The translations under genes and the position numbers were made by a program. 64,000 nucleotides of DNA from Wenjunlia vitaminophila DSM 41686 (GTDB lineage Bacteria; Actinomycetota; Actinomycetes; Streptomycetales; Streptomycetaceae): assembly GCF_000380165.1 (NCBI RefSeq), contig NZ_KB904634.1, forward strand, positions 1,131-65,130, in the 5' to 3' direction. Of this stretch, positions 1 to 64,000 are shown in pieces. The first letter of the stretch is position 1; each line of letters starts with the position of its first letter. Below the pieces are notes generated by a model. It searched no databases, had not been told where the DNA came from, and saw only the letters and a list, made by a program, of their open reading frames with translations.

Positions 1-55
1 CATGCCCGGCATCCTCCCGCCACCCACCATGGTGTCGCCATGGCATCATTTTAGC

Positions 56-214
56 ATGGACAACGAGAAGCGGATCTCTCTCCGCCTACCAACAGACCTG
101 CACGCACGCCTCGTTGAAGCGGCCCGTACCGACCGGCGATCGCTCAACTCCGAGATCATCCACCTGCTTGAGGCCGCACTCGGTCCGGCGGTCGAGGACG
201 ACCAATCACCCTGA
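56..214 (+). CDS. Arc/CopG-like ribbon-helix-helix DNA-binding protein
   Basis: A 52-residue protein built almost entirely of one ribbon-helix-helix fold. Residues about 5-12 (KRISLRLP) are the DNA-contacting beta strand, followed by two helices ending near EIIHLLEAAL, the standard Arc/MetJ pattern; the tail is acidic. Such proteins bind operators as dimers and usually regulate their own gene or act as antitoxins. I chose the ATG at 56 because the RHH strand starts four residues after it; an upstream ATG at 2 would add an unrelated 18-residue leader. No partner toxin follows: the next gene is on the other strand. Its left-hand neighbour lies outside the window, so it could be the end of an operon. 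The fold is clear from sequence; the target is unknown. Confidence 0.75.
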   Translation: MDNEKRISLRLPTDLHARLVEAARTDRRSLNSEIIHLLEAALGPAVEDDQSP

Positions 215-262
215 CAGCGATTGCCCTGCCCCATGCCCCGCTACGCGGGAGCTACGAATCCT

Positions 263-282
263 CCCCGCCCTCAAGGACGGGG
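263..282. other. Imperfect GC hairpin resembling IS200/IS605-type ends
   Basis: CCCCGCCCTCAAGGACGGGG folds into an eight-pair stem with one C-A mismatch and a TCAA loop, flanked by GAATCCT on the left and CATCCTCG on the right. From memory, subterminal hairpins of this form in GAATCCTCCCCGCCC context are common at the ends of actinobacterial IS200/IS605-family elements. No TnpA or TnpB reading frame is present, so at most this is a solo end or relic. It could equally be a terminator for the small gene ending at 214. Confidence 0.35.
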
Positions 283-312
283 CATCCTCGAAGGAGACGC
301 GGTGAACCGACT

Positions 313-346
313 CCGGCCCGGGCGGGGGTGGTCACGCCCGGGCCGG
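313..346. terminator. Strong hairpin at the 3' end of the transpeptidase gene
   Basis: CCGGCCCGGGCG (313-324) pairs perfectly over 12 bp with 335-346 around a 10-nt loop. It lies 36 bp beyond the stop of the leftward penicillin-binding protein and is placed to end its transcript; there is no T-run, as usual in actinomycetes. Confidence 0.6.
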
Positions 347-350
347 TCAT

Positions 351-372
351 CCCGTCCGTGCGGTCGGACGGG
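351..372. terminator. Second hairpin between transpeptidase stop and terminator
   Basis: CCCGTCCG (351-358) and CGGACGGG (365-372) form a perfect 8-bp stem with a 6-nt loop directly after the transpeptidase stop. With the neighbouring 12-bp hairpin it makes a tandem terminator for leftward transcription. Confidence 0.5.
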
Positions 373-381
373 TCGGCGGCG

Positions 382-2019
382 TCAGCCGGGCAGACCCTGG
401 AGGAAGGCCGCCGCGACCGGTCCCGCGTCACGGCCACCCGACCCTCCGTCCTCGATGAACACCGCGAACGCCAGGTCGCCCCGGTAGCCGATGAACCAGG
501 CGTGGGTGCGCGGCGGCGTCTCCTGGCCGTACTCGGCGGTTCCCGTCTTCGCTCCCGGTTCCCCACTGATGTCGCGCAGTGCGCTGCCGGAGCCCTCGGT
601 GACCACGGCGCGCATCATCGTGCGCAGTTGCTCGGCGACGGCCGGGGCGAGCTGCTCCTCCGCCTGGGCGCGCTTCTTGACGGCGTCCGGGACGAGCACG
701 GGCTGGCGGAAGGTACCGCTCTTGACGGTGGCCGCGACCGACGCCATGACGAGCGGGCTCGCCTCCACGCGGCCCTGGCCGATCATGGCTGCGGCCTTGT
801 CGTTGGCGCTGGTCGCCACCGGGACGGAGCCGTCGAACGTCACCGCGCCCACGTCCCAGGTGGAGCCGATGCCGAAGGCCTTGGCGGTGGTGGTGAGGGA
901 GTCGGGTGAGAGCCGGTCGCGGAGCGCGATGATGCCGGTGTTGCAGGAGTGGGCGAAGTCGTCCCTGAAGGTGGACCCGGACGGCAGCTCGAAGAGGTCC
1001 TGGTTCTCGAACCGCTGGCCGTCCACGGTCTCGTACTTCGGGCACGGCACGGGGGTGTCCGCGGAGAGCCCCCCGTCGAGCAGCGCGGCCGCGGTGACGA
1101 CCTTGAAGTCCGAGCCGGGGGCGTAGCGCCCGCGCAGGGAACGGTTCTCGCCGGTGGGCGGGTTGTCCGCGGCGGCCAGGATGTGCCCGGTGCTGGGGCG
1201 CACCGCGACGATGGCGGCGTTCTTGTCGAGACCCTCCAGGGCGGCCTCGGCGGCGCGCTGGGTGTCCGGGTCGAGGGTGGTGCGCACGGGCGTGCCCTCG
1301 CGGGCGTCAGGACCGGTGTGCACGGTGCGCAGCGTCCGACCGGTGCTGGTGCCGACGATGGCCACGGTGGTGCCGGGACGACCGGTGAGTTGCTTGTCGT
1401 AGCGGTACTGCAGACCGCTGCTGCCCGGCACGCCCACCAGGGCGGGCGCGAGCCCGTCGAGCGTGCTGCCGTCGGCGGCCAGGACGTCGGCGCGTTCCCC
1501 CTTGCCGGAGCGCTGGGCGAGCTTGCTGCCCTCGGTGAGCCGGGGGTGCACCACGGCCGGGCTCCAGTGCACGAGCCAGCGGCCTTCGGAGCGCACGAGG
1601 GGGACGGTGGACGTGTAGGTCCAGGTGTCCGCCGCCGAGAAGCGCCAGGTGAGGCGGAAGGCGTAGGCGTCGCCCTCTTCGGTCCGCTCCCCCCGCTCGA
1701 GGGTGAGGCCGCGGTGCGGCAGGTCCTTGCGGAGCGCGGTGAGGCGCGCGGTGGCGTCGGTCGGGTTGTCGGTGCGTCGTCCCGCCGCCTGCGGGTCGCC
1801 CGCGGCCCAGGCGTCGAGGAAGCCGTCGACGGCGGCGGCCCGTTCGTCCCGTGTCTCGCGGTCGAGGAACCTCCAGGCGGCGACGCCCGCCACGGCGAGC
1901 AGGGCGAGGACCACCACGAGGACGAGGCCGGGGCGTCTGCGGCGGCGACGTGTCCGTGCCCCGCGCCGCTGCGGGGCGGGGCCGGCGCCGTACGGCGGTG
2001 TCGAGGAAGGATCGTGCAT
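382..2019 (-). CDS. Penicillin-binding protein, transpeptidase with NTF2-like N-terminal domain
   Basis: A 545-residue membrane-anchored D,D-transpeptidase that should cross-link peptidoglycan outside the cell. A basic N-terminus (about 16-30) precedes one membrane helix (about 31-50). An NTF2-like/MecA_N region (about 55-175) follows, then a dimerisation linker, then the transpeptidase domain with all three active-site motifs: SDFK (SxxK) after YAPG, SCN (SxN) and KTG in AKTGTAEYG. The missing glycosyltransferase domain makes it class B. The MecA-like N-terminal domain is the type seen in low-affinity PBPs and in actinobacterial PBPs close to beta-lactam genes. It is divergent from a LysR regulator coupled to a beta-lactamase-like gene, which suggests a shared beta-lactam response. 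Resistance itself is inference. The start at 2019 lacks an obvious ribosome-binding site. Confidence 0.9.
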   Translation of the reverse strand: MHDPSSTPPYGAGPAPQRRGARTRRRRRRPGLVLVVVLALLAVAGVAAWRFLDRETRDERAAAVDGFLDAWAAGDPQAAGRRTDNPTDATARLTALRKDLPHRGLTLERGERTEEGDAYAFRLTWRFSAADTWTYTSTVPLVRSEGRWLVHWSPAVVHPRLTEGSKLAQRSGKGERADVLAADGSTLDGLAPALVGVPGSSGLQYRYDKQLTGRPGTTVAIVGTSTGRTLRTVHTGPDAREGTPVRTTLDPDTQRAAEAALEGLDKNAAIVAVRPSTGHILAAADNPPTGENRSLRGRYAPGSDFKVVTAAALLDGGLSADTPVPCPKYETVDGQRFENQDLFELPSGSTFRDDFAHSCNTGIIALRDRLSPDSLTTTAKAFGIGSTWDVGAVTFDGSVPVATSANDKAAAMIGQGRVEASPLVMASVAATVKSGTFRQPVLVPDAVKKRAQAEEQLAPAVAEQLRTMMRAVVTEGSGSALRDISGEPGAKTGTAEYGQETPPRTHAWFIGYRGDLAFAVFIEDGGSGGRDAGPVAAAFLQGLPG

Positions 2020-2077
2020 ATGTACACGAGAACAGACGTATGACCTTCCTGTCCAAGAGTCCTATCAAAGGCATTCC

Positions 2078-2095
2078 CATAGTCGAATGACTATG
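2078..2095. promoter_or_regulatory. LysR-type inverted-repeat operator
   Basis: CATAGTCGAATGACTATG is a perfect 7-bp inverted repeat with a 4-bp spacer. It contains the ATA-N(n)-TAT / T-N11-A form typical of LysR boxes. It ends 10 bp before the LysR start codon, in the 86-bp gap shared with the divergent transpeptidase gene, so it is well placed for autoregulation and control of the transpeptidase. Confidence 0.6.
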
Positions 2096-2105
2096 ATGGC
2101 TGGCC

Positions 2106-3074
2106 ATGGACCTGGTCAGACATCTGCGCTACTTCGCGACGGTGGCGGACGAACGGCACTTCGGGCAGGCGGCGGCCCGGCTCGGACTGGCGCAGCCGTC
2201 GCTGTCCCAGCGCATCCAACGCCTTGAGCGGGAGTTCGGGGTGCGCCTGTTCGACCGTGGCGGGGCCGGTGGCCGGGGAGTCGAACTGACCGAGGCCGGT
2301 CGGCTGCTGCTCGCGGAGGCCCGGCTGGTCCTCGAGCGCGCGGACGCGCTGTTCGGGGTGGCGGCCCGGGTGCGCAGCGGCGAGGCTGGGGTGCTGCACG
2401 CCGCCGTCCCGCAGGACCTGGGCAGCACGGTGGTGGCGGCGCTGGTGGGCGAGTTCCGGGAGCGTTCCCCGGGGGTGCGGCTGGCGCTGCGGGAGGTGGC
2501 AGCCGAGGTGCAACTGGCCGAACTGGCCGCGGGGAGCCTCGACGTGGGGGTGCTGCGGCACCCGTGCGACGTGGCCGGACTGGAGCTCGGCGCGGTACTG
2601 TGCCGTCCGCTCGGCGTGCTGCTCTCGGCGGATGCCGGCGGGGAGGGGCCGGTGCACCTGGCGGACCTGTCCGGGCGCGAACTCGTGCTCTTCCCGCGCC
2701 AGTCCGGTCCCGCGCTGCACGACGACATCGTCAACGCGTGTCGGTTGCACGGCTTCGAACCGGGCGGGGTGATCTCCGGTCAGGACCCGGCCTTCGTCGA
2801 CGGCATGGTGTTGTCCGGCCAGGCGGTGACGTTCGCCGCGCGCGGACGCGACCTCCCTGCCGGAATGGTGTGGCGGCCCCTCGTCGGGACGCCGCTGTGG
2901 GAGCGGGTGTCCGCCGCGTGGCTGCGGGGGCGGCGGGCCGACCCCGCGGTGCGGCTGTTCGCCGAGGTCGTCGGGAAGGTCCTGGAGAGGCAGGGGGGCA
3001 TGGTTCCGGTGGCCGAGTCGGTCCGGGAACGACGGACCGTGCAGATCCGTCCCGCGACGGGGTTCGTCCGGTGA
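2106..3074 (+). CDS. LysR family transcriptional regulator
   Basis: A 322-residue LysR-type regulator. An N-terminal winged helix-turn-helix (about 1-60, with RLGLAQPSLSQRIQRLE as the recognition helix region) precedes a periplasmic-binding-protein-like effector domain (about 90-295). Size and layout are standard. It is divergent from a penicillin-binding transpeptidase and overlaps the start of a beta-lactamase-like gene, an arrangement reminiscent of AmpR- or BlaA/B-type beta-lactamase control. An LTTR-style inverted repeat sits just upstream of its ATG, suggesting autoregulation. The effector cannot be read from sequence. The ATG at 2106 fits the start of the HTH (MDLVRHLRYF). Confidence 0.9.
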   Translation: MDLVRHLRYFATVADERHFGQAAARLGLAQPSLSQRIQRLEREFGVRLFDRGGAGGRGVELTEAGRLLLAEARLVLERADALFGVAARVRSGEAGVLHAAVPQDLGSTVVAALVGEFRERSPGVRLALREVAAEVQLAELAAGSLDVGVLRHPCDVAGLELGAVLCRPLGVLLSADAGGEGPVHLADLSGRELVLFPRQSGPALHDDIVNACRLHGFEPGGVISGQDPAFVDGMVLSGQAVTFAARGRDLPAGMVWRPLVGTPLWERVSAAWLRGRRADPAVRLFAEVVGKVLERQGGMVPVAESVRERRTVQIRPATGFVR

Positions 3075-3985
3075 GCGGGAACGGCGGGGCACGGGCTCGC
3101 ATCCGCGAGGTCTTCGCCTCCGCCGGCGTGACGGGCTGGCTGCACGCCACCGAGGTGGACGGGGTCCACGACGTGGCGGTGGACGCGGACACCCCGGTGT
3201 GCACGGCGAGCGTCCACAAACTGTGCCTGGCGGTGACGGTCCAGCGGTTGGCGGACGAGGGCAGGCTCGACCCCCGCGAGCAGGTGGAGGTCCCCGCGGC
3301 GGGCCGGACGCCGGGGACCACCGGGCTCTCGGTGATGCAGGACCCCGTCCGGATGTCGCTGCGCGACCTGCTGCTGTTGGCGCTGACGGTCAGTGACAAC
3401 GCCGCGGCCCAGGTGCTGTTCGAGCGGGTCGGCCTCGAGGAGGTGAACCGGACGACGCGGTCCCTGGGGATGCGGCGGACCGTCGCCGTGCACACCCCCC
3501 GCGACCTGGTGGAGCTCATCGAGGAGGACGGCGCGGGGGACCTGACGTACCTGTCGGCCGACCCGGGCGCGCTGGCCGGGGTGCGCGTGCTGGACCCCGC
3601 GCGGACCAGTCGCAGCACCCCGCGGGAGATGACCTCGCTGCTGGCCGCCCTGTGGCGGGACGAGGCCTGTTCCGCGGGGCGTGCGCAGGAGCTCCGCGAG
3701 GCCCTGGCCCTCCAGGTGTGGCCGCACCGGCTGGCGTCGGGGTTCCCGTTCGACGACGTGCGGGTCGCGGGCAAGACCGGAACGCTGCCCACACTGCGCC
3801 ACGAGGCGGGCGTCGTCGAGTACCCGGACGGCGGGCGGTACGCGGTGGCGGTGTTCACCCGGGCCGCGCGCACGGCGGCGAACCAGCCCGCGGCGGACGC
3901 GGCGATCGGCACGGCGGCGCGGATGGCGGTGGAGTCCCTGCGGCGGCGTGCCGCGCCGGGGTCCCGCCGCGCGGCCACCCCGTAG
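3071..3985 (+). CDS. Class A beta-lactamase-like serine hydrolase
   Basis: A 304-residue member of the serine beta-lactamase/PBP fold. It carries SVHK (SxxK catalytic motif) near residue 44, SDN in TVSDNAAAQ near residue 112, and KTG in AGKTGTLP near residue 235: the order and spacing of a class A enzyme. The GTG at 3071 overlaps the TGA of the LysR gene (GTGA), so translation is coupled to the regulator; a longer upstream reading frame only runs through the LysR gene. There is no signal peptide, lipobox or Tat motif, so it appears cytoplasmic, unusual for a periplasmic-type beta-lactamase. A canonical omega-loop ExxLN is not obvious to me. It may be a beta-lactam hydrolase, an esterase or a drug-binding partner. 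Confidence 0.85.
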   Translation: MSGNGGARARIREVFASAGVTGWLHATEVDGVHDVAVDADTPVCTASVHKLCLAVTVQRLADEGRLDPREQVEVPAAGRTPGTTGLSVMQDPVRMSLRDLLLLALTVSDNAAAQVLFERVGLEEVNRTTRSLGMRRTVAVHTPRDLVELIEEDGAGDLTYLSADPGALAGVRVLDPARTSRSTPREMTSLLAALWRDEACSAGRAQELREALALQVWPHRLASGFPFDDVRVAGKTGTLPTLRHEAGVVEYPDGGRYAVAVFTRAARTAANQPAADAAIGTAARMAVESLRRRAAPGSRRAATP

Positions 3986-4030
3986 CGCCGGCCGTCAGCC
4001 AGCCATCAGCACCGGGGAGGGAACACCTGC

Positions 4031-4750
4031 TCAGAACGCGCGGAACTCCTCGAAGGGCGGCTCGAACGACGGGTCTGGCAGGCGCATGGCCCGGCAGCGA
4101 GTCACCGATCCGGCCCGGGGGTCGGCAGCCACCCTCGCCGTGGTTCCGCCCGGGAAGGCGTCGGGGACCTCCGTCCACCCCAGGTTCCGCTCGTAGTAGC
4201 GCACAGCGGTGAGCACCGACGGCGCCGCGGCGTCGTCCACGACGATCAGCCCGCCGGGGCGGACGATCCTGCGCAGGAAGTAGAGGTCGACGAAGACCTC
4301 GTGGAACCGGTGACTGCCGTCCACGAAGGCCGCGTCGGCGACGAGACCTTCAGCGAGGAGCCGCGGGAGCGCGACCGACGAGGGAACGGGCACGAGCGAG
4401 GCGATCGAGTCCAGGCCCGCGGAGCGCAGCAGGTCCCAGCCGACGTTGGACCAGTCGCGTTCCTGGAACGGGTCGATGATGACGTGCCGGGGGCGCGGCG
4501 GGTCAACCGTGACCAGCGCCTCCCCGATGGCGAGTGCCGAACTGGCGTAGGCGAGGCCGACCTCGACGACGGTCTGCGCGCCCTCGGAGACCAGCAGGTC
4601 GCGCAACTGGTCACAGTGGCGCTCGGGCACCGTGACCGTCTCGAAGTCCGCCTCCCGGTCCCGCGTCCGTGGCGGCCCCTCCCGCACGAGCCGACGGCGT
4701 ACCTCTCCGATCCGCGCCCTGCGTTCCGCCGTTCCCAACGTGTCGTCCAC
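4031..4750 (-). CDS. Class I SAM-dependent methyltransferase (Methyltransf_24/CmcI-like)
   Basis: A 239-residue Rossmann-fold methyltransferase. SAM motif I is visible as VVEVGLAYASSALAIGEAL (about 61-79). An acidic strand follows near HVIIDPF, and FVDGSHRFHEVFVDLYFLRR leads into the GGLIVVDD strand (about 140-175), the pattern of Methyltransf_24 and cephalosporin hydroxylase-like (CmcI) methyltransferases. The substrate is unknown. The GTG start at 4750 lies only 9 bp from the edge of a MITE, so its native upstream region has probably been displaced. It is a lone leftward gene. Confidence 0.8.
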   Translation of the reverse strand: MDDTLGTAERRARIGEVRRRLVREGPPRTRDREADFETVTVPERHCDQLRDLLVSEGAQTVVEVGLAYASSALAIGEALVTVDPPRPRHVIIDPFQERDWSNVGWDLLRSAGLDSIASLVPVPSSVALPRLLAEGLVADAAFVDGSHRFHEVFVDLYFLRRIVRPGGLIVVDDAAAPSVLTAVRYYERNLGWTEVPDAFPGGTTARVAADPRAGSVTRCRAMRLPDPSFEPPFEEFRAF

Positions 4751-4759
4751 CGTTCCACA

Positions 4760-4940
4760 CTAGGGCCTGTCTGATAAATCCCGCCTGGGTCGTGACGCCT
4801 GGCACGCACGCTCGCTGCGTTGTCGGGATCGTCCATGTACGCCCAGTACGAGGACGACCCTCCGCCTTGCGATCGCACGCACCAGACGCCGCGACCCCCG
4901 CCCTCCGGGCGGACGACGCTACTTATCAGACAGGCTCTAG
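4760..4940. mobile_element. 181-bp MITE with 20-bp terminal inverted repeats
   Basis: The left end CTAGGGCCTGTCTGATAAAT (4760-4779) matches the reverse complement of the right end (4921-4940) at 18 of 20 positions. Both ends sit on a CTAG tetranucleotide, a target duplication typical of IS5-group elements. The interior has no transposase frame and is itself rich in short inverted repeats. I recall the same GCCTGTCTGATAA ends from dispersed Streptomyces MITEs and IS5-like elements, so it is a non-autonomous element mobilised in trans. It separates two methyltransferase genes and abuts the 5' end of one. Confidence 0.8.
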
Positions 4941-5054
4941 GGGAGCACCTCGTCCGACGGAGATCAGGAGCGGTTTCCCGGCGAGGGGCAGCTCCGACGT
5001 CCGCCGCGGCAGGCCCCGTGCGGCACCCACCTGCCCGCGCTGCTCCGCCACGGC

Positions 5055-5915
5055 CTACTCGCCGCACGCCCCGCCGTCGGCCGGGTTGACCGCGAGGCCC
5101 TTGAAGAACACGTAGTGGAACGTCCCGTCGGGCCCCGCGGTCCTGCGCAGGTCGGCGAGACCCCGGTCCCAGTCCTCCGGGGAGACCAGTCGGGCGGCGA
5201 GCGCCTCCTCCCGCACCCCCTCGACCATGGCCACGAAGGTGTCACGGGTGAAGCCCCGGACCAGCTCGGGACGGGACGGGTCGGCGTAGACGGTGCGCGG
5301 GGCGACCCGCACGTCCCGGTACCCGGCCGCGGTCAGCAGCGGCTGCAGTTCCCGGCCGATCAGCGCGTTGCCGCCGGCCGCGGCCTGCAGGCGCACCAGG
5401 CAGCGGACGGCGGCGCTCGCCCAGGCGCTGTCCGGGTGGAAGAACGCCGACCCGTGGTCACCCTCGATGACGGTGACGGTCCCTCCCGGCCGCAGCACCC
5501 GGCGCAGCCCGGCCAGGGCCCGCACCGGGTCCGGCAGGTGCTCGAGCACGAAGCAGACGAAGACGTGGTCGAAGGTGGCGTCGGCGAACGGCAGGTCGAA
5601 CAGGTCGGCGCGGCACCACTCCACGTGGGCCTGCGGGGCGTGGGCCGCCACCCGCGCACGGGCCTCGGCGAGCGAGTCGTCGGAGAGGTCAACGGCGACC
5701 AGGCGGACCCCGGGGCTGCCGGTGACCAGGTGGACGGTCTGCGCACCGACGCCGCAGCCGACCTCCAGGACACGGCTGCCGGGCGGGTAGGAGGTGCCGG
5801 AGTGCAGCAGCGTGGCCAGGGTGTCCGCCTGGTCACCCAGGCGGCGGGCCTCCCTCCGGGAGTAGCCGTGCACATAGCCGGCCGCGGGGACGTCCGTTGT
5901 CAGGGGCGAGTTCAT
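5055..5915 (-). CDS. Class I SAM-dependent methyltransferase (UbiE/Methyltransf_25 type)
   Basis: A 286-residue methyltransferase. Motif I is VLEVGCGVGAQT (about 48-59), an acidic loop occurs at LVAVDLS (about 72-78), and motifs II/III are FDHVFVCFVLEHLPDP and VLRPGGTVTVIEGDHGS (about 120-165). A C-terminal helical segment of about 80 residues looks like the substrate cap. I chose the ATG at 5915; the longer frame to 6197 overlaps the divergent MocR gene. Only 30 bp separate it from that MocR start, so the regulator probably controls it. The substrate is unknown; small metabolites or natural products are plausible. Confidence 0.85.
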   Translation of the reverse strand: MNSPLTTDVPAAGYVHGYSRREARRLGDQADTLATLLHSGTSYPPGSRVLEVGCGVGAQTVHLVTGSPGVRLVAVDLSDDSLAEARARVAAHAPQAHVEWCRADLFDLPFADATFDHVFVCFVLEHLPDPVRALAGLRRVLRPGGTVTVIEGDHGSAFFHPDSAWASAAVRCLVRLQAAAGGNALIGRELQPLLTAAGYRDVRVAPRTVYADPSRPELVRGFTRDTFVAMVEGVREEALAARLVSPEDWDRGLADLRRTAGPDGTFHYVFFKGLAVNPADGGACGE

Positions 5916-5945
5916 GACTCCGACTCTGCCCCGCACAATGGTCCG

Positions 5946-7463
5946 GTGGACAGGTCCAATGATGACGCCGTCGACAGGTCCGTAACGTCGGGGACCGACT
6001 TCCTCCAGCTCGACGTCCGTGACGCACCGGTGGGCGGCCTGTCCGACTGGCTGGCCGGCCGGCTCCGGCAGGCGATCGCCGACGGCCACCTGCCGTTGGG
6101 CAGCAGGCTGCCGGCCACCCGGGTGCTCGCGGAGGAGCTGCGGGTCTCCCGCGGCGTGGTCACCGAGGCGTACCGCAGGCTCACCGAGGACGGCCACGCG
6201 CTGGGGCGGGGCCGGGCCGGAACGGTCGTGGTCGCCGCCCCGTCCAGCGCCCCGGCCGTCCGGCGGGCGGACTCCGGCGCCGCGGCCACCGCGGACCCCG
6301 GCTCACGCCTGCGCGCGGTGCTTGGCGCTCCGCCCGGGCCGGACGTCTTCGACGCGTTCCGCGCGGCGCCGGCAGCGATCGACCTGGCCCCGGGGGTACC
6401 CGATCTCGCGGCGTTCCCCAGGGCGGCGTGGCTGCGGGCCGAACGCACCGTGCTGAACGGGCTGACCGCCTCGGACCTGGGGTACGGCGATCCGCGGGGA
6501 GCGCCGCCGCTGCGCCTCGCCGTCGCGCGCTGGCTGGCCCGGAACCGTGGGATCAGGACGGACCCGGACCAGGTGGTGATCGTGGCGGGCGTCGCGCAGA
6601 CCCTCGGTCTGATCGCCCAGGTGCTGCGGGCGGAGGGGATCGACCGGATGGCGGTGGAGGACCCCGGGGCGCTGGGGGCCCGCCAGCACCTGGCGCACTG
6701 GGGCCTGGGCACCCCCGCGGTCCCGGTGGACGCGCGGGGGCTGCGGGTGGACGTGCTGCGCGACCTGGACGCGGCGGCGGTGTTGCTCACTCCGGCGCAC
6801 CAGTTCCCCACGGGGGTGGTGCTCGACGGCACCCGGCGGCGGGAGCTGATGCGCTGGGCCGACGCCGGTGGACTGGTCGTCGAGGACGACTACGACGCCG
6901 AGCACCGCTACGACCGGCCGCCGGCCCCGGCGCTGCGGTCGATGCTGCCGGAACGGGTCTGCTACGCCGGGAGCGTGTCCAAGGTGCTGGCGCCAGGCCT
7001 CCGATTGGGGTGGATGCTGCCGCCCGCCCGCTACGCCGACGCGCTGGTCGAGGCGCGGCGCTTCGCTGACCTCGGCGGACCGGTGCTGCCGCAGCTCGTG
7101 CTGGCCCGGCTGATGGAGTCCGGCGCGTTGGAACGTCACCTGCGGCTGCTGCGGCGACGGCACCGTCGGCGTCGCGACGTCATGATCGAGGCGCTGCGCA
7201 CCCACCTGCCCGACGTCAGCGTGCACGGGGCGGCGGCCGGGCTGCACCTGATGGTCACCTTCCGGGCCGGGTGCGGCGACACCGATCTGGCCGCCGCGGC
7301 GCTGGCGCTGGGGGTGAAGGTGCAACCGCTGTCCTGGCACCGGCAGCTCCCCGGCCCGCCCGGCCTGGTGCTGGGGTACGGGGCCTGTCCCCCGTCCCGC
7401 ATCGCTGAGGGGGTGGCCGTCCTGGGCCGGGTGGTCGCCGAGGCCGGCGCGTCACCCCGGTGA
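5946..7463 (+). CDS. MocR/PdxR family PLP-dependent transcriptional regulator
   Basis: A 505-residue fusion of a GntR-type winged helix and a fold-type I aminotransferase-like domain. The HTH is at about 25-95 (GSRLPATRVLAEELRVSRGV). After a linker comes the aminotransferase region (about 150-495), with the PLP-binding lysine in GSVSKVLAPGLRLGW and the Asp/Tyr stretch VVEDDYDAEHRYD. MocR proteins use PLP as cofactor or effector and often regulate a divergent neighbour. Here that is the methyltransferase starting 30 bp away. The GTG at 5946 is the first start that does not run back into that gene. The 3' end overlaps the convergent ArsR-like gene by 12 bp. Confidence 0.9.
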   Translation: MDRSNDDAVDRSVTSGTDFLQLDVRDAPVGGLSDWLAGRLRQAIADGHLPLGSRLPATRVLAEELRVSRGVVTEAYRRLTEDGHALGRGRAGTVVVAAPSSAPAVRRADSGAAATADPGSRLRAVLGAPPGPDVFDAFRAAPAAIDLAPGVPDLAAFPRAAWLRAERTVLNGLTASDLGYGDPRGAPPLRLAVARWLARNRGIRTDPDQVVIVAGVAQTLGLIAQVLRAEGIDRMAVEDPGALGARQHLAHWGLGTPAVPVDARGLRVDVLRDLDAAAVLLTPAHQFPTGVVLDGTRRRELMRWADAGGLVVEDDYDAEHRYDRPPAPALRSMLPERVCYAGSVSKVLAPGLRLGWMLPPARYADALVEARRFADLGGPVLPQLVLARLMESGALERHLRLLRRRHRRRRDVMIEALRTHLPDVSVHGAAAGLHLMVTFRAGCGDTDLAAAALALGVKVQPLSWHRQLPGPPGLVLGYGACPPSRIAEGVAVLGRVVAEAGASPR

Positions 7464-8468
7464 GGTCCCACGCCCGTCCGCGGTCCCCTCCCCCACGTGG
7501 CCGTCCCGTGCCGCCCCCACCAGCGCGTCCCCCGTGGGGGTCCTGGAGTACAGCACGCGGCGACCGGCGCGCCGTCGCCTGACCAGGCCGGCGTCCAGCA
7601 GCACCCGCAGGTGCCGGCCCACCGAACCCAGGCCCTGACCGGTCAGGGCCACCAACTGCGTGGTGCTCTTCGGGGTGTCCAGCAGAGCCAGCACCGTCGC
7701 CCGGGCCTCGCCGAGCAGCCGCCCCAGGGCACCGGGTACCGGCGGCCGCCCTCCCTCGACCAGCACCCCCGAGCAGGGGTACACCACCGCGAAGCGGTGC
7801 GGGATGTCCCAACCGACCCAGCCGGAACGTGGGGTGACGGGGATGAACAGCAGTTGGGCGTCACCGACCTCCCGCGGCGGGTTGTCGAGGAGGTTGATCT
7901 GCAGGCGGCTGCCCCCCAGCCACCGCGTCCCGGGCCGCAGGGTGTCCAGCGCCGCGGCCCAGCCGCCCTGGCCCAGCCGCTCGGTCCTGGCGACGACGTC
8001 CGCCTCGAGTATCCGGCGCCGCCGCGGCCAGGACGGTTCCACCGTCTCCCGCCACACCCACTCCAGCAGGTCGGCGGCGCGCTGGGGGAGGTCGGCGCGG
8101 CGCAGTGCGGCGGGCAACGGACCGCCGAGGGTCACCGCCACGTCGTTCCGCGCGGTCCGTGCCGGGGTCCCGCGCACGGTGGCCAGTTCGGCGTCGAAAG
8201 CAGCCGGCGTGGCGCCGGAGGGCGGGAGGGTGAGGAAGTCGGCCGTCCACCGTCTCCCCAGGGCCGCCCGGAAGAGCAGCGCGGTGACCGGGTCGTCGGC
8301 CAGCCGGCGGCGGTAGGCGGGCAGGTGGGCGTCGAGCCAGGCGCGTTCGCCGGGGTGCGAGGCGACCCCGCGGTGCAGCACGCACAGGCTCGCCAGGGTC
8401 TCGGCCAGGGGCGACAGGGCGAACCGGCTCCCCGCCAGGGTGTCCGCGCTGACCTCCCAGTAACCCAA
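7452..8468 (-). CDS. ArsR-like winged-helix regulator with DUF5937-type N-terminal region
   Basis: A 338-residue protein whose C-terminal third (about 240-325) is an ArsR-type winged helix: LLDTPKSTTQLVALTGQGLGSVGRHLRVL followed by a wing (RRRAGRRVLYSRT). The first about 230 residues form the conserved DUF5937-like region found in front of such HTHs in actinobacteria. It is divergent from an MFS exporter 41 bp away, the usual layout in which the regulator represses the exporter. It has no cysteine metal site of the classic ArsR kind, so a metal ligand is unlikely. The effector is unknown. Confidence 0.8.
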   Translation of the reverse strand: MGYWEVSADTLAGSRFALSPLAETLASLCVLHRGVASHPGERAWLDAHLPAYRRRLADDPVTALLFRAALGRRWTADFLTLPPSGATPAAFDAELATVRGTPARTARNDVAVTLGGPLPAALRRADLPQRAADLLEWVWRETVEPSWPRRRRILEADVVARTERLGQGGWAAALDTLRPGTRWLGGSRLQINLLDNPPREVGDAQLLFIPVTPRSGWVGWDIPHRFAVVYPCSGVLVEGGRPPVPGALGRLLGEARATVLALLDTPKSTTQLVALTGQGLGSVGRHLRVLLDAGLVRRRRAGRRVLYSRTPTGDALVGAARDGHVGEGTADGRGTSPG

Positions 8469-8509
8469 CGTTTCGCCTCCCGGCGAAACATTAACAGCGC
8501 AGGTCGGGC

Positions 8510-9754
8510 ATGCTGAGAATCAGCGGCGTGCGTACCTTCCACGACCTGTTCAGGACACCCGAGTTCACCCCCCTGTTCCTCTGCACCACGGGCCACGCGG
8601 CGGCGACCACGGTGAGCGGTCTGGCGCTGGGCACCCTGGTCTACTCCTCCACCGGGTCCCCGCTGCTCGCGGCGCTCAGCATGTTCGGCCCCTCCCTCGC
8701 CCAGGTGGTCGGTGCGCTGGCGCTGCTGTCGGCGGCCGACCGGCTGCCGCCCAGGGCCGCGTTGACGGGACTGTCCCTGGCCTTCTGCCTCGGAACGGCG
8801 GCCCAGGCCGTCCCGGGGATGCCGCTGTCGGTCAGGTTCACGGTCCTGGCCCTCATGGGCCTGCTGGCCTCACTGGTCGGTGGGGTGCGCTACGGCCTGC
8901 TCCACGAGATCCTCAGCCGGGACGGTTTCCTCATCGGCAGGTCCACCCTCAACATGACCGCCGGCACCATGCAGATCTGCGGCTACGCCCTCGGCGGCGC
9001 GCTGCTCACCACGGCGTCCCCCCGGGTGGTGCTCCTGGTCGCCGCCGCACTCCACCTCGGCGCGGCGGCGGTGGAGCGCGGCGGGCTGAGCCGGCGTCCG
9101 CCTCGGGCCGCCGGGCGCATCTCGGTCACCCGGACCTGGAAGAACAACGCCCTGCTGTGGTCCTCCTCGCCCCGTCGCCACGTCTACCTCGCGCTGTGGG
9201 TGCCCAACGGGCTGATCGTCGGCTGCGAGTCCCTCTTCGTTCCGCACGCGCCCGGGCACGCCGGTCTGCTGTTCGCGGCCGGGGCGTTCGGCATGCTCCT
9301 CGGGGACGTGCTGGTCGGCCGGTTCGTCCCGCGTCGCTGGCGCGTCAGGTTGGGTGCCCCGTTGCGGCTGCTGCTCGCAGCTCCCTACCTGGTCTTCGCG
9401 CTGCGTCCCCCGCTCGCGGTGTCGGTGCTGGCGGTCGTCGTCGCCTCGGTCGGGTTCTCCGCCAGCCTGCTGCTCCAGGAACGGCTGATGGAGCTCACCC
9501 CCGACGAGCTGAGCGGGCACGCCCTCGGGCTGCACTCGTGCGGGATGCTCACCATGCAGGGGGTGGGGGCGGCCCTGGCCGGGGCGCTGGCCCAGGGCAC
9601 CTCCACGACGACGGCGATGGCGCTGCTGGCGCTGGCCTCGGTCACGGTGACCCTGGCGCTGGCCCCGGGGCTGCGGCCGGGCGGGACGGGCTCCTCCACC
9701 ACCGGGGCGGCGGCGCCGGACCCCGTTCCCCCGTCGGGCGCGACGGGGGGTTGA
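8510..9754 (+). CDS. MFS transporter
   Basis: A 414-residue major facilitator superfamily protein with about ten to twelve hydrophobic segments, beginning LFLCTTGHAAATTVSGLALGTLVY (about 23-46) and ending before a short polar tail. An early Ser/Asp-rich loop follows TM2, where the MFS motif A normally lies, but it is degenerate. It is divergent from an ArsR-like regulator and probably exports a small hydrophobic compound under that regulator's control. The ATG at 8510 and the in-frame GTG at 8528 are both possible starts; the second gives the common family opening MRTFHDLFRTPEF. The substrate is unknown. Confidence 0.85.
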   Translation: MLRISGVRTFHDLFRTPEFTPLFLCTTGHAAATTVSGLALGTLVYSSTGSPLLAALSMFGPSLAQVVGALALLSAADRLPPRAALTGLSLAFCLGTAAQAVPGMPLSVRFTVLALMGLLASLVGGVRYGLLHEILSRDGFLIGRSTLNMTAGTMQICGYALGGALLTTASPRVVLLVAAALHLGAAAVERGGLSRRPPRAAGRISVTRTWKNNALLWSSSPRRHVYLALWVPNGLIVGCESLFVPHAPGHAGLLFAAGAFGMLLGDVLVGRFVPRRWRVRLGAPLRLLLAAPYLVFALRPPLAVSVLAVVVASVGFSASLLLQERLMELTPDELSGHALGLHSCGMLTMQGVGAALAGALAQGTSTTTAMALLALASVTVTLALAPGLRPGGTGSSTTGAAAPDPVPPSGATGG

Positions 9755-9772
9755 GCGGGGGTGGCCGGCGGC

Positions 9773-10519
9773 TCAGGGCACCAGGACCGTGAGGGAGGTG
9801 TCGGTGAGGTGGAAGCCGAGCTCGTCATAGACGCGGCGGGCCGGGTTCGCGTCGCTCACCGCGAGTCCGATCTCGGTCAGGCCCCGCGCGGCGGCGTCGG
9901 CCAGGACGCGGCGCAGCAGCTCGGAGCCGAGGCCGGCGTAGGCGGGTCCCGGCTGCCGGAAGACGGTGGCGACCCAGGGCACGCCGTCGCGGTCCGTGAC
10001 GATCGCTCCCGCGACCACCCGGTCGGTCCCGTCGACCGCGAGCCTGCTGCACGGCATGACCGGTCCGATCACCGATCCGGCCAGGAGCGGGGCCAGCTCT
10101 TCGTCGAGGGCCTGCTGGTCACTGGTGTGGCGGTGGTCGGGGTGTCCCGCGGAGAAGGCGGCACGCCACGCGGGGAACAACTCCTCGGCTCCCCGGTCAC
10201 AGGGTGTGATGCGCAGCCCCTCCGGCGGGGGCGAGGACGCCCACGCGGGCGGGGGCGGGTCCGAGACGAGGTCCCGCCGCATGCCGTGGGCGTGCCGCAG
10301 GACCCGGGCACCGTGCTGGACGAGTTGTTCGCCGAGCTCCACAGATCCCGAGACCGCCCACCCGGACATGGCGTCGAGGACCCGGCGCACCGGCTCGGGA
10401 CCCACCACCTGCGCCAGGTCGGCCCAGGGATGGCCCTCGCGGACACCTCGGACGTAGGTCAGGACCGGCGACCCGTCGTGATCGGTGAGGGTCTCGCGGC
10501 ATGGGTCGCTCTGGGTCAC
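9773..10519 (-). CDS. GNAT family N-acetyltransferase
   Basis: A 248-residue protein with a GNAT acetyltransferase domain in its C-terminal half (about 115-245). The acetyl-CoA-binding motif A is PAYAGLGSELLRRVLADAA, after a strand pair WVATVF, and LTEIGLAVSDANPARRVYDELGF is the conserved C-terminal motif. The first about 100 residues look like a degraded or divergent second GNAT-like lobe. The GTG at 10519 has AAGGTG seven bases upstream; a longer frame to 10621 lacks a site. It stands alone between an MFS gene and a MOSC gene. The substrate is unknown. Confidence 0.75.
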   Translation of the reverse strand: MTQSDPCRETLTDHDGSPVLTYVRGVREGHPWADLAQVVGPEPVRRVLDAMSGWAVSGSVELGEQLVQHGARVLRHAHGMRRDLVSDPPPPAWASSPPPEGLRITPCDRGAEELFPAWRAAFSAGHPDHRHTSDQQALDEELAPLLAGSVIGPVMPCSRLAVDGTDRVVAGAIVTDRDGVPWVATVFRQPGPAYAGLGSELLRRVLADAAARGLTEIGLAVSDANPARRVYDELGFHLTDTSLTVLVP

Positions 10520-10625
10520 CTGGACACACCTTCGTGAGTGAGCTGTTCGGCACGCCATGGTGCGTTGCTCCGTTCGGTGAGTCAAACGAGAATTCGCACC
10601 GGCACCGGCATCCGGGTGCACCGGC

Positions 10626-10652
10626 CGGCCGGGCGTCGCCGCGGCCCGGCCG
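10626..10652. terminator. GC hairpin after the MOSC gene
   Basis: CGGCCGGGC (10629-side arm at 10626-10634) and GCCCGGCCG (10644-10652) form a perfect 9-bp stem with a 9-nt loop, 22 bp past the stop of the leftward MOSC gene. Confidence 0.5.
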
Positions 10653-10673
10653 ACGGTCCGGGCCCTTCGTCGG

Positions 10674-11501
10674 TCAGTCCTCCGGACCCGCCCAGGCGGT
10701 GACGCGCAGTTCGTCGCCGACGGCGAGCGTCCCCGGCCGGATCACCGAGAGCTTCACCCCGAAGGTCACACCGCCGGAGGGGGCGCGACGGTAGTCGGCG
10801 AGGGTGCGCAGCGGTTCCGGGCCCGTCGTCCTGCCCCTCCGCTGGTCGACACGGGTGACGGCGCAGCGGACCGCGGGCTTGGCGTAGGCGAGTTGGGCGT
10901 CGCCGACGCCGAGCAGCCGGAGCCGGTCCTCGCGGTGTGGCTCGTCCCAGCCGTCCACCACGACGTTGGGCCGGAACCGGGACATCGGCAGGGCGGGTTC
11001 GCCGCGTGCGGCGAGCCGGCGGTTCAGCTCGGTGAGGGACGCGGCGGACAGCAGGTGGAGCGCCCCGCTGTCGGCGTACCCGCAGGTGCCGGGGGTCCGC
11101 CCGTCGGTCACCCGTCGGTGCTCCGGCGGTACCCGCACCAGTCTGCTGGGCGCGTCAAGCACCGCGGACAACCACCGGGCGGCGGCGTCTCCCTGGTCGA
11201 TGCCCTGGTACGGCACGCCGAACAGCTCGACCCGGCACCGGGCCGAGGAGAGGTCCACGGCGAGGCGGAGCGTGGGTGCCCCGGGGGCGTCCAGGGCCAG
11301 CCGTTCCCCGTCGTCGCTGACCCGGGGGCTGATCACGGCCAGTCGGGGGTCGCGCCGCTGGCTGCGGAAGGTCCCGTCCTCGGTGACGACCATGAAGGTG
11401 CGGTCGTGCCGCAGCCCGGCCGCGGTGAGCGGGCACGCGCGCAACCGGACGCCGGCGCAGCCCTTGACGGGGTAGGTGATCAGTTCCACGGCTCTGGCCA
11501 T
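10674..11501 (-). CDS. MOSC domain protein with MOSC_N beta-barrel
   Basis: A 275-residue protein with an N-terminal MOSC_N beta-barrel (about 3-110, starting ELITYPVKGCAGVRL) and a MOSC domain (about 125-265). The conserved cysteine that binds molybdenum cofactor or carries sulfur is Cys213 in KPAVRCAVTRVDQ. The family includes MOCOS C-terminal domains, mARC-type amidoxime reductases and YcbX/YiiM-like detoxification proteins. The YcbX-like layout without a ferredoxin domain fits best. It is transcribed alone leftward with a hairpin behind it. An electron partner is not evident nearby. Confidence 0.85.
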   Translation of the reverse strand: MARAVELITYPVKGCAGVRLRACPLTAAGLRHDRTFMVVTEDGTFRSQRRDPRLAVISPRVSDDGERLALDAPGAPTLRLAVDLSSARCRVELFGVPYQGIDQGDAAARWLSAVLDAPSRLVRVPPEHRRVTDGRTPGTCGYADSGALHLLSAASLTELNRRLAARGEPALPMSRFRPNVVVDGWDEPHREDRLRLLGVGDAQLAYAKPAVRCAVTRVDQRRGRTTGPEPLRTLADYRRAPSGGVTFGVKLSVIRPGTLAVGDELRVTAWAGPED

Positions 11502-11549
11502 GACCGCACCGTAGCGGCCGGGGACGACGCGGCACTCGATACCCGGACG

Positions 11550-12188
11550 TCACCGGCGCCCCACGAGGTCGTGCAGTCGGGCCGCCGTCTCCCGATCGGG
11601 GCGTCTGGCGATGACGCAGGTGTCGGCGCCGGCCAGGAGCGCCACGTCGGCACCCAACGGCTCGGCGCCCATGCCGTACCGGGCGAACAGGCTCAGGAAC
11701 TGCTGGTGCTCCGGCAGCGGCGGTGGCTGCGGCACGGGCTCGCGGGGGTCCACGAGGACCCGCACGACCTGGTCGAACCAGTGCTGCGCCTCGCGCGCCT
11801 CGCCGCGCGCGGTGTGGTGGAGGTGCAGGCAGTAGGCGGCGACGCGGTCCCCTGCACCGGCGGCCAACTGCCACCAGAACTGGGCGCTCTCCGGGTGGCT
11901 GGCCAGGTGGAGCAGGCAGGCGAACACCAGCGCTCCCTCCGCTTCCAGGGGCTCCTCGTCGGCCAGCCGCGCCAACCGGGGCCCGGCCAGCGGTTCGTCC
12001 AGGACCCACCGGGAGACCACGACGAGCATGACCTTCGCCCGGCTGCCGGGGGTCGAGGCGGTGTTCCGGCGGGCGCGGGCGGCGTCCACGGCCAGGCGGC
12101 GCAGCGCCGCCCCGACGTCGAAACCACTCGCGGCGGAGGGCGGTACGGCGGCGCCGGCCAGGAGGTCGTGGATGGTCCCCCGGGTCAC
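11550..12188 (-). CDS. Unknown helical repeat protein coupled to sigma factor
   Basis: A 212-residue, alanine- and leucine-rich protein with no enzyme motif I recognise. Residues about 70-150 look like two or three helix-turn-helix (TPR/Sel1-like) repeats, with conserved-looking WWQLAAGAGDRVAAYCLHLHH. The N-terminal part (FDVGAALRRLAVDAARAR) is predicted helical. The GTG start overlaps the stop of the sigma-factor gene by 4 nt (GTGA), so the two are made together. By position it may be a regulator or target of that sigma factor, but it has no anti-sigma zinc motif or membrane helix. Function unknown. Confidence 0.7.
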   Translation of the reverse strand: MTRGTIHDLLAGAAVPPSAASGFDVGAALRRLAVDAARARRNTASTPGSRAKVMLVVVSRWVLDEPLAGPRLARLADEEPLEAEGALVFACLLHLASHPESAQFWWQLAAGAGDRVAAYCLHLHHTARGEAREAQHWFDQVVRVLVDPREPVPQPPPLPEHQQFLSLFARYGMGAEPLGADVALLAGADTCVIARRPDRETAARLHDLVGRR

Positions 12189-12784
12189 TGCTGGTCCCCT
12201 CCCCCGGTGCGCCCGGTCTCGGGAGGGAGACGCAGTCGCACGCGCAGTCTCTCCTTCCCCTGACGCCGGTGGTAGTTCACCGTCCGGCTGTCCAGACCGA
12301 GAATCCAGGCGATGGTGTCCGTGGGGTACTCCAGTACGTAGCTGAGAACGATGACGTCGAACTGGCGCGCGGGGAGGTCGGCGATGGCCTCGTACAGCCC
12401 TATGGTGCCCTCCACGCAGGCCAGGCGTTGCTGGGTGGCCCGCAGCACCTGGGCGATGGGGCCGAGTTCGATGAACGCCGGCCGGCGGTCCCGCCGGTGC
12501 AGGTGGCGCGCCACTTCGCGGCGCAGGACCGCCCAGGCGTGGGCCTCCAGGTTCGCCTCCCTGAGCAGGTCCCCCCAGGCGGCCAGGAACTGCAGGAACA
12601 CGTGGTGGACGAGTTCCTCGGCGGCGCGGCGGTCGCCGAGTTGGGTTTCGGCGTACTCGTGGTAGGGCCGCTGGTGGCTGCGGTAGAAGGCCTCGAAGGA
12701 GAGCGGGAGTTCCTCGGGTGCGTGCACCAGGTGCGTGGTGGCGTCGAGGGCGTCGGCGGGGGCCTCGTCGGGGGGCTCGGTCAC
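12185..12784 (-). CDS. Sigma-70 family (ECF-like) RNA polymerase sigma factor
   Basis: A 199-residue sigma-like protein. Region 2 is visible as SFEAFYRSHQRPYHEYAETQLGDRR...AAEELVHHVFLQFLAAW (about 30-75), and region 4 as LPARQFDVIVLSYVLEYPTDTIAWILGLDSRTVNYHRR (about 145-185). Region 2.3/2.4 is divergent, so promoter melting may differ from standard ECF factors. The GTG at 12784 follows a plausible start context and avoids a long low-complexity upstream extension. It is coupled by GTGA to a helical repeat protein and lies divergent from the FAAL gene 569 bp away. No anti-sigma factor is next to it. Confidence 0.8.
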   Translation of the reverse strand: MTEPPDEAPADALDATTHLVHAPEELPLSFEAFYRSHQRPYHEYAETQLGDRRAAEELVHHVFLQFLAAWGDLLREANLEAHAWAVLRREVARHLHRRDRRPAFIELGPIAQVLRATQQRLACVEGTIGLYEAIADLPARQFDVIVLSYVLEYPTDTIAWILGLDSRTVNYHRRQGKERLRVRLRLPPETGRTGGGDQQ

Positions 12785-13353
12785 CGGGCCGCTCCGCCGG
12801 CGGGGACGGCCCCCGGGGTGGGTCTCGCCGCGCGACCTCGCGGCCGCGCCCGTCGGAGCGGGTCGCGCCCGGGCCGCCGGGAACGGCGATCGACACGAGG
12901 CGAGGTTGTCGTCATGGGGGTGTGTCCCCTTCGTCGAGGGTGTGGTCGGCACCGCCCGGTCTGCGGTGCCGCGGGCTGCTCGCCCATGTCTCCAGCTAAG
13001 CGATTTCCGGTCCGAATCACTCATCCGCCGGCCAGGAGAAATCACCATTCGGTCCCGGCCGACTACCAGGGGTAGCGGAGCTCGGGTCGCACTCCGTGGC
13101 GCGCCCCTCTGCGCTGGCAATTCACCAGTCGGTCAAGTGCTCGGTTGACCGCGCACGGTGACCGACCCCATGGCATGTGGCACAGATCACGCCACCTGGC
13201 CGGTCTTGTGACCGCCGACCCGCTGCCCGGACGGCGCCGTCCGGCGCTGTTGTCAGGTGCCGCGCAACACGGCTACGTTGCCGTGGTGTTCCGAGCGCTC
13301 CCGAACGGGACAGGCTTCCCGCACCCAGGTGACCGCGGAACGGCGCTGTGCCC
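12785..13353. promoter_or_regulatory. Intergenic region between sigma factor and FAAL
   Basis: These 569 bp separate two divergent genes and hold no convincing reading frame. The one clear element is TGTGGCACAGATCACG at 13176-13191, a 5-6-5 match to the Crp-type TGTGA-N6-TCACA pattern with A to G changes at the inner left and outer right positions. It could act on the acyl-AMP ligase gene. I see no clean -35/-10 pair. Confidence 0.35.
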
Positions 13354-15060
13354 ATGAGTCCTCCCGCACTGCTGGTCACCGCCTTACGAGAGCACGCGGA
13401 ACGTCGCGGTGACCGGCCCGCGCTGACCTTCGCGGGGTTCACCGACGGCCCGTCCGTTCCCCCGGTCACGCTCACCTACGCCGAGCTGGACCTGCGGGCC
13501 CGCGCGGTCGCCGGGCACCTCCAGGGCCGCGACCGGCCGGACAGGTTCGTCGCGGTGCTCTGTCCGCAGGGCGAGCACTTCGCCGTCGGTTTCCTCGGCG
13601 CCCTGTACGCCGGGCTGCCGGCAGTGCCGTTGGAGGAACCGGAGGTGTTCGGCAGCACCTCACGGCTCGCCGCCCTCCTGGCCGACTCCCGACCGTCCTG
13701 CCTGCTCACCACCTCGGCGGGCCAACCAGCGCTGGAACGGCTCCGGGCGACGCACCGTGAGCTCGGCGCGGCCGAGGTGATCCTGGTGGACCGGGTCCCC
13801 GACGACGAGGCCCGTCGCTGGACCCGGCCCGGGATCACCGGGGACACCCTGGCCTACGTGCAGTACACCTCGGGCGCGGTCGGCAGCCCACGAGGCGTCC
13901 TGGTCAGCCACGCCAACGTCGGCCACACCGCCCAGCAGTGCCTGTCGGCGTTCGGGCCCGACCCGGACTGCGTGGTGGTGAGCTGGCTGCCGCTCTTCCA
14001 CGACATGGGCCTGGCCCTGGGGGTGACCGTCCCGTTGCTCCTCGGCCACCACACGGTGCTGACCACCCCGGAGGCGGTGATGGAGGACCCGGCGCGCTGG
14101 CTCCGGCTGCTCAGCCAGCACCGGGCGCACGTCACCGCCGGTCCGGGTTTCGCACTGGAGATGTGCGTGGCCGGGACCACCGACGAGGAGCTGGGTGGGC
14201 TGGACCTCAGCGCGCTCACCACCTTGATCAGCGGCGGGGAGACGGTGCGGCCCGCGACGTTGCGCCGGTTCACCCAGCGGTTCGCCCGTCACGGCTTCGT
14301 GGGCACCGCCCACCAACCCAGCTACGGTCTCGCCGAGGCCACCGTGCTGGTCAGCAGCACCCCCAGGGGCCAGGCACCGCGGGTGCTGCGGTGCGACCGG
14401 GAGGCGCTCACCCGGGGGGTGGCGCTGCCGGTGACGCGGGGCGGGCACGCGCTCGTCGAGTGCGGCACCGCGGTGGACCAGCGGATCGCCGTGGTCGACC
14501 GACAGCGGCGCCGGGAGCTTCCCCCGCTGCGCGTCGGGGAGGTCTGGGTGAGGGGGCCGAACGTCACCGGTGGGTACCACGGCCAGCCCGGACGCACCGC
14601 GGAGGTCTTCGCGGCCAGGCTCGAGGGCTCGCCGGCACCCTGGCTGCGCACGGGCGACCTGGGATTCCTGCACGACGGGCACCTCTACCTCACTGGACGC
14701 ATCCAGGACCTGATCGTCATCGACGGCCGGAACCACTACGCCACCGACGTCGAGGCCACCGTGGAGGGGGCCAGTCCCCTGGTGCGGGCCGGCCACGTGG
14801 CGGCCTTCCCGATCCCCGGGGAGCACAGCCAACGCCTGGTGGTGGTCGCCGAGTTCGCCGGCACCGGCCCGGGAACCCCGGTCGGCCCCGTCGCCGAGGC
14901 GGTCCGCGAAGCCGTGCGGCGGCGCCACGGGGTGGCGGTGGCTGACGTGGTCCCGTTGCCACCGGGCTCGATGCCCAGGACCCCCAGCGGCAAGGTCCGC
15001 CGCTCGGCGTGCCGGCGCCAGTACCTGGAACGGTTCACCCTGCCGTTCCGGGCACGGTGA
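13354..15060 (+). CDS. Fatty acyl-AMP ligase (FAAL, FadD26/FadD32 class)
   Basis: A 568-residue adenylate-forming enzyme. The ATP loop is YVQYTSGAVGSPRG (about 167-180), the A5-like motif GLAEAT lies near 329, RTGDLGF near 434, and the C-terminal catalytic lysine is in PSGKVRRS near 545. The segment from TPRG through CDREALTRGVALP is diagnostic of FAALs, which make acyl-AMP and pass it to an acyl carrier protein rather than to CoA. It resembles FadD26, which loads PpsA in mycobacteria. A TTA codon at 13384-13386 (codon 11) makes it a possible bldA target. It lies 23 kb left of the PKS operon with unrelated genes between. The start is ATG 13354; GTG 13348 is an alternative. Confidence 0.9.
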   Translation: MSPPALLVTALREHAERRGDRPALTFAGFTDGPSVPPVTLTYAELDLRARAVAGHLQGRDRPDRFVAVLCPQGEHFAVGFLGALYAGLPAVPLEEPEVFGSTSRLAALLADSRPSCLLTTSAGQPALERLRATHRELGAAEVILVDRVPDDEARRWTRPGITGDTLAYVQYTSGAVGSPRGVLVSHANVGHTAQQCLSAFGPDPDCVVVSWLPLFHDMGLALGVTVPLLLGHHTVLTTPEAVMEDPARWLRLLSQHRAHVTAGPGFALEMCVAGTTDEELGGLDLSALTTLISGGETVRPATLRRFTQRFARHGFVGTAHQPSYGLAEATVLVSSTPRGQAPRVLRCDREALTRGVALPVTRGGHALVECGTAVDQRIAVVDRQRRRELPPLRVGEVWVRGPNVTGGYHGQPGRTAEVFAARLEGSPAPWLRTGDLGFLHDGHLYLTGRIQDLIVIDGRNHYATDVEATVEGASPLVRAGHVAAFPIPGEHSQRLVVVAEFAGTGPGTPVGPVAEAVREAVRRRHGVAVADVVPLPPGSMPRTPSGKVRRSACRRQYLERFTLPFRAR

Positions 15061-15160
15061 CGCACGGCGGTCCGGTCGGACGGGGCGGGCGCGGCCAGGC
15101 GCGTGACACGCCGTTAGGATGCGGCCGACGGAACATCAACTTCCCTTACTCGGAGGACTA

Positions 15161-16009
15161 GTGCCGGATCTACCGGAAGAGACCCCGGAGTGGATGAGGC
15201 CGGTGGACGGGCAACGGGAGCCGGTCGACCTGCGCACCCACGTGGCGCACCCAGCCCGGGTCTATGACTTCGCGCTCGGCGGCAAGACCAACTTCGCCGC
15301 CGACCGGGAAGCCGCCGAGCGGACCATGAGCGCGTCCCCCAACATGCCGACGGCGGCCAGGGAGAACCGGGCCTTCATGCACCGGGCGGTGCGCCACCTC
15401 GCCGGGCAGGGGGTGCGGCAGTTCCTGGACATCGGCACCGGCATCCCCACCTCTCCGAACCTGCACGAGGTGGTGCAGGCCGTCGCGCCGGAGGCCCGGG
15501 TCGTCTACGTGGACAACGACCCGATCGTGCTGGGGCACGCCCGGGCCCTGCTGACCTCCACCGCCGAGGGCCGGACCGCCTACATCGACGCGGACCTCAC
15601 GGACCCGGCGGCGATCCTCGCCTCCGAGGAGCTGGGGGAGGTCCTGGACTTCCACGAGCCGGTCGCCCTCACCCTGTTCGCGGTGCTGCACTTCCTGCCG
15701 GCCGACCTGGACCAGGACGAGATCGTCCGCCGGCTCCTGGAGCCCCTGCCGTCGGGGAGCTACCTGGCCATCAGCCACCTGACCGCCGATTTCGCCCCGG
15801 ACCGCGTCAAGCGGGGCGTGCGGGAGTACAACACCCTGTCCAGCACGGCGCTCCGGTACGTCGACCAGCCGGGGATGGAACGCTTCTTCAGCGACCTGGA
15901 GATGCTGGAGCCCGGCGTCGTCCCGGCGCAGCGCTGGCGCCCCGACGGCCCGGTGACCGCCAGCGACTCGGACGTCTGCCTGTACGGCGGGGTGGCCAGG
16001 AAGCCGTGA
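15161..16009 (+). CDS. DUF574/Methyltransf_28-type SAM-dependent methyltransferase
   Basis: A 282-residue protein of the actinobacterial S-adenosylmethyltransferase family PF04672 (DUF574). Family hallmarks are AHPARVYDFALGGKTNFAAD (about 30-50), the SAM site FLDIGTGIPTSPNLHEV (about 88-104), and VVYVDNDPIVLGHARAL (about 117-133). Members are numerous in Streptomyces and mostly uncharacterised. GGAGG ends five bases before the GTG at 15161, so I prefer this start; an ATG at 15119 would add 14 residues. It follows the FAAL gene by 100 bp and may be co-transcribed with it. The substrate is unknown. Confidence 0.85.
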   Translation: MPDLPEETPEWMRPVDGQREPVDLRTHVAHPARVYDFALGGKTNFAADREAAERTMSASPNMPTAARENRAFMHRAVRHLAGQGVRQFLDIGTGIPTSPNLHEVVQAVAPEARVVYVDNDPIVLGHARALLTSTAEGRTAYIDADLTDPAAILASEELGEVLDFHEPVALTLFAVLHFLPADLDQDEIVRRLLEPLPSGSYLAISHLTADFAPDRVKRGVREYNTLSSTALRYVDQPGMERFFSDLEMLEPGVVPAQRWRPDGPVTASDSDVCLYGGVARKP

Positions 16010-16016
16010 TCGCGCG

Positions 16017-16044
16017 GTGGCCGGCGCCCGCGGGGGCCGGCCAC
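16017..16044. terminator. Hairpin between convergent genes
   Basis: GTGGCCGGC (16017-16025) pairs perfectly with GCCGGCCAC (16036-16044) around a 10-nt loop. It lies 8 bp past the DUF574 stop and 33 bp past the leftward stress-protein stop, so it can serve both. Confidence 0.6.
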
Positions 16045-16076
16045 GGTGCACGCCCCCGCGCGCGGTGGGGGGTCGC

Positions 16077-16571
16077 TCAGGAGCGGGCCTCGAGCAGTCC
16101 GGCGCGCTCCAGGATGCTTCGGGCCTCGTCCACCCGGCCACCTCGGGCGATCACGTCGTAACGGGCGGCGACCAGGCTGCGGACGGAGGCGAAGTCCCGC
16201 CGGCCCCCGGTCGCCGCGTGCCCCACGAAGCCGAAGATGGCTCCCCAGATCGCGCCGATGAGCACCCCGCCGAGGATCAGGCCCAGCCAGATGGGGCCCC
16301 TGGTGAACAGCCCCACCAGCAGGCCGATGAACAACCCGAACCAGGCGCCGCTCGCGGCACCCGCGGCGGCGGCGCGCCCCTTGGTGAGCCGCCCGGTGAC
16401 GTGTTCGATCAGGTGGAGGTCGGTCCCGACGATGTCGAGGTGTTCCACCGGGAACTTCTCGTCGGACAACCGGTCCACGGCGGCCTGGGCGTCCTCGTAG
16501 GCGTCATAGCTCGCAACCGTGTTCCAGGCGGCACTGACCCGGTTCCACGAGGTCGGCTCTATCTCGGACAT
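16077..16571 (-). CDS. General stress protein, YflT/GSP17M-like membrane protein
   Basis: A 164-residue protein with a soluble N-terminal domain (about 18-60, VASYDAYEDAQAAVDRLSD and VEHLDIVGTDL, the general stress protein 17M/YflT pattern). A glycine-rich hydrophobic hairpin follows (about 68-125, two or three membrane segments such as WFGLFIGLLVGLF and ILGGVLIGAIWGAIFGFVG), then a short soluble tail. Such proteins are induced by general stress sigma factors in Gram-positive bacteria; their biochemical role is not known. It is transcribed alone, divergent from the guanidinium exporter. Confidence 0.8.
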   Translation of the reverse strand: MSEIEPTSWNRVSAAWNTVASYDAYEDAQAAVDRLSDEKFPVEHLDIVGTDLHLIEHVTGRLTKGRAAAAGAASGAWFGLFIGLLVGLFTRGPIWLGLILGGVLIGAIWGAIFGFVGHAATGGRRDFASVRSLVAARYDVIARGGRVDEARSILERAGLLEARS

Positions 16572-16715
16572 CTCCCACCCTTTCCGGAGGATGGCCGTGT
16601 TGGCTACCTTCTCGGCAGCTTCTCACGGTTTCCTAGCGCCCGCTCGTCGCTCTCCACGGCACCCGCCGTGCCCGTCCAGCAGGTCCGGCCGCGGGCTGCG
16701 CGCCGCCGCCCGTGC

Positions 16716-16721
16716 TAGATT
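16716..16721 (+). promoter_or_regulatory. Candidate -10 element for the guanidinium exporter
   Basis: TAGATT in GCTAGATTC lies about 60 bp upstream of the riboswitch and would give a leader of roughly 120 nt. I see no clear -35 at 17-18 bp, so this is a weak call based on position. Confidence 0.25.
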
Positions 16722-16776
16722 CGAGGTGGATGTCCCCGCTCAGCGACCGGACCGGTTCGTCGGTGTGGGACACGCC

Positions 16777-16815
16777 CCGGACGAGCGCGTCGTACCCGGC
16801 ATGACAAGACGGCGT
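16777..16815 (+). ncRNA. Guanidine-III (mini-ykkC-III) riboswitch
   Basis: The 39-nt element starts CCGGACGAG, continues CGTCGTACCCGG and ends ACAAGACGGCG, the conserved order of the class III guanidine aptamer. From memory it nearly matches the Thermobifida fusca aptamer used for structure determination. CCGG/CCGG forms helix P1, and CGTCGT pairs with ACGGCG to make the H-type pseudoknot, with one G-U wobble. It sits 34 bp before an SMR transporter, the normal partner. The 3' pseudoknot strand ACGGCG (16810-16815) can instead pair perfectly with CGCCGT (16846-16851), which overlaps the GTG start. This suggests ligand-induced release of the translation start. Confidence 0.88.
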
Positions 16816-16849
16816 AGTAACGATCACTACTCCTCCGGAGGCCGTCGCC

Positions 16850-17164
16850 GTGCCGTGGATCATCCTCGTCCTGTCAGGGGTCATGGAGACCGTCTGGGCC
16901 GCCGCCCTGGCCGCGTCCCAGGGCCTGTCCCGCCTCAGGCCCGCCGTCCTCTTCGTCGTCGCCCTCGTGCTGAGCATGGGAGGGCTCGGCTACGCCATGC
17001 GGAGCATCCCCATCGGCACCGGTTACGCCATCTGGGTGGGCATCGGAGCCGTGGGGACGGCGGTGTACGGGATGGTGGCCCTCAACGACGCGGTGACCGC
17101 CGGGCGGATCGTGTGCCTGGTGCTGATCGTGGCCGGAGTGGTGGGGCTGAAGTTCATGCACTGA
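16850..17164 (+). CDS. gdx: SMR family guanidinium exporter (Gdx/SugE-like)
   Basis: A 104-residue small multidrug resistance protein with four membrane helices and the conserved Glu13 of TM1 in SGVMETVWAAAL, which binds substrate cations and protons. The TM1 pattern matches the SugE/Gdx branch rather than EmrE. SMR proteins work as antiparallel dimers. The guanidine-III riboswitch directly upstream indicates that it exports guanidinium. The GTG start at 16850 has GGAGG at 16837-16841, itself inside the palindrome CCTCCGGAGG, which may further gate translation. No second SMR subunit is present. The symbol is based on riboswitch context. Confidence 0.9.
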   Translation: MPWIILVLSGVMETVWAAALAASQGLSRLRPAVLFVVALVLSMGGLGYAMRSIPIGTGYAIWVGIGAVGTAVYGMVALNDAVTAGRIVCLVLIVAGVVGLKFMH

Positions 17165-17224
17165 CCCCGGGCCTCGATGACGTGGGTAGTCCGAGGGGTG
17201 GCCACGCGCTGACATGGACAGCGG

Positions 17225-17256
17225 AAAGGGCGTGCTGGGTCGGCAGCACGCCCTTT
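17225..17256. terminator. Bidirectional terminator
   Basis: AAAGGGCGTGCTG (17225-17237) and CAGCACGCCCTTT (17244-17256) make a perfect 13-bp stem with a 6-nt loop. It lies between the rightward SMR gene and the leftward PL8 lyase, with A/T at the stem base on both sides, so it can end transcription both ways. Confidence 0.85.
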
Positions 17257-17264
17257 CGCACCCG

Positions 17265-19448
17265 TCAGCCGAGGGGCTGCGTCATTGTTCTGCCGAGGTC
17301 CGCGCCGGAGCCCAGCTGAAAGCTGGCTCGGCGGGTGCGGCCGGGGGCGGCGAGGGTGACGGAGACGGTCAGCCCAGGCTGGTCGGGGTTGGCGACGCTC
17401 ACCACGGCCGCGCTGTCGGACTCCCTGAGCATGACGATGGCGGGCTGATCGACCCGCAGCGTACGGTGCACACCCAGGTCGAGGGAGCCTGCGGCATGGA
17501 AGGCAGCCATCGTCAGCCGCAGCCGCGGGTGGCGGACCGCCTGGACCTGCTCGTCGTTACGCAGGATCCTGACCGCCGGCCTGGCCGCGTAGGACCGCAC
17601 CTTCTCCGGTGATGCGCCGGGCAGGACGATGTAGGCGTATTCGGCTCCCACTGGGGCCTGGCCGTGGTCGAAGTAGAGCGTGAAGGCATTCCGCGTCACC
17701 GGATCGCGGTCGATCCAGCTCCCGGTCTGCTCCTTGTTCGAGACCCTGAGCGGTCCGCCCTCGGGGAAGACGTAACCGATCTCGTCGTTGTACGCCCAGG
17801 AGGCGTCGGTGGCGGTGGAATCGGTCCCCGGGGGCACGCTTTCGCCTCCGACCGAGGCATTACTCCGGGCTGCGCCCTGGTTGACGGTCGTGTGGACGGC
17901 GTTTTCGGAAGTGGAGCTGATTCCCGCGCCGAGAGCGACCATCTCATCGTCGAAGTAGAAGTAGCTCTTGCGTCCGGTGGTCGAGGACCGGTCGAGAGTG
18001 AAGACGTCGGCTCCGTAGCGCCCGTCGGAGACACCACCCGTGAAGCTGCCGGCGTTGCGCTTACCCGACTGTGACATCACCTTGGCGTACGGCGCGGTGA
18101 CCCCTGGGTAGTGGAACCAGTCGAAGGCGGGTACGAGGTCGTCGTATTCCCGGTTCGTGACCTGGACCGAGGTGGCGCCCTGCGCGTTCCAGTCGATCTC
18201 GTTGCCGACTTCCGGCCGGAAGGTGGAGCGGTACTCACTGCCGACCATGCGTGGCGAATTGATCCTGGTGAAGATTCCGTACCCGTCGCGCAGGTGCGAG
18301 GAGAACTCCGAGCGCCAGAAGTACTTGTGCCCGGTGACGCCGTTCTCGCGGGTCTTCCCACGGATGTTGTCGGCGAGCTTCTTGTAGGCCGCGGAGTTGC
18401 CCTCGTCCGCCCGCACCATCCGGTCGAGCGGATCCAGGAAGTCCGCCGCATAACTCGTGACGCCATCGATCGTGTTGGGGGGGCGGTACCCGAGGTACAT
18501 CATCCCGATCTCCCCGCGGATCAACCAGCGCGTCCCGTCGAGGATGTAGAAGGCGATGGCGTCGACCTCCTCGTCGGAGAGGGCGAAGCTCGTGCCGCGC
18601 GAGACGTCGGCCCACGCCGCGACGATGGTGAACAGCGCCATGCCGTAGCCCTCGCTGTAGAGCTGCGCACCATGCGCCCAGAAGCTCGAGTCGACCTGCA
18701 CGGCCTCCTTGATACCGCCGCTGCGGTCGACCGCGATGGTCTGCGACATGGTGTCGTAGCCCCGCTCGATCTCGGCGGTCGAGCGCTTGGCGACGGCTTC
18801 GTAGAGGTAGTTCTCCGTCCTCCAGGAGCCGTTCGCCCCGACCGGGTCGAGCCGGCCGGTGTTGTGTGCGTAGGTCACTTCGCGTGCCTCGGCGCTGAGT
18901 TCGTCGCCGACGAAGATCGACACTCGGCCCATGGCCATGGACTTGCCGATCTCGACCTCCCACCAGTTCTTGCTGGTCGGCTTGACACCGTCCCAGTACA
19001 GGAGTGCACGGTTCAGGGCCTCGATAATCTCCGGCCTCCCGTAGCCCGGGGCGTCCGGATCGCGGTAGGCGTGCGCCATCGCCATCATGCGGTAGAGCGC
19101 GTGGTACGGCGACCAGACCCGGCCGTTCGCGGAACTCGTGGTGTCGGCGTAGTCCACATTCGGCCATGAGCCATCGGCGCGCAGCGACTCGACGTACATC
19201 AGGGCTTCGGACGTACGGGCCAGGTAGATGAAGTTGGCGAGCTTGATCTGGTCACCCTGGGAGAGGAAACGCTGTTGTATGCGTTCGATGATGAGCTGGA
19301 TATCGTCCGCCGCTGCGGGGCCTGCTTCGGCGGCCCGCGCGAGAGCCGGTGCCGACAGGGTCAGACCGGACACGCCTGCGGCAAGTCCGAGTCCGCCGAG
19401 CAGGACACGGCGTCGGTCGAGAAGGGGTGCGGCTCCGTTTTCGGGCAT
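17265..19448 (-). CDS. Polysaccharide lyase family 8 (xanthan/hyaluronate lyase type)
   Basis: A 727-residue secreted lyase. A Tat signal (DRRRVLLGGLGLAAG, cleavage after ALARA near 39) precedes the alpha/alpha-toroid catalytic domain (about 45-380). Catalytic candidates are Asn206 in VGANGSW, His259 in FWAHGAQ and Tyr268 in SEGYG, the PL8 Asn/His/Tyr set. Beta-sandwich domains fill about 385-727. Family members cleave hyaluronan, chondroitin or xanthan by beta-elimination. It is leftward, separated from the lacI-type gene by 577 bp containing a palindrome shared with the ABC operon promoter, and so probably belongs to that regulon. No C-terminal binding domain, unlike the paralogue at 25632. 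Confidence 0.9.
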   Translation of the reverse strand: MPENGAAPLLDRRRVLLGGLGLAAGVSGLTLSAPALARAAEAGPAAADDIQLIIERIQQRFLSQGDQIKLANFIYLARTSEALMYVESLRADGSWPNVDYADTTSSANGRVWSPYHALYRMMAMAHAYRDPDAPGYGRPEIIEALNRALLYWDGVKPTSKNWWEVEIGKSMAMGRVSIFVGDELSAEAREVTYAHNTGRLDPVGANGSWRTENYLYEAVAKRSTAEIERGYDTMSQTIAVDRSGGIKEAVQVDSSFWAHGAQLYSEGYGMALFTIVAAWADVSRGTSFALSDEEVDAIAFYILDGTRWLIRGEIGMMYLGYRPPNTIDGVTSYAADFLDPLDRMVRADEGNSAAYKKLADNIRGKTRENGVTGHKYFWRSEFSSHLRDGYGIFTRINSPRMVGSEYRSTFRPEVGNEIDWNAQGATSVQVTNREYDDLVPAFDWFHYPGVTAPYAKVMSQSGKRNAGSFTGGVSDGRYGADVFTLDRSSTTGRKSYFYFDDEMVALGAGISSTSENAVHTTVNQGAARSNASVGGESVPPGTDSTATDASWAYNDEIGYVFPEGGPLRVSNKEQTGSWIDRDPVTRNAFTLYFDHGQAPVGAEYAYIVLPGASPEKVRSYAARPAVRILRNDEQVQAVRHPRLRLTMAAFHAAGSLDLGVHRTLRVDQPAIVMLRESDSAAVVSVANPDQPGLTVSVTLAAPGRTRRASFQLGSGADLGRTMTQPLG

Positions 19449-19564
19449 GCGGGCTCCTTAGACGCACCCGGTGGCGAGAACGCTGCGGGGAGGTGTGCGC
19501 CCGCCGGCTGAGGGGGGCTTCCGGGTGCTGATTCGGTCACGATCTGCGATAGGTACGCACCATT

Positions 19565-19582
19565 CTTCAAACCGGTTTGAAG
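19565..19582. promoter_or_regulatory. LacI-family operator at the lyase promoter
   Basis: CTTCAAACCGGTTTGAAG is a perfect 18-bp palindrome with the central CG typical of LacI-family sites. It lies 117 bp upstream of the leftward PL8 gene. On that strand TTGAAC (19589-19594) is followed 18 bp later by TTGAAG inside the palindrome, matching the geometry at the ABC operon. Confidence 0.8.
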
Positions 19583-19699
19583 CGATGCGTTCAAAACAGG
19601 TACCGGCTCCGACCTGGGTGCGTCAACAGTCGCGGCACAACAAATGTGGGCGGCATGGAGCCAGCTCGCTCGCAGCGGCAGCGCGGCGGGCGGCCCGAG

Positions 19700-19730
19700 C
19701 GGCCCGAGCCGGGTCTCCGGGCTCGGGCCG
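19700..19730. terminator. Hairpin downstream of the LacI gene
   Basis: CGGCCCGAGCC (19700-19710) and GGCTCGGGCCG (19720-19730) form an 11-bp perfect stem with a 9-nt loop. It lies about 300 bp beyond the LacI stop on the leftward transcript and before the PL8 promoter. The rest of 19583-20025 shows no convincing gene. Confidence 0.5.
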
Positions 19731-20025
19731 CGCCGTGACGCGAAGGCGGTGGGTACGGAGGCACGGTCACCCACGCGACCGGCGCGAGCGCCGCGGACCA
19801 ACCGCCTGGACGAACCGCCCGGCACGGATCGGTACGCCGGCGACCTCACAGCCGGCGCACCGACCCGCACACAGGAGCTCCGAGTCGTAGCGGTGAGGTC
19901 ACGACCGTTGATGACATCCGGCAGCGGGCACACGGCTTCCTGCCCGAGCGGGCCTGCCGCGGTCCGCACCGTAGCCGGGACACCGGCGCGGCCCGCCCGC
20001 GGCCGGGTCGGTGGGTCTTTCGGAC

Positions 20026-21117
20026 TCAGCTCGCCGGCGGCGCCGTGCTGACGCGGACCACGAACTCGACCGGCGGGAGTGCGGGTGCCTCGAAGGGGTG
20101 CCCCTGGGTGAGGGAGACCAGTTGCTGCGCCGCGGCACGGCCCCATGCGATCACATCCTGGCGGATGGTGGTCAGCGGCGGGGCGATGTACTCGGCGAGC
20201 GGGATGTCGTCGAACCCCACCACCGACAGATCCTGCGGGACACGCAGTCCGCGACTGGTCGCGGCAGCGATCCCGGCGATGGCCATCAAGTCGTTGGCAT
20301 AGAGGATGGCGGTCGGCGGATCGGGCAGGTCAAGCAACTGGTGAGTGGCGCGGGCGCCGCCGGCGCCGGTGAAGTCCGCGGCTTCGAGCGGCCCTTCGGG
20401 CAGACCGGCGTCGTCCAGGGCGGTCATCCAGGCGCGCCGTCGGGCCTCGGCGTGCACGTAGCCCTCGGCGCCGCCGACGTGCCCGATACGGCGATGGCCG
20501 AGCGCATGCAGGTGTTCGACGGCGCGGCGCACCCCTTCGGCGTCGTCGGCACCGATCGCCGGCACTGGGCTGTCCGGCCGACCCGGGCCGATGATCAACG
20601 CGGCCAGGCCCAGCCGGTCGGTGAGCGCTGGTCTCCGGTCGTCGAGTTGCAGATCGGTGAGGAACACGCCGTCTGCCCGGCCGTCGTGGCTCAAGCGCTC
20701 GTACGCGTTGCGCTCGGCCTCCTCGGTCTCGACGACCTGGAGGACCAGAGCGTAGTCGAGTGGCGACAGTCCACTTTCGACACCTGCGACGAACTGCGGG
20801 AAGAACGGGTCGGTGCTCAGCAGCTCGGGGGGCCGGCGGATCACCAGGCCGAGGGCCTGGGCGCGACGGGTGGACAACGCCCGGGCACCCGCGCTGGGCT
20901 GCCAGCCCAGCGCGGCGGCTGCCTCCAGGACCCGTTGCCGCGCCCGAGGGCTGACTCCGGCCCGGCCGTTGACGACGAAGGACACGGTCGCCTTGGACAC
21001 CTGAGCCAGCGCCGCGACGTCCCCGATGGTGGGGCGGCTGCGCCGGCGCGGAGGCGTCGGTGCGGCGGGCTCCGGGGCGGTCCGCGCCGCGCTCGGCTCA
21101 GGGTGCTGCTGGGCCAT
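20026..21117 (-). CDS. LacI family transcriptional repressor
   Basis: A 363-residue LacI/GalR protein. The HTH (TIGDVAALAQVSKATVSFVVNGRAGVSPRAR) is at about 30-60, with the hinge helix ALGWQPSAGARALSTRRAQ following. A periplasmic-binding-like sugar domain (about 90-350) ends with VVGFDDIPLAEYIAPPLTTIRQD, a family hallmark. The ATG at 21117 has AAGGAGG eight bases upstream; the longer frame adds ten residues without a site. It lies between a leftward PL8 lyase and the divergent sugar ABC operon, and matching palindromes lie in both promoter regions, so it should repress both until a sugar fragment binds. Confidence 0.92.
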   Translation of the reverse strand: MAQQHPEPSAARTAPEPAAPTPPRRRSRPTIGDVAALAQVSKATVSFVVNGRAGVSPRARQRVLEAAAALGWQPSAGARALSTRRAQALGLVIRRPPELLSTDPFFPQFVAGVESGLSPLDYALVLQVVETEEAERNAYERLSHDGRADGVFLTDLQLDDRRPALTDRLGLAALIIGPGRPDSPVPAIGADDAEGVRRAVEHLHALGHRRIGHVGGAEGYVHAEARRRAWMTALDDAGLPEGPLEAADFTGAGGARATHQLLDLPDPPTAILYANDLMAIAGIAAATSRGLRVPQDLSVVGFDDIPLAEYIAPPLTTIRQDVIAWGRAAAQQLVSLTQGHPFEAPALPPVEFVVRVSTAPPAS

Positions 21118-21204
21118 GCTGTTCGCCTCCTTGCCGCCGCCCGGCACCCGGGAGCCCGGGGGGACGGACGGGCAGCCGATTACCGGAACGTTTCCTGCGA
21201 TCCC

Positions 21205-21233
21205 TTGACGCTCAGATTTTAAACCGGTTTGAA
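21205..21233 (+). promoter_or_regulatory. ABC-operon promoter overlapped by LacI operator
   Basis: TTTAAACCGGTTTGAA at 21218-21233 is the lyase operator with one mismatch in the left arm. TTGACG (21205-21210) as -35 is followed after 18 bp by TTGAAT (21229-21234) as -10, so the operator covers the spacer and -10. The site also lies 100 bp from the LacI start and can mediate autoregulation. Confidence 0.7.
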
Positions 21234-21351
21234 TGGCGCTCGTAACCCCGGCTCGATCACCTGCCGGGACCGGTCGAGGGCGTCGCGGGACGGTCAGCGG
21301 CCGTTACGTCCGGCATCTCTCCACCCTCACACCTTGAAGGGATCAGGCCAT

Positions 21352-22644
21352 ATGAAGCGTCATACGCGCATTGCGGTGCTGGTGACAGCCGCGGCGGTGG
21401 TCCTGCCACTGTCCGCCTGCGGGTCGGACGACTCCAGCGGCGGCAAGCCGACAGCGGGGCCGATCGACATCTGGTACTCGACCAACGAGCAGGAGCAGGC
21501 GTGGGCCAAGACGGTCGTCGACGCCTGGAACACCGAGCACCCCGAGGAGAAGGTTACCGCCCGGGCGGTGCCGGCGGGCAAGTCCACGGAGGACGTCATC
21601 GGTGCGGCGATCACCGCGGGCAACACACCCTGCCTGGTGTACAACACCGCGCCCGCCGCGGTCTCCGCGTTCGAGAAGCAGCGTGGGCTGGTGAACCTGT
21701 CGAAGACCTTCAAGGACGCGGAGTCGTTCATCGAGCAGCGTTCGGGCGACGCGGTGGACGGCTTCCGGTCCCCGGACGGCTCGCTGTATCAAATGCCGTG
21801 GAAGACGAACCCGTTCATGCTCTATTACAACAAGGACGTCTTCGCCAAGGCCGGGCTGGACGCGGAGCATCCCAAGCTGCGCACCTACGACGACGTGCTG
21901 GCGGCGGCCAAGGCGATCAAGAGCGCCAAGGCGGCGGACTTCGCTCTGTATCCGCCGGCGACCAGCGACTACACCAACTCGCTCTTCGACTTCTACCCGC
22001 TGTACCTGGCGAACTCCGGCGGGACCCAGCTCGTCGAGGACGGCAAGGCCACCTTCACCGGCGAGGCCGGCCTGCAGACCCTCGGCTTCTGGCAGCAGAT
22101 GTACGCCGAGGGTTACTCCTCGCCGGAGGCGTACAGCGGTGACATGTGGGCGGGCCCGTTCTCCGACGGGGTGGCCGCCATGGGCATCGCCGGACCGTGG
22201 GGCAAGGGACAGTTCGACGGCAAGGTGGAGTTCGGCGTGGTGCCGCTGCCCACCGCCGCCGGCGCGGAGGAGACGTCGACGTTCGCCGATTCGAAGAACG
22301 TCGGGATGTTCACCTCCTGCCGGAACCAGCAGACCGCCTGGGACTTCGCCAAGTTCTCCATGAGCAAGGAGAACGACGCGGCCCTGCTGGAGGAGACCGG
22401 CCAGTTCCCCACCCGCACCGACGTGACGACCGTCGCCGCCGGCTTCCTGAAGGAGAACCCGTTCTACGAGCCCTTCGCCGACGCCGTCCCGCGCGCTGTC
22501 GACGTGCCGAACATCCCCGGCTCCAGTCAGGTGTGGACGACCTTCCGCAAGGCGTGGGACGACACCGTGCTGTCCGGCAAGGGCGACGTGAAGGACGCCT
22601 TCGGCGCGGCCGCCCAGACCATCGACGACCAGGCCAACGGCTGA
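21352..22644 (+). CDS. Sugar ABC transporter substrate-binding lipoprotein
   Basis: A 430-residue family 1 extracellular solute-binding protein. A lipoprotein signal ends at the lipobox LSAC (Cys about 23), followed by a flexible GSDDSSGG linker and the two-lobed sugar-binding fold (about 35-425), with the family segment SLYQMPWKTNPFMLYYNKDVF. It delivers oligosaccharide to the two permeases encoded 15 and 1034 bp further on. The ATG at 21352 has GAAGGG about ten bases upstream; the longer frame has no signal peptide. The first gene of the LacI-controlled operon. Confidence 0.93.
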   Translation: MKRHTRIAVLVTAAAVVLPLSACGSDDSSGGKPTAGPIDIWYSTNEQEQAWAKTVVDAWNTEHPEEKVTARAVPAGKSTEDVIGAAITAGNTPCLVYNTAPAAVSAFEKQRGLVNLSKTFKDAESFIEQRSGDAVDGFRSPDGSLYQMPWKTNPFMLYYNKDVFAKAGLDAEHPKLRTYDDVLAAAKAIKSAKAADFALYPPATSDYTNSLFDFYPLYLANSGGTQLVEDGKATFTGEAGLQTLGFWQQMYAEGYSSPEAYSGDMWAGPFSDGVAAMGIAGPWGKGQFDGKVEFGVVPLPTAAGAEETSTFADSKNVGMFTSCRNQQTAWDFAKFSMSKENDAALLEETGQFPTRTDVTTVAAGFLKENPFYEPFADAVPRAVDVPNIPGSSQVWTTFRKAWDDTVLSGKGDVKDAFGAAAQTIDDQANG

Positions 22645-22659
22645 CGAGGGCGCACCACC

Positions 22660-23676
22660 ATGACCGCACCACATCCCCACCGGCAGGAGACGCGAGCCGC
22701 CGGGGGCTCGCCCTCCGGGCCGCAGCTCCAGGGCTCCTCGCGCCCCGTTCCCCACGCGAGCGCCCGGGCCGGCCGGCAGCCACGACCCAGGCGGGCGCAC
22801 CGCGTTGAGCGCTGGCTGGGCCGGCACCCGTTCGGGCTCGCGCTCACCGCCCCGTACACGATCTTCGTCCTGGTCGTCTTCGCGATCCCGTTCGGCTTCG
22901 GCGTGTGGATGGCCTTCCACGACTACTTCTTCACCGCCCCGGGAGTGTCGGTCCCGCACCCGTTCGTCGGGTTCGACAACTTCACCGCCGTCCTGGGAGA
23001 CGGGGACACCCAGCGCGCCTTCCGCAACCTGGGCGTCTTCATGGCGATCAACATTCCGCTGACCGTCGTGCTGGCCCTGTCGCTGGCGGCGGCGCTGAAC
23101 GCGGCCACGCGATGGAGCGTGTTCTTCCGCGCCTCCTACTACGTGCCGTACGTCACCGCGTCGGTGGCCACCCTCGCCGTGTGGCTGTTCCTCTTCAGCG
23201 GCTCCGGTGCGGTCAACCACGCGCTCGGCGCCTGGGCGCCGGACCCGTCGTGGCTGGCGAACAAGCACCTGGTGATGCCGCTCATCGCCCTGTACGTGAC
23301 CTGGAAACAGCTCGGGTTCTACATCCTGCTGTACCTGGCCGCACTGCAGAACGTGCCGCGCGAGCTGCACGAGGCGGCGCTCACCGACGGCGCGGGGCGC
23401 TGGCAGGCCTTCCGCGCGGTCACCCTGCCGGCCGTGCGGCCGGTGACCTCCCTGGTCATCCTCCTGTCGCTGATCACCTCCGGGCAGATCTTCACCGAGC
23501 CGTTCCTGCTCACCGGCGGCGGCCCGAACGGCGCCTCGCTGACCCCCGCACTGCTGATCTACCAGCGCGGCCTGGAACAGGGCGAACCGGACGCAGCCGC
23601 CGCGATCGGGCTGATCCTCGTCACCGCGGTACTCATCCTCGCCACCATCTCCCGGCGCGTCATGGAGAGGAACTGA
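22660..23676 (+). CDS. Carbohydrate ABC transporter permease (MalF-like)
   Basis: A 338-residue inner-membrane permease. A long basic, proline-rich cytoplasmic N-terminus (about 1-55) is followed by six predicted helices. The EAA loop that docks the ATPase is ELHEAALTDGAGRWQAFRAVTLPAVRP (about 237-263). It pairs with the following permease, from which it is separated by one base. No ATP-binding subunit is encoded in this operon, as usual for actinomycete sugar importers that share an MsiK-type ATPase. Confidence 0.92.
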   Translation: MTAPHPHRQETRAAGGSPSGPQLQGSSRPVPHASARAGRQPRPRRAHRVERWLGRHPFGLALTAPYTIFVLVVFAIPFGFGVWMAFHDYFFTAPGVSVPHPFVGFDNFTAVLGDGDTQRAFRNLGVFMAINIPLTVVLALSLAAALNAATRWSVFFRASYYVPYVTASVATLAVWLFLFSGSGAVNHALGAWAPDPSWLANKHLVMPLIALYVTWKQLGFYILLYLAALQNVPRELHEAALTDGAGRWQAFRAVTLPAVRPVTSLVILLSLITSGQIFTEPFLLTGGGPNGASLTPALLIYQRGLEQGEPDAAAAIGLILVTAVLILATISRRVMERN

Positions 23677-23677
23677 C

Positions 23678-24511
23678 ATGGCCCGCACGCTGCGCCTGCT
23701 GCGTTACGGCGCGCTCGGTCTGGGTGCCGTCGCCGCGCTGCTGCCGTTCTACTACATGCTCATCGGCGCGCTGCAGAAGAAGCGCGACACCAGCCTGGGC
23801 GGGCTGCTGCCCGACCCGTCCAACCTGACCCTGGCCAACCTCTCCGGAATCGACGATTCCTTCAGCCTCACCACCGCCCTGCTCAACTCGCTCATCATGA
23901 CCGCCGGGGTGGTGGCCTGCACCCTGGTCTTCGGGCTGCTCGCCGGATACGCACTGGCGATCCTGCACTTCCGCGGTCGCGGCCTGGTCTTCGCCCTGGT
24001 GCTGCTGGTCCAGGCCGTACCTTTCCAGTTGCTGATGATCCCGCTCTACGTGATGGTGGTGCGCTACTTCCACCTGGCCGACAGCTACGCCGGGATGATC
24101 CTTCCCTTCGCCATCAACTCCGTCGCCGTGCTCATCTTCCGCCAGTACTTCCTGCAGATACCCAGGGAGATATTCGACGCGGCCCGCATGGACGGCGCCA
24201 GCGAACTGCGCATCCTGCGCTCGGTCGCGGTGCCGCTGGTGCGGCCGGCGATCCTCACCGCGATGCTGGTGACCTTCATCGGCCCGTGGAACGAGTTCCT
24301 GTGGCCGTTCCTGATCACCAAGAACCCGGACATGCAACCCCTCGCGGTGAGCCTGGCGAACTTCTCCCAGTCCAACTCCACCTTCCAGGCCAACCCCATG
24401 GGCGCCGTGCTGGCCGGCGCGTGCGTGCTGGCAGTCCCGGCCGTGGTGCTGTTCCTGCTCTTCCAGCGCCACTTCACCTCCTCCAACCTCGGCTCCGCGA
24501 TCAAAGGGTAG
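23678..24511 (+). CDS. Carbohydrate ABC transporter permease (MalG-like)
   Basis: A 277-residue permease with six hydrophobic segments and the EAA loop EIFDAARMDGASELRILRSVAVPLVRP (about 163-189), typical of the MalG subunit. It starts one base after the MalF-like stop and ends two bases before the GH130 ATG, so the genes are tightly coupled. It forms the membrane channel with its neighbour and imports the oligosaccharide bound by the lipoprotein. Confidence 0.92.
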   Translation: MARTLRLLRYGALGLGAVAALLPFYYMLIGALQKKRDTSLGGLLPDPSNLTLANLSGIDDSFSLTTALLNSLIMTAGVVACTLVFGLLAGYALAILHFRGRGLVFALVLLVQAVPFQLLMIPLYVMVVRYFHLADSYAGMILPFAINSVAVLIFRQYFLQIPREIFDAARMDGASELRILRSVAVPLVRPAILTAMLVTFIGPWNEFLWPFLITKNPDMQPLAVSLANFSQSNSTFQANPMGAVLAGACVLAVPAVVLFLLFQRHFTSSNLGSAIKG

Positions 24512-24513
24512 GT

Positions 24514-25593
24514 ATGACCCAGCTCAACGCCGAAACCGCACTCCCCTACGCCCTGAAGCGCGTCGGCGTGCTCATGACCCCCGACCCGGCCGACCCGCTG
24601 GAGGCCGAGGGCGTCCTCAACCCGGCCACTGCCTGGGGACCCGACGGCTGCCTCTACCTCTACCCGAGGATCGTCTCGGCCGGAAACGTCTCGCGCATCG
24701 CCCGAGCCCGCGTGGTCATCGAAGACGGCGTCCCGGTCGGCGTCGAACGCCAGGGCGTGGTCCTGGCGCCGGACGAGGGCTTCGAGCGCGGCGCGCACAA
24801 CGCCGGCGTGGAGGACCCACGCATCACCTTCCTCGCGGATCTCGGCGTGCACGTCATGACCTACGTCGCCTACGGCCCCCTCGGCCCCCGCCCGGCCCTC
24901 GCCGTCTCCGACGACACCGTCCACTGGCGGCGCCTGGGTCCGCTGCACTTCGCGTACCAGCCGGGCCTGTCCACCGACCTGAACTTCTTCCCCAACAAGG
25001 ACCTGGTGTTCTTCCCCGAAGTGCTGACCGGGCCGAACGGGCGGCCCTGCTTCGCCATGCTGCACCGGCCGATGTGGGAACTGGACTGGCTGCGCCCCGG
25101 CGAAGGCGCCCCGGTCCCGGCCGGGATCACCGACCCCCGGCCGTCGATCTGGATCGCCTACGCGGACGCCGACGCCGTCCGTGCCGACGTGTCCGCGCTG
25201 ACCTCGCTGACCCATGCCGCTCCGGTCGCGGGACCCCAGATGCCGTTCGAGGAGGCCAAGATCGGAGCCGGCCCGCCGCCGCTGCGCGTGCCCGAGGGCT
25301 GGCTGCTGATCCACCACGGGGTCACCGGACCGGTCGCCAAGGGCTTCGAACTGAGCCACGGGTCCGTCTACCAGGCCGGCGGCATCCTGCTCGACGCCCT
25401 CGATCCGTCCCGGGTGCTGGCCCGCAGCCGGCAGCCGTGGCTGTCCCCGCAGACCCGGGAGGAGACCGAGGGCACCCTCGGCAACGTTGTCTTCCCCACC
25501 GCCATCGAGGAGATCGGCGGCGTCCCGTACGTCTTCTACGGGATGGCCGACAGTTCCATCGGCGTCGCAGCGCTCGAGCGCACCGCCCCCTGA
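24514..25593 (+). CDS. GH130 family beta-mannoside phosphorylase-like glycosidase
   Basis: A 359-residue five-bladed beta-propeller enzyme of the GH130 type. Visible family features are the N-terminal EGVLNPATAW, the AGVEDPRITFL stretch bearing the catalytic Asp, and the later LIHHGVTGP and GGILLDALDPSRVLARS segments. GH130 enzymes phosphorolyse beta-1,4 or beta-1,2 mannosides, releasing mannose 1-phosphate; a minority hydrolyse. No signal peptide is present, so it works on imported sugar in the cytoplasm. The ATG at 24514 follows an AAGGGTAGGT site. Its position in the importer operon suggests the imported fragment contains a beta-mannosyl linkage. Confidence 0.88.
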   Translation: MTQLNAETALPYALKRVGVLMTPDPADPLEAEGVLNPATAWGPDGCLYLYPRIVSAGNVSRIARARVVIEDGVPVGVERQGVVLAPDEGFERGAHNAGVEDPRITFLADLGVHVMTYVAYGPLGPRPALAVSDDTVHWRRLGPLHFAYQPGLSTDLNFFPNKDLVFFPEVLTGPNGRPCFAMLHRPMWELDWLRPGEGAPVPAGITDPRPSIWIAYADADAVRADVSALTSLTHAAPVAGPQMPFEEAKIGAGPPPLRVPEGWLLIHHGVTGPVAKGFELSHGSVYQAGGILLDALDPSRVLARSRQPWLSPQTREETEGTLGNVVFPTAIEEIGGVPYVFYGMADSSIGVAALERTAP

Positions 25594-25631
25594 CCCCGTC
25601 CCGCCCCCACCTCGCAGAAAGGAGTCTCGTC

Positions 25632-28556
25632 GTGACCGTTTCACGCCGGGTCTTCCTGGGTTCCTCAAGCGCGGCACTCGCCGCACTGATCATGGCCGGC
25701 GGCCCGCTGGGCCGTGTACCGTCGGCGTTCGCCGGCGCCACCGACGACCTCACCGACATCCGCTCGGCCCTGCTCGAGATCTACCTCGAACACGACTGGC
25801 TCGACGACGGCACCACAGCCCGGGTGGAATGGACGTACCAGAGCCAGGCCATGAGCTACCTGTCCGCCCAGCGGGCCGACGGCTCGTGGAGCGACGTGGA
25901 CTACTCCGCCACCAACAGCGCCGCCAACGGGGCGGCGTGGTCGCCGTACCGGGCGCTGGACCGCATGCAGGCCATGGCCGCCGCCTACGCCAATCCGGCC
26001 GGACCGCACCACCGCGACCCCGCGCTGCTGGCCGGCGTGCAGAGAGGCGTCGACCACTGGTTCCAGGTCGAGCCGACCAACGTCAACTGGTGGGAGCGGG
26101 GCATCGGCATCCAGCTCCGCCTGGGGCGCATCGGCCTGCTCCTCCACGGACAGCTCGGCGACTCCCGCACCGCGGACATCGTCGGCATCCTCCAGAGCAG
26201 TTCGTCGGGCACCGGCCAGAACGCCGTCTGGTACGCGCAGAACGTCATCTTCCGCGGCCTGCTGACCTCTGACCCCGTCCTCGTCGCCTCCGGGCGCGAC
26301 GCCATGGCCCGCGCGATCCTCCTCAACACGGGCGACGGGGTCCAGAGCGACCTCAGCTACCACCAGCACGGTGACCAGCTCCACTCGGCCGGGTACGGCC
26401 GCAGCATGCTCACCGACGTCGCGCAATGGCTGTACGTCCTGCGACGCACCTCCTTCGCCTTCGCGCCCGCGTCGGTCTACGGCTACACGAGCTGGGTCCT
26501 GGACGGGACCCGCTGGATGATCAACGGGGACCACGCCGAGTTCAACGTCTTCCTCAACCCCGCGCCGCGGTACCGCAGCAACGCCGAGCGCACCCTGGAA
26601 GCCCTCCGGCGGATGGACGACGTACTGCCCGGCCAGGCCGTCCACTTCGGCCAGCTACGGCGCAACATCGCCCTCCAGAGCAGCGACACGGGGCTGAGGG
26701 GCCACAAGTACTTCTGGCGCTCGGACTTCGCCGCCCACAAGCGCCCCGGCTGGGGCGTGACCGTCAAGATGGTCTCCGCGCGCACCATCGGCTCGGAGTG
26801 GCGCTCCTCCAACCCCCGGAGGCTGAACTACCTGTACTGGGTCCCCTTCGGCACCACGTTCATCGCCCGCAGGGGAGACGAGTACCGCAACCTGTTCCCG
26901 GTGTGGGACTGGTCCCGACTGCCCGGATGCACCAACCCCGCGGTCGTGGTCCCCCTGGAGGCGAGCAACCCGTACCGGCAGTCGACCACCTTCGTCGGCG
27001 GCGTGGACAACGGGCTCTACGGCGCGGCGGCCCTGGACTTGGACAAGTACGGAACCACCGCCCGCAAGGGCTACTTCTGCTTCGACGACGAGTTCGTCGC
27101 ACTCGGCGCGGGCATCACCTCCTCCGATCCGAACCCCGTCGTGACCACGCTCAACCAGACGCGCCGGGTGGGCAAGGTCGTCGCCGCCGGAAGCACCGTC
27201 GAGCCGGGGGCCACCCGCACCCGCACCGGAACGTGGGCCCACCACGACGGCACCGGATACGCCTTCTTCGAGCCCGTCACCATGACCGTCAAGAACGAGA
27301 CCGTCACCGGGTCCTGGGCCGACATCGCCACCGGCCAGGACCCCACCCCGGTCACCCAGGACGTGTTCGGCCTCTGGCTCGACCACGGCGTGGAGCCGAG
27401 GGACGCGACCTACGCCTACGTCGTCCGGCCGGGTGTCGACCAGGGCCAGGCCGTGGCGTACGCGCAGCACCTGCCCGTACGGGTGCTCGCCAACACCACG
27501 TCCCTGCAAGGCGTGCGCCACGACGGTCTGGGCATCTCCCAGCTCCTCTTCTACTCCCCCGGCACCGCCGACGTCCGCGATGGGGTGACCCTCGCCGTCG
27601 ACCAGTCCTGCATGGTCATCCTCGACGAGTCGGGGCCCGGCGCTCCCGTCATCACCGTCTCCGCCCCGCAGGCACCCGGCGTCACCGTCGCCGTCACCCT
27701 CACCCGGTTCGGAAGGGTCACCCGCCAGACCGTCACCCTCCCCGACGGCGACCGACAGGGAGCGGGAGTCACCCTCGGCGCAACGGCGAACAACGTCGCC
27801 CTGCGCCGCCCGGTGCTCACCTCCTCCGAGAAGGACACCTCCGTCGGAGCCCACTTCCTGACCGACGGCAACCCCCGCACCCGCTGGGGTTCGGCGCCCT
27901 CGGACGGCGAATGGGCGATGGTCGACCTGCTGACGCCTCAGTTCGCCGACGCCGTGACGCTGCACTGGGACACCGCCTATGCGCAGGCGTACGCCGTCGA
28001 GGTCTCCCCCGACGGCGAGACCTGGCGGACCGTCCACTCGACCACCGCGGGAACGGGCGGCACCCGGACCCTGGCCATCACCCCCCAACCGGTGCGGTTC
28101 GTCCGCCTGAACCTCACCAAGCGGCACACCAGCCGAGGCTTCTCGCTGCGGGGCCTGGAGGTCCACGCTGCTCCGGACCTCGCTCGCGGCAAGCCCGCCA
28201 CCGCCTCCTCGACCCGCGTCGCCGAACTGGCCCCGTCCAACGCCACGGACGGGCAGGCCAACACCCGCTGGGGATCCGACTACTCGGACCCGCAGTGGCT
28301 GAGCATCGACCTGGGTACCACGACGGCCATCGGCGCCGTGAAACTCCACTGGGAGACAGCCAGCGCCAAGAGCTACCGGCTCCAGGTCTCGGACGACGGC
28401 AGCGACTGGACCGACGTCCACTCCACGACCAGCGGAGCGGGCGGGGTGGAGACGATCCCCGTCTCCACCGACGCACGGTACGTCCGCATGTACGGAACGC
28501 AGCGCAACACCCAGTACGGATACTCGCTGTACTCGTTCGAGGTGTACGGCCGTTGA
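25632..28556 (+). CDS. Polysaccharide lyase family 8 with two F5/8 type C (discoidin) domains
   Basis: A 974-residue secreted lyase. The Tat signal VSRRVFLGSSSAALAALIMAG (cut near 35) leads to the alpha/alpha-toroid domain (about 38-390), with Asn197 in GQNAVW, His246 in YHQHGDQ and Tyr255 in SAGYG as the PL8 catalytic set. Beta-sandwich domains extend to about 710. Two discoidin/CBM32-like domains follow (about 715-845 and 847-974), each with a DGxxxTRWGS core and a closing EV segment. The GTG at 25632 has GGAG upstream; the longer frame is a shadow of GH130. It ends the importer operon and is a paralogue of the lyase at 17265, but carries binding domains for anchoring to polymer or cell wall. 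Confidence 0.92.
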   Translation: MTVSRRVFLGSSSAALAALIMAGGPLGRVPSAFAGATDDLTDIRSALLEIYLEHDWLDDGTTARVEWTYQSQAMSYLSAQRADGSWSDVDYSATNSAANGAAWSPYRALDRMQAMAAAYANPAGPHHRDPALLAGVQRGVDHWFQVEPTNVNWWERGIGIQLRLGRIGLLLHGQLGDSRTADIVGILQSSSSGTGQNAVWYAQNVIFRGLLTSDPVLVASGRDAMARAILLNTGDGVQSDLSYHQHGDQLHSAGYGRSMLTDVAQWLYVLRRTSFAFAPASVYGYTSWVLDGTRWMINGDHAEFNVFLNPAPRYRSNAERTLEALRRMDDVLPGQAVHFGQLRRNIALQSSDTGLRGHKYFWRSDFAAHKRPGWGVTVKMVSARTIGSEWRSSNPRRLNYLYWVPFGTTFIARRGDEYRNLFPVWDWSRLPGCTNPAVVVPLEASNPYRQSTTFVGGVDNGLYGAAALDLDKYGTTARKGYFCFDDEFVALGAGITSSDPNPVVTTLNQTRRVGKVVAAGSTVEPGATRTRTGTWAHHDGTGYAFFEPVTMTVKNETVTGSWADIATGQDPTPVTQDVFGLWLDHGVEPRDATYAYVVRPGVDQGQAVAYAQHLPVRVLANTTSLQGVRHDGLGISQLLFYSPGTADVRDGVTLAVDQSCMVILDESGPGAPVITVSAPQAPGVTVAVTLTRFGRVTRQTVTLPDGDRQGAGVTLGATANNVALRRPVLTSSEKDTSVGAHFLTDGNPRTRWGSAPSDGEWAMVDLLTPQFADAVTLHWDTAYAQAYAVEVSPDGETWRTVHSTTAGTGGTRTLAITPQPVRFVRLNLTKRHTSRGFSLRGLEVHAAPDLARGKPATASSTRVAELAPSNATDGQANTRWGSDYSDPQWLSIDLGTTTAIGAVKLHWETASAKSYRLQVSDDGSDWTDVHSTTSGAGGVETIPVSTDARYVRMYGTQRNTQYGYSLYSFEVYGR

Positions 28557-28633
28557 CCCGCCATCCCCAACGCCGGCTCCGGGTGGGAGCGAGCGCCACG
28601 GCTGCCGGCACCCCGGTGGAGCCGTCGGAGGAG

Positions 28634-28662
28634 TTGACAGGTTTCCCCGCCACCGTGATAGT
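28634..28662 (+). promoter_or_regulatory. Sigma-70-type promoter for the GH43 gene
   Basis: TTGACA (28634-28639), a 17-bp spacer and GATAGT (28657-28662) form a near-consensus housekeeping promoter, about 50 bp upstream of the GH43 ATG. No LacI palindrome overlaps it, so this gene may be transcribed independently of the lyase operon. Confidence 0.75.
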
Positions 28663-28711
28663 CGATCGATGAGTCATGTACATGCCAATCTCACACACCA
28701 AGGAGACCTGG

Positions 28712-29836
28712 ATGCGCCCTTCCCGTTGGCTCGCCGGTGCCATTCCGTTGGGGCTGATCGGCGTACTCGCTCTCGGACAAGCCGCCACCGCCGCCCCGCC
28801 CGGTGACGGGCCCGCCGGCCCATCAGCTCCGCAGGCGGCGACGGCGGATGCGCCTTCCACGCTCGGCAGTGCTCTGGTGGGCGGCGCCGACCCCAGCGTC
28901 ATCAAGGTGGGCAGCCTCTACGTCGCCGCCAAATCGGTGGACGGCGGGATCGCGGTGCGGACGGCGTCCACGCCGGAGGCCGTGGCCACCGCGCCCAAGC
29001 ACCAGGTGTGGCAGGACACCGCGAACCTGGGCGAGGTCTGGGCGCCGGAGATCGTCCATCACGACGGCCAGTACCGCATCTACTTCGCCGCCGGCCGCGG
29101 TGCGGCCCACCGGATGTACCACATCAGCTCCCCGAACCCGACATCCGGATACTCCGCGGCCGTGAAGGTGGCCCTGCCCGGCGACAAGTGGGCCATCGAC
29201 GGAGTGCCCTTCACGTTCGGCGGACAGCGCTGGTTCGTGTGGTCGGGCTGGTCCGGCGACACCAACGTCGAACAGAACCTCTACGTCGCCCGGATGAGCA
29301 GCCCCACGGCCTCCACCGGCAGCCGCTACATCATCTCGCAGCCGCGCGAGCCGTGGGAGCGCGTCGTGGGCAACCCGTACATCAACGAGGCGCCCCAGCC
29401 GATCGTCGACCCCAGTGGCCAGTTGCATGTCGTCTACTCCGCGAACGGCAGTTGGAGCGACAAGTACTGCATCGCCGACCTGCGGCTGAGGGCCGGCGGC
29501 GATCCCACCTACGTCTGGGACTGGTACAAGAGCAACGGCTGCCTGTTCGGCTCGTACGCGCCGTCCATGATGACCGGATGGACACCGACGGTGAACGTCA
29601 ACGGCCCCGGCCACCACACGTTCATCCTTCCGGAGGGCGACGTCAACGCCGGCCCGCCGTCCGGCAACCGCTTCCCCATCCTGTTCCACGCGGTGGCCAA
29701 GGGCACTCCGTACACGTGGTCCAACCGCTCCTGGTACTCCGGGACGGCGGTCTGGTGGAGCAACACCACCTACCGGCGCGCCAACGTTCCCGGAAGTACC
29801 ACCAACGTGGGCTACAGCCTGAAGTTCTTCGAGTAG
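28712..29836 (+). CDS. Secreted GH43-type glycoside hydrolase
   Basis: A 374-residue five-bladed propeller enzyme with a Sec signal peptide (MRPSRWLAGAIPLGLIGVLA, cut after ATA near 28). The clan GH-F/J acids are visible: Asp in GGADPSVI (nucleophile-activating base), Asp in WAIDGVPF (pKa modulator) and Glu in YINEAPQP (general acid). GH43 enzymes remove arabinose, xylose or galactose from polymers. The ATG at 28712 has AAGGAG seven bases upstream and the right spacing from its own promoter; the ATG at 28676 has neither. It completes the extracellular part of the polysaccharide locus. The exact sugar is not predictable. Confidence 0.88.
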   Translation: MRPSRWLAGAIPLGLIGVLALGQAATAAPPGDGPAGPSAPQAATADAPSTLGSALVGGADPSVIKVGSLYVAAKSVDGGIAVRTASTPEAVATAPKHQVWQDTANLGEVWAPEIVHHDGQYRIYFAAGRGAAHRMYHISSPNPTSGYSAAVKVALPGDKWAIDGVPFTFGGQRWFVWSGWSGDTNVEQNLYVARMSSPTASTGSRYIISQPREPWERVVGNPYINEAPQPIVDPSGQLHVVYSANGSWSDKYCIADLRLRAGGDPTYVWDWYKSNGCLFGSYAPSMMTGWTPTVNVNGPGHHTFILPEGDVNAGPPSGNRFPILFHAVAKGTPYTWSNRSWYSGTAVWWSNTTYRRANVPGSTTNVGYSLKFFE

Positions 29837-30014
29837 ACGCCGCCGCGCCTGGAAGAAGACGTTCGGGCACCACCCGCTGACGGGGTTCGTCGACCACGGC
29901 CGCGGCCGGTTCCAGCGAGCCGGTCGGGCCTGCTTCGGCGGTGGACGTGACCATCGGCAACGGTCCGCCGGCAAGCTGACGGGCCCCATGGACGGTCGAG
30001 GCCGAGCGGCGGGG

Positions 30015-30998
30015 TCACAGGAAGTCGTCGCTGCGGCGTCCGGCCAGGTAGTCCTCGACGTTGCGCACCGTGGTGCGGACGATCTCCCCCACCGCCTCCC
30101 GGGTGAAGTACGCCTGGTGCGAGGTGACCAGCACGTTGCGGAAGGTCATCAGCCGGGCGAGGACGTCGTCCGTCATCACTTCCATGGACCTGTCCCGGAA
30201 GAAGACCCCGGCCTCCTCCTCGTAGACGTCGAGGCCCACCCCGTCGAGCCGACCGGCGCGCAGCGTCTCCACCAGGGCGCCGGTGTCGATCAGCCCGCCC
30301 CGACTGGTGTTGATCAGGATGGCGTCGTCCCTCATGGTGGCCAGGGCAGCGGCGTCCACCACGTGACGGGTGTCGGGCACCAGCGGGGCGTGCAGGCTGA
30401 CCAGGTCGGACTCGGCGAACAGCCGATCGCGTTCGACGTACTCCAGGCCCAGTTCCCGGCACCGGGGGTTCTCCACGACGTCGCAGCCGAGCAGGCGCAT
30501 CCCGAACCCGGCGGCGATGCCGGCGAAGGCGGCGCCGATCTTGCCGGTACCCAGGACCCCCACGGTGCGGCCGTGGAAGTCCCTTCCCATCAACCCGTCG
30601 AGACGGAAGTCGAACTCCCTGGTCCGACTCGCCGCACGCACCACCCGCCGGTTGACCGCGAGGGCGAGCGCCCAGGCGAACTCGGCGACCGAGTGCGGCG
30701 AGTAGGCCGACACCCTGGCCACGGTGATGCCGAGGTCCCGGGCCCGGCCCAGGTCGATGTTGTTGTGGCCGGTGGCGCGCTGGGCGATCATCCTGGTCCC
30801 GCCGTCCGCGAGGACCCGCAGGACACCGGCGTCCAACGTGTCGTTGACGCTGCTGCTGATCACCTCGTGGCCGGCTGCGGTGGGCGCGGTGTCCGGGGTG
30901 AGGAAGAGGTCGAGACAACGCACCTGGTGACTCGGCGCGAATGCTTGTTCGAGCAGGGGGCGCTCGGTGGCGAGCACCCCATAGGCCACGATCTCCAC
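30015..30998 (-). CDS. D-2-hydroxyacid dehydrogenase (NAD-dependent)
   Basis: A 327-residue member of the D-isomer-specific 2-hydroxyacid dehydrogenase family, closest to D-lactate dehydrogenases. The NAD-binding motif is TVGVLGTGKIGAAFAGIAAGFG (about 145-166). Catalytic residues are Arg in NTSRGGLIDT, Glu in the GLDVYEEE region and His in VTSHQAYFT. It interconverts 2-keto acids and D-2-hydroxy acids using NAD. The GTG at 30998 is preceded by GGGAGG. It stands alone; the 3' end faces the GH43 gene, and no clear terminator hairpin is seen in 29837-30014. Confidence 0.9.
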   Translation of the reverse strand: MEIVAYGVLATERPLLEQAFAPSHQVRCLDLFLTPDTAPTAAGHEVISSSVNDTLDAGVLRVLADGGTRMIAQRATGHNNIDLGRARDLGITVARVSAYSPHSVAEFAWALALAVNRRVVRAASRTREFDFRLDGLMGRDFHGRTVGVLGTGKIGAAFAGIAAGFGMRLLGCDVVENPRCRELGLEYVERDRLFAESDLVSLHAPLVPDTRHVVDAAALATMRDDAILINTSRGGLIDTGALVETLRAGRLDGVGLDVYEEEAGVFFRDRSMEVMTDDVLARLMTFRNVLVTSHQAYFTREAVGEIVRTTVRNVEDYLAGRRSDDFL

Positions 30999-31642
30999 CG
31001 AACCTCCCGGGTACGCCGATGCGGGTCTGCGCACCGTGGTACCCGGTGGTCGGAGGATCACAGCATCCCGGCCGGGACCGTCCACCGACCGGCGGGGCCG
31101 CGTCCGGCGCCACCGTTGAGCCCGCGCCCGTACTGGCGCCCGAGGGCTACAGCACGCGGGAGGCCGCGCGTATGCTGCACAACCATGGGGGACGGTGCCA
31201 CTTCGCGGCCCGACGACATCACCGACAGCAGCGCCCGGGAACCCCCGGCCGATCCGTGTCCGGTCCCGTTCCGGCCCGGTCCCCGGCCCGGGGGTTCCCC
31301 TCGGTGGGGACACGGCGCTGACCCGCGCCCGTGTGCCGGATGGGCCGCACGCGGGGACCGGACGGCGCCCCCGGCCGGACCGTCCGCGCCGTCGCCGACC
31401 GCCGTGTCACCGCGGGTCCCCGGGTGGCGCGGTCTCCCCACCCCGCGGCGACCCGGCCACCCGTCGCCCGGAGTCCCCCGGCACCCCCGGTACGAGCCCG
31501 TCCCGCACGTACGAGCCATCCCGTACGGCGGCTGGAGCGTGGAGGTCCACGGTGGTGGCGGACGGAGCCCGGTTCCGCCCGGGCGCCGACGGGAACGGGC
31601 CGCCCCGGGCCCGTTCCGTTCCGGGAGGAAGGAGGCGAGGCG
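30999..31642. other. Intergenic region with no recognisable gene
   Basis: A 644-bp GC-rich divergent gap between the dehydrogenase and the VWA gene. Reading frames here are extensions or shadows of flanking genes with no family features. It must hold promoters for both genes, but I cannot point to a convincing pair. Confidence 0.4.
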
Positions 31643-33067
31643 ATGAGCGCGCAGACCACGTCGGACCGGGGGACCGGGGGGCGGCTGACCCTGACGACGA
31701 CCCACCAGACCGACCCGTACGCCGCCGGTGCGGACCGGGACGTGCGCGTCTTCCTCGAGGTGACGGCGAGCGGTCTCGGTGCCGGGCCCTGCGGCGCGGT
31801 GGACCGGTCCGAGGTCGTCATCATCGACTGTTCCGGCTCCATGGCGCACCCCGCCGTCGGCAAGATCGGCGCGGCCCGCCGGGCGGCGGCGGAGGCGATC
31901 GCGATGCTGCCCGACGGCACCCACTTCGCACTGGTCGAGGGCACCGGCACGGCCAGGGTGGCCTACCCCTGGGTGGACTCCTGCTCCCCCACCACCGTCG
32001 CGGCCACCCCGCAGAGCCGGGCGCAGGGCAGTCGCACCGCGCGGGCGATGAAGGCCCACGGCGGCACCCGCATCTCCGCCTGGCTCGAGCTGGCCCGCAG
32101 GTTGCTGGTCACCCGCCCCAACGCCACGCTGCGGCACGTGCTGCTGCTCACCGACGGCCACGACGAACACGACACCCCCGATGCCCTGCGTCGGGTGCTC
32201 GACCGCTGCGCCGGCCAGTTCACCTGTGACGCGCTGGGCATCGGCGAGGACTGGGACGCCCACCAGCTCACCGAGATCGTCCACCGGCTGCACGGCAGGG
32301 CGGAGGCCGTGGACACGGGCGGGGAGGGCACCTCGGACGCCGGCGACACCGCACGCCGGCTGACCGGGTTGTTCCGCGAGCTCGTCGGGGCCTCGACCAG
32401 CCGGACCCTGCCCCAACTGGCCCTGCGGGTACGCCCTGAGGCTTCGGTGCGGGTCGCCCTGGTCCGGCAGCTCACCCCAACCGAGCGGGAACTGACCGGC
32501 GCGCCGGTGGACGGCGGCGCCGCCCTGGACCTGTGCACCGGGGCCTGGGGGGACGAGACCCGCTGGTACGAGCTGCGGCTGCGGGCGGAACCCGACCGGC
32601 CGCGTCCCCTGGCGGACGGAACCACCCCGATCGCGTCGGTCGCGCTGGTCGCCGAGGGCACGGAGCTGCCCGAGGAGCAGAAGATCACGGTCCGCTGGAC
32701 CGGCGGGGAGGCGCCGCCCGCCGAACCGGGCGGGCTCCGGGCGCACTTCGAGCGGTACGACCGGCTGAACGAGGCGGCCAGGGACGGCGCCGACGCCCTG
32801 GTCCGGGGCGACCGGGGGGTCGCCGTCAGGGAGCTGGGCACGGCGGTGCGGCTGGCGCACCAGCTCCGGGACACCGACCGGCTGCGGCGCCTCGCCAGGT
32901 TGGTGACGATCGAGGACGCGGAGCGGGGCGAGGTGCGGGTCCTGGAGCACCCGGAGCGGCGGCACGTCCAGTCGGTGATCGTGGCCAGCAGCCACATCGA
33001 GGCCCCGCCGGGGACGGGCGGCGTTCCGGCCGTCGGCGGTCCGGGCGGTGACCCGCCCCGGGGGTGA
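31643..33067 (+). CDS. von Willebrand factor A domain protein
   Basis: A 474-residue soluble protein with a VWA domain (about 55-250). The MIDAS metal site is DCSGSM (near 63-68), with the supporting Thr in HGGTRISA and Asp in LLTDGHDEHD. The C-terminal region (about 255-474) is a beta-rich stretch followed by helices, as in the VWA proteins of actinomycete serine/threonine-kinase or terpenoid-type clusters. No signal peptide or membrane helix. The ATG has GGAAGGAGG upstream; a 104-codon upstream frame looks non-coding. VWA proteins assemble complexes through metal-dependent binding; the partner is unknown. Confidence 0.85.
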   Translation: MSAQTTSDRGTGGRLTLTTTHQTDPYAAGADRDVRVFLEVTASGLGAGPCGAVDRSEVVIIDCSGSMAHPAVGKIGAARRAAAEAIAMLPDGTHFALVEGTGTARVAYPWVDSCSPTTVAATPQSRAQGSRTARAMKAHGGTRISAWLELARRLLVTRPNATLRHVLLLTDGHDEHDTPDALRRVLDRCAGQFTCDALGIGEDWDAHQLTEIVHRLHGRAEAVDTGGEGTSDAGDTARRLTGLFRELVGASTSRTLPQLALRVRPEASVRVALVRQLTPTERELTGAPVDGGAALDLCTGAWGDETRWYELRLRAEPDRPRPLADGTTPIASVALVAEGTELPEEQKITVRWTGGEAPPAEPGGLRAHFERYDRLNEAARDGADALVRGDRGVAVRELGTAVRLAHQLRDTDRLRRLARLVTIEDAERGEVRVLEHPERRHVQSVIVASSHIEAPPGTGGVPAVGGPGGDPPRG

Positions 33068-33203
33068 CGGGAGGTTCCCCGGGGCGGTTCCGCGAGGTCC
33101 GCCGGCACCGGTCGCGGGCGCCGTGACGCCGTGGGGCCTGGACCGCGGCCGGTGGTTCGCCGAGCGTCCCGGGCAGGGGCGCGGACCCTCCTAGGATGAC
33201 CTG

Positions 33204-35132
33204 GTGGCTACCCAGCAATCAGCTCCCGTCCCACCCGTCCCCCTCCTCCCGCCCACCGGGGCCCCGGACCCGTTCGCGGACGGTGCGTTGGAGGTGCTGC
33301 GCCGGGTCTTCGGCTACGACACGTTCCGGGGGGAGCAGCAGGAGATCGTCGAGCATGTGATCGCTGGCGGCGACGCGCTGGTGCTGATGCCCACCGGCGG
33401 CGGGAAGTCGCTGTGCTACCAGGTGCCGGCGTTGGTCCGGGAGGGCGTGGGGGTGGTGGTCTCCCCGTTGATCGCGCTCATGCAGGACCAGGTGGACGCG
33501 CTGCGCGCGCTGGGGGTGCGGGCCGGATTCCTCAACTCGACCCAGGACCCGGACGAGCGGCGCATGGTCGAGGCGGAGTTCCTCTCCGGTGAGCTCGACC
33601 TGCTGTACCTGGCCCCGGAGCGGCTGCGGTCGGAGGCCACGCTGCGCCTGCTCGACCGGGGCACGATCTCCCTGTTCGCCATCGACGAGGCGCACTGCGT
33701 CGCCCAGTGGGGGCACGACTTCAGGCCCGACTACCTGGCCCTTTCCACGCTGGGGCAGCGGTGGCCCAAGGTGCCGAGGATCGCCCTGACCGCGACCGCC
33801 ACGGAGGCGACGCGGGCGGAGATCGTCTCCCGGCTGGGGCTGGCCGACGCCCGGTCGTTCGTCGCCAGCTTCGACCGGCCCAACATCCAGTACCGGATCG
33901 TGCCGAAGAACGACCCCCGCAAACAACTGTTGGCGCTGCTGCGCGCCGAGCACCAGGGGGACTCGGGCATCGTCTACTGCCTGTCCCGCGCCTCGGTGGA
34001 GAGGACCGCTGACTTCCTGGTGCGGTCCGGGATCGAGGCGCTGCCGTACCACGCGGGCCTCGACCCCCGCACCCGGGCCGAGCACCAGTCGCGGTTCCTG
34101 CGCGAGGACGGCCTGGTGATGGTGGCCACGATCGCGTTCGGCATGGGCATCGACAAGCCGGACGTGAGGTTCGTCGCCCACCTCGATCTGCCCAGGTCCA
34201 TCGAGGGGTACTACCAGGAGACGGGCCGGGCCGGCCGGGACGGCCTGCCGTCCACCGCCTGGTTGACCTACGGGCTCCAAGACGTGGTGCAGCAACGCAA
34301 GCTGATCGACGGCTCCGAGGGGGACGACGCCCACCGCCGCCGGCTCGCCGCCCACCTCGACGCCATGCTGGCGCTGTGCGAGACCGCGCGGTGCCGCCGG
34401 GAGCACCTGCTGGACTACTTCGGCCAGTCCGGTTCTTCCTGCGGCAACTGCGACACCTGTCTGAGCCCGCCGGAGACCTGGGACGGCACCGTCGCCGCTC
34501 AGAAGGTCATGTCCACGGTGGTCCGGCTGCTGCGGGAGCGCCGGCAGAAGTTCGGCGCGGGACAGGTCGTGGACATCCTGCTGGGCCGCAAGACGGCCAA
34601 GGTGATCGAGCACGACCACGACACGCTGAGTGTCTTCGGCATCGGTACCGAGCTGCGGGAGGCCGAGTGGCGCGGGGTGGTGCGCCAGTTGCTGGCCCAG
34701 CAACTGCTCGCGGTCGAAGGTGACTACGGCACGCTGGTGCTCACCGACGCCAGCGGCGAGGTGCTGCGGGGGCAACGCCCGGTGATGCTGCGCCGGGAGC
34801 CGGAACCGGCGCCGAGGGCCCGCGCGACCGGGGCCGGCGGGCGCGAACAGGGGGCCAAGGGCCGCCGGGCGGTGCCCGTCGACCTGCCGGACGCCGCGGT
34901 GCCGGTGTTCGAGCGGCTGCGTGCCTGGCGGGCGGCGACCGCGAAGGAGCAGGGGGTGCCGGCGTACGTGGTGTTCCACGACGCGACCCTGCGGGAGATC
35001 GCCGCCGGCGCCCCGTCCAGCCTGGCCGAGTTGGGGACGGTGTCCGGGGTCGGCGAGGCCAAGCTCGCCAAGTACGGCCAGCCGATCCTCGACGTACTGG
35101 CCGGGGACACGGAGCCCGCGGACAGCCCGTGA
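33204..35132 (+). CDS. recQ: RecQ family ATP-dependent DNA helicase
   Basis: A 642-residue 3'-5' DNA helicase. Walker A is PTGGGKS (63-69) and the DEAH box is at 161-164. Motif VI lies in [12 protein letters not shown] (about 336-347). A zinc-binding domain with [16 protein letters not shown] and CGNCDTC (about 393-420) is followed by a winged helix and a C-terminal HRDC domain (about 565-640). It acts in recombination repair and replication restart. The GTG start at 33204 fits the usual N-terminal extension. Independent rightward gene with a strong terminator after it. Confidence 0.95.
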
Positions 35133-35204
35133 CCGCGGCGGGAGCGGCGGGGCGCGGCGGCTGACGCGGCCACGGCGGGCGGGCGCCCCGGCCGCACGGA
35201 GCGG

Positions 35205-35233
35205 GGCCGAAGGGAGCTCCGATCCCTTCGGCC
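35205..35233. terminator. Terminator after recQ
   Basis: GGCCGAAGGGA (35205-35215) pairs perfectly over 11 bp with TCCCTTCGGCC (35223-35233) across a 7-nt loop, 72 bp past the RecQ stop and 47 bp before the HD-domain gene. Confidence 0.8.
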
Positions 35234-35280
35234 GGGGTGACCCGGGCGTTCCGGGAGCAGTCGGTCAGTATCCTGCCGGA

Positions 35281-35938
35281 ATGCGTGTGCCGACACCTCG
35301 GGAAATTCGCGCCCTGCACGAGCGGTATGCCCCCACACCGCAGGTCCTGGAAACCGTGTATCGGCCACTGTGAAATCATCTGGGAAATCGCGGAACAACT
35401 CCTGGAACGGTTTGCGGGCGACATCGACGGGGAACTGGTGGGGGCCGGTTTCCTCCTGCACGACGTCGGTGTGTACCGGGTCATCGATGGCGCCGGGAGC
35501 CCCGACCGCAGGAATTACGTGCGGCATGGCCTGCTCGGGCACCAGATCCTCCGGTCCGAGGGGTTCCCGGAGGCGTTGCGCCGTTTCTGTTCGTGCCACA
35601 CCGGCGTGGGGCTGACGAGGAACGACGTCATCCGCCAGCGACTCCCGTTGCCAGTGGCCGACCATCTCGCGGTCACGGCCGAGGAGCGGCTCGTCATGTA
35701 CGCGGACAAGTTCCACAGCAAGACCACCCCACCGACGTTCCTCACCGCTCACGCTTGTGCCGCCCACGTCCGCCGCTTCGGGGAGGACGAGGTGGAGGCC
35801 TTCGGCGCCCTCCGTGAGCGTTTCGGGGTGCCCGACGTGACTGCCCTGGCCGGCGCGCACGGCCAGGGCGTTCAGGAGTGGCGCACCGGTTCGGACCGCC
35901 GAGGGCCCGCGACCCGGGAACCGGATGTGTCGGTCTGA
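35281..35938 (+). pseudogene. HD-domain phosphohydrolase gene with a +1 frameshift
   Basis: The ATG at 35281 opens a frame whose 28 codons (MRVPTPREIRALHERYAP... to VYR) are the normal start of a small HD-domain protein, but the frame stops at 35371-35373. The rest, beginning HCEIIWEIAEQLLERF, continues in the next frame to 35938 and contains LLHDVGVYRV (HD metal motif), NYVRHGLLGHQILR and CSCHTGVG. Removing one C at 35365/35366 (CGGCCACTG) restores an unbroken protein of about 218 residues. This is therefore an authentic gene with a one-base insertion or a sequencing error. The intact protein would be a metal-dependent phosphohydrolase of unknown substrate. Confidence 0.85.
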
Positions 35939-36446
35939 TCGGGGAGCAAGGCACGGGATACGGAGCATGGTCGAGCAAGTCAGGCGGGCCCCGGCAAGAA
36001 AGACATGACCGAGAGTTCCCCGCACACACCCATGATTCTGGCGAACGCATGACAAATGAGTGCCATAACGAGCCGGACTCCCGTTGTCCACACCTGTGCG
36101 GCGATACCACAGAAACCGCCTGATCCGGAAAATTCCGAACCTCGAAGGAAGGGGCCGGACGGGAGCAATTATCCCGGCCGTCCAGCAAAGGGTGGTTTCA
36201 CTGGCACCCAAGGAACGCACATGCGTTCCTCAAGCAAACGTAAAGAGATCTGTCCCACACCAGTCGTATCTTGTGCTGTGCTGACCGACGCGGTCATGCA
36301 GATCGGTGGCGCGACGGACAATCGGCCTTCGAAGGCCTTACCGCGCCGGAACAGGGACCGTCCTCCCCCGTCACAATCCCGCCGCCAACTGCGTTCGGGG
36401 GCGTCGGTCGTCTGCTGGCTTTTGCACAGAGAACAGAGGCGTCAGG
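35939..36446. promoter_or_regulatory. Upstream region of the PKS operon with two palindromes
   Basis: About 500 bp of visibly lower GC than the flanks, without a convincing gene. It holds AGGAACGCACATGCGTTCCT (36211-36230), a 9-bp perfect inverted repeat with a 2-bp spacer, and GGCCTTCGAAGGCC (36324-36337), a 14-bp perfect palindrome. Both are candidate operators for the operon downstream. A smaller CGGAAAATTCCG palindrome occurs near 36128. I could not pick a reliable -35/-10 pair. Confidence 0.55.
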
Positions 36447-36593
36447 TTGAGTGTGGACGTGATTGCGGTCGGCTCACGACCGTGGGGAACCACCGCGTTC
36501 GTGGACTCCAGTGATCTGGACCGATCCCAGGTGTCAGTACCCCTCCCGATTCCGGCGCCCTCGGTCGCCGGCGCAGCGGGGGCCGCGCCGTGA
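36447..36593 (+). CDS. Possible 48-residue leader ORF coupled to the first PKS
   Basis: A short frame from TTG 36447 (or GTG 36453) to TGA 36591-36593. Its stop overlaps the GTG start of the first PKS gene as GTGA, exactly the junction type used between most genes of this operon. The predicted peptide begins MSVDVIAVGSRPWGT and ends in a proline/alanine-rich tail; I recognise no family. AGAGG stands about ten bases before the TTG. It could be a leader that couples ribosomes to the PKS, a small protein, or chance. Confidence is limited by length. Confidence 0.35.
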   Translation: MSVDVIAVGSRPWGTTAFVDSSDLDRSQVSVPLPIPAPSVAGAAGAAP

Positions 36594-39031
36594 CGCGGCC
36601 GGAGCAGGACACCGCAACCCCCCTGGTGGCCGTCATCGGTGTCGCCCCGAGGTCGTTCGAGGCGGCCAGCCGGGCCCCGGAGTCAGAGGTGCCCCTGCCA
36701 GTCGGAGGCGAACGCGGCGCACTCGACCACGTGTTCTTCTCGATGGGTCGGGAAGAGGCCGCGGCCCTGCCCGCCCAGCGGAGGGTGGTGCTCGAGGTCG
36801 CCTGGGAGGCCCTCGAGCACGCTGGCTGCACGTCCGACCGGCTGGCCGGGCAGGACGTCACGCTGTTCGTCGAGCGCCGCGCCGACCCGCCCTGGGGGAG
36901 CGGGACGCGCCTCGGGCCGCTGGAGGTGGCGGTCACCACCGGGGACGACGCCGAGGACGTGCTGGGACGCGCGGTGCGGCGGCTGGGCGGTGCCGACGGG
37001 TGCGGTACGGCCCTGGTCGCGCTCGAGGACTCCCCCGGTGGCACCGGGTGCGCGGTGCTGGTGCTGCGGCGGCTGACCGACGCGGTGGCCGAGGGCGACC
37101 GGGTGTTGGCGGTGCTCGGGGCGGCGGCGAGCCGCGGGGAGCAGGACCCGGTCCCGCTGCGGGGGGCCGGCCCCGAGGGAGTCGTCCGGGCGGTTCACGC
37201 GGCACGGCGCGGGGAGGCGGGGAACGCCCTGGTGGGAGGCGGGGACGGGACACCGGTCCGGTTCGACGCGCCACCGCCTCGGCCCGCTCCCGTCGTCGCC
37301 GAGCCGCCCTCGCCGATGGTGTTCCCGCTCTCCGGGGCGTCGCCGTCCGGGCTGCGGGAGAACGCCGCGCGCCTCGCCGGGCTGCTGGCCTCCCCCGAGG
37401 CGCCGGAGCTGGCAGACGTCGCGTGGACCCTGACCCGGCACCGGACCCCGCTCACCGCGCGGGCGGTGGTGGTGGCCGGGGACGCCGACGAAGTGCGGGC
37501 CGGGCTGCGGGCCGTGGCCGCACAGGAGTCCGCACCGGGTGTGGCCACCGGGGCTCCGGTGGCCGGCCGCGGGACCGGTGTCGTGTGGGTCTTCTCCGGG
37601 GACGGCTCGCAGTGGACCGGGATGGGCCGGGAACTGCTCGAGCGGGAACCCGCCTTCGCCGACTTCCTCAACGAGGTGGACCCGGTCTTCCGGGCCGAGG
37701 GCGGTTACTCCCCCGTCGAGCTGCTGACCACCACGGACGTCGGCGCCGCCCGGGTCGGTCACATCCAGGGGCTGTGCTTCGCCGTGCAGGCGGCGCTGGC
37801 CGCGGTGTGGCGCGACCACGGAGTGGAGCCGGCAGCGGTCATCGGGCACTCCGGCGGCGAGATCGCCGCCGCGGTGGCCGCCGGCGCGCTGTCCCCGGCG
37901 GACGGCGCCCTGCTGGTCTGCCGCCGCTCCGCGCTGCTGCACCGGGTCGCGGGCCGGGGCACCATGGCGCTGGTGGACCTGCCGCCGGCCGAGGTGGACG
38001 CCTCGCTGGCCGGCCGGGACGACGTGGTGGTGGGGATCTGGGCGTCGCCGCTGTCCACGGTGGTCTCCGGTGACCTGGACGCCGTCCGGGAGCTGGTGCG
38101 CCTGTGGGAGGCGCGGGGACGGTTCGTGCGGGAGGTCGCCACCGACATCGCCCCGCACAGCCCCCACATGGACCCGCTGCTCGACGAGGTCAGGGCCCGG
38201 CTCGCGGAGCTGGCGCCACGCCGGCCGCTGGTCCCGCTGTACTCCACGTCGCAGCCCGGGCCCCGGGGCGCCACGGACTTCGGCGCCGGGTACTGGGCGG
38301 GGAACCTGCGCAACCCGGTGCGTTTCGACACCGCGGTCGCCGCGGCGGCGCAGGACGGCCACCGGGTCTTCGTCGAGGTCTCCGGGCACCCGCTGGTCAC
38401 CCAGGCGCTCGGGGAGATCCTCGCCGACCAGGGGGTCACGGACGCCGTGGTGCTGCCCACGCTGCTGCGCAACCGGCCGGAACGCAGGACCTTCCACACC
38501 CACCTGGGGGCACTGCACTGCCACGGCGTCCCGGTGGACGTGAACCGGCAGGGCGCCTTCGGGCGGTTGGTGGACCTGCCCCCGTACGCCTGGCAGCGCG
38601 CCGAAGACGGGGACGCCACGGCCGGGGAAGGTCCCGAGGAGACCGTGGCCTGGCGCCTGCTGGCGCCGGACGATCTCGCCGAGTCGTTGACCGCCCTGGT
38701 GCGGCGGGTCGTGACCGGGCAGCTCGGCGTCGCACCGGCGGACCTGGACGACCGGCGGCCCCTCGCCGAGTACGGGATGGAGTCCCTGGCCACGCTGCGG
38801 ATCACGCGGCGCCTGGCGGAGCAGGTGGAGCTGCCGCTCCCCGCCACGCTGCTGTGGAACCACCCCACCGTCCAGGAGGTGGTCACCGAGCTGTCCACCC
38901 GGCTCGGCGGGAAGGCGCCGCCCGGGCAGCGCGCGGAGGCGGAACCCCACCCGGTGGCGTCGGCGGGGACCCTCCCGATGCCTTCCGGATTCGAACAGCT
39001 CCTCGACGAAGTCGAGAGCCTGACGGGCTGA
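36590..39031 (+). CDS. Type I PKS loading-type subunit: eroded KS-AT-ACP
   Basis: An 813-residue PKS. Residues about 10-225 are a shrunken ketosynthase: VAVIG, RRVVLEVAWEALEHAG and VLVLRRLTDAVAEGDRVLAV align to normal KS segments, but TACSSS, HGTGT and NxGH are all gone, so it cannot condense. The acyltransferase (about 330-640) is intact with Ser421 in GHSGGE and an unusual IAPH at the specificity position (520-523). The ACP (about 694-768) has its phosphopantetheine site at Ser732 in GMESL. It should therefore load a starter unit and pass it to the next subunit. By position it corresponds to PpsA. The GTG at 36590 overlaps a short upstream ORF. Confidence 0.85.
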   Translation: MTRPEQDTATPLVAVIGVAPRSFEAASRAPESEVPLPVGGERGALDHVFFSMGREEAAALPAQRRVVLEVAWEALEHAGCTSDRLAGQDVTLFVERRADPPWGSGTRLGPLEVAVTTGDDAEDVLGRAVRRLGGADGCGTALVALEDSPGGTGCAVLVLRRLTDAVAEGDRVLAVLGAAASRGEQDPVPLRGAGPEGVVRAVHAARRGEAGNALVGGGDGTPVRFDAPPPRPAPVVAEPPSPMVFPLSGASPSGLRENAARLAGLLASPEAPELADVAWTLTRHRTPLTARAVVVAGDADEVRAGLRAVAAQESAPGVATGAPVAGRGTGVVWVFSGDGSQWTGMGRELLEREPAFADFLNEVDPVFRAEGGYSPVELLTTTDVGAARVGHIQGLCFAVQAALAAVWRDHGVEPAAVIGHSGGEIAAAVAAGALSPADGALLVCRRSALLHRVAGRGTMALVDLPPAEVDASLAGRDDVVVGIWASPLSTVVSGDLDAVRELVRLWEARGRFVREVATDIAPHSPHMDPLLDEVRARLAELAPRRPLVPLYSTSQPGPRGATDFGAGYWAGNLRNPVRFDTAVAAAAQDGHRVFVEVSGHPLVTQALGEILADQGVTDAVVLPTLLRNRPERRTFHTHLGALHCHGVPVDVNRQGAFGRLVDLPPYAWQRAEDGDATAGEGPEETVAWRLLAPDDLAESLTALVRRVVTGQLGVAPADLDDRRPLAEYGMESLATLRITRRLAEQVELPLPATLLWNHPTVQEVVTELSTRLGGKAPPGQRAEAEPHPVASAGTLPMPSGFEQLLDEVESLTG

Positions 39032-39068
39032 CAGACAGGTCTGTGAACAACACGTACGGGGGTGACCG

Positions 39069-42000
39069 GTGAGCATCAGCCAGCGACTCGCCGATCTGAC
39101 AGCAGGGCAGCGGGCGGTCCTCCAGGAGCGCCTCGGATCAGCGGCACGGACCGTGGCCGCCGAACCCGTCGCGATCGTCGGCATGGGCTGTCGCCTGCCC
39201 GGCGGGGTGAGCTCGCCGGACGGGCTGTGGCAGCTCCTCGCCGAGGGCCGCGACGTCGTCGGGGAGGTGCCCGCCGACCGGTGGGACGCGACCGGCCACA
39301 TGGACGATCTCGACCTCGAGGTGCGCCGGCGACTGCACCGGGGCGGCTACCTCGAGGACGTCTCCGGCTTCGACCCGGAGTTCTTCGGCATCTCGCCGAA
39401 GGAGGCCGAGGCCATGGACCCCCAGCAGCGGCTGCTGCTCGAGGTCGCCTGGGAGACCCTGGAACACGCGGGTGTGGTCCCCGAACACCTGGCCGGTACG
39501 CGCACCGGGGTGTTCGTGGGGGCGTACTACAACGAGTACCTGCAACGCGGTCTGGCCGACCGCGGGACGCTGGACGCGTACACCCTCACCGGTGGGCTGC
39601 ACAGCGTCCTGGCCGGGCGCCTGTCCTACACGCTCGACCTGCACGGGCCCTGCGTCGCCATGGACACCGCCTGCTCGTCGTCGCTCTCCGCCGTCCACCA
39701 GGCGTGCCAGAGCCTGCGGATGCGCGAGAGCGACCTGGCGCTGGCCGGCGGGGTCAACGTGATCCTCGACCTCGGGGTCAGCATGTCGCTCGAGGCGTAC
39801 GGGCTGCTCGCGCCCTCCGGCCGGTGCCGCACCTTCGACCAGGGCGCCGACGGCATCGTGCGCGCCGAGGGGTGCGGGCTCGTCCTGCTCAAACGCCTCG
39901 CCGACGCCCTTCGGGACGGCGACCGGGTGCTGGCGGTGGTGCGCGGCAGCGCGGTCAACCAGGACGGGCGGTCCAACGGCCTGACCGCCCCGTCCGGGAC
40001 CGCCCAGCGCGAACTGCTGCGGGACGCGGTCGCCCGCGCGGGGATCGATCCGGCGCAGGTCGGCTTGGTCGAGACGCACGGCACGGGCACGGCGCTCGGG
40101 GACCCCATCGAGGTGGAGGCGCTCGCCGAGGTCTACGGCGCCGGGGGGCGGGGCCGGTGCGCGCTGGGCGCGGCGAAGACCAACCTGGGGCACGCCGAGG
40201 CGGTGTCCGGCGTCGTCGGTCTGCTGAAGGCGGCACTCTGCCTGGACCGGGGCACCATCCCCAAGAACCTGCACTTCACCGGGTTGAACCCGAACATCAC
40301 GTTGGACGGCACCCGGTTCTTCGTCCCCACGGAACACACCGACTGGCCGGTGGAGGGCCCCACCCGCCTCGCCGCGGTGTCCGCCTTCGGCATGGGCGGC
40401 ACCAACGCCCACGTGGTGCTGGAGCAGGCCCCGGCACCGGCCGGGGCGAGCTCCGCGCCCCCGGACGAGGGCGCCCTGCTGTTCCCGCTGTCGGGCGCCA
40501 CCGACGCCGCCCTGCGGGACAACGCGCGGCGGCTCGGCGACTGGCTGGCCGGACCCGGCGCCGACGCGGCCCTGCCCGACGTGGGGCACACCCTGGCACT
40601 GCGCCGCTCGCACCGGGCGTCGAGGCTCGCCGTCGTCGCCCGGAACCGCGCGGAACTGGTGGACAGGCTGCGACGGTTGTCCGCCGGCGAGGTCGCCGCG
40701 GGCACCAGCACGGGCTCGGTGGCCCGGGCCGCCGGGCGGGGCGTGGTGTGGGTGTTCTCCGGACACGGCTCGCAGTGGACCGGGATGGGCCGTGACCTGC
40801 TGGACTCGGAGCCGGCGTTCACCCGGGTCGTGGACGACCTCGACCCGGTGTACAAGGAGGAGACCGGGGTCTCGCTGCGGACCGCGCTCGCCGAGGACCT
40901 GCGGACGGCCCCGGCCGACCAGGTGCAGCCGCTGATCTACGCGGTGCAGGTGGGCCTGGTCGCGGTCTGGCGCCACTACGGGGTCCGTCCGGCCGCGGTG
41001 GTCGGGCACTCCATGGGCGAGATCGCCGCGGCGGTGGCGGCCGGGGCGCTGTCCCCCGCGGACGGCGCACGACTGGTCTGCCGTCGGTCCCACCTGCTGC
41101 GGGCCGTGGCCGGAGCGGGGGCGATGGCCTCGGTGGAACTGCCCGCCGACGAGGTGGAGCGGCTGCTCGGGGAACACCCCGGGCTGTCCGTCGCCATCCG
41201 GTCCGCTCCCCGGTCCACGGTGGTCTCCGGGCCGCCCGACGCGGTGGAGGCGCTGGTGGACCGGGCGGCGACCGACGGGCTCCCGGTGCGCAGGGTCGCG
41301 TCCGACGTGGCGTTCCACAGCGCGGCGATGGACCCGCTGTGCGAGCCGCTGCGCTCCGCCGTGCGGGACCTGGCACCGGGTCGGCCCGACGTCCCCTTCT
41401 ACAGCGGCACCCGCGCCGCGCGTGACGCGGCGTCAGCCCGGTGTGAGGGGGTGCTCGACGCCGAGCACTGGGTGGCCAACCTGCGCGACCCGGTGGGGCT
41501 CGACGCGGCCGTGGCCCGGGCGGCGGACGACGGCCACCGGCTGTTCGTCGAGGTCGCGCCGCACCCGGTGGTCCGCCACGCGCTGCGGCAGACCCTGGAC
41601 GACGCGGGCGCCGGGGACGCGGTGGTGCGGGGCACGCTCCGGCGGGACGAACCGGAACGGGACGTGCTGCTGGAGAACCTCGGTGCGCTGCACTGCCACG
41701 GGGTGCGGATCGACTGGTCCCGGGTGCGGCCCGGGGGGCGTCTGGTGGACCTGCCCACCACGGCCTTCCAGCGGCGACGGCACTGGCGAGCCGGAGTGGT
41801 GGTCGGGGCGGTCGGCGGCGTCACCCGCCGGGACGCCGACGCGGACCCGGTGCTGGGGACGCGGGTGGAACTCGCGGGACTCGAGGACGCCCAGGTCTGG
41901 CAGGGCTCGGTGGACGCCTCCTCCGCCACCGACCAGGGGCACTGTCTGGCGATGGCGGTGGCCGCCGCGCGGGCCGCCGGGTTCGCCGCCCCGGGGGTCA

Positions 42001-44066
42001 CCGGCCTTGAGGTGCACCAGCCGCCGGCCGGCCCCACCGGCGCCGTCCGGTTCCAGAGCACCCTGCGGCACGGCGACACCGACCGCGCCCGCTGGGAGCT
42101 TCACCTGTCCACCGGCGACGGCGGGTGGTGGCGGTGCGCGCAGGCGGAGGTGTCCGCGGACGACGGGGTGCCCGCCGACTGGGTGTACCACACCGTCTGG
42201 GTGCCCCGGGCACTGCCGGCCGGGACCGGCGGGGAGGCCGGCCGGTGGCTGGTGGTGGCCGACGCCTCGGGGGTGGGCGAGCAGGTCCGGGCGGAGGTGG
42301 AGGCCCGCGGCGGCACGGTCAGCCTGGTGACCGCCGGCGAACTCGCCGACCTGCCCCCCGGGGCGTTGGCGCGGCGGCTCGCCGACGTCCCCGAGCTGGA
42401 CCACGTGCTGTACTGCGCGGCGCTCGACACCCCGGCGGAGGAACCCGAGTCGCCGCGGTGGGCCCGCCGGTTGACGGTGGACCCGATGCGCCTGGCCCGG
42501 GTCCTGGCCGACCGCGGTCCGGACCGGCCACGGATGCGCCTGGTCACCCGGTTCGCCCAGTCCGTCGGCGGGGAGCCACGGGTGGCCCCGGCGCAGGCGG
42601 CCCTGTGGGGCCTGGGCCGGGGGCTCGCGGTGGAGCTGACCGAGGTCTGGGGCGGGCTGGTCGACCTCGACGACACCGGCCCGCGGGACGCGGCACGACT
42701 GCTGGTGGACGAGGTGCTCGGGTCCGACGGGGAGGACCAGGTGGCCTTCCGGGACGGCCGGCGGCACGTCACCCGGCTGGTGCGGGGCGCGCTGGGCCCG
42801 ACCGGCGGGCGGCTCGACCCCGAGGGCTGCCACCTGGTGATCGGCGCCACCGGCTCGATCGGGCCGGTGCTGATCTCCCGGCTGGTCGCGCTGGGCGCCC
42901 GACACCTGGTGCTGCTGGGCCGCAGGGGACTGACCGGCCCGTCCGCCGAGGTGGCGCGGCGGCTCCGGGCCGAGGGCACCGCGGTCACCGAGGTGCGGGC
43001 GGACGTGGCCGACGAGGCCGCGATGACGGCGTTGTTCGCCCGTTTCGGGGCTGACCTGCCGCCGCTGCACGGCGTCTACAACGCCTCCCTCGCCGGCGGT
43101 TACACGGAGCTGGCCGACCTCACGGACGCGGACATCGACCTGATGCTGCGCCCGAAGGTGGACGGCAGCGTGCTGCTGCACCGGCTGAGCGCCGGCCACG
43201 ACGTCCGGCAGTTCGTGCTGTTCTCCTCGACCGCGGCGCTGCTCGGCGCGCGCGGGCTGACCCACTACGCAGCGGCCAACTACTTCCTCGACTCCCTGGC
43301 CAGGCACCGGCGCACCCTGGGGCTGCCCGCCCTGGTCATCGACTGGGGGATCTGGGGGGAGGCGTTCGACCAGGTCCACTACCGGGACCTGATGTCCGAC
43401 TCGGGGCTGCGGCCGATGCCTGACGCCACGGCGGTGCGCGCCCTGGACTCCCTGCTGTTCGGTGACCAGACGCACTGCGTGGTGGCCGCGGTGGACTGGC
43501 CGACGCTGGCCGACGCCTACCGTTCCCGGATCGCCCTGCACCTGATCGACGAGGTGGCGCCGGCCGGCGCCAGGGGCGGGGGCGCCGCGGCGGGCGGGCA
43601 GGCGCAACGCGTGCGGGCCGCCACCGGGGCCGCGCGCAGGAGGCTGCTCCAGGCCCTGGTTCGGTCCACCGTGGCGACCCTGATGGGGTTCGACTCGCCG
43701 CAGCGGCTCGGCGTGGACCAGCGGTTCTTCCAGATCGGAATGGACTCGGTCATGGCCAGCCGCACCCAGGCGCAGCTCTCCCGGGAGCTCGACTGCGACC
43801 TGCCGCCGGCCGCGGTCTTCAACTACCCCACGGTGGACGCCCTGACCGAGTACCTCCTGGGCGCGCTCGACGGCGGGGACGACGCGCCCGCGGCGTCCAG
43901 TGGACCGCCTGACGCCCAACCAGGCACCGCCCCTTCCACCTCCGCCGGCACCCCCGCGGCCGGCTCCACACCGACCGACGCCCCGTCGGGCGGCTCCGCG
44001 TCGGCCGACGACCCGTCGGAGGACGAACTCCTCCGCCGCCTCACCGAAAGGCTGGACTCCCTGTGA
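39069..44066 (+). CDS. Type I PKS, KS-AT-(DH relic)-KR-ACP, PpsB-like
   Basis: A 1665-residue module. KS (about 31-455) has Cys202 in TACSSS, His337 in HGTGT and His375 in NLGH. AT (about 558-880) has Ser648 in GHSMGE and VAFH at 747-750. Residues about 925-1035 look like a remnant DH/post-AT segment (DPVLGTRVEL) without the HxxxGxxxxP motif. KR (about 1254-1435) uses a GATGSIG cofactor loop, with Ser1387 and Tyr1400 in the active site, so a beta-hydroxyl is expected. ACP (about 1523-1600) has Ser1560 in GMDS. The KR style and layout match PpsB of the phthiocerol pathway (known family). Starts 38 bp after the first PKS; its stop overlaps the next start by 4 nt. Confidence 0.93.
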   Translation: MSISQRLADLTAGQRAVLQERLGSAARTVAAEPVAIVGMGCRLPGGVSSPDGLWQLLAEGRDVVGEVPADRWDATGHMDDLDLEVRRRLHRGGYLEDVSGFDPEFFGISPKEAEAMDPQQRLLLEVAWETLEHAGVVPEHLAGTRTGVFVGAYYNEYLQRGLADRGTLDAYTLTGGLHSVLAGRLSYTLDLHGPCVAMDTACSSSLSAVHQACQSLRMRESDLALAGGVNVILDLGVSMSLEAYGLLAPSGRCRTFDQGADGIVRAEGCGLVLLKRLADALRDGDRVLAVVRGSAVNQDGRSNGLTAPSGTAQRELLRDAVARAGIDPAQVGLVETHGTGTALGDPIEVEALAEVYGAGGRGRCALGAAKTNLGHAEAVSGVVGLLKAALCLDRGTIPKNLHFTGLNPNITLDGTRFFVPTEHTDWPVEGPTRLAAVSAFGMGGTNAHVVLEQAPAPAGASSAPPDEGALLFPLSGATDAALRDNARRLGDWLAGPGADAALPDVGHTLALRRSHRASRLAVVARNRAELVDRLRRLSAGEVAAGTSTGSVARAAGRGVVWVFSGHGSQWTGMGRDLLDSEPAFTRVVDDLDPVYKEETGVSLRTALAEDLRTAPADQVQPLIYAVQVGLVAVWRHYGVRPAAVVGHSMGEIAAAVAAGALSPADGARLVCRRSHLLRAVAGAGAMASVELPADEVERLLGEHPGLSVAIRSAPRSTVVSGPPDAVEALVDRAATDGLPVRRVASDVAFHSAAMDPLCEPLRSAVRDLAPGRPDVPFYSGTRAARDAASARCEGVLDAEHWVANLRDPVGLDAAVARAADDGHRLFVEVAPHPVVRHALRQTLDDAGAGDAVVRGTLRRDEPERDVLLENLGALHCHGVRIDWSRVRPGGRLVDLPTTAFQRRRHWRAGVVVGAVGGVTRRDADADPVLGTRVELAGLEDAQVWQGSVDASSATDQGHCLAMAVAAARAAGFAAPGVTGLEVHQPPAGPTGAVRFQSTLRHGDTDRARWELHLSTGDGGWWRCAQAEVSADDGVPADWVYHTVWVPRALPAGTGGEAGRWLVVADASGVGEQVRAEVEARGGTVSLVTAGELADLPPGALARRLADVPELDHVLYCAALDTPAEEPESPRWARRLTVDPMRLARVLADRGPDRPRMRLVTRFAQSVGGEPRVAPAQAALWGLGRGLAVELTEVWGGLVDLDDTGPRDAARLLVDEVLGSDGEDQVAFRDGRRHVTRLVRGALGPTGGRLDPEGCHLVIGATGSIGPVLISRLVALGARHLVLLGRRGLTGPSAEVARRLRAEGTAVTEVRADVADEAAMTALFARFGADLPPLHGVYNASLAGGYTELADLTDADIDLMLRPKVDGSVLLHRLSAGHDVRQFVLFSSTAALLGARGLTHYAAANYFLDSLARHRRTLGLPALVIDWGIWGEAFDQVHYRDLMSDSGLRPMPDATAVRALDSLLFGDQTHCVVAAVDWPTLADAYRSRIALHLIDEVAPAGARGGGAAAGGQAQRVRAATGAARRRLLQALVRSTVATLMGFDSPQRLGVDQRFFQIGMDSVMASRTQAQLSRELDCDLPPAAVFNYPTVDALTEYLLGALDGGDDAPAASSGPPDAQPGTAPSTSAGTPAAGSTPTDAPSGGSASADDPSEDELLRRLTERLDSL

Positions 44067-47000
44067 CCGGCACGAACAGTCAGGGCGAGAACCGGCGCGC
44101 CGTCATCCAGCAGGCGCTGGACACCATTGAGCGCCTCGAGCGGCGTGCGCTGGCGGCCGAGGGCCGACTCACCGAGCCGGTGGCCGTCATCGGGCTGGGC
44201 TGCCGGCTGCCCGGCGAGGTCGACGGTCCCCAGGACTACTGGCGGCTGCTCGCCGAGGGCCGGGACGGCGTGGTGGAGGTGCCGGCGTCGCGCTGGGACG
44301 CGGCCCGGTTCCTCTGCGACGACTTCACCGTCCCCGGCACCATCAGGTCCGGCTCCGGCGGCTTCCTCACGCACTGGGACCCGGCGTCGTTCGACGCGTC
44401 GTTCTTCGGCATCTCGCCACGCGAGGCCGTGGCGATGGACCCCCAGCAGCGGCTGCTGATGGAGGTGGTCTGGGAGGCGCTGGAGCACGCCGGGCTCCCC
44501 GCCGACCGGCTGCACGGGACCCGCGGGGGCGTCTTCGTGGGGATCACGCTGCACGAGTACGCGGTGCGGCACTTCCAGGCACTCGGGCCGCAGGACGTGG
44601 ACGCGTACACCGTCACCGGTGGGGTGCACAACGCCGCCGCGGGACGCATCGCCTACCACCTCGGCCTGCACGGGCCCGCGGTGGCCGTGGACACCGCCTG
44701 CTCCTCGTCGCTCACCGCGGTGCACCTGGCGTGTCAGAGCCTGCGGACCGGCGACGCCGACCTGGCGTTCGCCGCCGGGACGAACCTGATGCTGATGCCG
44801 GAGTCCAGCATCTCCCTGTCCAGGTTCGGGACCCTGGCCCCGGACGGGCGCTGCAAGGCGTACGACGCCTCCGCCGACGGACTGGGGCGGGGCGAGGGCT
44901 GCGGGGTCGTCGTCCTCAAGCGGCTCGCCGACGCCGAGCGGGACGGGGACCGGGTGCTGGCCGTGGTGCGGGGCACCGCAGTCAACCAGGACGGGGCGAG
45001 CAGCGGGCCCACCGTGCCCAACGGCCTCGCCCACGAGGACGTGATCCGCACCGCGCTGGACCGGTCGGGTCTCGGCCCGCGGGACATCGACTACGTGGAG
45101 GGGCACGGCACGGGGACACCGCTGGGCGACCCCATCGAACTCGAGGCGCTGGCCTCGGTGTTCGTCTCCGACCGGGACCCGGACCGGCCGCTGCTCGTCG
45201 GCTCGGCCAAGACCAACCTGGGGCACACGGAGGCCACCGCCGGGGTCGCCGGGCTGATCAAGTCCGTGCTCGCGCTGCACCACCGGCACATCCCGCCGCA
45301 CCTGCACCTGACCGAGCGGACCCACCGGATCAGCGAGCGGGCAGCCAGGATCGAGATCCCGGCGCAGGGCCAGCCGTGGCCGGACACCGGGCGGCCGGCC
45401 CGCGCCGGGGTGAGCGCCTTCGGGATCAGCGGCACCAACGCCCACGTGGTCCTGGAGCAGGCCGCCTCCTCCGGGGAGGCGCCGGCACACCGCCACGGCG
45501 GGCCGCTGCTGTTCCAGCTCTCCGGGGCCACCCCCGCGGGGCTGCGGGCGAACGCCGAGCGCCTCGCCGACTGGCTGGGCCGGAACGCGGAGGCGTCCCC
45601 CGTGGACGTCGCGCACACCCTGGGGCGCCGCCGCACCCACCTGCCGCACCGCGCCGCGGTCGTCGCCGACTCCCTCGCCGGACTCGGCCAGGAGCTGAAG
45701 TCGCTGGCCGCCGGCGAGACCACACCGGGCGCGGTCACCGCGGCCACCCTGCCGTCGGCCGGCGAGGGCGCGGTGTGGGTGTTCTCGGGGCAGGGCTCGC
45801 AGTGGACCGGCATGGGCCGTGAACTGCTCGCCACCGAGCCGGCGTTCGCCGAGGTGGTGCACCGTCTCGAGCCTGTGGTCGCGGCCGAGTCCGGGCTGTC
45901 GCTCGTCGAGCTGCTGTGCGACCGGGACCTGACTGACGCGCCGCTCGGTCACCTCCAGCCCGCGGTGTTCGCCATGCAGGTGGGACTCGCCGAGGTGTGG
46001 CGCGCGCACGGCGCGGAGCCCGCGGCGGTGCTCGGGCACTCCATGGGCGAGGTGGCGGCGGCCGTGGTCAGCGGCGCCCTCGAGCTCGAGGACGGCGCCC
46101 GGGCGATCTGCCGGCGTTCCCGGCTCTACCAGGAGCGGTTCCGCGGGAGCGGCCTGATGGCGCTGGTCGAACTGCCCACCGCCGAGGTTCACCGGCGCCT
46201 CGCGGGTCACGACGGGGTGTCCGTCGCGGTCAGCGCCTCGCCCCGGTCCACCGTGGTCGGCGGGGGCGCCGCCGAGGTCCGCCGGTTGGTGGAGGCGTGG
46301 CAGGGCGAGGGACTGCTCGCCAAGCTGGTCCCCGGGGTGAGCGTCCCGGCGCACACGCCGCAGGTGGAGCCGCTCCTGCCCGAGCTGCGGGCGCTGCTCG
46401 CGGACCTCGCCCCCCGCGAGCCGCGGGTGACGTTCTACTCGACCGCGCACCCCGACCCGCACACCACGCCGGTGTGCGACGCCGACTACTGGGCGGCCAA
46501 CATGCGCAACCCGGTGCGGTTCACCCAGACCGTGGCCGCCGCCGCGGCCGACGGCTTCCGGGTCTTCGTCGAGGTCTCCCCCCACCCGGTGGTCACCCAC
46601 TCCGTCAGCGAGACGCTGGCCGCGGAGGGCGTGGACGACGTCCTGGTGACCGGGACGCTGCGGCGCGGCGAGCCGGCCGGTCGCACGCTCCTGGTCAACC
46701 TGGGCCAACTGCACTGCCACGGGGCGCCGGTGGACCTCGCGCGGCTGCACCCGCACGGCACGCTGACCGACCTGCCGACCAACGCCTGGCAGCACGAGCG
46801 GTTCTGGTTCGACACCGACGGCGGCGGGGCCCAGGACCCGGCGGCCCACCCGCTGCTCGGCACCCGTGTGCTGGTCCCCGGTTCCCCGGTGCGGCACGTG
46901 TGGCAGACCGAGCTGTCCCCGCGGCGGCTGCCGTGGCTCGAGGACCACCGGGTGGCCGGGAGCGTGGTGGTCCCCGGCACCGCCTACTGCGAGGCGGCGC

Positions 47001-50000
47001 TCGCCGCCGGGTGCCAGGCGCTGGCCGCGGAACCGGACGCGCTGGAGCTGCACGACGTGGAGTACCGGTCGCTGTTGGTGCTCGACGGGCCCACCGTGGT
47101 GACCACGGAGCTCACCGAGACCGGCGCCGGGTGCGGCCGGGTGGAGGTCCGCACCCGGGACGGGGAGGGCGCCTGGACCACGCACGCCGTGGCCGGGGTC
47201 CGCCCCGCCACCGGGCCGCGACCGCCCGCCCAGGACCCCGCAGGTCCCGGGGCCCCGCACCACACCGAGGTTCCGGCCGAACGGCTGTACGCGTGGATGC
47301 GCGCGGCCGGGCAGCAGCACGGCCCCGCCTTCCAGGGGGTGGAGTCCGCGCTGGTCGATCCCGAGGGACGCAGCGCCGTGGGGCGCGTCACGGTTCCCGA
47401 GCAGGCCAGGGTGGGGTTGCCGCAGGCATCGCTGCACCCGGTGCTGCTCGACCTGTGCATGCAGCTCCTCGCGGCGGTGCCCGCGGCGGACGCGTCCCGC
47501 CCCGCGGGGGGCGACGCCCTGCTCCCGGTGCGGGTGGGGTCGCTGCGCAGGTGGGCGGCCCCGGAGACGGGCGGCGTGGTGCACAGCCGCCTGGCGCCGC
47601 ACGGCCCCGACGGTGGCCTGCTCGGCGACGTCACCCTGCTGGACGACGGGGGCCGGGTGGTGGTCGAGGCCAGAAACGTGGAGGTGGTCCGGGTGCCCCG
47701 GGAGTCCGGCGGACACCCGCTGGACGACCGGGTGTTCGAGCTCTCCTGGGAGGCGGTCCCCCCGGTCGCCGCCGACACCGAGCCGCCGGGCGGCTCCTGG
47801 CTGCTGCTCACCGAACCCGGGGGCGCCCCGCTCGCCGAGCGGCTGCGGGAGGGGCTGACCTCGGCCGGCAGGCCCTGCCCCCTGCTGGACTCCGCGGCCG
47901 GCCCCGCCGCGCTCGCCGGCGCGATCACCGCGGCGGTGTCGTCGGGGGAGCCGCTGCGCGGGGTGGTGGTGGTCATGCCTCCCGCCGAGGACGACGAGCG
48001 GCTCCTGACCGGTGCCCCGGAGACCGCCCTGGACCAGGCGCGGCTGCGGGTGGCCCGGCTCACCGAACTGGTCGGGGTGCTGGGCCAGACGGCGGAAGGG
48101 TCGGCTGAGCACCCGGCACCGCGGCTGTGGGTGGTCACCCACGGAGCGCACCCGGTGGGCGCGGGAGACCCGGTGAGCCCGGCGCAGAGCGCCCTGCGGG
48201 GGATGGTCAGGACCCTCGGCTACGAGCACCCGGCGCTGCGGGCCACCCTGCTGGACCTCGGCCCCGGGGCGGAGGGCGGCACCGGCGCGTCGTCGGTGCT
48301 GGCGGAGCTGCTGGCCGACCCGGCGCAGGACGACATCGCCCTGCGGGACGGGCAGCGTTACCTGACCCGGTTCACACCGGCGCCACTGTCGGACCGGGCA
48401 CGGCCCGCGGCGCGCCGCACGGCCCGGTACGGCGCGGACGGGTTCCGGTTGACCAGCCGCACCGCCGGACGGCTCGACGCCCTGGAGCTGACCGCCTTCG
48501 ACCGCCGGCCGCCGGGGCCGGGCGAGGTGGAGGTCCGGGTGGCCGCCGCCGGCCTGAACTTCAGCGACACGCTGAAGGCGATGGGCGTGTACCAGGTCGC
48601 GGAGGGCGACGACCGGCCGATGCTGCTGGGCACGGAGTGCGCGGGAGAGATCAGCGCGGTCGGGGAGGGCGTCACGGGGCTGCGCGTCGGCGACCGGGTG
48701 GCGGCGTCCGGCTGGGGGTGTTTCGGCACCTTCCTGACCACCCGTGCGGACCTGGTCACCCCGCTGCCGGAGGGCATGACCGCGGCCGGGGCGGCCACCG
48801 TCCCGTCGGTCTTCGTCACCGCCTGGTACGGGCTGCACCACGTGGCCCGCGTCGCCGCCGGCGAACACGTCCTGGTCCACTCCGGCACCGGCGGGGTCGG
48901 CATGGCCGCGATCGCCATCGCGCGGGCGGCCGGGGCCGAGGTGCACGCCACCGCGGGCACCCCCGCCAAACGGGACCTGCTGCGCCGGATGGGCGTGCGC
49001 CACGTCTCGGACTCGCGCACCCTGGCGTGGGCGGACGACGTCCTGGCGGCCACCGGGGGCCGGGGCGTGGACGTCGTGCTCAACTCCCTGACCGGGCCGG
49101 CCCTGCACCGCGGGGTCGAGGTGCTCGCCGAGCACGGCAGGTTCGTCGAGATCGGCAAGCGGGACATCCACCAGGACGCACGGCTGGGCATGCTTCCCTT
49201 CTCCCGCGGGATCACCTTCGCCGCGGTCGACGCCGACCTGCTGGCACGGACCCGGCCGGCGGTGATGCGCCGGGTGCTCGACGAGGTGTTCGCGGAGTTC
49301 GCGGCGGGGCGGCTCGAACCGCTGCCGCACACCGAGTGGCCGCTGGAGCGGGCCGCGGACGCGTTCCGCACCATGGCCAACGCCGAGCACACCGGCAAGT
49401 TGGTGATCACCGTGCCGGCCTCGGGCACGACCGAGGTGGTCCAGGAGCCGGGCACCGTGCCCCTGGTCCGCGAGGGCGGGGGCTACCTCGTCACCGGGGG
49501 GCTCTCCGGCCTCGGCCTGTTCACCGCCGGTCACCTGGTGGACGAGGGGGCCGGTGCCGTGGTCCTCAACGGCCGTTCCGAGCCGTCAGGGCAGGCCCTG
49601 GAGGCGATCGAGCGGATGCGGGCCGCGGGGGCGCGGGTCAGCGTGGTCCTCGGCGACATCGCGGCCGAGGGCACCGCGGAGCGGATGGTCGCGGCGGTGC
49701 GGGAGTCCGGCGCGCCCCTGCGCGGGGTGGTGCACTCCGCGGTGGTGCTCGACGACTGCCTGGTGGCCGACCTGGACGCGGAGCGCCTCGAACGGGTGTG
49801 GCGTCCCAAGGTCGTCGGCGCCTGGCGGCTGCACCGGGCCACCGAGGACCTGGACCTGGACTGGTGGGTGGGGTTCTCCTCCACCTCCGGGGTGCTGGGC
49901 AGCGCGGGACAGGCCGGGTACGCGGCGGCCAGCGCCTGGCTGGACGGCCTGGCGCACTGGCGCCGCGCGCGGGGGCTGCCGGCGCTCTCGGTGGACTGGG

Positions 50001-50710
50001 GACCGTGGTCCGGCATCGGGCTCGCCCAGGACCTGGACGCGCGCGGCTACCGGCTCATCGAGCCGCAGGACGGGACGGCGGCCCTGTCCGCGTTGGTCTC
50101 CCACCGCCGCGCGCAGACCACGTTCGCGTCGTTCCACCCCGACGAGTGGTTCCGGGGACACCCCGCGGTGGCCGCCTCGTCGGTGTACGCCGGGGCGGAC
50201 GAACGGACGGCCGACACCGGGCAGTCGGCGCCGCTGCTCGCCCGGATCGCCGGGGTCGGGGAGGAGCCGGAGGCCCGGCGGCTGCTGGAGGCGTTCGTCA
50301 GCGAACAGGTGCGCGGGGTGCTCCGGCGTGACCAGGGGACGGTGGACCTGCGGGCGCCGATCGCCAGCTTCGGCATGGACTCGCTGATGGCACTGGAGCT
50401 GCGCAACCGGTTGGAGGGCGGCACCGGGCTGAAGCTGTCCGCGGCGCTGGTCTGGTCCCACCGGGACCTGGCCTCACTCGTGGAGGACCTGGCCGGGCGC
50501 CTCGGGCTGGCCCCTCCCCCTCCTCCTGCCCCGGGGTCCGGGGCCGGCGGGGACACCGCGGCCACCCGGCCGGTGCCCGCCGCCGAGGAACCACCGGCGG
50601 CGCTGTCCGCCGAGGACACCGACGTGCTGGCGCAGATCCTGGCGGCCATGGGGCCGGAGCAGGGAACGGACGGCCACCCGGCGAAGGCGAACGAGGAGCA
50701 GACACCGTGA
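44063..50710 (+). CDS. Type I PKS, KS-AT-DH-ER-KR-ACP, PpsC-like
   Basis: A 2215-residue fully reducing module. KS: Cys213, His348, His388. AT: Ser660 in GHSMGE, VPAH at 761-764. DH (about 925-1215): His962 in DHRVAGSVVVPG and Asp1129 in LLDLCMQ, both intact. ER (about 1463-1785): NADPH loop HSGTGGVGMAA near 1606. KR (about 1805-1985): TGGLSGLG loop, LDD motif and Tyr1953, B-type. ACP: Ser2107 in GMDS. Expected outcome is a saturated extension. Size and order closely follow mycobacterial PpsC (about 2190 residues). GTGA overlaps couple it to both neighbours. A proline-rich linker precedes the C-terminal docking helix. Confidence 0.95.
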   Translation: MTGTNSQGENRRAVIQQALDTIERLERRALAAEGRLTEPVAVIGLGCRLPGEVDGPQDYWRLLAEGRDGVVEVPASRWDAARFLCDDFTVPGTIRSGSGGFLTHWDPASFDASFFGISPREAVAMDPQQRLLMEVVWEALEHAGLPADRLHGTRGGVFVGITLHEYAVRHFQALGPQDVDAYTVTGGVHNAAAGRIAYHLGLHGPAVAVDTACSSSLTAVHLACQSLRTGDADLAFAAGTNLMLMPESSISLSRFGTLAPDGRCKAYDASADGLGRGEGCGVVVLKRLADAERDGDRVLAVVRGTAVNQDGASSGPTVPNGLAHEDVIRTALDRSGLGPRDIDYVEGHGTGTPLGDPIELEALASVFVSDRDPDRPLLVGSAKTNLGHTEATAGVAGLIKSVLALHHRHIPPHLHLTERTHRISERAARIEIPAQGQPWPDTGRPARAGVSAFGISGTNAHVVLEQAASSGEAPAHRHGGPLLFQLSGATPAGLRANAERLADWLGRNAEASPVDVAHTLGRRRTHLPHRAAVVADSLAGLGQELKSLAAGETTPGAVTAATLPSAGEGAVWVFSGQGSQWTGMGRELLATEPAFAEVVHRLEPVVAAESGLSLVELLCDRDLTDAPLGHLQPAVFAMQVGLAEVWRAHGAEPAAVLGHSMGEVAAAVVSGALELEDGARAICRRSRLYQERFRGSGLMALVELPTAEVHRRLAGHDGVSVAVSASPRSTVVGGGAAEVRRLVEAWQGEGLLAKLVPGVSVPAHTPQVEPLLPELRALLADLAPREPRVTFYSTAHPDPHTTPVCDADYWAANMRNPVRFTQTVAAAAADGFRVFVEVSPHPVVTHSVSETLAAEGVDDVLVTGTLRRGEPAGRTLLVNLGQLHCHGAPVDLARLHPHGTLTDLPTNAWQHERFWFDTDGGGAQDPAAHPLLGTRVLVPGSPVRHVWQTELSPRRLPWLEDHRVAGSVVVPGTAYCEAALAAGCQALAAEPDALELHDVEYRSLLVLDGPTVVTTELTETGAGCGRVEVRTRDGEGAWTTHAVAGVRPATGPRPPAQDPAGPGAPHHTEVPAERLYAWMRAAGQQHGPAFQGVESALVDPEGRSAVGRVTVPEQARVGLPQASLHPVLLDLCMQLLAAVPAADASRPAGGDALLPVRVGSLRRWAAPETGGVVHSRLAPHGPDGGLLGDVTLLDDGGRVVVEARNVEVVRVPRESGGHPLDDRVFELSWEAVPPVAADTEPPGGSWLLLTEPGGAPLAERLREGLTSAGRPCPLLDSAAGPAALAGAITAAVSSGEPLRGVVVVMPPAEDDERLLTGAPETALDQARLRVARLTELVGVLGQTAEGSAEHPAPRLWVVTHGAHPVGAGDPVSPAQSALRGMVRTLGYEHPALRATLLDLGPGAEGGTGASSVLAELLADPAQDDIALRDGQRYLTRFTPAPLSDRARPAARRTARYGADGFRLTSRTAGRLDALELTAFDRRPPGPGEVEVRVAAAGLNFSDTLKAMGVYQVAEGDDRPMLLGTECAGEISAVGEGVTGLRVGDRVAASGWGCFGTFLTTRADLVTPLPEGMTAAGAATVPSVFVTAWYGLHHVARVAAGEHVLVHSGTGGVGMAAIAIARAAGAEVHATAGTPAKRDLLRRMGVRHVSDSRTLAWADDVLAATGGRGVDVVLNSLTGPALHRGVEVLAEHGRFVEIGKRDIHQDARLGMLPFSRGITFAAVDADLLARTRPAVMRRVLDEVFAEFAAGRLEPLPHTEWPLERAADAFRTMANAEHTGKLVITVPASGTTEVVQEPGTVPLVREGGGYLVTGGLSGLGLFTAGHLVDEGAGAVVLNGRSEPSGQALEAIERMRAAGARVSVVLGDIAAEGTAERMVAAVRESGAPLRGVVHSAVVLDDCLVADLDAERLERVWRPKVVGAWRLHRATEDLDLDWWVGFSSTSGVLGSAGQAGYAAASAWLDGLAHWRRARGLPALSVDWGPWSGIGLAQDLDARGYRLIEPQDGTAALSALVSHRRAQTTFASFHPDEWFRGHPAVAASSVYAGADERTADTGQSAPLLARIAGVGEEPEARRLLEAFVSEQVRGVLRRDQGTVDLRAPIASFGMDSLMALELRNRLEGGTGLKLSAALVWSHRDLASLVEDLAGRLGLAPPPPPAPGSGAGGDTAATRPVPAAEEPPAALSAEDTDVLAQILAAMGPEQGTDGHPAKANEEQTP

Positions 50711-53700
50711 CCGACCTCTCCAACCTCATCGGCAGGCTCTCGCCGCAGGCACGCGCGGCCCTGGCCCGCGAACTGGCCGCCGACCTGCCCGCGGCGGACC
50801 GGCCCGGCACCGACGAGCCCATCGCCGTGGTGGGCCTGGGCTGCCGCTACCCCGGCGGCGCCGACACACCCGACCGGCTGTGGGAGCTGCTGGCCGAGGG
50901 CCGGGACGCGGTGACCCAGGTGCCGCAGGGCCGCTGGGACATCGACGCCTACTACTCCCCCGACCCGGACATGCCGGGCCGGATGCCGCACGTGTGGGGC
51001 GGGTTCCTGGACGACGCGGCGGGCTTCGACGCCGAGTTCTTCGGCATCGCGCCCCGCGAGGCGCTGGCCATGGACCCCCAGCAGCGGCTGCTCCTCGAGG
51101 TGGCGTGGGAGGCGCTGGAGCACTCGGGAACCGCACCGAAGGGCCTCGGGGGCTCCCGCACCGGCGTCTACGTGGGCATCGCCTCACCGGGTTACCTCAT
51201 CGAACGGCTCCGGGACCCCGAGGGCGTGGAGGACGTGCACACCGTCACCGGCGGTGCGCACAGCACCGCGGTGGGCCGGCTGTCGTACCTGCTGGACCTC
51301 CGGGGCCCCTCGGTGGCGGTGGACACCGCGTGTTCCTCGTCGCTGGTGGCGGTGCACCTGGCCTGCCAGGGGCTGCGGGCCGGGGACAGCGACCTGGCCC
51401 TCGCCGGCGGGGTGCACGTGATCAGCTCCCCGCTGACCACCATCGCGCTGTACAAGGCCGGCATCACCGACCCGGACGGCCGGTGCAAGACCTTCGACGC
51501 CGACGCCGCGGGGTTCGTCCGCGCCGAGGGGTGCGGGGTGGTGGTGCTCAAACGGCTCTCCGACGCGCTGCGGGACGGGGACACCGTGCACGCCGTCATC
51601 CGGGGCACCGCGATCAACCAGGACGGCCTCTCCAACGGGCTGACCTCGCCCTCGGCGGAGGCGCAGCGGGCGGTGCTGGCCCAGGCGGTGGCCAGGGCCG
51701 GGGTGCGGGCCGGGGACATCGGCCTCGTGGAGACCCACGGCACCGGCACCCCCATCGGCGACCCGATCGAGGTGCGGGCGCTCAGCGACGTCTACGGGCA
51801 CGGGGGGCAGGGCCGGTGCGCCCTCGGCGCGGCCAAGACCAACATGGGTCACTGCGAGGAGGCCGCGGGGGTGCTGGGCCTGCTCAAGGCGGTGCTCTGC
51901 CTGCGCCACGGCCAGGTCCCGCCCAATGTGCACTTCCGCCGGCTCAACCCGGACCTGGACCTGGAAGGGACCCGGTTGTTCGTCCCCACGGCGCTGACCC
52001 CGTGGCCGGTGACCGGCTCCGGGCCCCGGCTGGCCGCGGTCTCCTCGTTCGGCATGGGCGGCACCAACGCGCACGTGGTGCTCGAGCAGGGGCCGCCGGC
52101 CGCCGAGCCGGACCGGGAGCCGGTGGCCGGTCCGGTGCTGGTGGGGCTCTCCGGGGCGTCGCCCCGCGGGCTGCGGGCCAACGCCGAGCGGCTGGCGTCC
52201 TGGCTCGGCGACCACGGCCACGTCCCGCTGCGGGACGTCGCGCACACCCTGGGCCGCGGGCGCAGCCACCTCGCCACCCGGGCGGCGATCGTCGCCGACT
52301 CGGCCGGTGAACTCGAACTGGGGCTGAAGGCGCTGCTCGCCGACGAGTCGACCGGGAACCTGGTCACCGGCACGGTGCTGCCCGGCGCCGCGGCCGGCGC
52401 GGTGTGGGTGTTCTCCGGCCACGGCTCGCAGTGGGCCGGCATGGGCCGCGAACTGCTGGAACGCGAGCCGGTGTTCGCCCGGGTGGTGGACCGGCTCGAG
52501 CCGGTGGTCGCCGCCGAGGCCGGGATCTCTCTGCGCCGCACCCTGGTTTCCGGCGAGTACGGCGACACGGTCGCCGCGCAGATCGCCATCCACGCCCTGC
52601 AGGTGGGACTCGCCGAGGTGTGGCGCGCGCACGGCGCGGAACCCGCGGCTGTGCTCGGGCACTCGCTGGGCGAGGCCGCGGCGGCCGTGGTCAGCGGTGC
52701 GCTGTCCCCCGAGGACGGTGCCCGGGTGGTGTGCCAGCGCAGCGCGCTGCTGCGCCGCGGCCTCGTGGGCAGGGGCACCATGGCGCTGGTCGAGCTGCCG
52801 AGCGACGAGGTCGAACGCTGGTTGGACGGGCACGAGGGCGTGGGTGTCGCGGTCAGCGCCTCGCCGCGGTCCACGGTGGTGTCCGGGCCCGTCGACGCCG
52901 TCGAGCGGCTGGTGACCGAGCTGACCGGACGGGGCCTGATGGCCCGGAGGATCAAGGGCGCGGACGGCGCCGGGCACAGCCCGCAGGTCGACGCGTTGCT
53001 CCCCGAGCTGCGCCGGGGGCTGTCCGGTCTGACGCCGACCTCCCCCGCGGTGAGGTTCTACTCCACCGCGCACCCCGACCCCCGCACCCCGCCGGCCTGC
53101 GACGCCGACTACTGGGCCGTCAACGCCCGCAACCCGGTGCGGTTCACCCAGACCGTGGCCGCCGCGGCGAGCGACGGCTTCCGGGTGTTCGTCGAGGTGT
53201 CCCCGCACCCCGTGGTCTCCCACTCGATCACCGAGACCCTGGAGGACCTGGGGATCGACGACGGCGCGGTGGTCCCCACCCTCCGTCGCGACCAGCCGGA
53301 GGTGACCACCTTCCTCACCCACCTGGGGCTGCTGCACTGCCACGGGGTGGCGGTGGACCCGGCCCTGGCCCTTCCCGAGGGACGGCTGCTCGACCTGCCG
53401 ACCACCGCCTGGCAGCACCGGCGGTACTGGCTGCGGGAGGAGGGGCGGGGCGGCCCCGACACCCGGGCGGACGAGCACCCGCTGCTCGGTGCCCACCTGC
53501 GGCTGCCCGGCACGCCGGCGCAGCACGTGTGGCAGTCCAGGATCGACCTGGACCGGTTGCCGTGGCTCGCCGACCACTCCTCGCGGGACATCGTGGTGAT
53601 GCCGGGCACCGGCTACTGCGAGATGGCGCTGTCCGCCGGTTGCGTGGCGTTCGGCGCCACCGCCGACGCGGTCGAGCTCCAGGACGTGGACTACCAGCAG

Positions 53701-56211
53701 CTCCTGGTCCTCAACCAGCCGGTGGAGGTCACCACCTGGCTCACCCGGCAGGACGACGGGAGCGGGCTGGTGGAGATCGCCACCGCGTCGGCGTCCGGGG
53801 AACGGGTCGTGCACGCCACGGCGCGGGTGCGCCACCTCGGCGGCGGGACGGCGGGGGCGCCCGGCTCGGCCGGTCCCGCCGACCGGGAGGCCGGGCCTGC
53901 GCTGTCCGACCTGATGGCGGCGCACCCGGAGTTCGGCGACCCGTCCGCGGTGTACGCGCGGATGCGCCGCTTCGGGCAGTTCCACGGCCCCGCGTTCGCG
54001 GGCCTGACCGAGCTGCGGCGCTCCGCGGGGGAGGGCCTCCGGGGGCTGCTCGCCTCCACCCTGTGCCGGGTGACCTGGCCCAAGGCCGCCACCCGCAACC
54101 CCCACTTCCGGGTGCACCCGGCCTTCCTCGACGCCTGTCTGCACGCCGCCGTGGCCGGGGTGCCCGAGGTGCCCGGCCGCAACCACCTGCCGGCCGGGAT
54201 CGGCAGCATCCGGGTCCACGGTGACGTCGCCGCGGTGACCTACGCCCACGCCGAGGTCGGGGTGGCCGCGGAGGACACCGGCTACCTGGCCCGGTTGCGG
54301 CTCCTGGACGCCCGTGGCGAACTGGTCGCCGAGGCCCGGGACGTCTACTTCAAGGAGATCGACGAGTCGGCGCTGCCCATCTCGCTCCACGACAAGCTCT
54401 ACGAGCGGTCCTTCGAGCCGGCGCCGCTGCCCGGGGAGGAACCGCCCGGACGGCCGCGGCACTGGGTGGTGCTGTGGGACGGGAACGGGCGGGACGAGCC
54501 CGAGGCGGCGACGGCGCCGCTCGCCGCGGCCGGCCACACCCTTGCCTTCGCCGACTGGCGCGACCCGGCGGCGGTGTCCGCGGCCCTCGCCGACCACCGG
54601 CCGGAACTCCCGGTGACCGACGTGCTGTTCGCCGCCGACGCCCCCGGGGTCGGGTCCGGGGACGAGGTGCTCGCCGAGGGCGCCGCGCGGGTCCTGGCAG
54701 CGGCCAACGCGGTGACGGCGCTCGCCGAGTACGGTGCGAGGAACCTCCCCTCGCCCCGGCTGTGGATGGTCACCAAGGGCGGGCTGCACGCCACCGCCGG
54801 CGAGCCGGGGGACCTGGCCCAGACGGCGCTGCGCGGACTGGCCAGGACCCTGCGGTTCGAGCACCCCGAGCTGCGGCCCACACTGATCGACCTCGACCCG
54901 GGCACCGGGGGGCTCGAGGACCTCGCCCGCGAGGCGGTGTCCGGCGCGGAGGACGACGAGGTGGCCTGGCGCGGCGGGCAGCGGCTCGTCGCACGGCTGA
55001 CCCCCACCACCCTGCCGGCCGCCGAGCCTGCGGTGCCGGTGGTCCGCGAGGGCGGTGGCTACCTGGTCAGTGGCGGCCTCACCGGCCTCGGCCTGTTCAC
55101 CGCGGGCTGGCTGGCCGAGCGCGGCGCGGGGTGTCTCGTCCTCAACGCGCGCTCCGCGCCCAGCGCCGAGGCCGAGGAGGCCATCGCCCGGATGCAGGCC
55201 GCCGGGGCCCGGGTGACGGTCGTCCGTGGGGACGTCGCCGAGGCGGACACCGCGCGGCGCATGGTGGACGCGGTCCGGGGGGCCGGCGCGGTGCTCCGCG
55301 GGGTCGTGCACTCCGCCGCCGCGCTCGACGACGGCGTGGTGGCCGGCATGGACGCGGAGCGCCTGGAGCGGGTGTGGCGCCCCAAGGCCGTGGGGGCGTG
55401 GCGGCTGCACGAGGCGACCGCCGGGGCGGACCTGGACTGGTGGGTCGGTTACTCCTCCATCGCCTCACTGCTCGGCGGCGGGGGGCAGGGGAACTACGCG
55501 GCGGCCAGCGCCTGGCTCGACGGCCTCGCGCACTGGCGCCGGGCCCGGGACCTGCCCGCGCTCAGCGTCAACTGGGGTGGCTGGTCCGAGGTCGGCGCCG
55601 CCCGCGACCTGAAGCTGGCGGCCTTCGGGATGCTCCGTCCCCAGGAGGGCGTCGAGGCCCTCAAGGGGCTGCTCGCCCACGGGCGCGTCCAGGCCGGGGT
55701 CACCCGCATCCACCCACGGCTGCTCGCGGAGAGCTACCCGGAGCTGACCGGTTCGTCGTTCTTCGCCCCGCTGCTCGCCGGCGGCGGCGCGGAGGAGCGG
55801 ACCGCCGGCGACTGGTCCGGGCCCGACGCGCTGACCGGCCTGGACGGCCAGGACCTGCTGGACGCGGTGCGGGGGCGGCTGGCCCGGGTCGTCGCCGCCG
55901 CCCTGGGCTTCCCCAGCGGGGAACTGGACACCACCAGGCCCCTGGTGCGGATCGGCCTCGACTCGCTGATGGCGGTGCGGATCAAGAACGCGGTCCGCCG
56001 TGACTTCGGGGTGGACCTGCCGGTGGCCTCGCTGCTCCAGGGCTCCAGCACGGACCGGCTGGCGCGGGACGTGGTGGGCCGGTTGTCGCCGGGCCGCCCG
56101 GCGGCTGACGGCGGACCGGCCACGGACCCCGACGGCGAGGACGAGGTCAGGCAGCGGGCGCTGGCCCGGGCGGCCAGGCGGGGCCGTCGGCAGGACAGGA
56201 GGAGGGGCTGA
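50707..56211 (+). CDS. Type I PKS, KS-AT-DH-KR-ACP, PpsD-like
   Basis: An 1834-residue module. KS: Cys209, His344, His382 (NMGH). AT: Ser653 in GHSLGE, with GAGH at 754-757. DH (about 922-1220): His957 is present but the glycine of HxxxGxxxxP is Asp961; the partner Asp1142 in LDACLH remains. KR (about 1450-1625): SGGLTGLG loop, LDD motif, Tyr1597. ACP: Ser1753 in GLDS. No ER, so an alkene is expected if DH works, otherwise a hydroxyl. Length is almost that of PpsD. Large parts of its AT share long identical DNA runs with the preceding gene. Ends in an arginine-rich tail; TGATG junction with the next gene. Confidence 0.94.
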   Translation: MTDLSNLIGRLSPQARAALARELAADLPAADRPGTDEPIAVVGLGCRYPGGADTPDRLWELLAEGRDAVTQVPQGRWDIDAYYSPDPDMPGRMPHVWGGFLDDAAGFDAEFFGIAPREALAMDPQQRLLLEVAWEALEHSGTAPKGLGGSRTGVYVGIASPGYLIERLRDPEGVEDVHTVTGGAHSTAVGRLSYLLDLRGPSVAVDTACSSSLVAVHLACQGLRAGDSDLALAGGVHVISSPLTTIALYKAGITDPDGRCKTFDADAAGFVRAEGCGVVVLKRLSDALRDGDTVHAVIRGTAINQDGLSNGLTSPSAEAQRAVLAQAVARAGVRAGDIGLVETHGTGTPIGDPIEVRALSDVYGHGGQGRCALGAAKTNMGHCEEAAGVLGLLKAVLCLRHGQVPPNVHFRRLNPDLDLEGTRLFVPTALTPWPVTGSGPRLAAVSSFGMGGTNAHVVLEQGPPAAEPDREPVAGPVLVGLSGASPRGLRANAERLASWLGDHGHVPLRDVAHTLGRGRSHLATRAAIVADSAGELELGLKALLADESTGNLVTGTVLPGAAAGAVWVFSGHGSQWAGMGRELLEREPVFARVVDRLEPVVAAEAGISLRRTLVSGEYGDTVAAQIAIHALQVGLAEVWRAHGAEPAAVLGHSLGEAAAAVVSGALSPEDGARVVCQRSALLRRGLVGRGTMALVELPSDEVERWLDGHEGVGVAVSASPRSTVVSGPVDAVERLVTELTGRGLMARRIKGADGAGHSPQVDALLPELRRGLSGLTPTSPAVRFYSTAHPDPRTPPACDADYWAVNARNPVRFTQTVAAAASDGFRVFVEVSPHPVVSHSITETLEDLGIDDGAVVPTLRRDQPEVTTFLTHLGLLHCHGVAVDPALALPEGRLLDLPTTAWQHRRYWLREEGRGGPDTRADEHPLLGAHLRLPGTPAQHVWQSRIDLDRLPWLADHSSRDIVVMPGTGYCEMALSAGCVAFGATADAVELQDVDYQQLLVLNQPVEVTTWLTRQDDGSGLVEIATASASGERVVHATARVRHLGGGTAGAPGSAGPADREAGPALSDLMAAHPEFGDPSAVYARMRRFGQFHGPAFAGLTELRRSAGEGLRGLLASTLCRVTWPKAATRNPHFRVHPAFLDACLHAAVAGVPEVPGRNHLPAGIGSIRVHGDVAAVTYAHAEVGVAAEDTGYLARLRLLDARGELVAEARDVYFKEIDESALPISLHDKLYERSFEPAPLPGEEPPGRPRHWVVLWDGNGRDEPEAATAPLAAAGHTLAFADWRDPAAVSAALADHRPELPVTDVLFAADAPGVGSGDEVLAEGAARVLAAANAVTALAEYGARNLPSPRLWMVTKGGLHATAGEPGDLAQTALRGLARTLRFEHPELRPTLIDLDPGTGGLEDLAREAVSGAEDDEVAWRGGQRLVARLTPTTLPAAEPAVPVVREGGGYLVSGGLTGLGLFTAGWLAERGAGCLVLNARSAPSAEAEEAIARMQAAGARVTVVRGDVAEADTARRMVDAVRGAGAVLRGVVHSAAALDDGVVAGMDAERLERVWRPKAVGAWRLHEATAGADLDWWVGYSSIASLLGGGGQGNYAAASAWLDGLAHWRRARDLPALSVNWGGWSEVGAARDLKLAAFGMLRPQEGVEALKGLLAHGRVQAGVTRIHPRLLAESYPELTGSSFFAPLLAGGGAEERTAGDWSGPDALTGLDGQDLLDAVRGRLARVVAAALGFPSGELDTTRPLVRIGLDSLMAVRIKNAVRRDFGVDLPVASLLQGSSTDRLARDVVGRLSPGRPAADGGPATDPDGEDEVRQRALARAARRGRRQDRRRG

Positions 56212-59200
56212 TGTCGAGCCACCGACCGGCCACGGACCCCGACGAGGTGCCGGAGGACGCCATCGCCGTCATCGGCATGGCCTGCCGCCTCCCGGGGGCG
56301 GACTCACCGGAGGAGTTCTGGGAGAACCTCTGCGCGGGGCGGGAGTCCATCGTTGACCTCAGCGACGAGGAGCTCCTGGACCAGGGGGTTCCCGCGGACG
56401 TGCTGAAGCACCCCGACTACGTCAAACGGGCGGCGCCGCTGGAGGGGTTCGACGAGTTCGACGCGGACTTCTTCGGTTTCTCCGCCCAGGCCGCACGGGT
56501 CCTGGACCCCCAGCACCGGCTGTTCCTCCAGGCCTGCTGGCACGCCCTGGAGGACGCCGCGGTGGACCCGCAGCGGTACGACGGCGACATCGGCGTGTAC
56601 GGCACCGGCTCCGGCAACGCCTACTTCGCCTACCACGTCCTGTCCCACCACGACCCGCGGGAACTGCTCGGCGCGGGGATGAACACCGAGCAGCTCTCCC
56701 TGATGTCGGGCAGCGACAGCGCGTTCATCGCCACCCGGGTCTCGCACGCCCTCGACCTGCGCGGGCCGAGCCTGACCGTGCAGACCGCCTGCTCCAGCGC
56801 GCTGGTGGCGGTGCACCTGGCCTGCCAGAGCCTGCTGGGCGGCGAGTGCGACATGGCGCTGGCCGGCGGCATGACCGTCAAGGTGCCGCACCGGATGGGC
56901 TACCTGTACGAGCCGGGGGCGATCGTCTCCAGGGACGGCCGGTGCCGGGCGTTCGACGCCGCCGCCTCCGGCACGGTCTTCGGCAGCGGAGGCGGGGTGG
57001 TGGTGCTCAGGCCGCTCGCCGACGCCCTCGCCGCGGGCGATCGGATCCGCGCCGTGATCAGGGGGTCGGCGGTCAACAACGACGGGGCCCTGAAGATGGC
57101 GTTCAGCGCCCCCAGCGTCGAGGGGCAGGCGCAGGCGGTCGCCGACGCCCTGGCGATCGCCGGGGTGGAGCCGGACGACATCGGCTACGTGGAGACGCAC
57201 GGGACGGGGACCGCGCTCGGCGACCCGGTGGAGGTCGCGGCGCTCGCCCGTGCCTTCGCCGGGCGCACCCGTCCCTGCCCCATCGGCTCGGTCAAACCCA
57301 ACGTGGGGCACCTGGAGTACGCCTCGGGGATGCCGGGCCTGATCAAGACGGTCCTCGCCCTCGAGCACCGGACCCTGCCGCCCACCGTGCACTACACCGC
57401 GCCCAACCCCGAGCTGCGCCTGGGGGAGGTGCCGTTCCGGGTGCAGGACCGGCTCGAGCCGTGGACGTCCGAGGGGCCGCTCCTGGCCGGGGTCAGCTCG
57501 CTGGGGGCCGGCGGCACCAACGTGCACCTCGTGCTCCAGGAGGCCCCGCCGACCGGGGTGGAGGCCGACGCCGACGCCGTTGCGCGCCAGGCCCCGGAAC
57601 CGCAGGTGCTGCTGCTCAGCGCGCGCGGCCCCGAGGAGTTGGACCGGACCGCCCAACGTCTGGCCGCACACCTCCAGGCGGCGCCCGGGCAGCGCCTCGT
57701 GGATGTGGCGGCGACCCTCGCCGACGGCCGGCGGGCCCACCCGCACCGCCGCGCGGTGGTCGCCCGGACCCACGACCAGGCCGTGCGGGCCCTGGCCTCG
57801 CCCGGGCACCCGTGCGCCCACACCGGCACGGCCCCGGACGGTGCCCCGTCGGTGGCGTTCCTGCTGCCCGGCCAGGGAACCCAGTACCCGGGCATGACCG
57901 CGGGCCTGTACCGCTCCGACGCGGGGTTCCGGCAGCACCTGACGGAGTGCGCCGAGGCGTTCTCCACGGAGCTGGGCCAGGACCTGCTGGCCGTGCTGTT
58001 GGACGGCGACGACGAGGCGCTGCACCGCACGGACGTGGCCCAGGCCGCGTTGTTCAGCGTCGAGTACGCGCTCGCCGGGTGGCTGGGCGAGCGGGGGGTG
58101 CGGCCGGACGCCCTCGCCGGGCACAGCGTCGGGGAGTGCGCCGCGGCGTGCCTCGCCGGGGTCGTCGAACTGCCCGACGCGGTGCGGATGGTGGCCGCCA
58201 GGGGACGGCTGATGGCGCAGGCGCCGCCCGGAGCGATGCTGTCGGTGCAGCTCCCCGGGGAACGGCTCGTCGAGGAACTCGCCGGGTCAGGGGTGGAGCT
58301 CTCGGCGGTGAACGAGCCCGGGGGCTGCGTCGTCGCCGGCCCGGTGGACGCGGTGCGGCGGCTGGCGGACCGGCTCACCGCCCGTGGGGTGGGGGTACGG
58401 ACGCTGCGCACCGCGCACGCGTTCCACACCGGCGCCGTGCAGGACGCCGCCGACCGGTTCGCCGAGGAGATCCGGGGCATCCCCCTGGGCCCGCCCCGGG
58501 TGCCGCTGCTGTCCAACGTCACCGGCACCTGGATGACCGCGCAGGAGGCCGTGGACCACGGGCGCTGGGCGCGTCAGGTGCGGGCGACCGTGCGGTTCGC
58601 CGACAACGCCGCCGCGCTGCTGGCCGAGGACCGCCGGGTGCTGGTGGAGGTCGGGCCCGGCCGGGCCCTGACCACGCTGGCGCGCCGGAGCGAGGCGTGG
58701 CGGGACACCCACCGGGCGGTGCGCACGGTCCGGCACCCGTCGGAGCCGGGCGACGACGCCGAGGTGCTGGCCCTGGCGCTGGGCGCGCTGTGGGCGGCGG
58801 GCGTGGACGTCGACTGGTCCCCGGCCCGGGCCGGGCACGCCCCGCGCCGGGTGTCGCTGCCCGGGTACCCGTTCCGCCGGGACCGGCACTGGATACCCTC
58901 CGCGCACCTCGGTCCCGACGCGCCCGTGCGCCCGGTCGGGCGACGCGAGGCGGACCCGGTCCCCGAGGGGGTCGCCGCCCCGCCGGCCGGCTCCGCGGAC
59001 CACCGGGGCGGCCCGGCGGCGTCCGGCACCCGCGAGGTCCTCACCGCCCTGTGGAGCGAGCTGCTCGGTGTCGAGGAGGTCCCGCCCGACGCCAACTTCT
59101 TCGACCTGCGCGGGGACTCCCTCATCGCCGTGCAGTTGGCGTCCCGGGCGACCAGGGCCGGGCTGGTGATGGCCCCGCAGGACGTGTTCGCCCACCAGAC

Positions 59201-60797
59201 GGTGGCGGCGCTCGCCGACGCGATCGACGCCGCCACGGCCCGGGTGGCGCCGGGGGGTGGGCCGCGCGCCGCGGCGGACCTGGGTCCGACCACGGGCCCG
59301 GTGCCGCTGACGCCCTCCCAGCTACGGCTCCTCGAGCAGCCGCGGTCCAGCGGGTTCTGCGTGCCGCTGGTCCTCGACGCACCGGCGCGGCTCGCGCCGG
59401 AGGCGCTCGAGGAGGCGCTGACCCGGGTGGTGGCGTCGCACGACGGGCTGCGGTTGCGGGTCAGGCACCAGGACGGGGTCTGGGAGCAGGAGGTGACCGA
59501 ACCCCCGCTCCGGGTGCCGCTGCTGGTCGTTGACGCGGCCACGGCGGACGCGCGCGCGGAGGCCGACCAGGCGAGCGAGCGGGTCGTCGAGGAGCTCACC
59601 CGGGCGATCGCCGAGGACGGCTACCGGGGCGGTGCGCTGCTGCGGGCGGCCTGCCTGCCCGGCGACGACCGCCGTCCGACCCGGCTCGTGCTGGTGCTGC
59701 ACCACCTGCTGGTGGACATCGCCTCCGAGCGGCTGCTGCTCGAGGACCTGAACACCGCCTGCCGACAGCTCCTGGGGGGCGCCGCGGTGGAGCTGCCGCC
59801 GGCGACCACCCCCTGGTCGCACTGGGCGCGGCGGGTCGCGGCGCTCGCCGCCGACCCGGAGGTGCACGCCGAGCGCTCCTGGTGGCTGGCCCCGGAACGC
59901 CGGGCGGTGCGGTCCGCCCTGTCGCTGGACGACACCGGGCCGCCGCGGGGCGGGGCCGACGTGCGGTGCGCGCAGGCGGTGCTGGACGCGGACGTCACGA
60001 CGGCGCTCCTCGCGGTCCAGCGCGACCGGCGGGCACCGATGGACGAGGCGGTCCTCGCGGCGGTGGCCGTCGCCCACCGGGAGGTGACCGGTGAGGACCG
60101 GCTGCTGGTGGACGTGGAGGGACACGGGCGCGCGGTACCGCTGCCGGACGTGGACCTGTCGCGCACCGTCGGTTCGTGCACCACGGTCCACCCGGTGCTG
60201 CTGAGCACCGGCGGGCGGGGCGTGCAGGGGGCCCTGGCCAGGAGCCGTGAGGCGCTGCGCGCCACTCCCCGGCAGGGGCTCGGGTACGGGGTGCTGCACC
60301 GGCTGCACGCGCCGACGGCCGCGCTCGTCGCCGCCCTGCCGCAGCCCGAGGTGATGGTGTGCTACCTCGGCGCGCTGAGCCACCAGGTGGCCGAGCTCGA
60401 CGGGGGGCCGCTGACGCCCGTTCCCGGGGCGGCCACCGGCGCCCGGTCGGCCGCGGCCTGCCTGGGCAACCCGGTGGAGGTGCGCTGTTACCTCGACGGT
60501 GGCCGGGTGCACCTGGACTGGTGGTACGACGCCGGGCGCTGCTCCCCCGGACTCGCCGGCGAGTTGGCGCGGCGCTCCGCGGACGCGCTGCGGGCGCTCG
60601 CCAGGGCCACCCCACAGGTGCCCGCCGCCCCCCGACCGCCCGTCGCCGGACGACAGCCGGACGACGCGTCCACGGCCGCGCCCCCGGCGGCCACCGCACC
60701 CACCGCCGGCCCCCCGGGCGGATGGGACGACCTGACGGAAGACGAACTCGCGGAGCTGTTCGCCGAGCCTCGCCGACGCACGAAGGACCACCCATGA
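56211..60797 (+). CDS. Type I PKS, KS-AT-ACP-condensation-like, PpsE-like
   Basis: A 1528-residue protein. KS (about 15-445): Cys194 in TACSSA, His330, His367; its sequence style (YVKRAAPLEG, DPQHRLFLQ) is distinct from the other KSs and matches PpsE and hybrid PKS/NRPS KSs. AT (about 547-850): Ser639 in GHSVGE, HAFH at 736-739. ACP (about 940-1008): Ser970 in GDS. A condensation/epimerisation-like domain (about 1030-1465) has HHLLVDI at 1164-1170 in place of HHxxxDG, and HLDWWYD near 1434. No reductive domains. The C-terminal tail with DELAELF may dock to the NRPS. The PpsE layout is distinctive. ATGA overlap with the NRPS. Confidence 0.93.
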   Translation: MSSHRPATDPDEVPEDAIAVIGMACRLPGADSPEEFWENLCAGRESIVDLSDEELLDQGVPADVLKHPDYVKRAAPLEGFDEFDADFFGFSAQAARVLDPQHRLFLQACWHALEDAAVDPQRYDGDIGVYGTGSGNAYFAYHVLSHHDPRELLGAGMNTEQLSLMSGSDSAFIATRVSHALDLRGPSLTVQTACSSALVAVHLACQSLLGGECDMALAGGMTVKVPHRMGYLYEPGAIVSRDGRCRAFDAAASGTVFGSGGGVVVLRPLADALAAGDRIRAVIRGSAVNNDGALKMAFSAPSVEGQAQAVADALAIAGVEPDDIGYVETHGTGTALGDPVEVAALARAFAGRTRPCPIGSVKPNVGHLEYASGMPGLIKTVLALEHRTLPPTVHYTAPNPELRLGEVPFRVQDRLEPWTSEGPLLAGVSSLGAGGTNVHLVLQEAPPTGVEADADAVARQAPEPQVLLLSARGPEELDRTAQRLAAHLQAAPGQRLVDVAATLADGRRAHPHRRAVVARTHDQAVRALASPGHPCAHTGTAPDGAPSVAFLLPGQGTQYPGMTAGLYRSDAGFRQHLTECAEAFSTELGQDLLAVLLDGDDEALHRTDVAQAALFSVEYALAGWLGERGVRPDALAGHSVGECAAACLAGVVELPDAVRMVAARGRLMAQAPPGAMLSVQLPGERLVEELAGSGVELSAVNEPGGCVVAGPVDAVRRLADRLTARGVGVRTLRTAHAFHTGAVQDAADRFAEEIRGIPLGPPRVPLLSNVTGTWMTAQEAVDHGRWARQVRATVRFADNAAALLAEDRRVLVEVGPGRALTTLARRSEAWRDTHRAVRTVRHPSEPGDDAEVLALALGALWAAGVDVDWSPARAGHAPRRVSLPGYPFRRDRHWIPSAHLGPDAPVRPVGRREADPVPEGVAAPPAGSADHRGGPAASGTREVLTALWSELLGVEEVPPDANFFDLRGDSLIAVQLASRATRAGLVMAPQDVFAHQTVAALADAIDAATARVAPGGGPRAAADLGPTTGPVPLTPSQLRLLEQPRSSGFCVPLVLDAPARLAPEALEEALTRVVASHDGLRLRVRHQDGVWEQEVTEPPLRVPLLVVDAATADARAEADQASERVVEELTRAIAEDGYRGGALLRAACLPGDDRRPTRLVLVLHHLLVDIASERLLLEDLNTACRQLLGGAAVELPPATTPWSHWARRVAALAADPEVHAERSWWLAPERRAVRSALSLDDTGPPRGGADVRCAQAVLDADVTTALLAVQRDRRAPMDEAVLAAVAVAHREVTGEDRLLVDVEGHGRAVPLPDVDLSRTVGSCTTVHPVLLSTGGRGVQGALARSREALRATPRQGLGYGVLHRLHAPTAALVAALPQPEVMVCYLGALSHQVAELDGGPLTPVPGAATGARSAAACLGNPVEVRCYLDGGRVHLDWWYDAGRCSPGLAGELARRSADALRALARATPQVPAAPRPPVAGRQPDDASTAAPPAATAPTAGPPGGWDDLTEDELAELFAEPRRRTKDHP

Positions 60798-63700
60798 CCA
60801 CGGACCAGCAGCGCAGCGCCGTCACACCCGGCGGCGTGGAGGACGTCCACGTCCTGTCGCCCATGCAGGAGGGCATGCTTTACCACACCCTGCGCCACCC
60901 CGACTCCGCGGTGTACCTCCAGCAGGCGGCGGTCACCTTCCACGGCCCGCTGGACCCCGAGACGTTCCGCCGGGCCTGGCAGACCGTGCTGGGCCGGCAC
61001 ACCTCACTGCGCACCTCGTTCCGCTGGGAGCGCCTCGACAAGCCGGTCCAGGTCGTCCACCGCGAGGCCCGGGTCCCGTTGGAGGAGCACGACTGGACCG
61101 ACCTGTCGCCGCAGGCGCGGCGGGCCCGCGAGGAGGACCTGCTCGAACAGGACCGCAAGAACGGGTTCGACCTGGAGCGGGCCCCGTTGATCCGCCTCCA
61201 CCTCGCGCGGCTCGCCGACGACCGGCACCGTTTCGCGTTCAGCCTGCACCACATCATCCAGGACGGCTGGTCCACCGGCATCATGCTGCGCGAGGTGGGT
61301 GCCGCCTACCGGAGTCTGGCCCGCGGTGAGGCTCCGTCCCTGCCCCCGGTACGGCCGTTCCGCGACTACGTGCGGTGGCTGGCCAGCCGGGACCCCGCGG
61401 AGGCGGAGGCGTTCTGGCGGCGCAGGCTCGACGGCTTCACCGAGCCGACCCGGTTGCTGCGGCTCAGCAGCCCGGCACGGACGGGCAACGCGCAGCACGC
61501 CCGCCGCCACACCCTCGACGCCGGGGCGACCGCGGCGCTGACCGCGGCGGCGACCGAGCAGCGGGTGACCCTGAACACGGTGCTCCAGGCGGCGTGGGGG
61601 CTCCTCCTCTCCCGTTACTCCGGCCGCGCCGACGTGGTGTTCGGCGGGGTGTCCTCCGGCCGGCCCCCCGAGCTGGAGGGCGTGGAGGACATGGTGGGGC
61701 TCTTCGTCACCACGGTGCCCACCCGGCTGCGCGTGGACCCGGACCGCGAGGTCGGGGACTGGCTGCGCGAGGTGCAGGCCGACGCCCTGGCCGCCCGGGC
61801 CCACGAGCACGTGCCGATGACCCGTATCCAGGAGTGGAGCTCCACGCCCCCCGGTGTGGAGCTGTTCGAGAGCGTGCAGGTCCTGCAGAACCTCGACGAC
61901 GACCCGCTCGCCGCGATCTGGCGGGGCTTCGAGGGCCTGACCATCGACGACTTCACGTACTACACGCGGACCAACTACCCGCTGACCCTCGCCGGGCTGC
62001 CCGGCGAACGGTTGGGGCTGCGCGTCTCCTACGACCCGACGTGGCTCGCCGACGACGCCGCGGAACGCCTCCTGGGGCACCTGGCCACCCTGCTCACCGA
62101 GCTGACCGCCGACCCGCGGCGCCGGCTGCGCCAGGTGCCGATGCTCACCGGGGAGGAGCGGCGGCACCTGGCCGAGTGGTCCACGGGGCCGGCGTCGGAG
62201 CCGGGTTCGGCCCAGCGCGCGGTGGCCGCCCACGCGGCGCGGGCACCGCAGGCGGTGGCCGTGGCGTCGGGCGGACGCCGGCTCACCTACCGGGAGCTGG
62301 ACCAGCGGGTGAACCGTTTGGCCCACCACCTGGCCGGCCGTGCGGTGGGGCGGGACACGGTGGTCGGCATCCTGCTGCCGGACCGGATGGCGGAGGTGGA
62401 GGCGCTGCTCGCGGTCAGCAGGGCCGGCGGGGCGCCGCTGGTCCTCGACCCCCAGCTCCCCCCGGCCCGGTTGGCCGCCGAGGTCCGGCAGGTGCGACCG
62501 CACCTGGTGCTGAGCGTCGGTGACGCGGCCGGCGGGCTGCCCGCCCGGGACTGCCAGGTGCTGCTGCTGGACGAGGAGGCCGGGAACGTCGAACGGCAGC
62601 CGGCGGAGCCGCCCGCCACCGGGGTCGCCGAGGACTGGCTGGCCGCGGTGGTGACCACCGCGGGCGCCACCGGCGAGCCCAAGCCCGTCCTGCTGGACGG
62701 CGCCGCCGTCTCCGCGATGTCCCACGCCGCCGGCACCGGCTTCGGCCTGACCTCCGACGACGTGGTGCTGCACCTGGCTCCCCCCGGGTCGGCCGACGCC
62801 CTGTTCGAACTCCACCTGGCGCTGGTCAGTGGGGCCACGCTGCGGCTGCCCGAGCGGGCGGTGTCCGCCTCGGCGCTGCTGGCGGACCCGGCGGCCCTCG
62901 CCGGGGTGACCTGTGCCCGGGTGACCCCGGCGCTGCTGGCGGCGCTCCCCGGGGACGGGGCGCTGCCGGGGGTCCGCACCCTGCTGGTGTCCGGTGAGCG
63001 GTGCGCCCCGGGGACGCTGCGGCGGTGGGCGGCCGGCAGGGCCCTGTTCCACGTGTACGCCACCGCCGAGACCGCGGGCCTGGCCGCCGCGGCGCGGATC
63101 GGTGCGGAGCCGGACGCGCCCACCGCGCTCCGGCCGACCTCCGGGGTCACCGCACACGTCATGGACGGGACCGGCGAGCCGCTCCCGGTGGGCGTGCCCG
63201 GCGAGTTGCACCTCGGCGGGCCCGCGGTGGCCCGCGGCTACCTGGGCCGTCCCGCGCTGACCGCGGAACGCTTCCGCTCCGACCCGTTCTCCGACCGCCG
63301 GCACGCCCGGCTGCTGCGCACCGGGGACCTGGCGCGGTGGACCGGGGACGGCCGGCTGGAGGTGCTCGGCCGCACCGACCGCCGGATGACGGTGCGCGGA
63401 CACGTCGTGGACCCGGCGGAGGTCGAGGACGCCCTGGTGTCCCTGCCCACGGTGGAGCAGGTCGTGGTGACCGCCGACGGCCGGGGCGAGGAACGCCGGT
63501 TGGTCGCCCACGTGGTGCCCGTCGCCGAGGGCACCGACCGGGGCGCAGCCGACCTGGAGGACGACCAGGTCGGGCAGTGGCGGGAGGTCTTCGGGCACAC
63601 CTACGCCGGTCCTGCCGCGTCCGACGACGCCGAGTTCAACACCGTCGGCTGGAACAGCAGCTTCACCGGTGCCGCGATCCCGCAGGAGGAGATGCGGGAG

Positions 63701-64000
63701 TGGCTGGACGCCACCCTGGACCGGCTGCGGGCGCTGGCGCCGCGCCGCGTCCTGGAGATCGGCTGCGGCACCGGGATGCTCCTGCTGCCACTGAGCCGCG
63801 CCTGCGAGCAGTACTGGGCGACGGACCTGTCCCCCGCGGCCATCGACTACGTGCGGGGGCGGCTCGACCCGTCGGTGGCCGAGCGGGTGACGCTGCGCTG
63901 CCAGGAGGGCGACGACTTCACCGGTGTGCCCGAGGGCGCGTTCGACCTGGTGGTCATCAACTCGGTGGCGCAGTACTTCCCGCACGCCGAGTACCTGCGC
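60794..64000 (+). CDS. Nonribosomal peptide synthetase, C-A-MT..., truncated by window edge
   Basis: At least 1069 residues, open at the right edge. The condensation domain (about 15-450) begins LSPMQEGMLYHT and has an intact HHIIQDG (152-158). The adenylation domain (about 470-905) has normal A1, A6 (GELHLGGPAVARGYL), A7 (RTGDL) and A8. However, A3 is TTAGATGEPKP (621-631), the Asp of the A4 amino-group site is absent, and A5 is YATAE. An embedded methyltransferase begins near 915 (FNTVGWNSSF), with SAM motif VLEIGCGTG at 986-994. It would accept the polyketide from the preceding subunit and add a methylated residue. Carrier protein and release domain lie beyond 64000. ATGA overlap with the PKS. 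Confidence 0.92.
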   Translation, partial: MTTDQQRSAVTPGGVEDVHVLSPMQEGMLYHTLRHPDSAVYLQQAAVTFHGPLDPETFRRAWQTVLGRHTSLRTSFRWERLDKPVQVVHREARVPLEEHDWTDLSPQARRAREEDLLEQDRKNGFDLERAPLIRLHLARLADDRHRFAFSLHHIIQDGWSTGIMLREVGAAYRSLARGEAPSLPPVRPFRDYVRWLASRDPAEAEAFWRRRLDGFTEPTRLLRLSSPARTGNAQHARRHTLDAGATAALTAAATEQRVTLNTVLQAAWGLLLSRYSGRADVVFGGVSSGRPPELEGVEDMVGLFVTTVPTRLRVDPDREVGDWLREVQADALAARAHEHVPMTRIQEWSSTPPGVELFESVQVLQNLDDDPLAAIWRGFEGLTIDDFTYYTRTNYPLTLAGLPGERLGLRVSYDPTWLADDAAERLLGHLATLLTELTADPRRRLRQVPMLTGEERRHLAEWSTGPASEPGSAQRAVAAHAARAPQAVAVASGGRRLTYRELDQRVNRLAHHLAGRAVGRDTVVGILLPDRMAEVEALLAVSRAGGAPLVLDPQLPPARLAAEVRQVRPHLVLSVGDAAGGLPARDCQVLLLDEEAGNVERQPAEPPATGVAEDWLAAVVTTAGATGEPKPVLLDGAAVSAMSHAAGTGFGLTSDDVVLHLAPPGSADALFELHLALVSGATLRLPERAVSASALLADPAALAGVTCARVTPALLAALPGDGALPGVRTLLVSGERCAPGTLRRWAAGRALFHVYATAETAGLAAAARIGAEPDAPTALRPTSGVTAHVMDGTGEPLPVGVPGELHLGGPAVARGYLGRPALTAERFRSDPFSDRRHARLLRTGDLARWTGDGRLEVLGRTDRRMTVRGHVVDPAEVEDALVSLPTVEQVVVTADGRGEERRLVAHVVPVAEGTDRGAADLEDDQVGQWREVFGHTYAGPAASDDAEFNTVGWNSSFTGAAIPQEEMREWLDATLDRLRALAPRRVLEIGCGTGMLLLPLSRACEQYWATDLSPAAIDYVRGRLDPSVAERVTLRCQEGDDFTGVPEGAFDLVVINSVAQYFPHAEYLR

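Follow-up and report, generated by a model that had tools for sequence, protein, structure and literature searches.

A guanidine-III riboswitch ahead of a predicted guanidine exporter gene in Wenjunlia vitaminophila and a candidate decoy for its aptamer at the ribosome site

Introduction

How guanidine binding by riboswitches of the guanidine-III class is passed on to gene expression has so far been inferred mainly from the closeness of the aptamers to ribosome sites. Earlier work on the class has already suggested that the ribosome site is exposed or released (PMC5696562, PMC12186494). The leader of an SMR transporter gene in a 64,000-nt stretch of the Wenjunlia vitaminophila DSM 41686 genome (contig NZ_KB904634.1; hereafter the window) poses this question in a concrete form: a strand of the aptamer pseudoknot has perfect complements around the start codon. 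Here we ask whether the aptamer and the ribosome site could exchange this strand, and in which register.

The aptamer and the regulated gene

The window carries what is, by its sequence, an ordinary and intact guanidine-III riboswitch ahead of a gene for a guanidine-export pump. The sequence-only reading of this DNA had named the class, and the Rfam covariance model search confirms it: positions 16757-16818 of the forward strand match RF01763 over its full length (model 1-67 of 67) with a score of 48.4 bits (E 5.7e-7, gathering score 36). RF01763 is the one Rfam family reaching its gathering score in the entire window, and a single guanidine-III copy was found across the 6.4 Mb genome. The 3' end of the aptamer lies about 31 nt 5' of the GTG-started SMR gene; a nearby downstream ribosome site and an SMR exporter as a usual target are features shared with the class.

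The H-type pseudoknot is present. Helix P1, formed by CCGG at 16777-16780 and CCGG at 16796-16799, has four of four Watson-Crick pairs, while P2, aligned to the Rfam model as GCGUCGU (16787-16793) with ACGGCGU (16809-16815), comprises seven pairs in the predicted ON state, two of them being G.U. These are U.G in pair 4 and G.U in pair 7, which distinguish the window from the T. fusca RNA (5NWQ) and RF01763. The wobble in pair 4 had been seen in the sequence-only reading as the single imperfection between CGTCGT (16788-16793) and ACGGCG; the latter strand exists, but its true position is 16809-16814, one base earlier than the 16810-16815 given there. Covariation is seen in both P1 and P2 across 85 distinct aptamers, with P1 pairs retained in 99-100% of them and changed on both sides. 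Pair 4 of P2 is systematically weak in this set, being C.A in 35 and U.G in three of the 85.

Judged by a visual alignment with the RNA of 5NWQ (PMC5696562), the ligand-site nucleotides C6, G7 and G17 of T. fusca correspond to C16782, G16783 and G16792, the last of them in the 5' strand of P2. With the conserved core, the pseudoknot and these three nucleotides shared, the RNA at 16757-16818 presumably binds guanidine. The window has a weak version of the 5' hairpin in the Rfam model. Unlike the class model, the leader has a GUAGU/ACUAC hairpin and the palindrome CCTCCGGAGG between the aptamer and the start codon.

The gene occupies 16850-17164 on the forward strand, with the start codon GTG at 16850-16852, and encodes 104 amino acids. 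Its product contains PF00893 (Multi_Drug_Res, 74.9 bits against a cut-off of 23.7), and the top NCBIfam model by far is SugE, with 109.9 bits (57.1 for the second-best), which is under the SugE equivalog cut-off of 126 bits. The protein has E13, W16, S42, Y59 and W62, residues of guanidinium exporters described for Gdx-Clo (PMC9574504). EmrE, too, has S42 and the Trp of position 62/63, so these residues alone cannot separate SMR subtypes. Sharing both PF00893 and all five residues with the Gdx (SugE) exporters, and differing from them in the score below the cut-off, the product is predicted to be a Gdx-type guanidinium exporter.

Pairing of the aptamer with the ribosome site

The strand ACGGCG is perfectly complementary to CGCCGT at 16846-16851, which overlaps the GTG start, as the sequence-only reading had pointed out; it was also right that P2 and the start region compete for the same 3' strand, P2 being imperfect and the decoy perfect. 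The motif GCCGT, though, occurs three times near the start (16841-16845, 16847-16851 and 16852-16856), and the 3' strand of P2 therefore has three registers, R1, R2 and R3. R1 joins GACGGC (16808-16813), part aptamer core and part P2 3' strand, to GCCGUC (16841-16846), located between the Shine-Dalgarno sequence and the start codon.

Folding favors R1. When each register is forced in 16800-16870, the energies are -19.4 kcal/mol for R1, -17.6 for R3 and -15.8 for R2, and in the RNAfold ensemble of the same segment the probability of R1 is 0.92, and that of R2 0.007. The fold of the whole leader without the pseudoknot raises R1 to 0.995-1.00, with the start codon never free, and extends it across an ACAA/GC internal loop by GGCAUG (16798-16803) paired with CGUGCC (16849-16854), which includes the start codon; pairs 16800-16803:16849-16852 have probabilities of 0.98-1.00, and 16798-16799 are paired in the MFE structure. 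In the fold spanning 16800 to 16900, R1 falls to 0.43. According to these models, the working OFF helix is probably R1 together with GGCAUG:CGUGCC, and not R2.

The two helices enclose the GUAGU/ACUAC hairpin (16814-16830, pair probability 0.57-0.92) and a weak UCC/GGA pairing (16831-16833/16837-16839) that occupies part of the Shine-Dalgarno sequence in the OFF fold. As the sequence-only reading held, the Shine-Dalgarno sequence GGAGG (16837-16841) lies inside the palindrome CCTCCGGAGG (16832-16841). Considered as a 10-nt Shine-Dalgarno hairpin, the palindrome was rejected: it allows only these 3 bp, is not conserved in relatives and appears to be a minor contributor.

In the ON model of 16816-16870, the start is 75-89% free and the Shine-Dalgarno sequence is still mostly paired; with the coding sequence included to 16900, the start is paired too.

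Comparison with control start regions

The pairing was compared with 214 start regions, 79 from the same genome and 135 from Streptomyces, drawn from stretches of those genomes; the control genes were called by a simple rule (open frame plus Shine-Dalgarno sequence), which biases them to strong Shine-Dalgarno starts. Runs of at least six Watson-Crick pairs between AGACGGCG and the region -18..+7 occur in 2 of the 79 own-genome and none of the 135 Streptomyces regions, and the duplex energy of the strand with the ribosome site of the window is matched by a single control region of 214. Since such long runs (2/214) and such energies (1/214) are rare, the complementarity exceeds chance, yet the register is not unique.

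The cost of opening the ribosome site, from the Shine-Dalgarno sequence to the start, is 16.4 kcal/mol in the OFF fold and 8.2 kcal/mol in the ON model. The difference of 8.1 kcal/mol is reached by 0.9% (2/214) of swapped ribosome sites; other coding-sequence lengths give 4.7% and 0.5%. Relatives show mean differences of 3.9 in long leaders, where the null is 0.1, and of 5.0 in short leaders, where it is 2.2. This cost, calculated over the whole leader, is the accessibility measure chosen second, after the mean unpaired probability of the Shine-Dalgarno sequence and start, calculated with the P2 3' strand as the sole part of the aptamer, had failed to separate native from swapped sites, and for that reason the two results are weighed together. 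As a whole, 16777-16870 folds with ordinary stability (z -1.15, matched by 26 of 200 shuffles).

Recurrence of the decoy in relatives

A match to RF01763 is carried by 338 of 392 genomes from the order and by 27 of 89 from the class. These matches, together with SMR relatives from named genomes, yielded 117 distinct leaders whose start could be mapped, and 114 were analyzed, three with doubtful starts being left out; the relatives are a non-random set, chosen among the top-scoring Rfam matches. GTC stands immediately 5' of the start codon in 65% of the 114 leaders, compared to about 2% of the 214 controls, and CGTC in 47%, compared to none. The GTC triplet complements the GAC that is nearly invariant in the aptamer core ACAAGACG. 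In the window, CGTC ends 3 nt before the start, not directly at it as in many relatives. The motif also precedes riboswitch genes other than SMR (leaders L057, L070, L220 and L261), and it is found before the start in none of five SMR genes lacking the aptamer, a small sample.

When leaders are grouped by similarity, the percentile of complementarity remains high (Wilcoxon p 6e-5 for 27 clusters, 0.0017 for 13 clusters), while the closer matching of cognate than of swapped strands and ribosome sites is not robust, its p ranging from 0.006 to 0.34 with the clustering. Some leaders have the same asymmetry as the window, an imperfect P2 and a perfect decoy: in L041, L048, L062 and L064, for example, GACGACG pairs perfectly with CGTCGTC before ATG, while P2 contains C.A.

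The exact pattern of the window leader, sought in 395 genomes of the family, matches the window alone. The leaders most similar to it, those of Amycolatopsis antarctica, A. suaedae, Prauserella muralis, Streptomyces megasporus and S. pathocidini (L112, L113, L117, L118, L121), share the gene type, the long leader and a stem just 5' of the Shine-Dalgarno sequence. This stem, CGYAGT/ACTRCG, corresponds to the GUAGU/ACUAC hairpin of the window. In the relatives it runs into P2 and abuts GGAGG, whereas the stem of the window has lost its outer pairs and is set apart from the Shine-Dalgarno sequence by TCCTCC. Moreover, in the predicted folds of L112, L113 and L121 the ribosome site is paired to sequence from the 3' part of the aptamer, as in the window (CAAGAC:GUCUUG in L121). 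As the nearest leaders show both the stem and this pairing, the architecture is shared, while the exact helix drifts.

In short leaders (L032-L038, L131-L141, L192), the core ACG is about 14-26 nt from the start and the Shine-Dalgarno sequence directly follows P2. L033 and L036 have GACGGCCC:GGGCUGUC pairing around the Shine-Dalgarno sequence; pairing of this type is absent from L139-L141.

We give about even chances to the generalization that one expression platform is common to actinobacterial guanidine-III riboswitches: a decoy (GTC or CGTC directly ahead of the start codon) at the ribosome site, aimed at the near-invariant GAC core and the P2 3' strand, would set the start in competition for one strand with P2, whose pair 4 is often weak (C.A or U.G). 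If the decoy holds, complementarity between a GTC ahead of the start and the fixed GAC in the core would be an easily stated rule, open to reporter tests in many actinobacteria, and would account for the frequent imperfection of P2. The impression that the mechanism is rarely so plain as in the window was overstated, comparable decoys being common in actinobacterial guanidine-III leaders and release having been proposed before. We did not find the start-codon decoy stated in the literature covered, which does not extend to the original validation study (Sherlock and Breaker 2017) or to the study of RNase E; the comparative evidence for it is the only mildly new point here, and no priority is claimed.

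Proposed mechanism and alternatives

The reading we favor, with somewhat more confidence than doubt, is that the riboswitch turns the Gdx-type SMR exporter gene ON, mainly at the level of translation, by strand exchange with the ribosome site. Without guanidine, the 3' half of the aptamer, GGCAUG-ACAA-GACGGC (16798-16813), would pair with GCCGUC-GC-CGUGCC (16841-16854), breaking P1 and P2, burying the GUG start and tying up the Shine-Dalgarno sequence in a three-way junction that includes the GUAGU/ACUAC hairpin. Guanidine would stabilize the P1/P2 pseudoknot and its triplex, so that the 3' half of the aptamer is occupied and the ribosome site is left free. Control of the ON type, as anticipated in the sequence-only reading, is favored by folding and comparison, though not by the mean unpaired probability; it stays short of proof and agrees with what has been predicted for the class.

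A different main output, the stability of the mRNA, is unlikely but is the strongest of the alternatives. Here the ligand-bound aptamer, being close to the 5' end, would block scanning by RNase E, and pairing at the ribosome site would be secondary. Such protection has been reported for the class (Richards and Belasco 2021, as summarized in PMC12186494), and a -10-like motif, TGCTAnnnT, is repeated 5' of the aptamer in many relatives (L055, L067, L098, L112, L117, L118, L121). In many Streptomyces it is only about 19 nt ahead of GACGA, and the transcript would therefore start almost at the aptamer. The putative element of the window, TAGATT at 16716-16721 of the forward strand (within GTGCTAGATT), is proposed from its similarity to the consensus, the surrounding TGCTA...T motif being the part that recurs in relatives, although a sigma-70 scan calls no promoter there. 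It is, however, about 60 nt upstream of P1 and, if correct, would leave about 50 nt ahead of the aptamer. Moreover, an effect on stability leaves the GTC/CGTC decoy before start codons unexplained. The two outputs are not mutually exclusive, and RNase E protection may add to the translational control favored here.

Somewhat less likely still is that no strands are exchanged: P2 would always be formed, guanidine would only dock the third strand, and the decoy would be a by-product of high G+C content or shared ancestry. The main counter-evidence to strand exchange belongs here, since published in-line probing data, which PMC5696562 quotes, show P1 and P2 uncleaved with or without guanidine, and the exchange is in this sense unseen in vitro. 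The ordinary total fold energy and the null result on openness agree with such a static P2. On the other hand, the complementarity is enriched over start regions, likewise high in G+C, from this genome and related ones, and the GTC motif also stands 5' of riboswitch genes other than SMR.

The original proposal, that ACGGCG:CGCCGT (R2) is the helix hiding the start, now looks improbable. It offers six perfect pairs touching the GUG start, a kind of run seen near only 2 of 214 control starts. Its probability, however, is at most 0.009 in every fold, and when forced it is worse than R1 by 3.6 kcal/mol in 16800-16870 and by 9 kcal/mol in the whole leader; moreover, the family-wide GAC:GTC complementarity is fully used by R1 and not by R2. 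Transcription attenuation, the mode of Guanidine-I and -IV (PMC12186494), is the least probable explanation, as a search of the leader for an intrinsic terminator found no terminator-like site and no U-run after any helix.

Genomic context

The SMR proteins nearest to that of the window are from Amycolatopsis antarctica (79-80% identical), A. suaedae and S. pathocidini. With Amycolatopsis and S. pathocidini being the nearest for the whole unit, the gene and the riboswitch may have been transferred together; support in the tree is weak. In a second genome of the same genus, the sole guanidine-III copy (L261) precedes another gene, with a product that begins like that of L220, and GACGTC is immediately 5' of its GTG start.

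Upstream of the leader in the window are a gene for a SAM methyltransferase (Methyltransf_19, 15119-16009, forward strand) and a divergent gene for a stress protein with the YflT domain (16077-16571, reverse strand). Downstream, the SMR gene is convergent with a polysaccharide lyase family 8 gene (17265-19448, reverse strand), and the stem AAAGGGCGTGCTG / CAGCACGCCCTTT between them, at 17225-17256, is, judging from the sequence, probably a two-way terminator.
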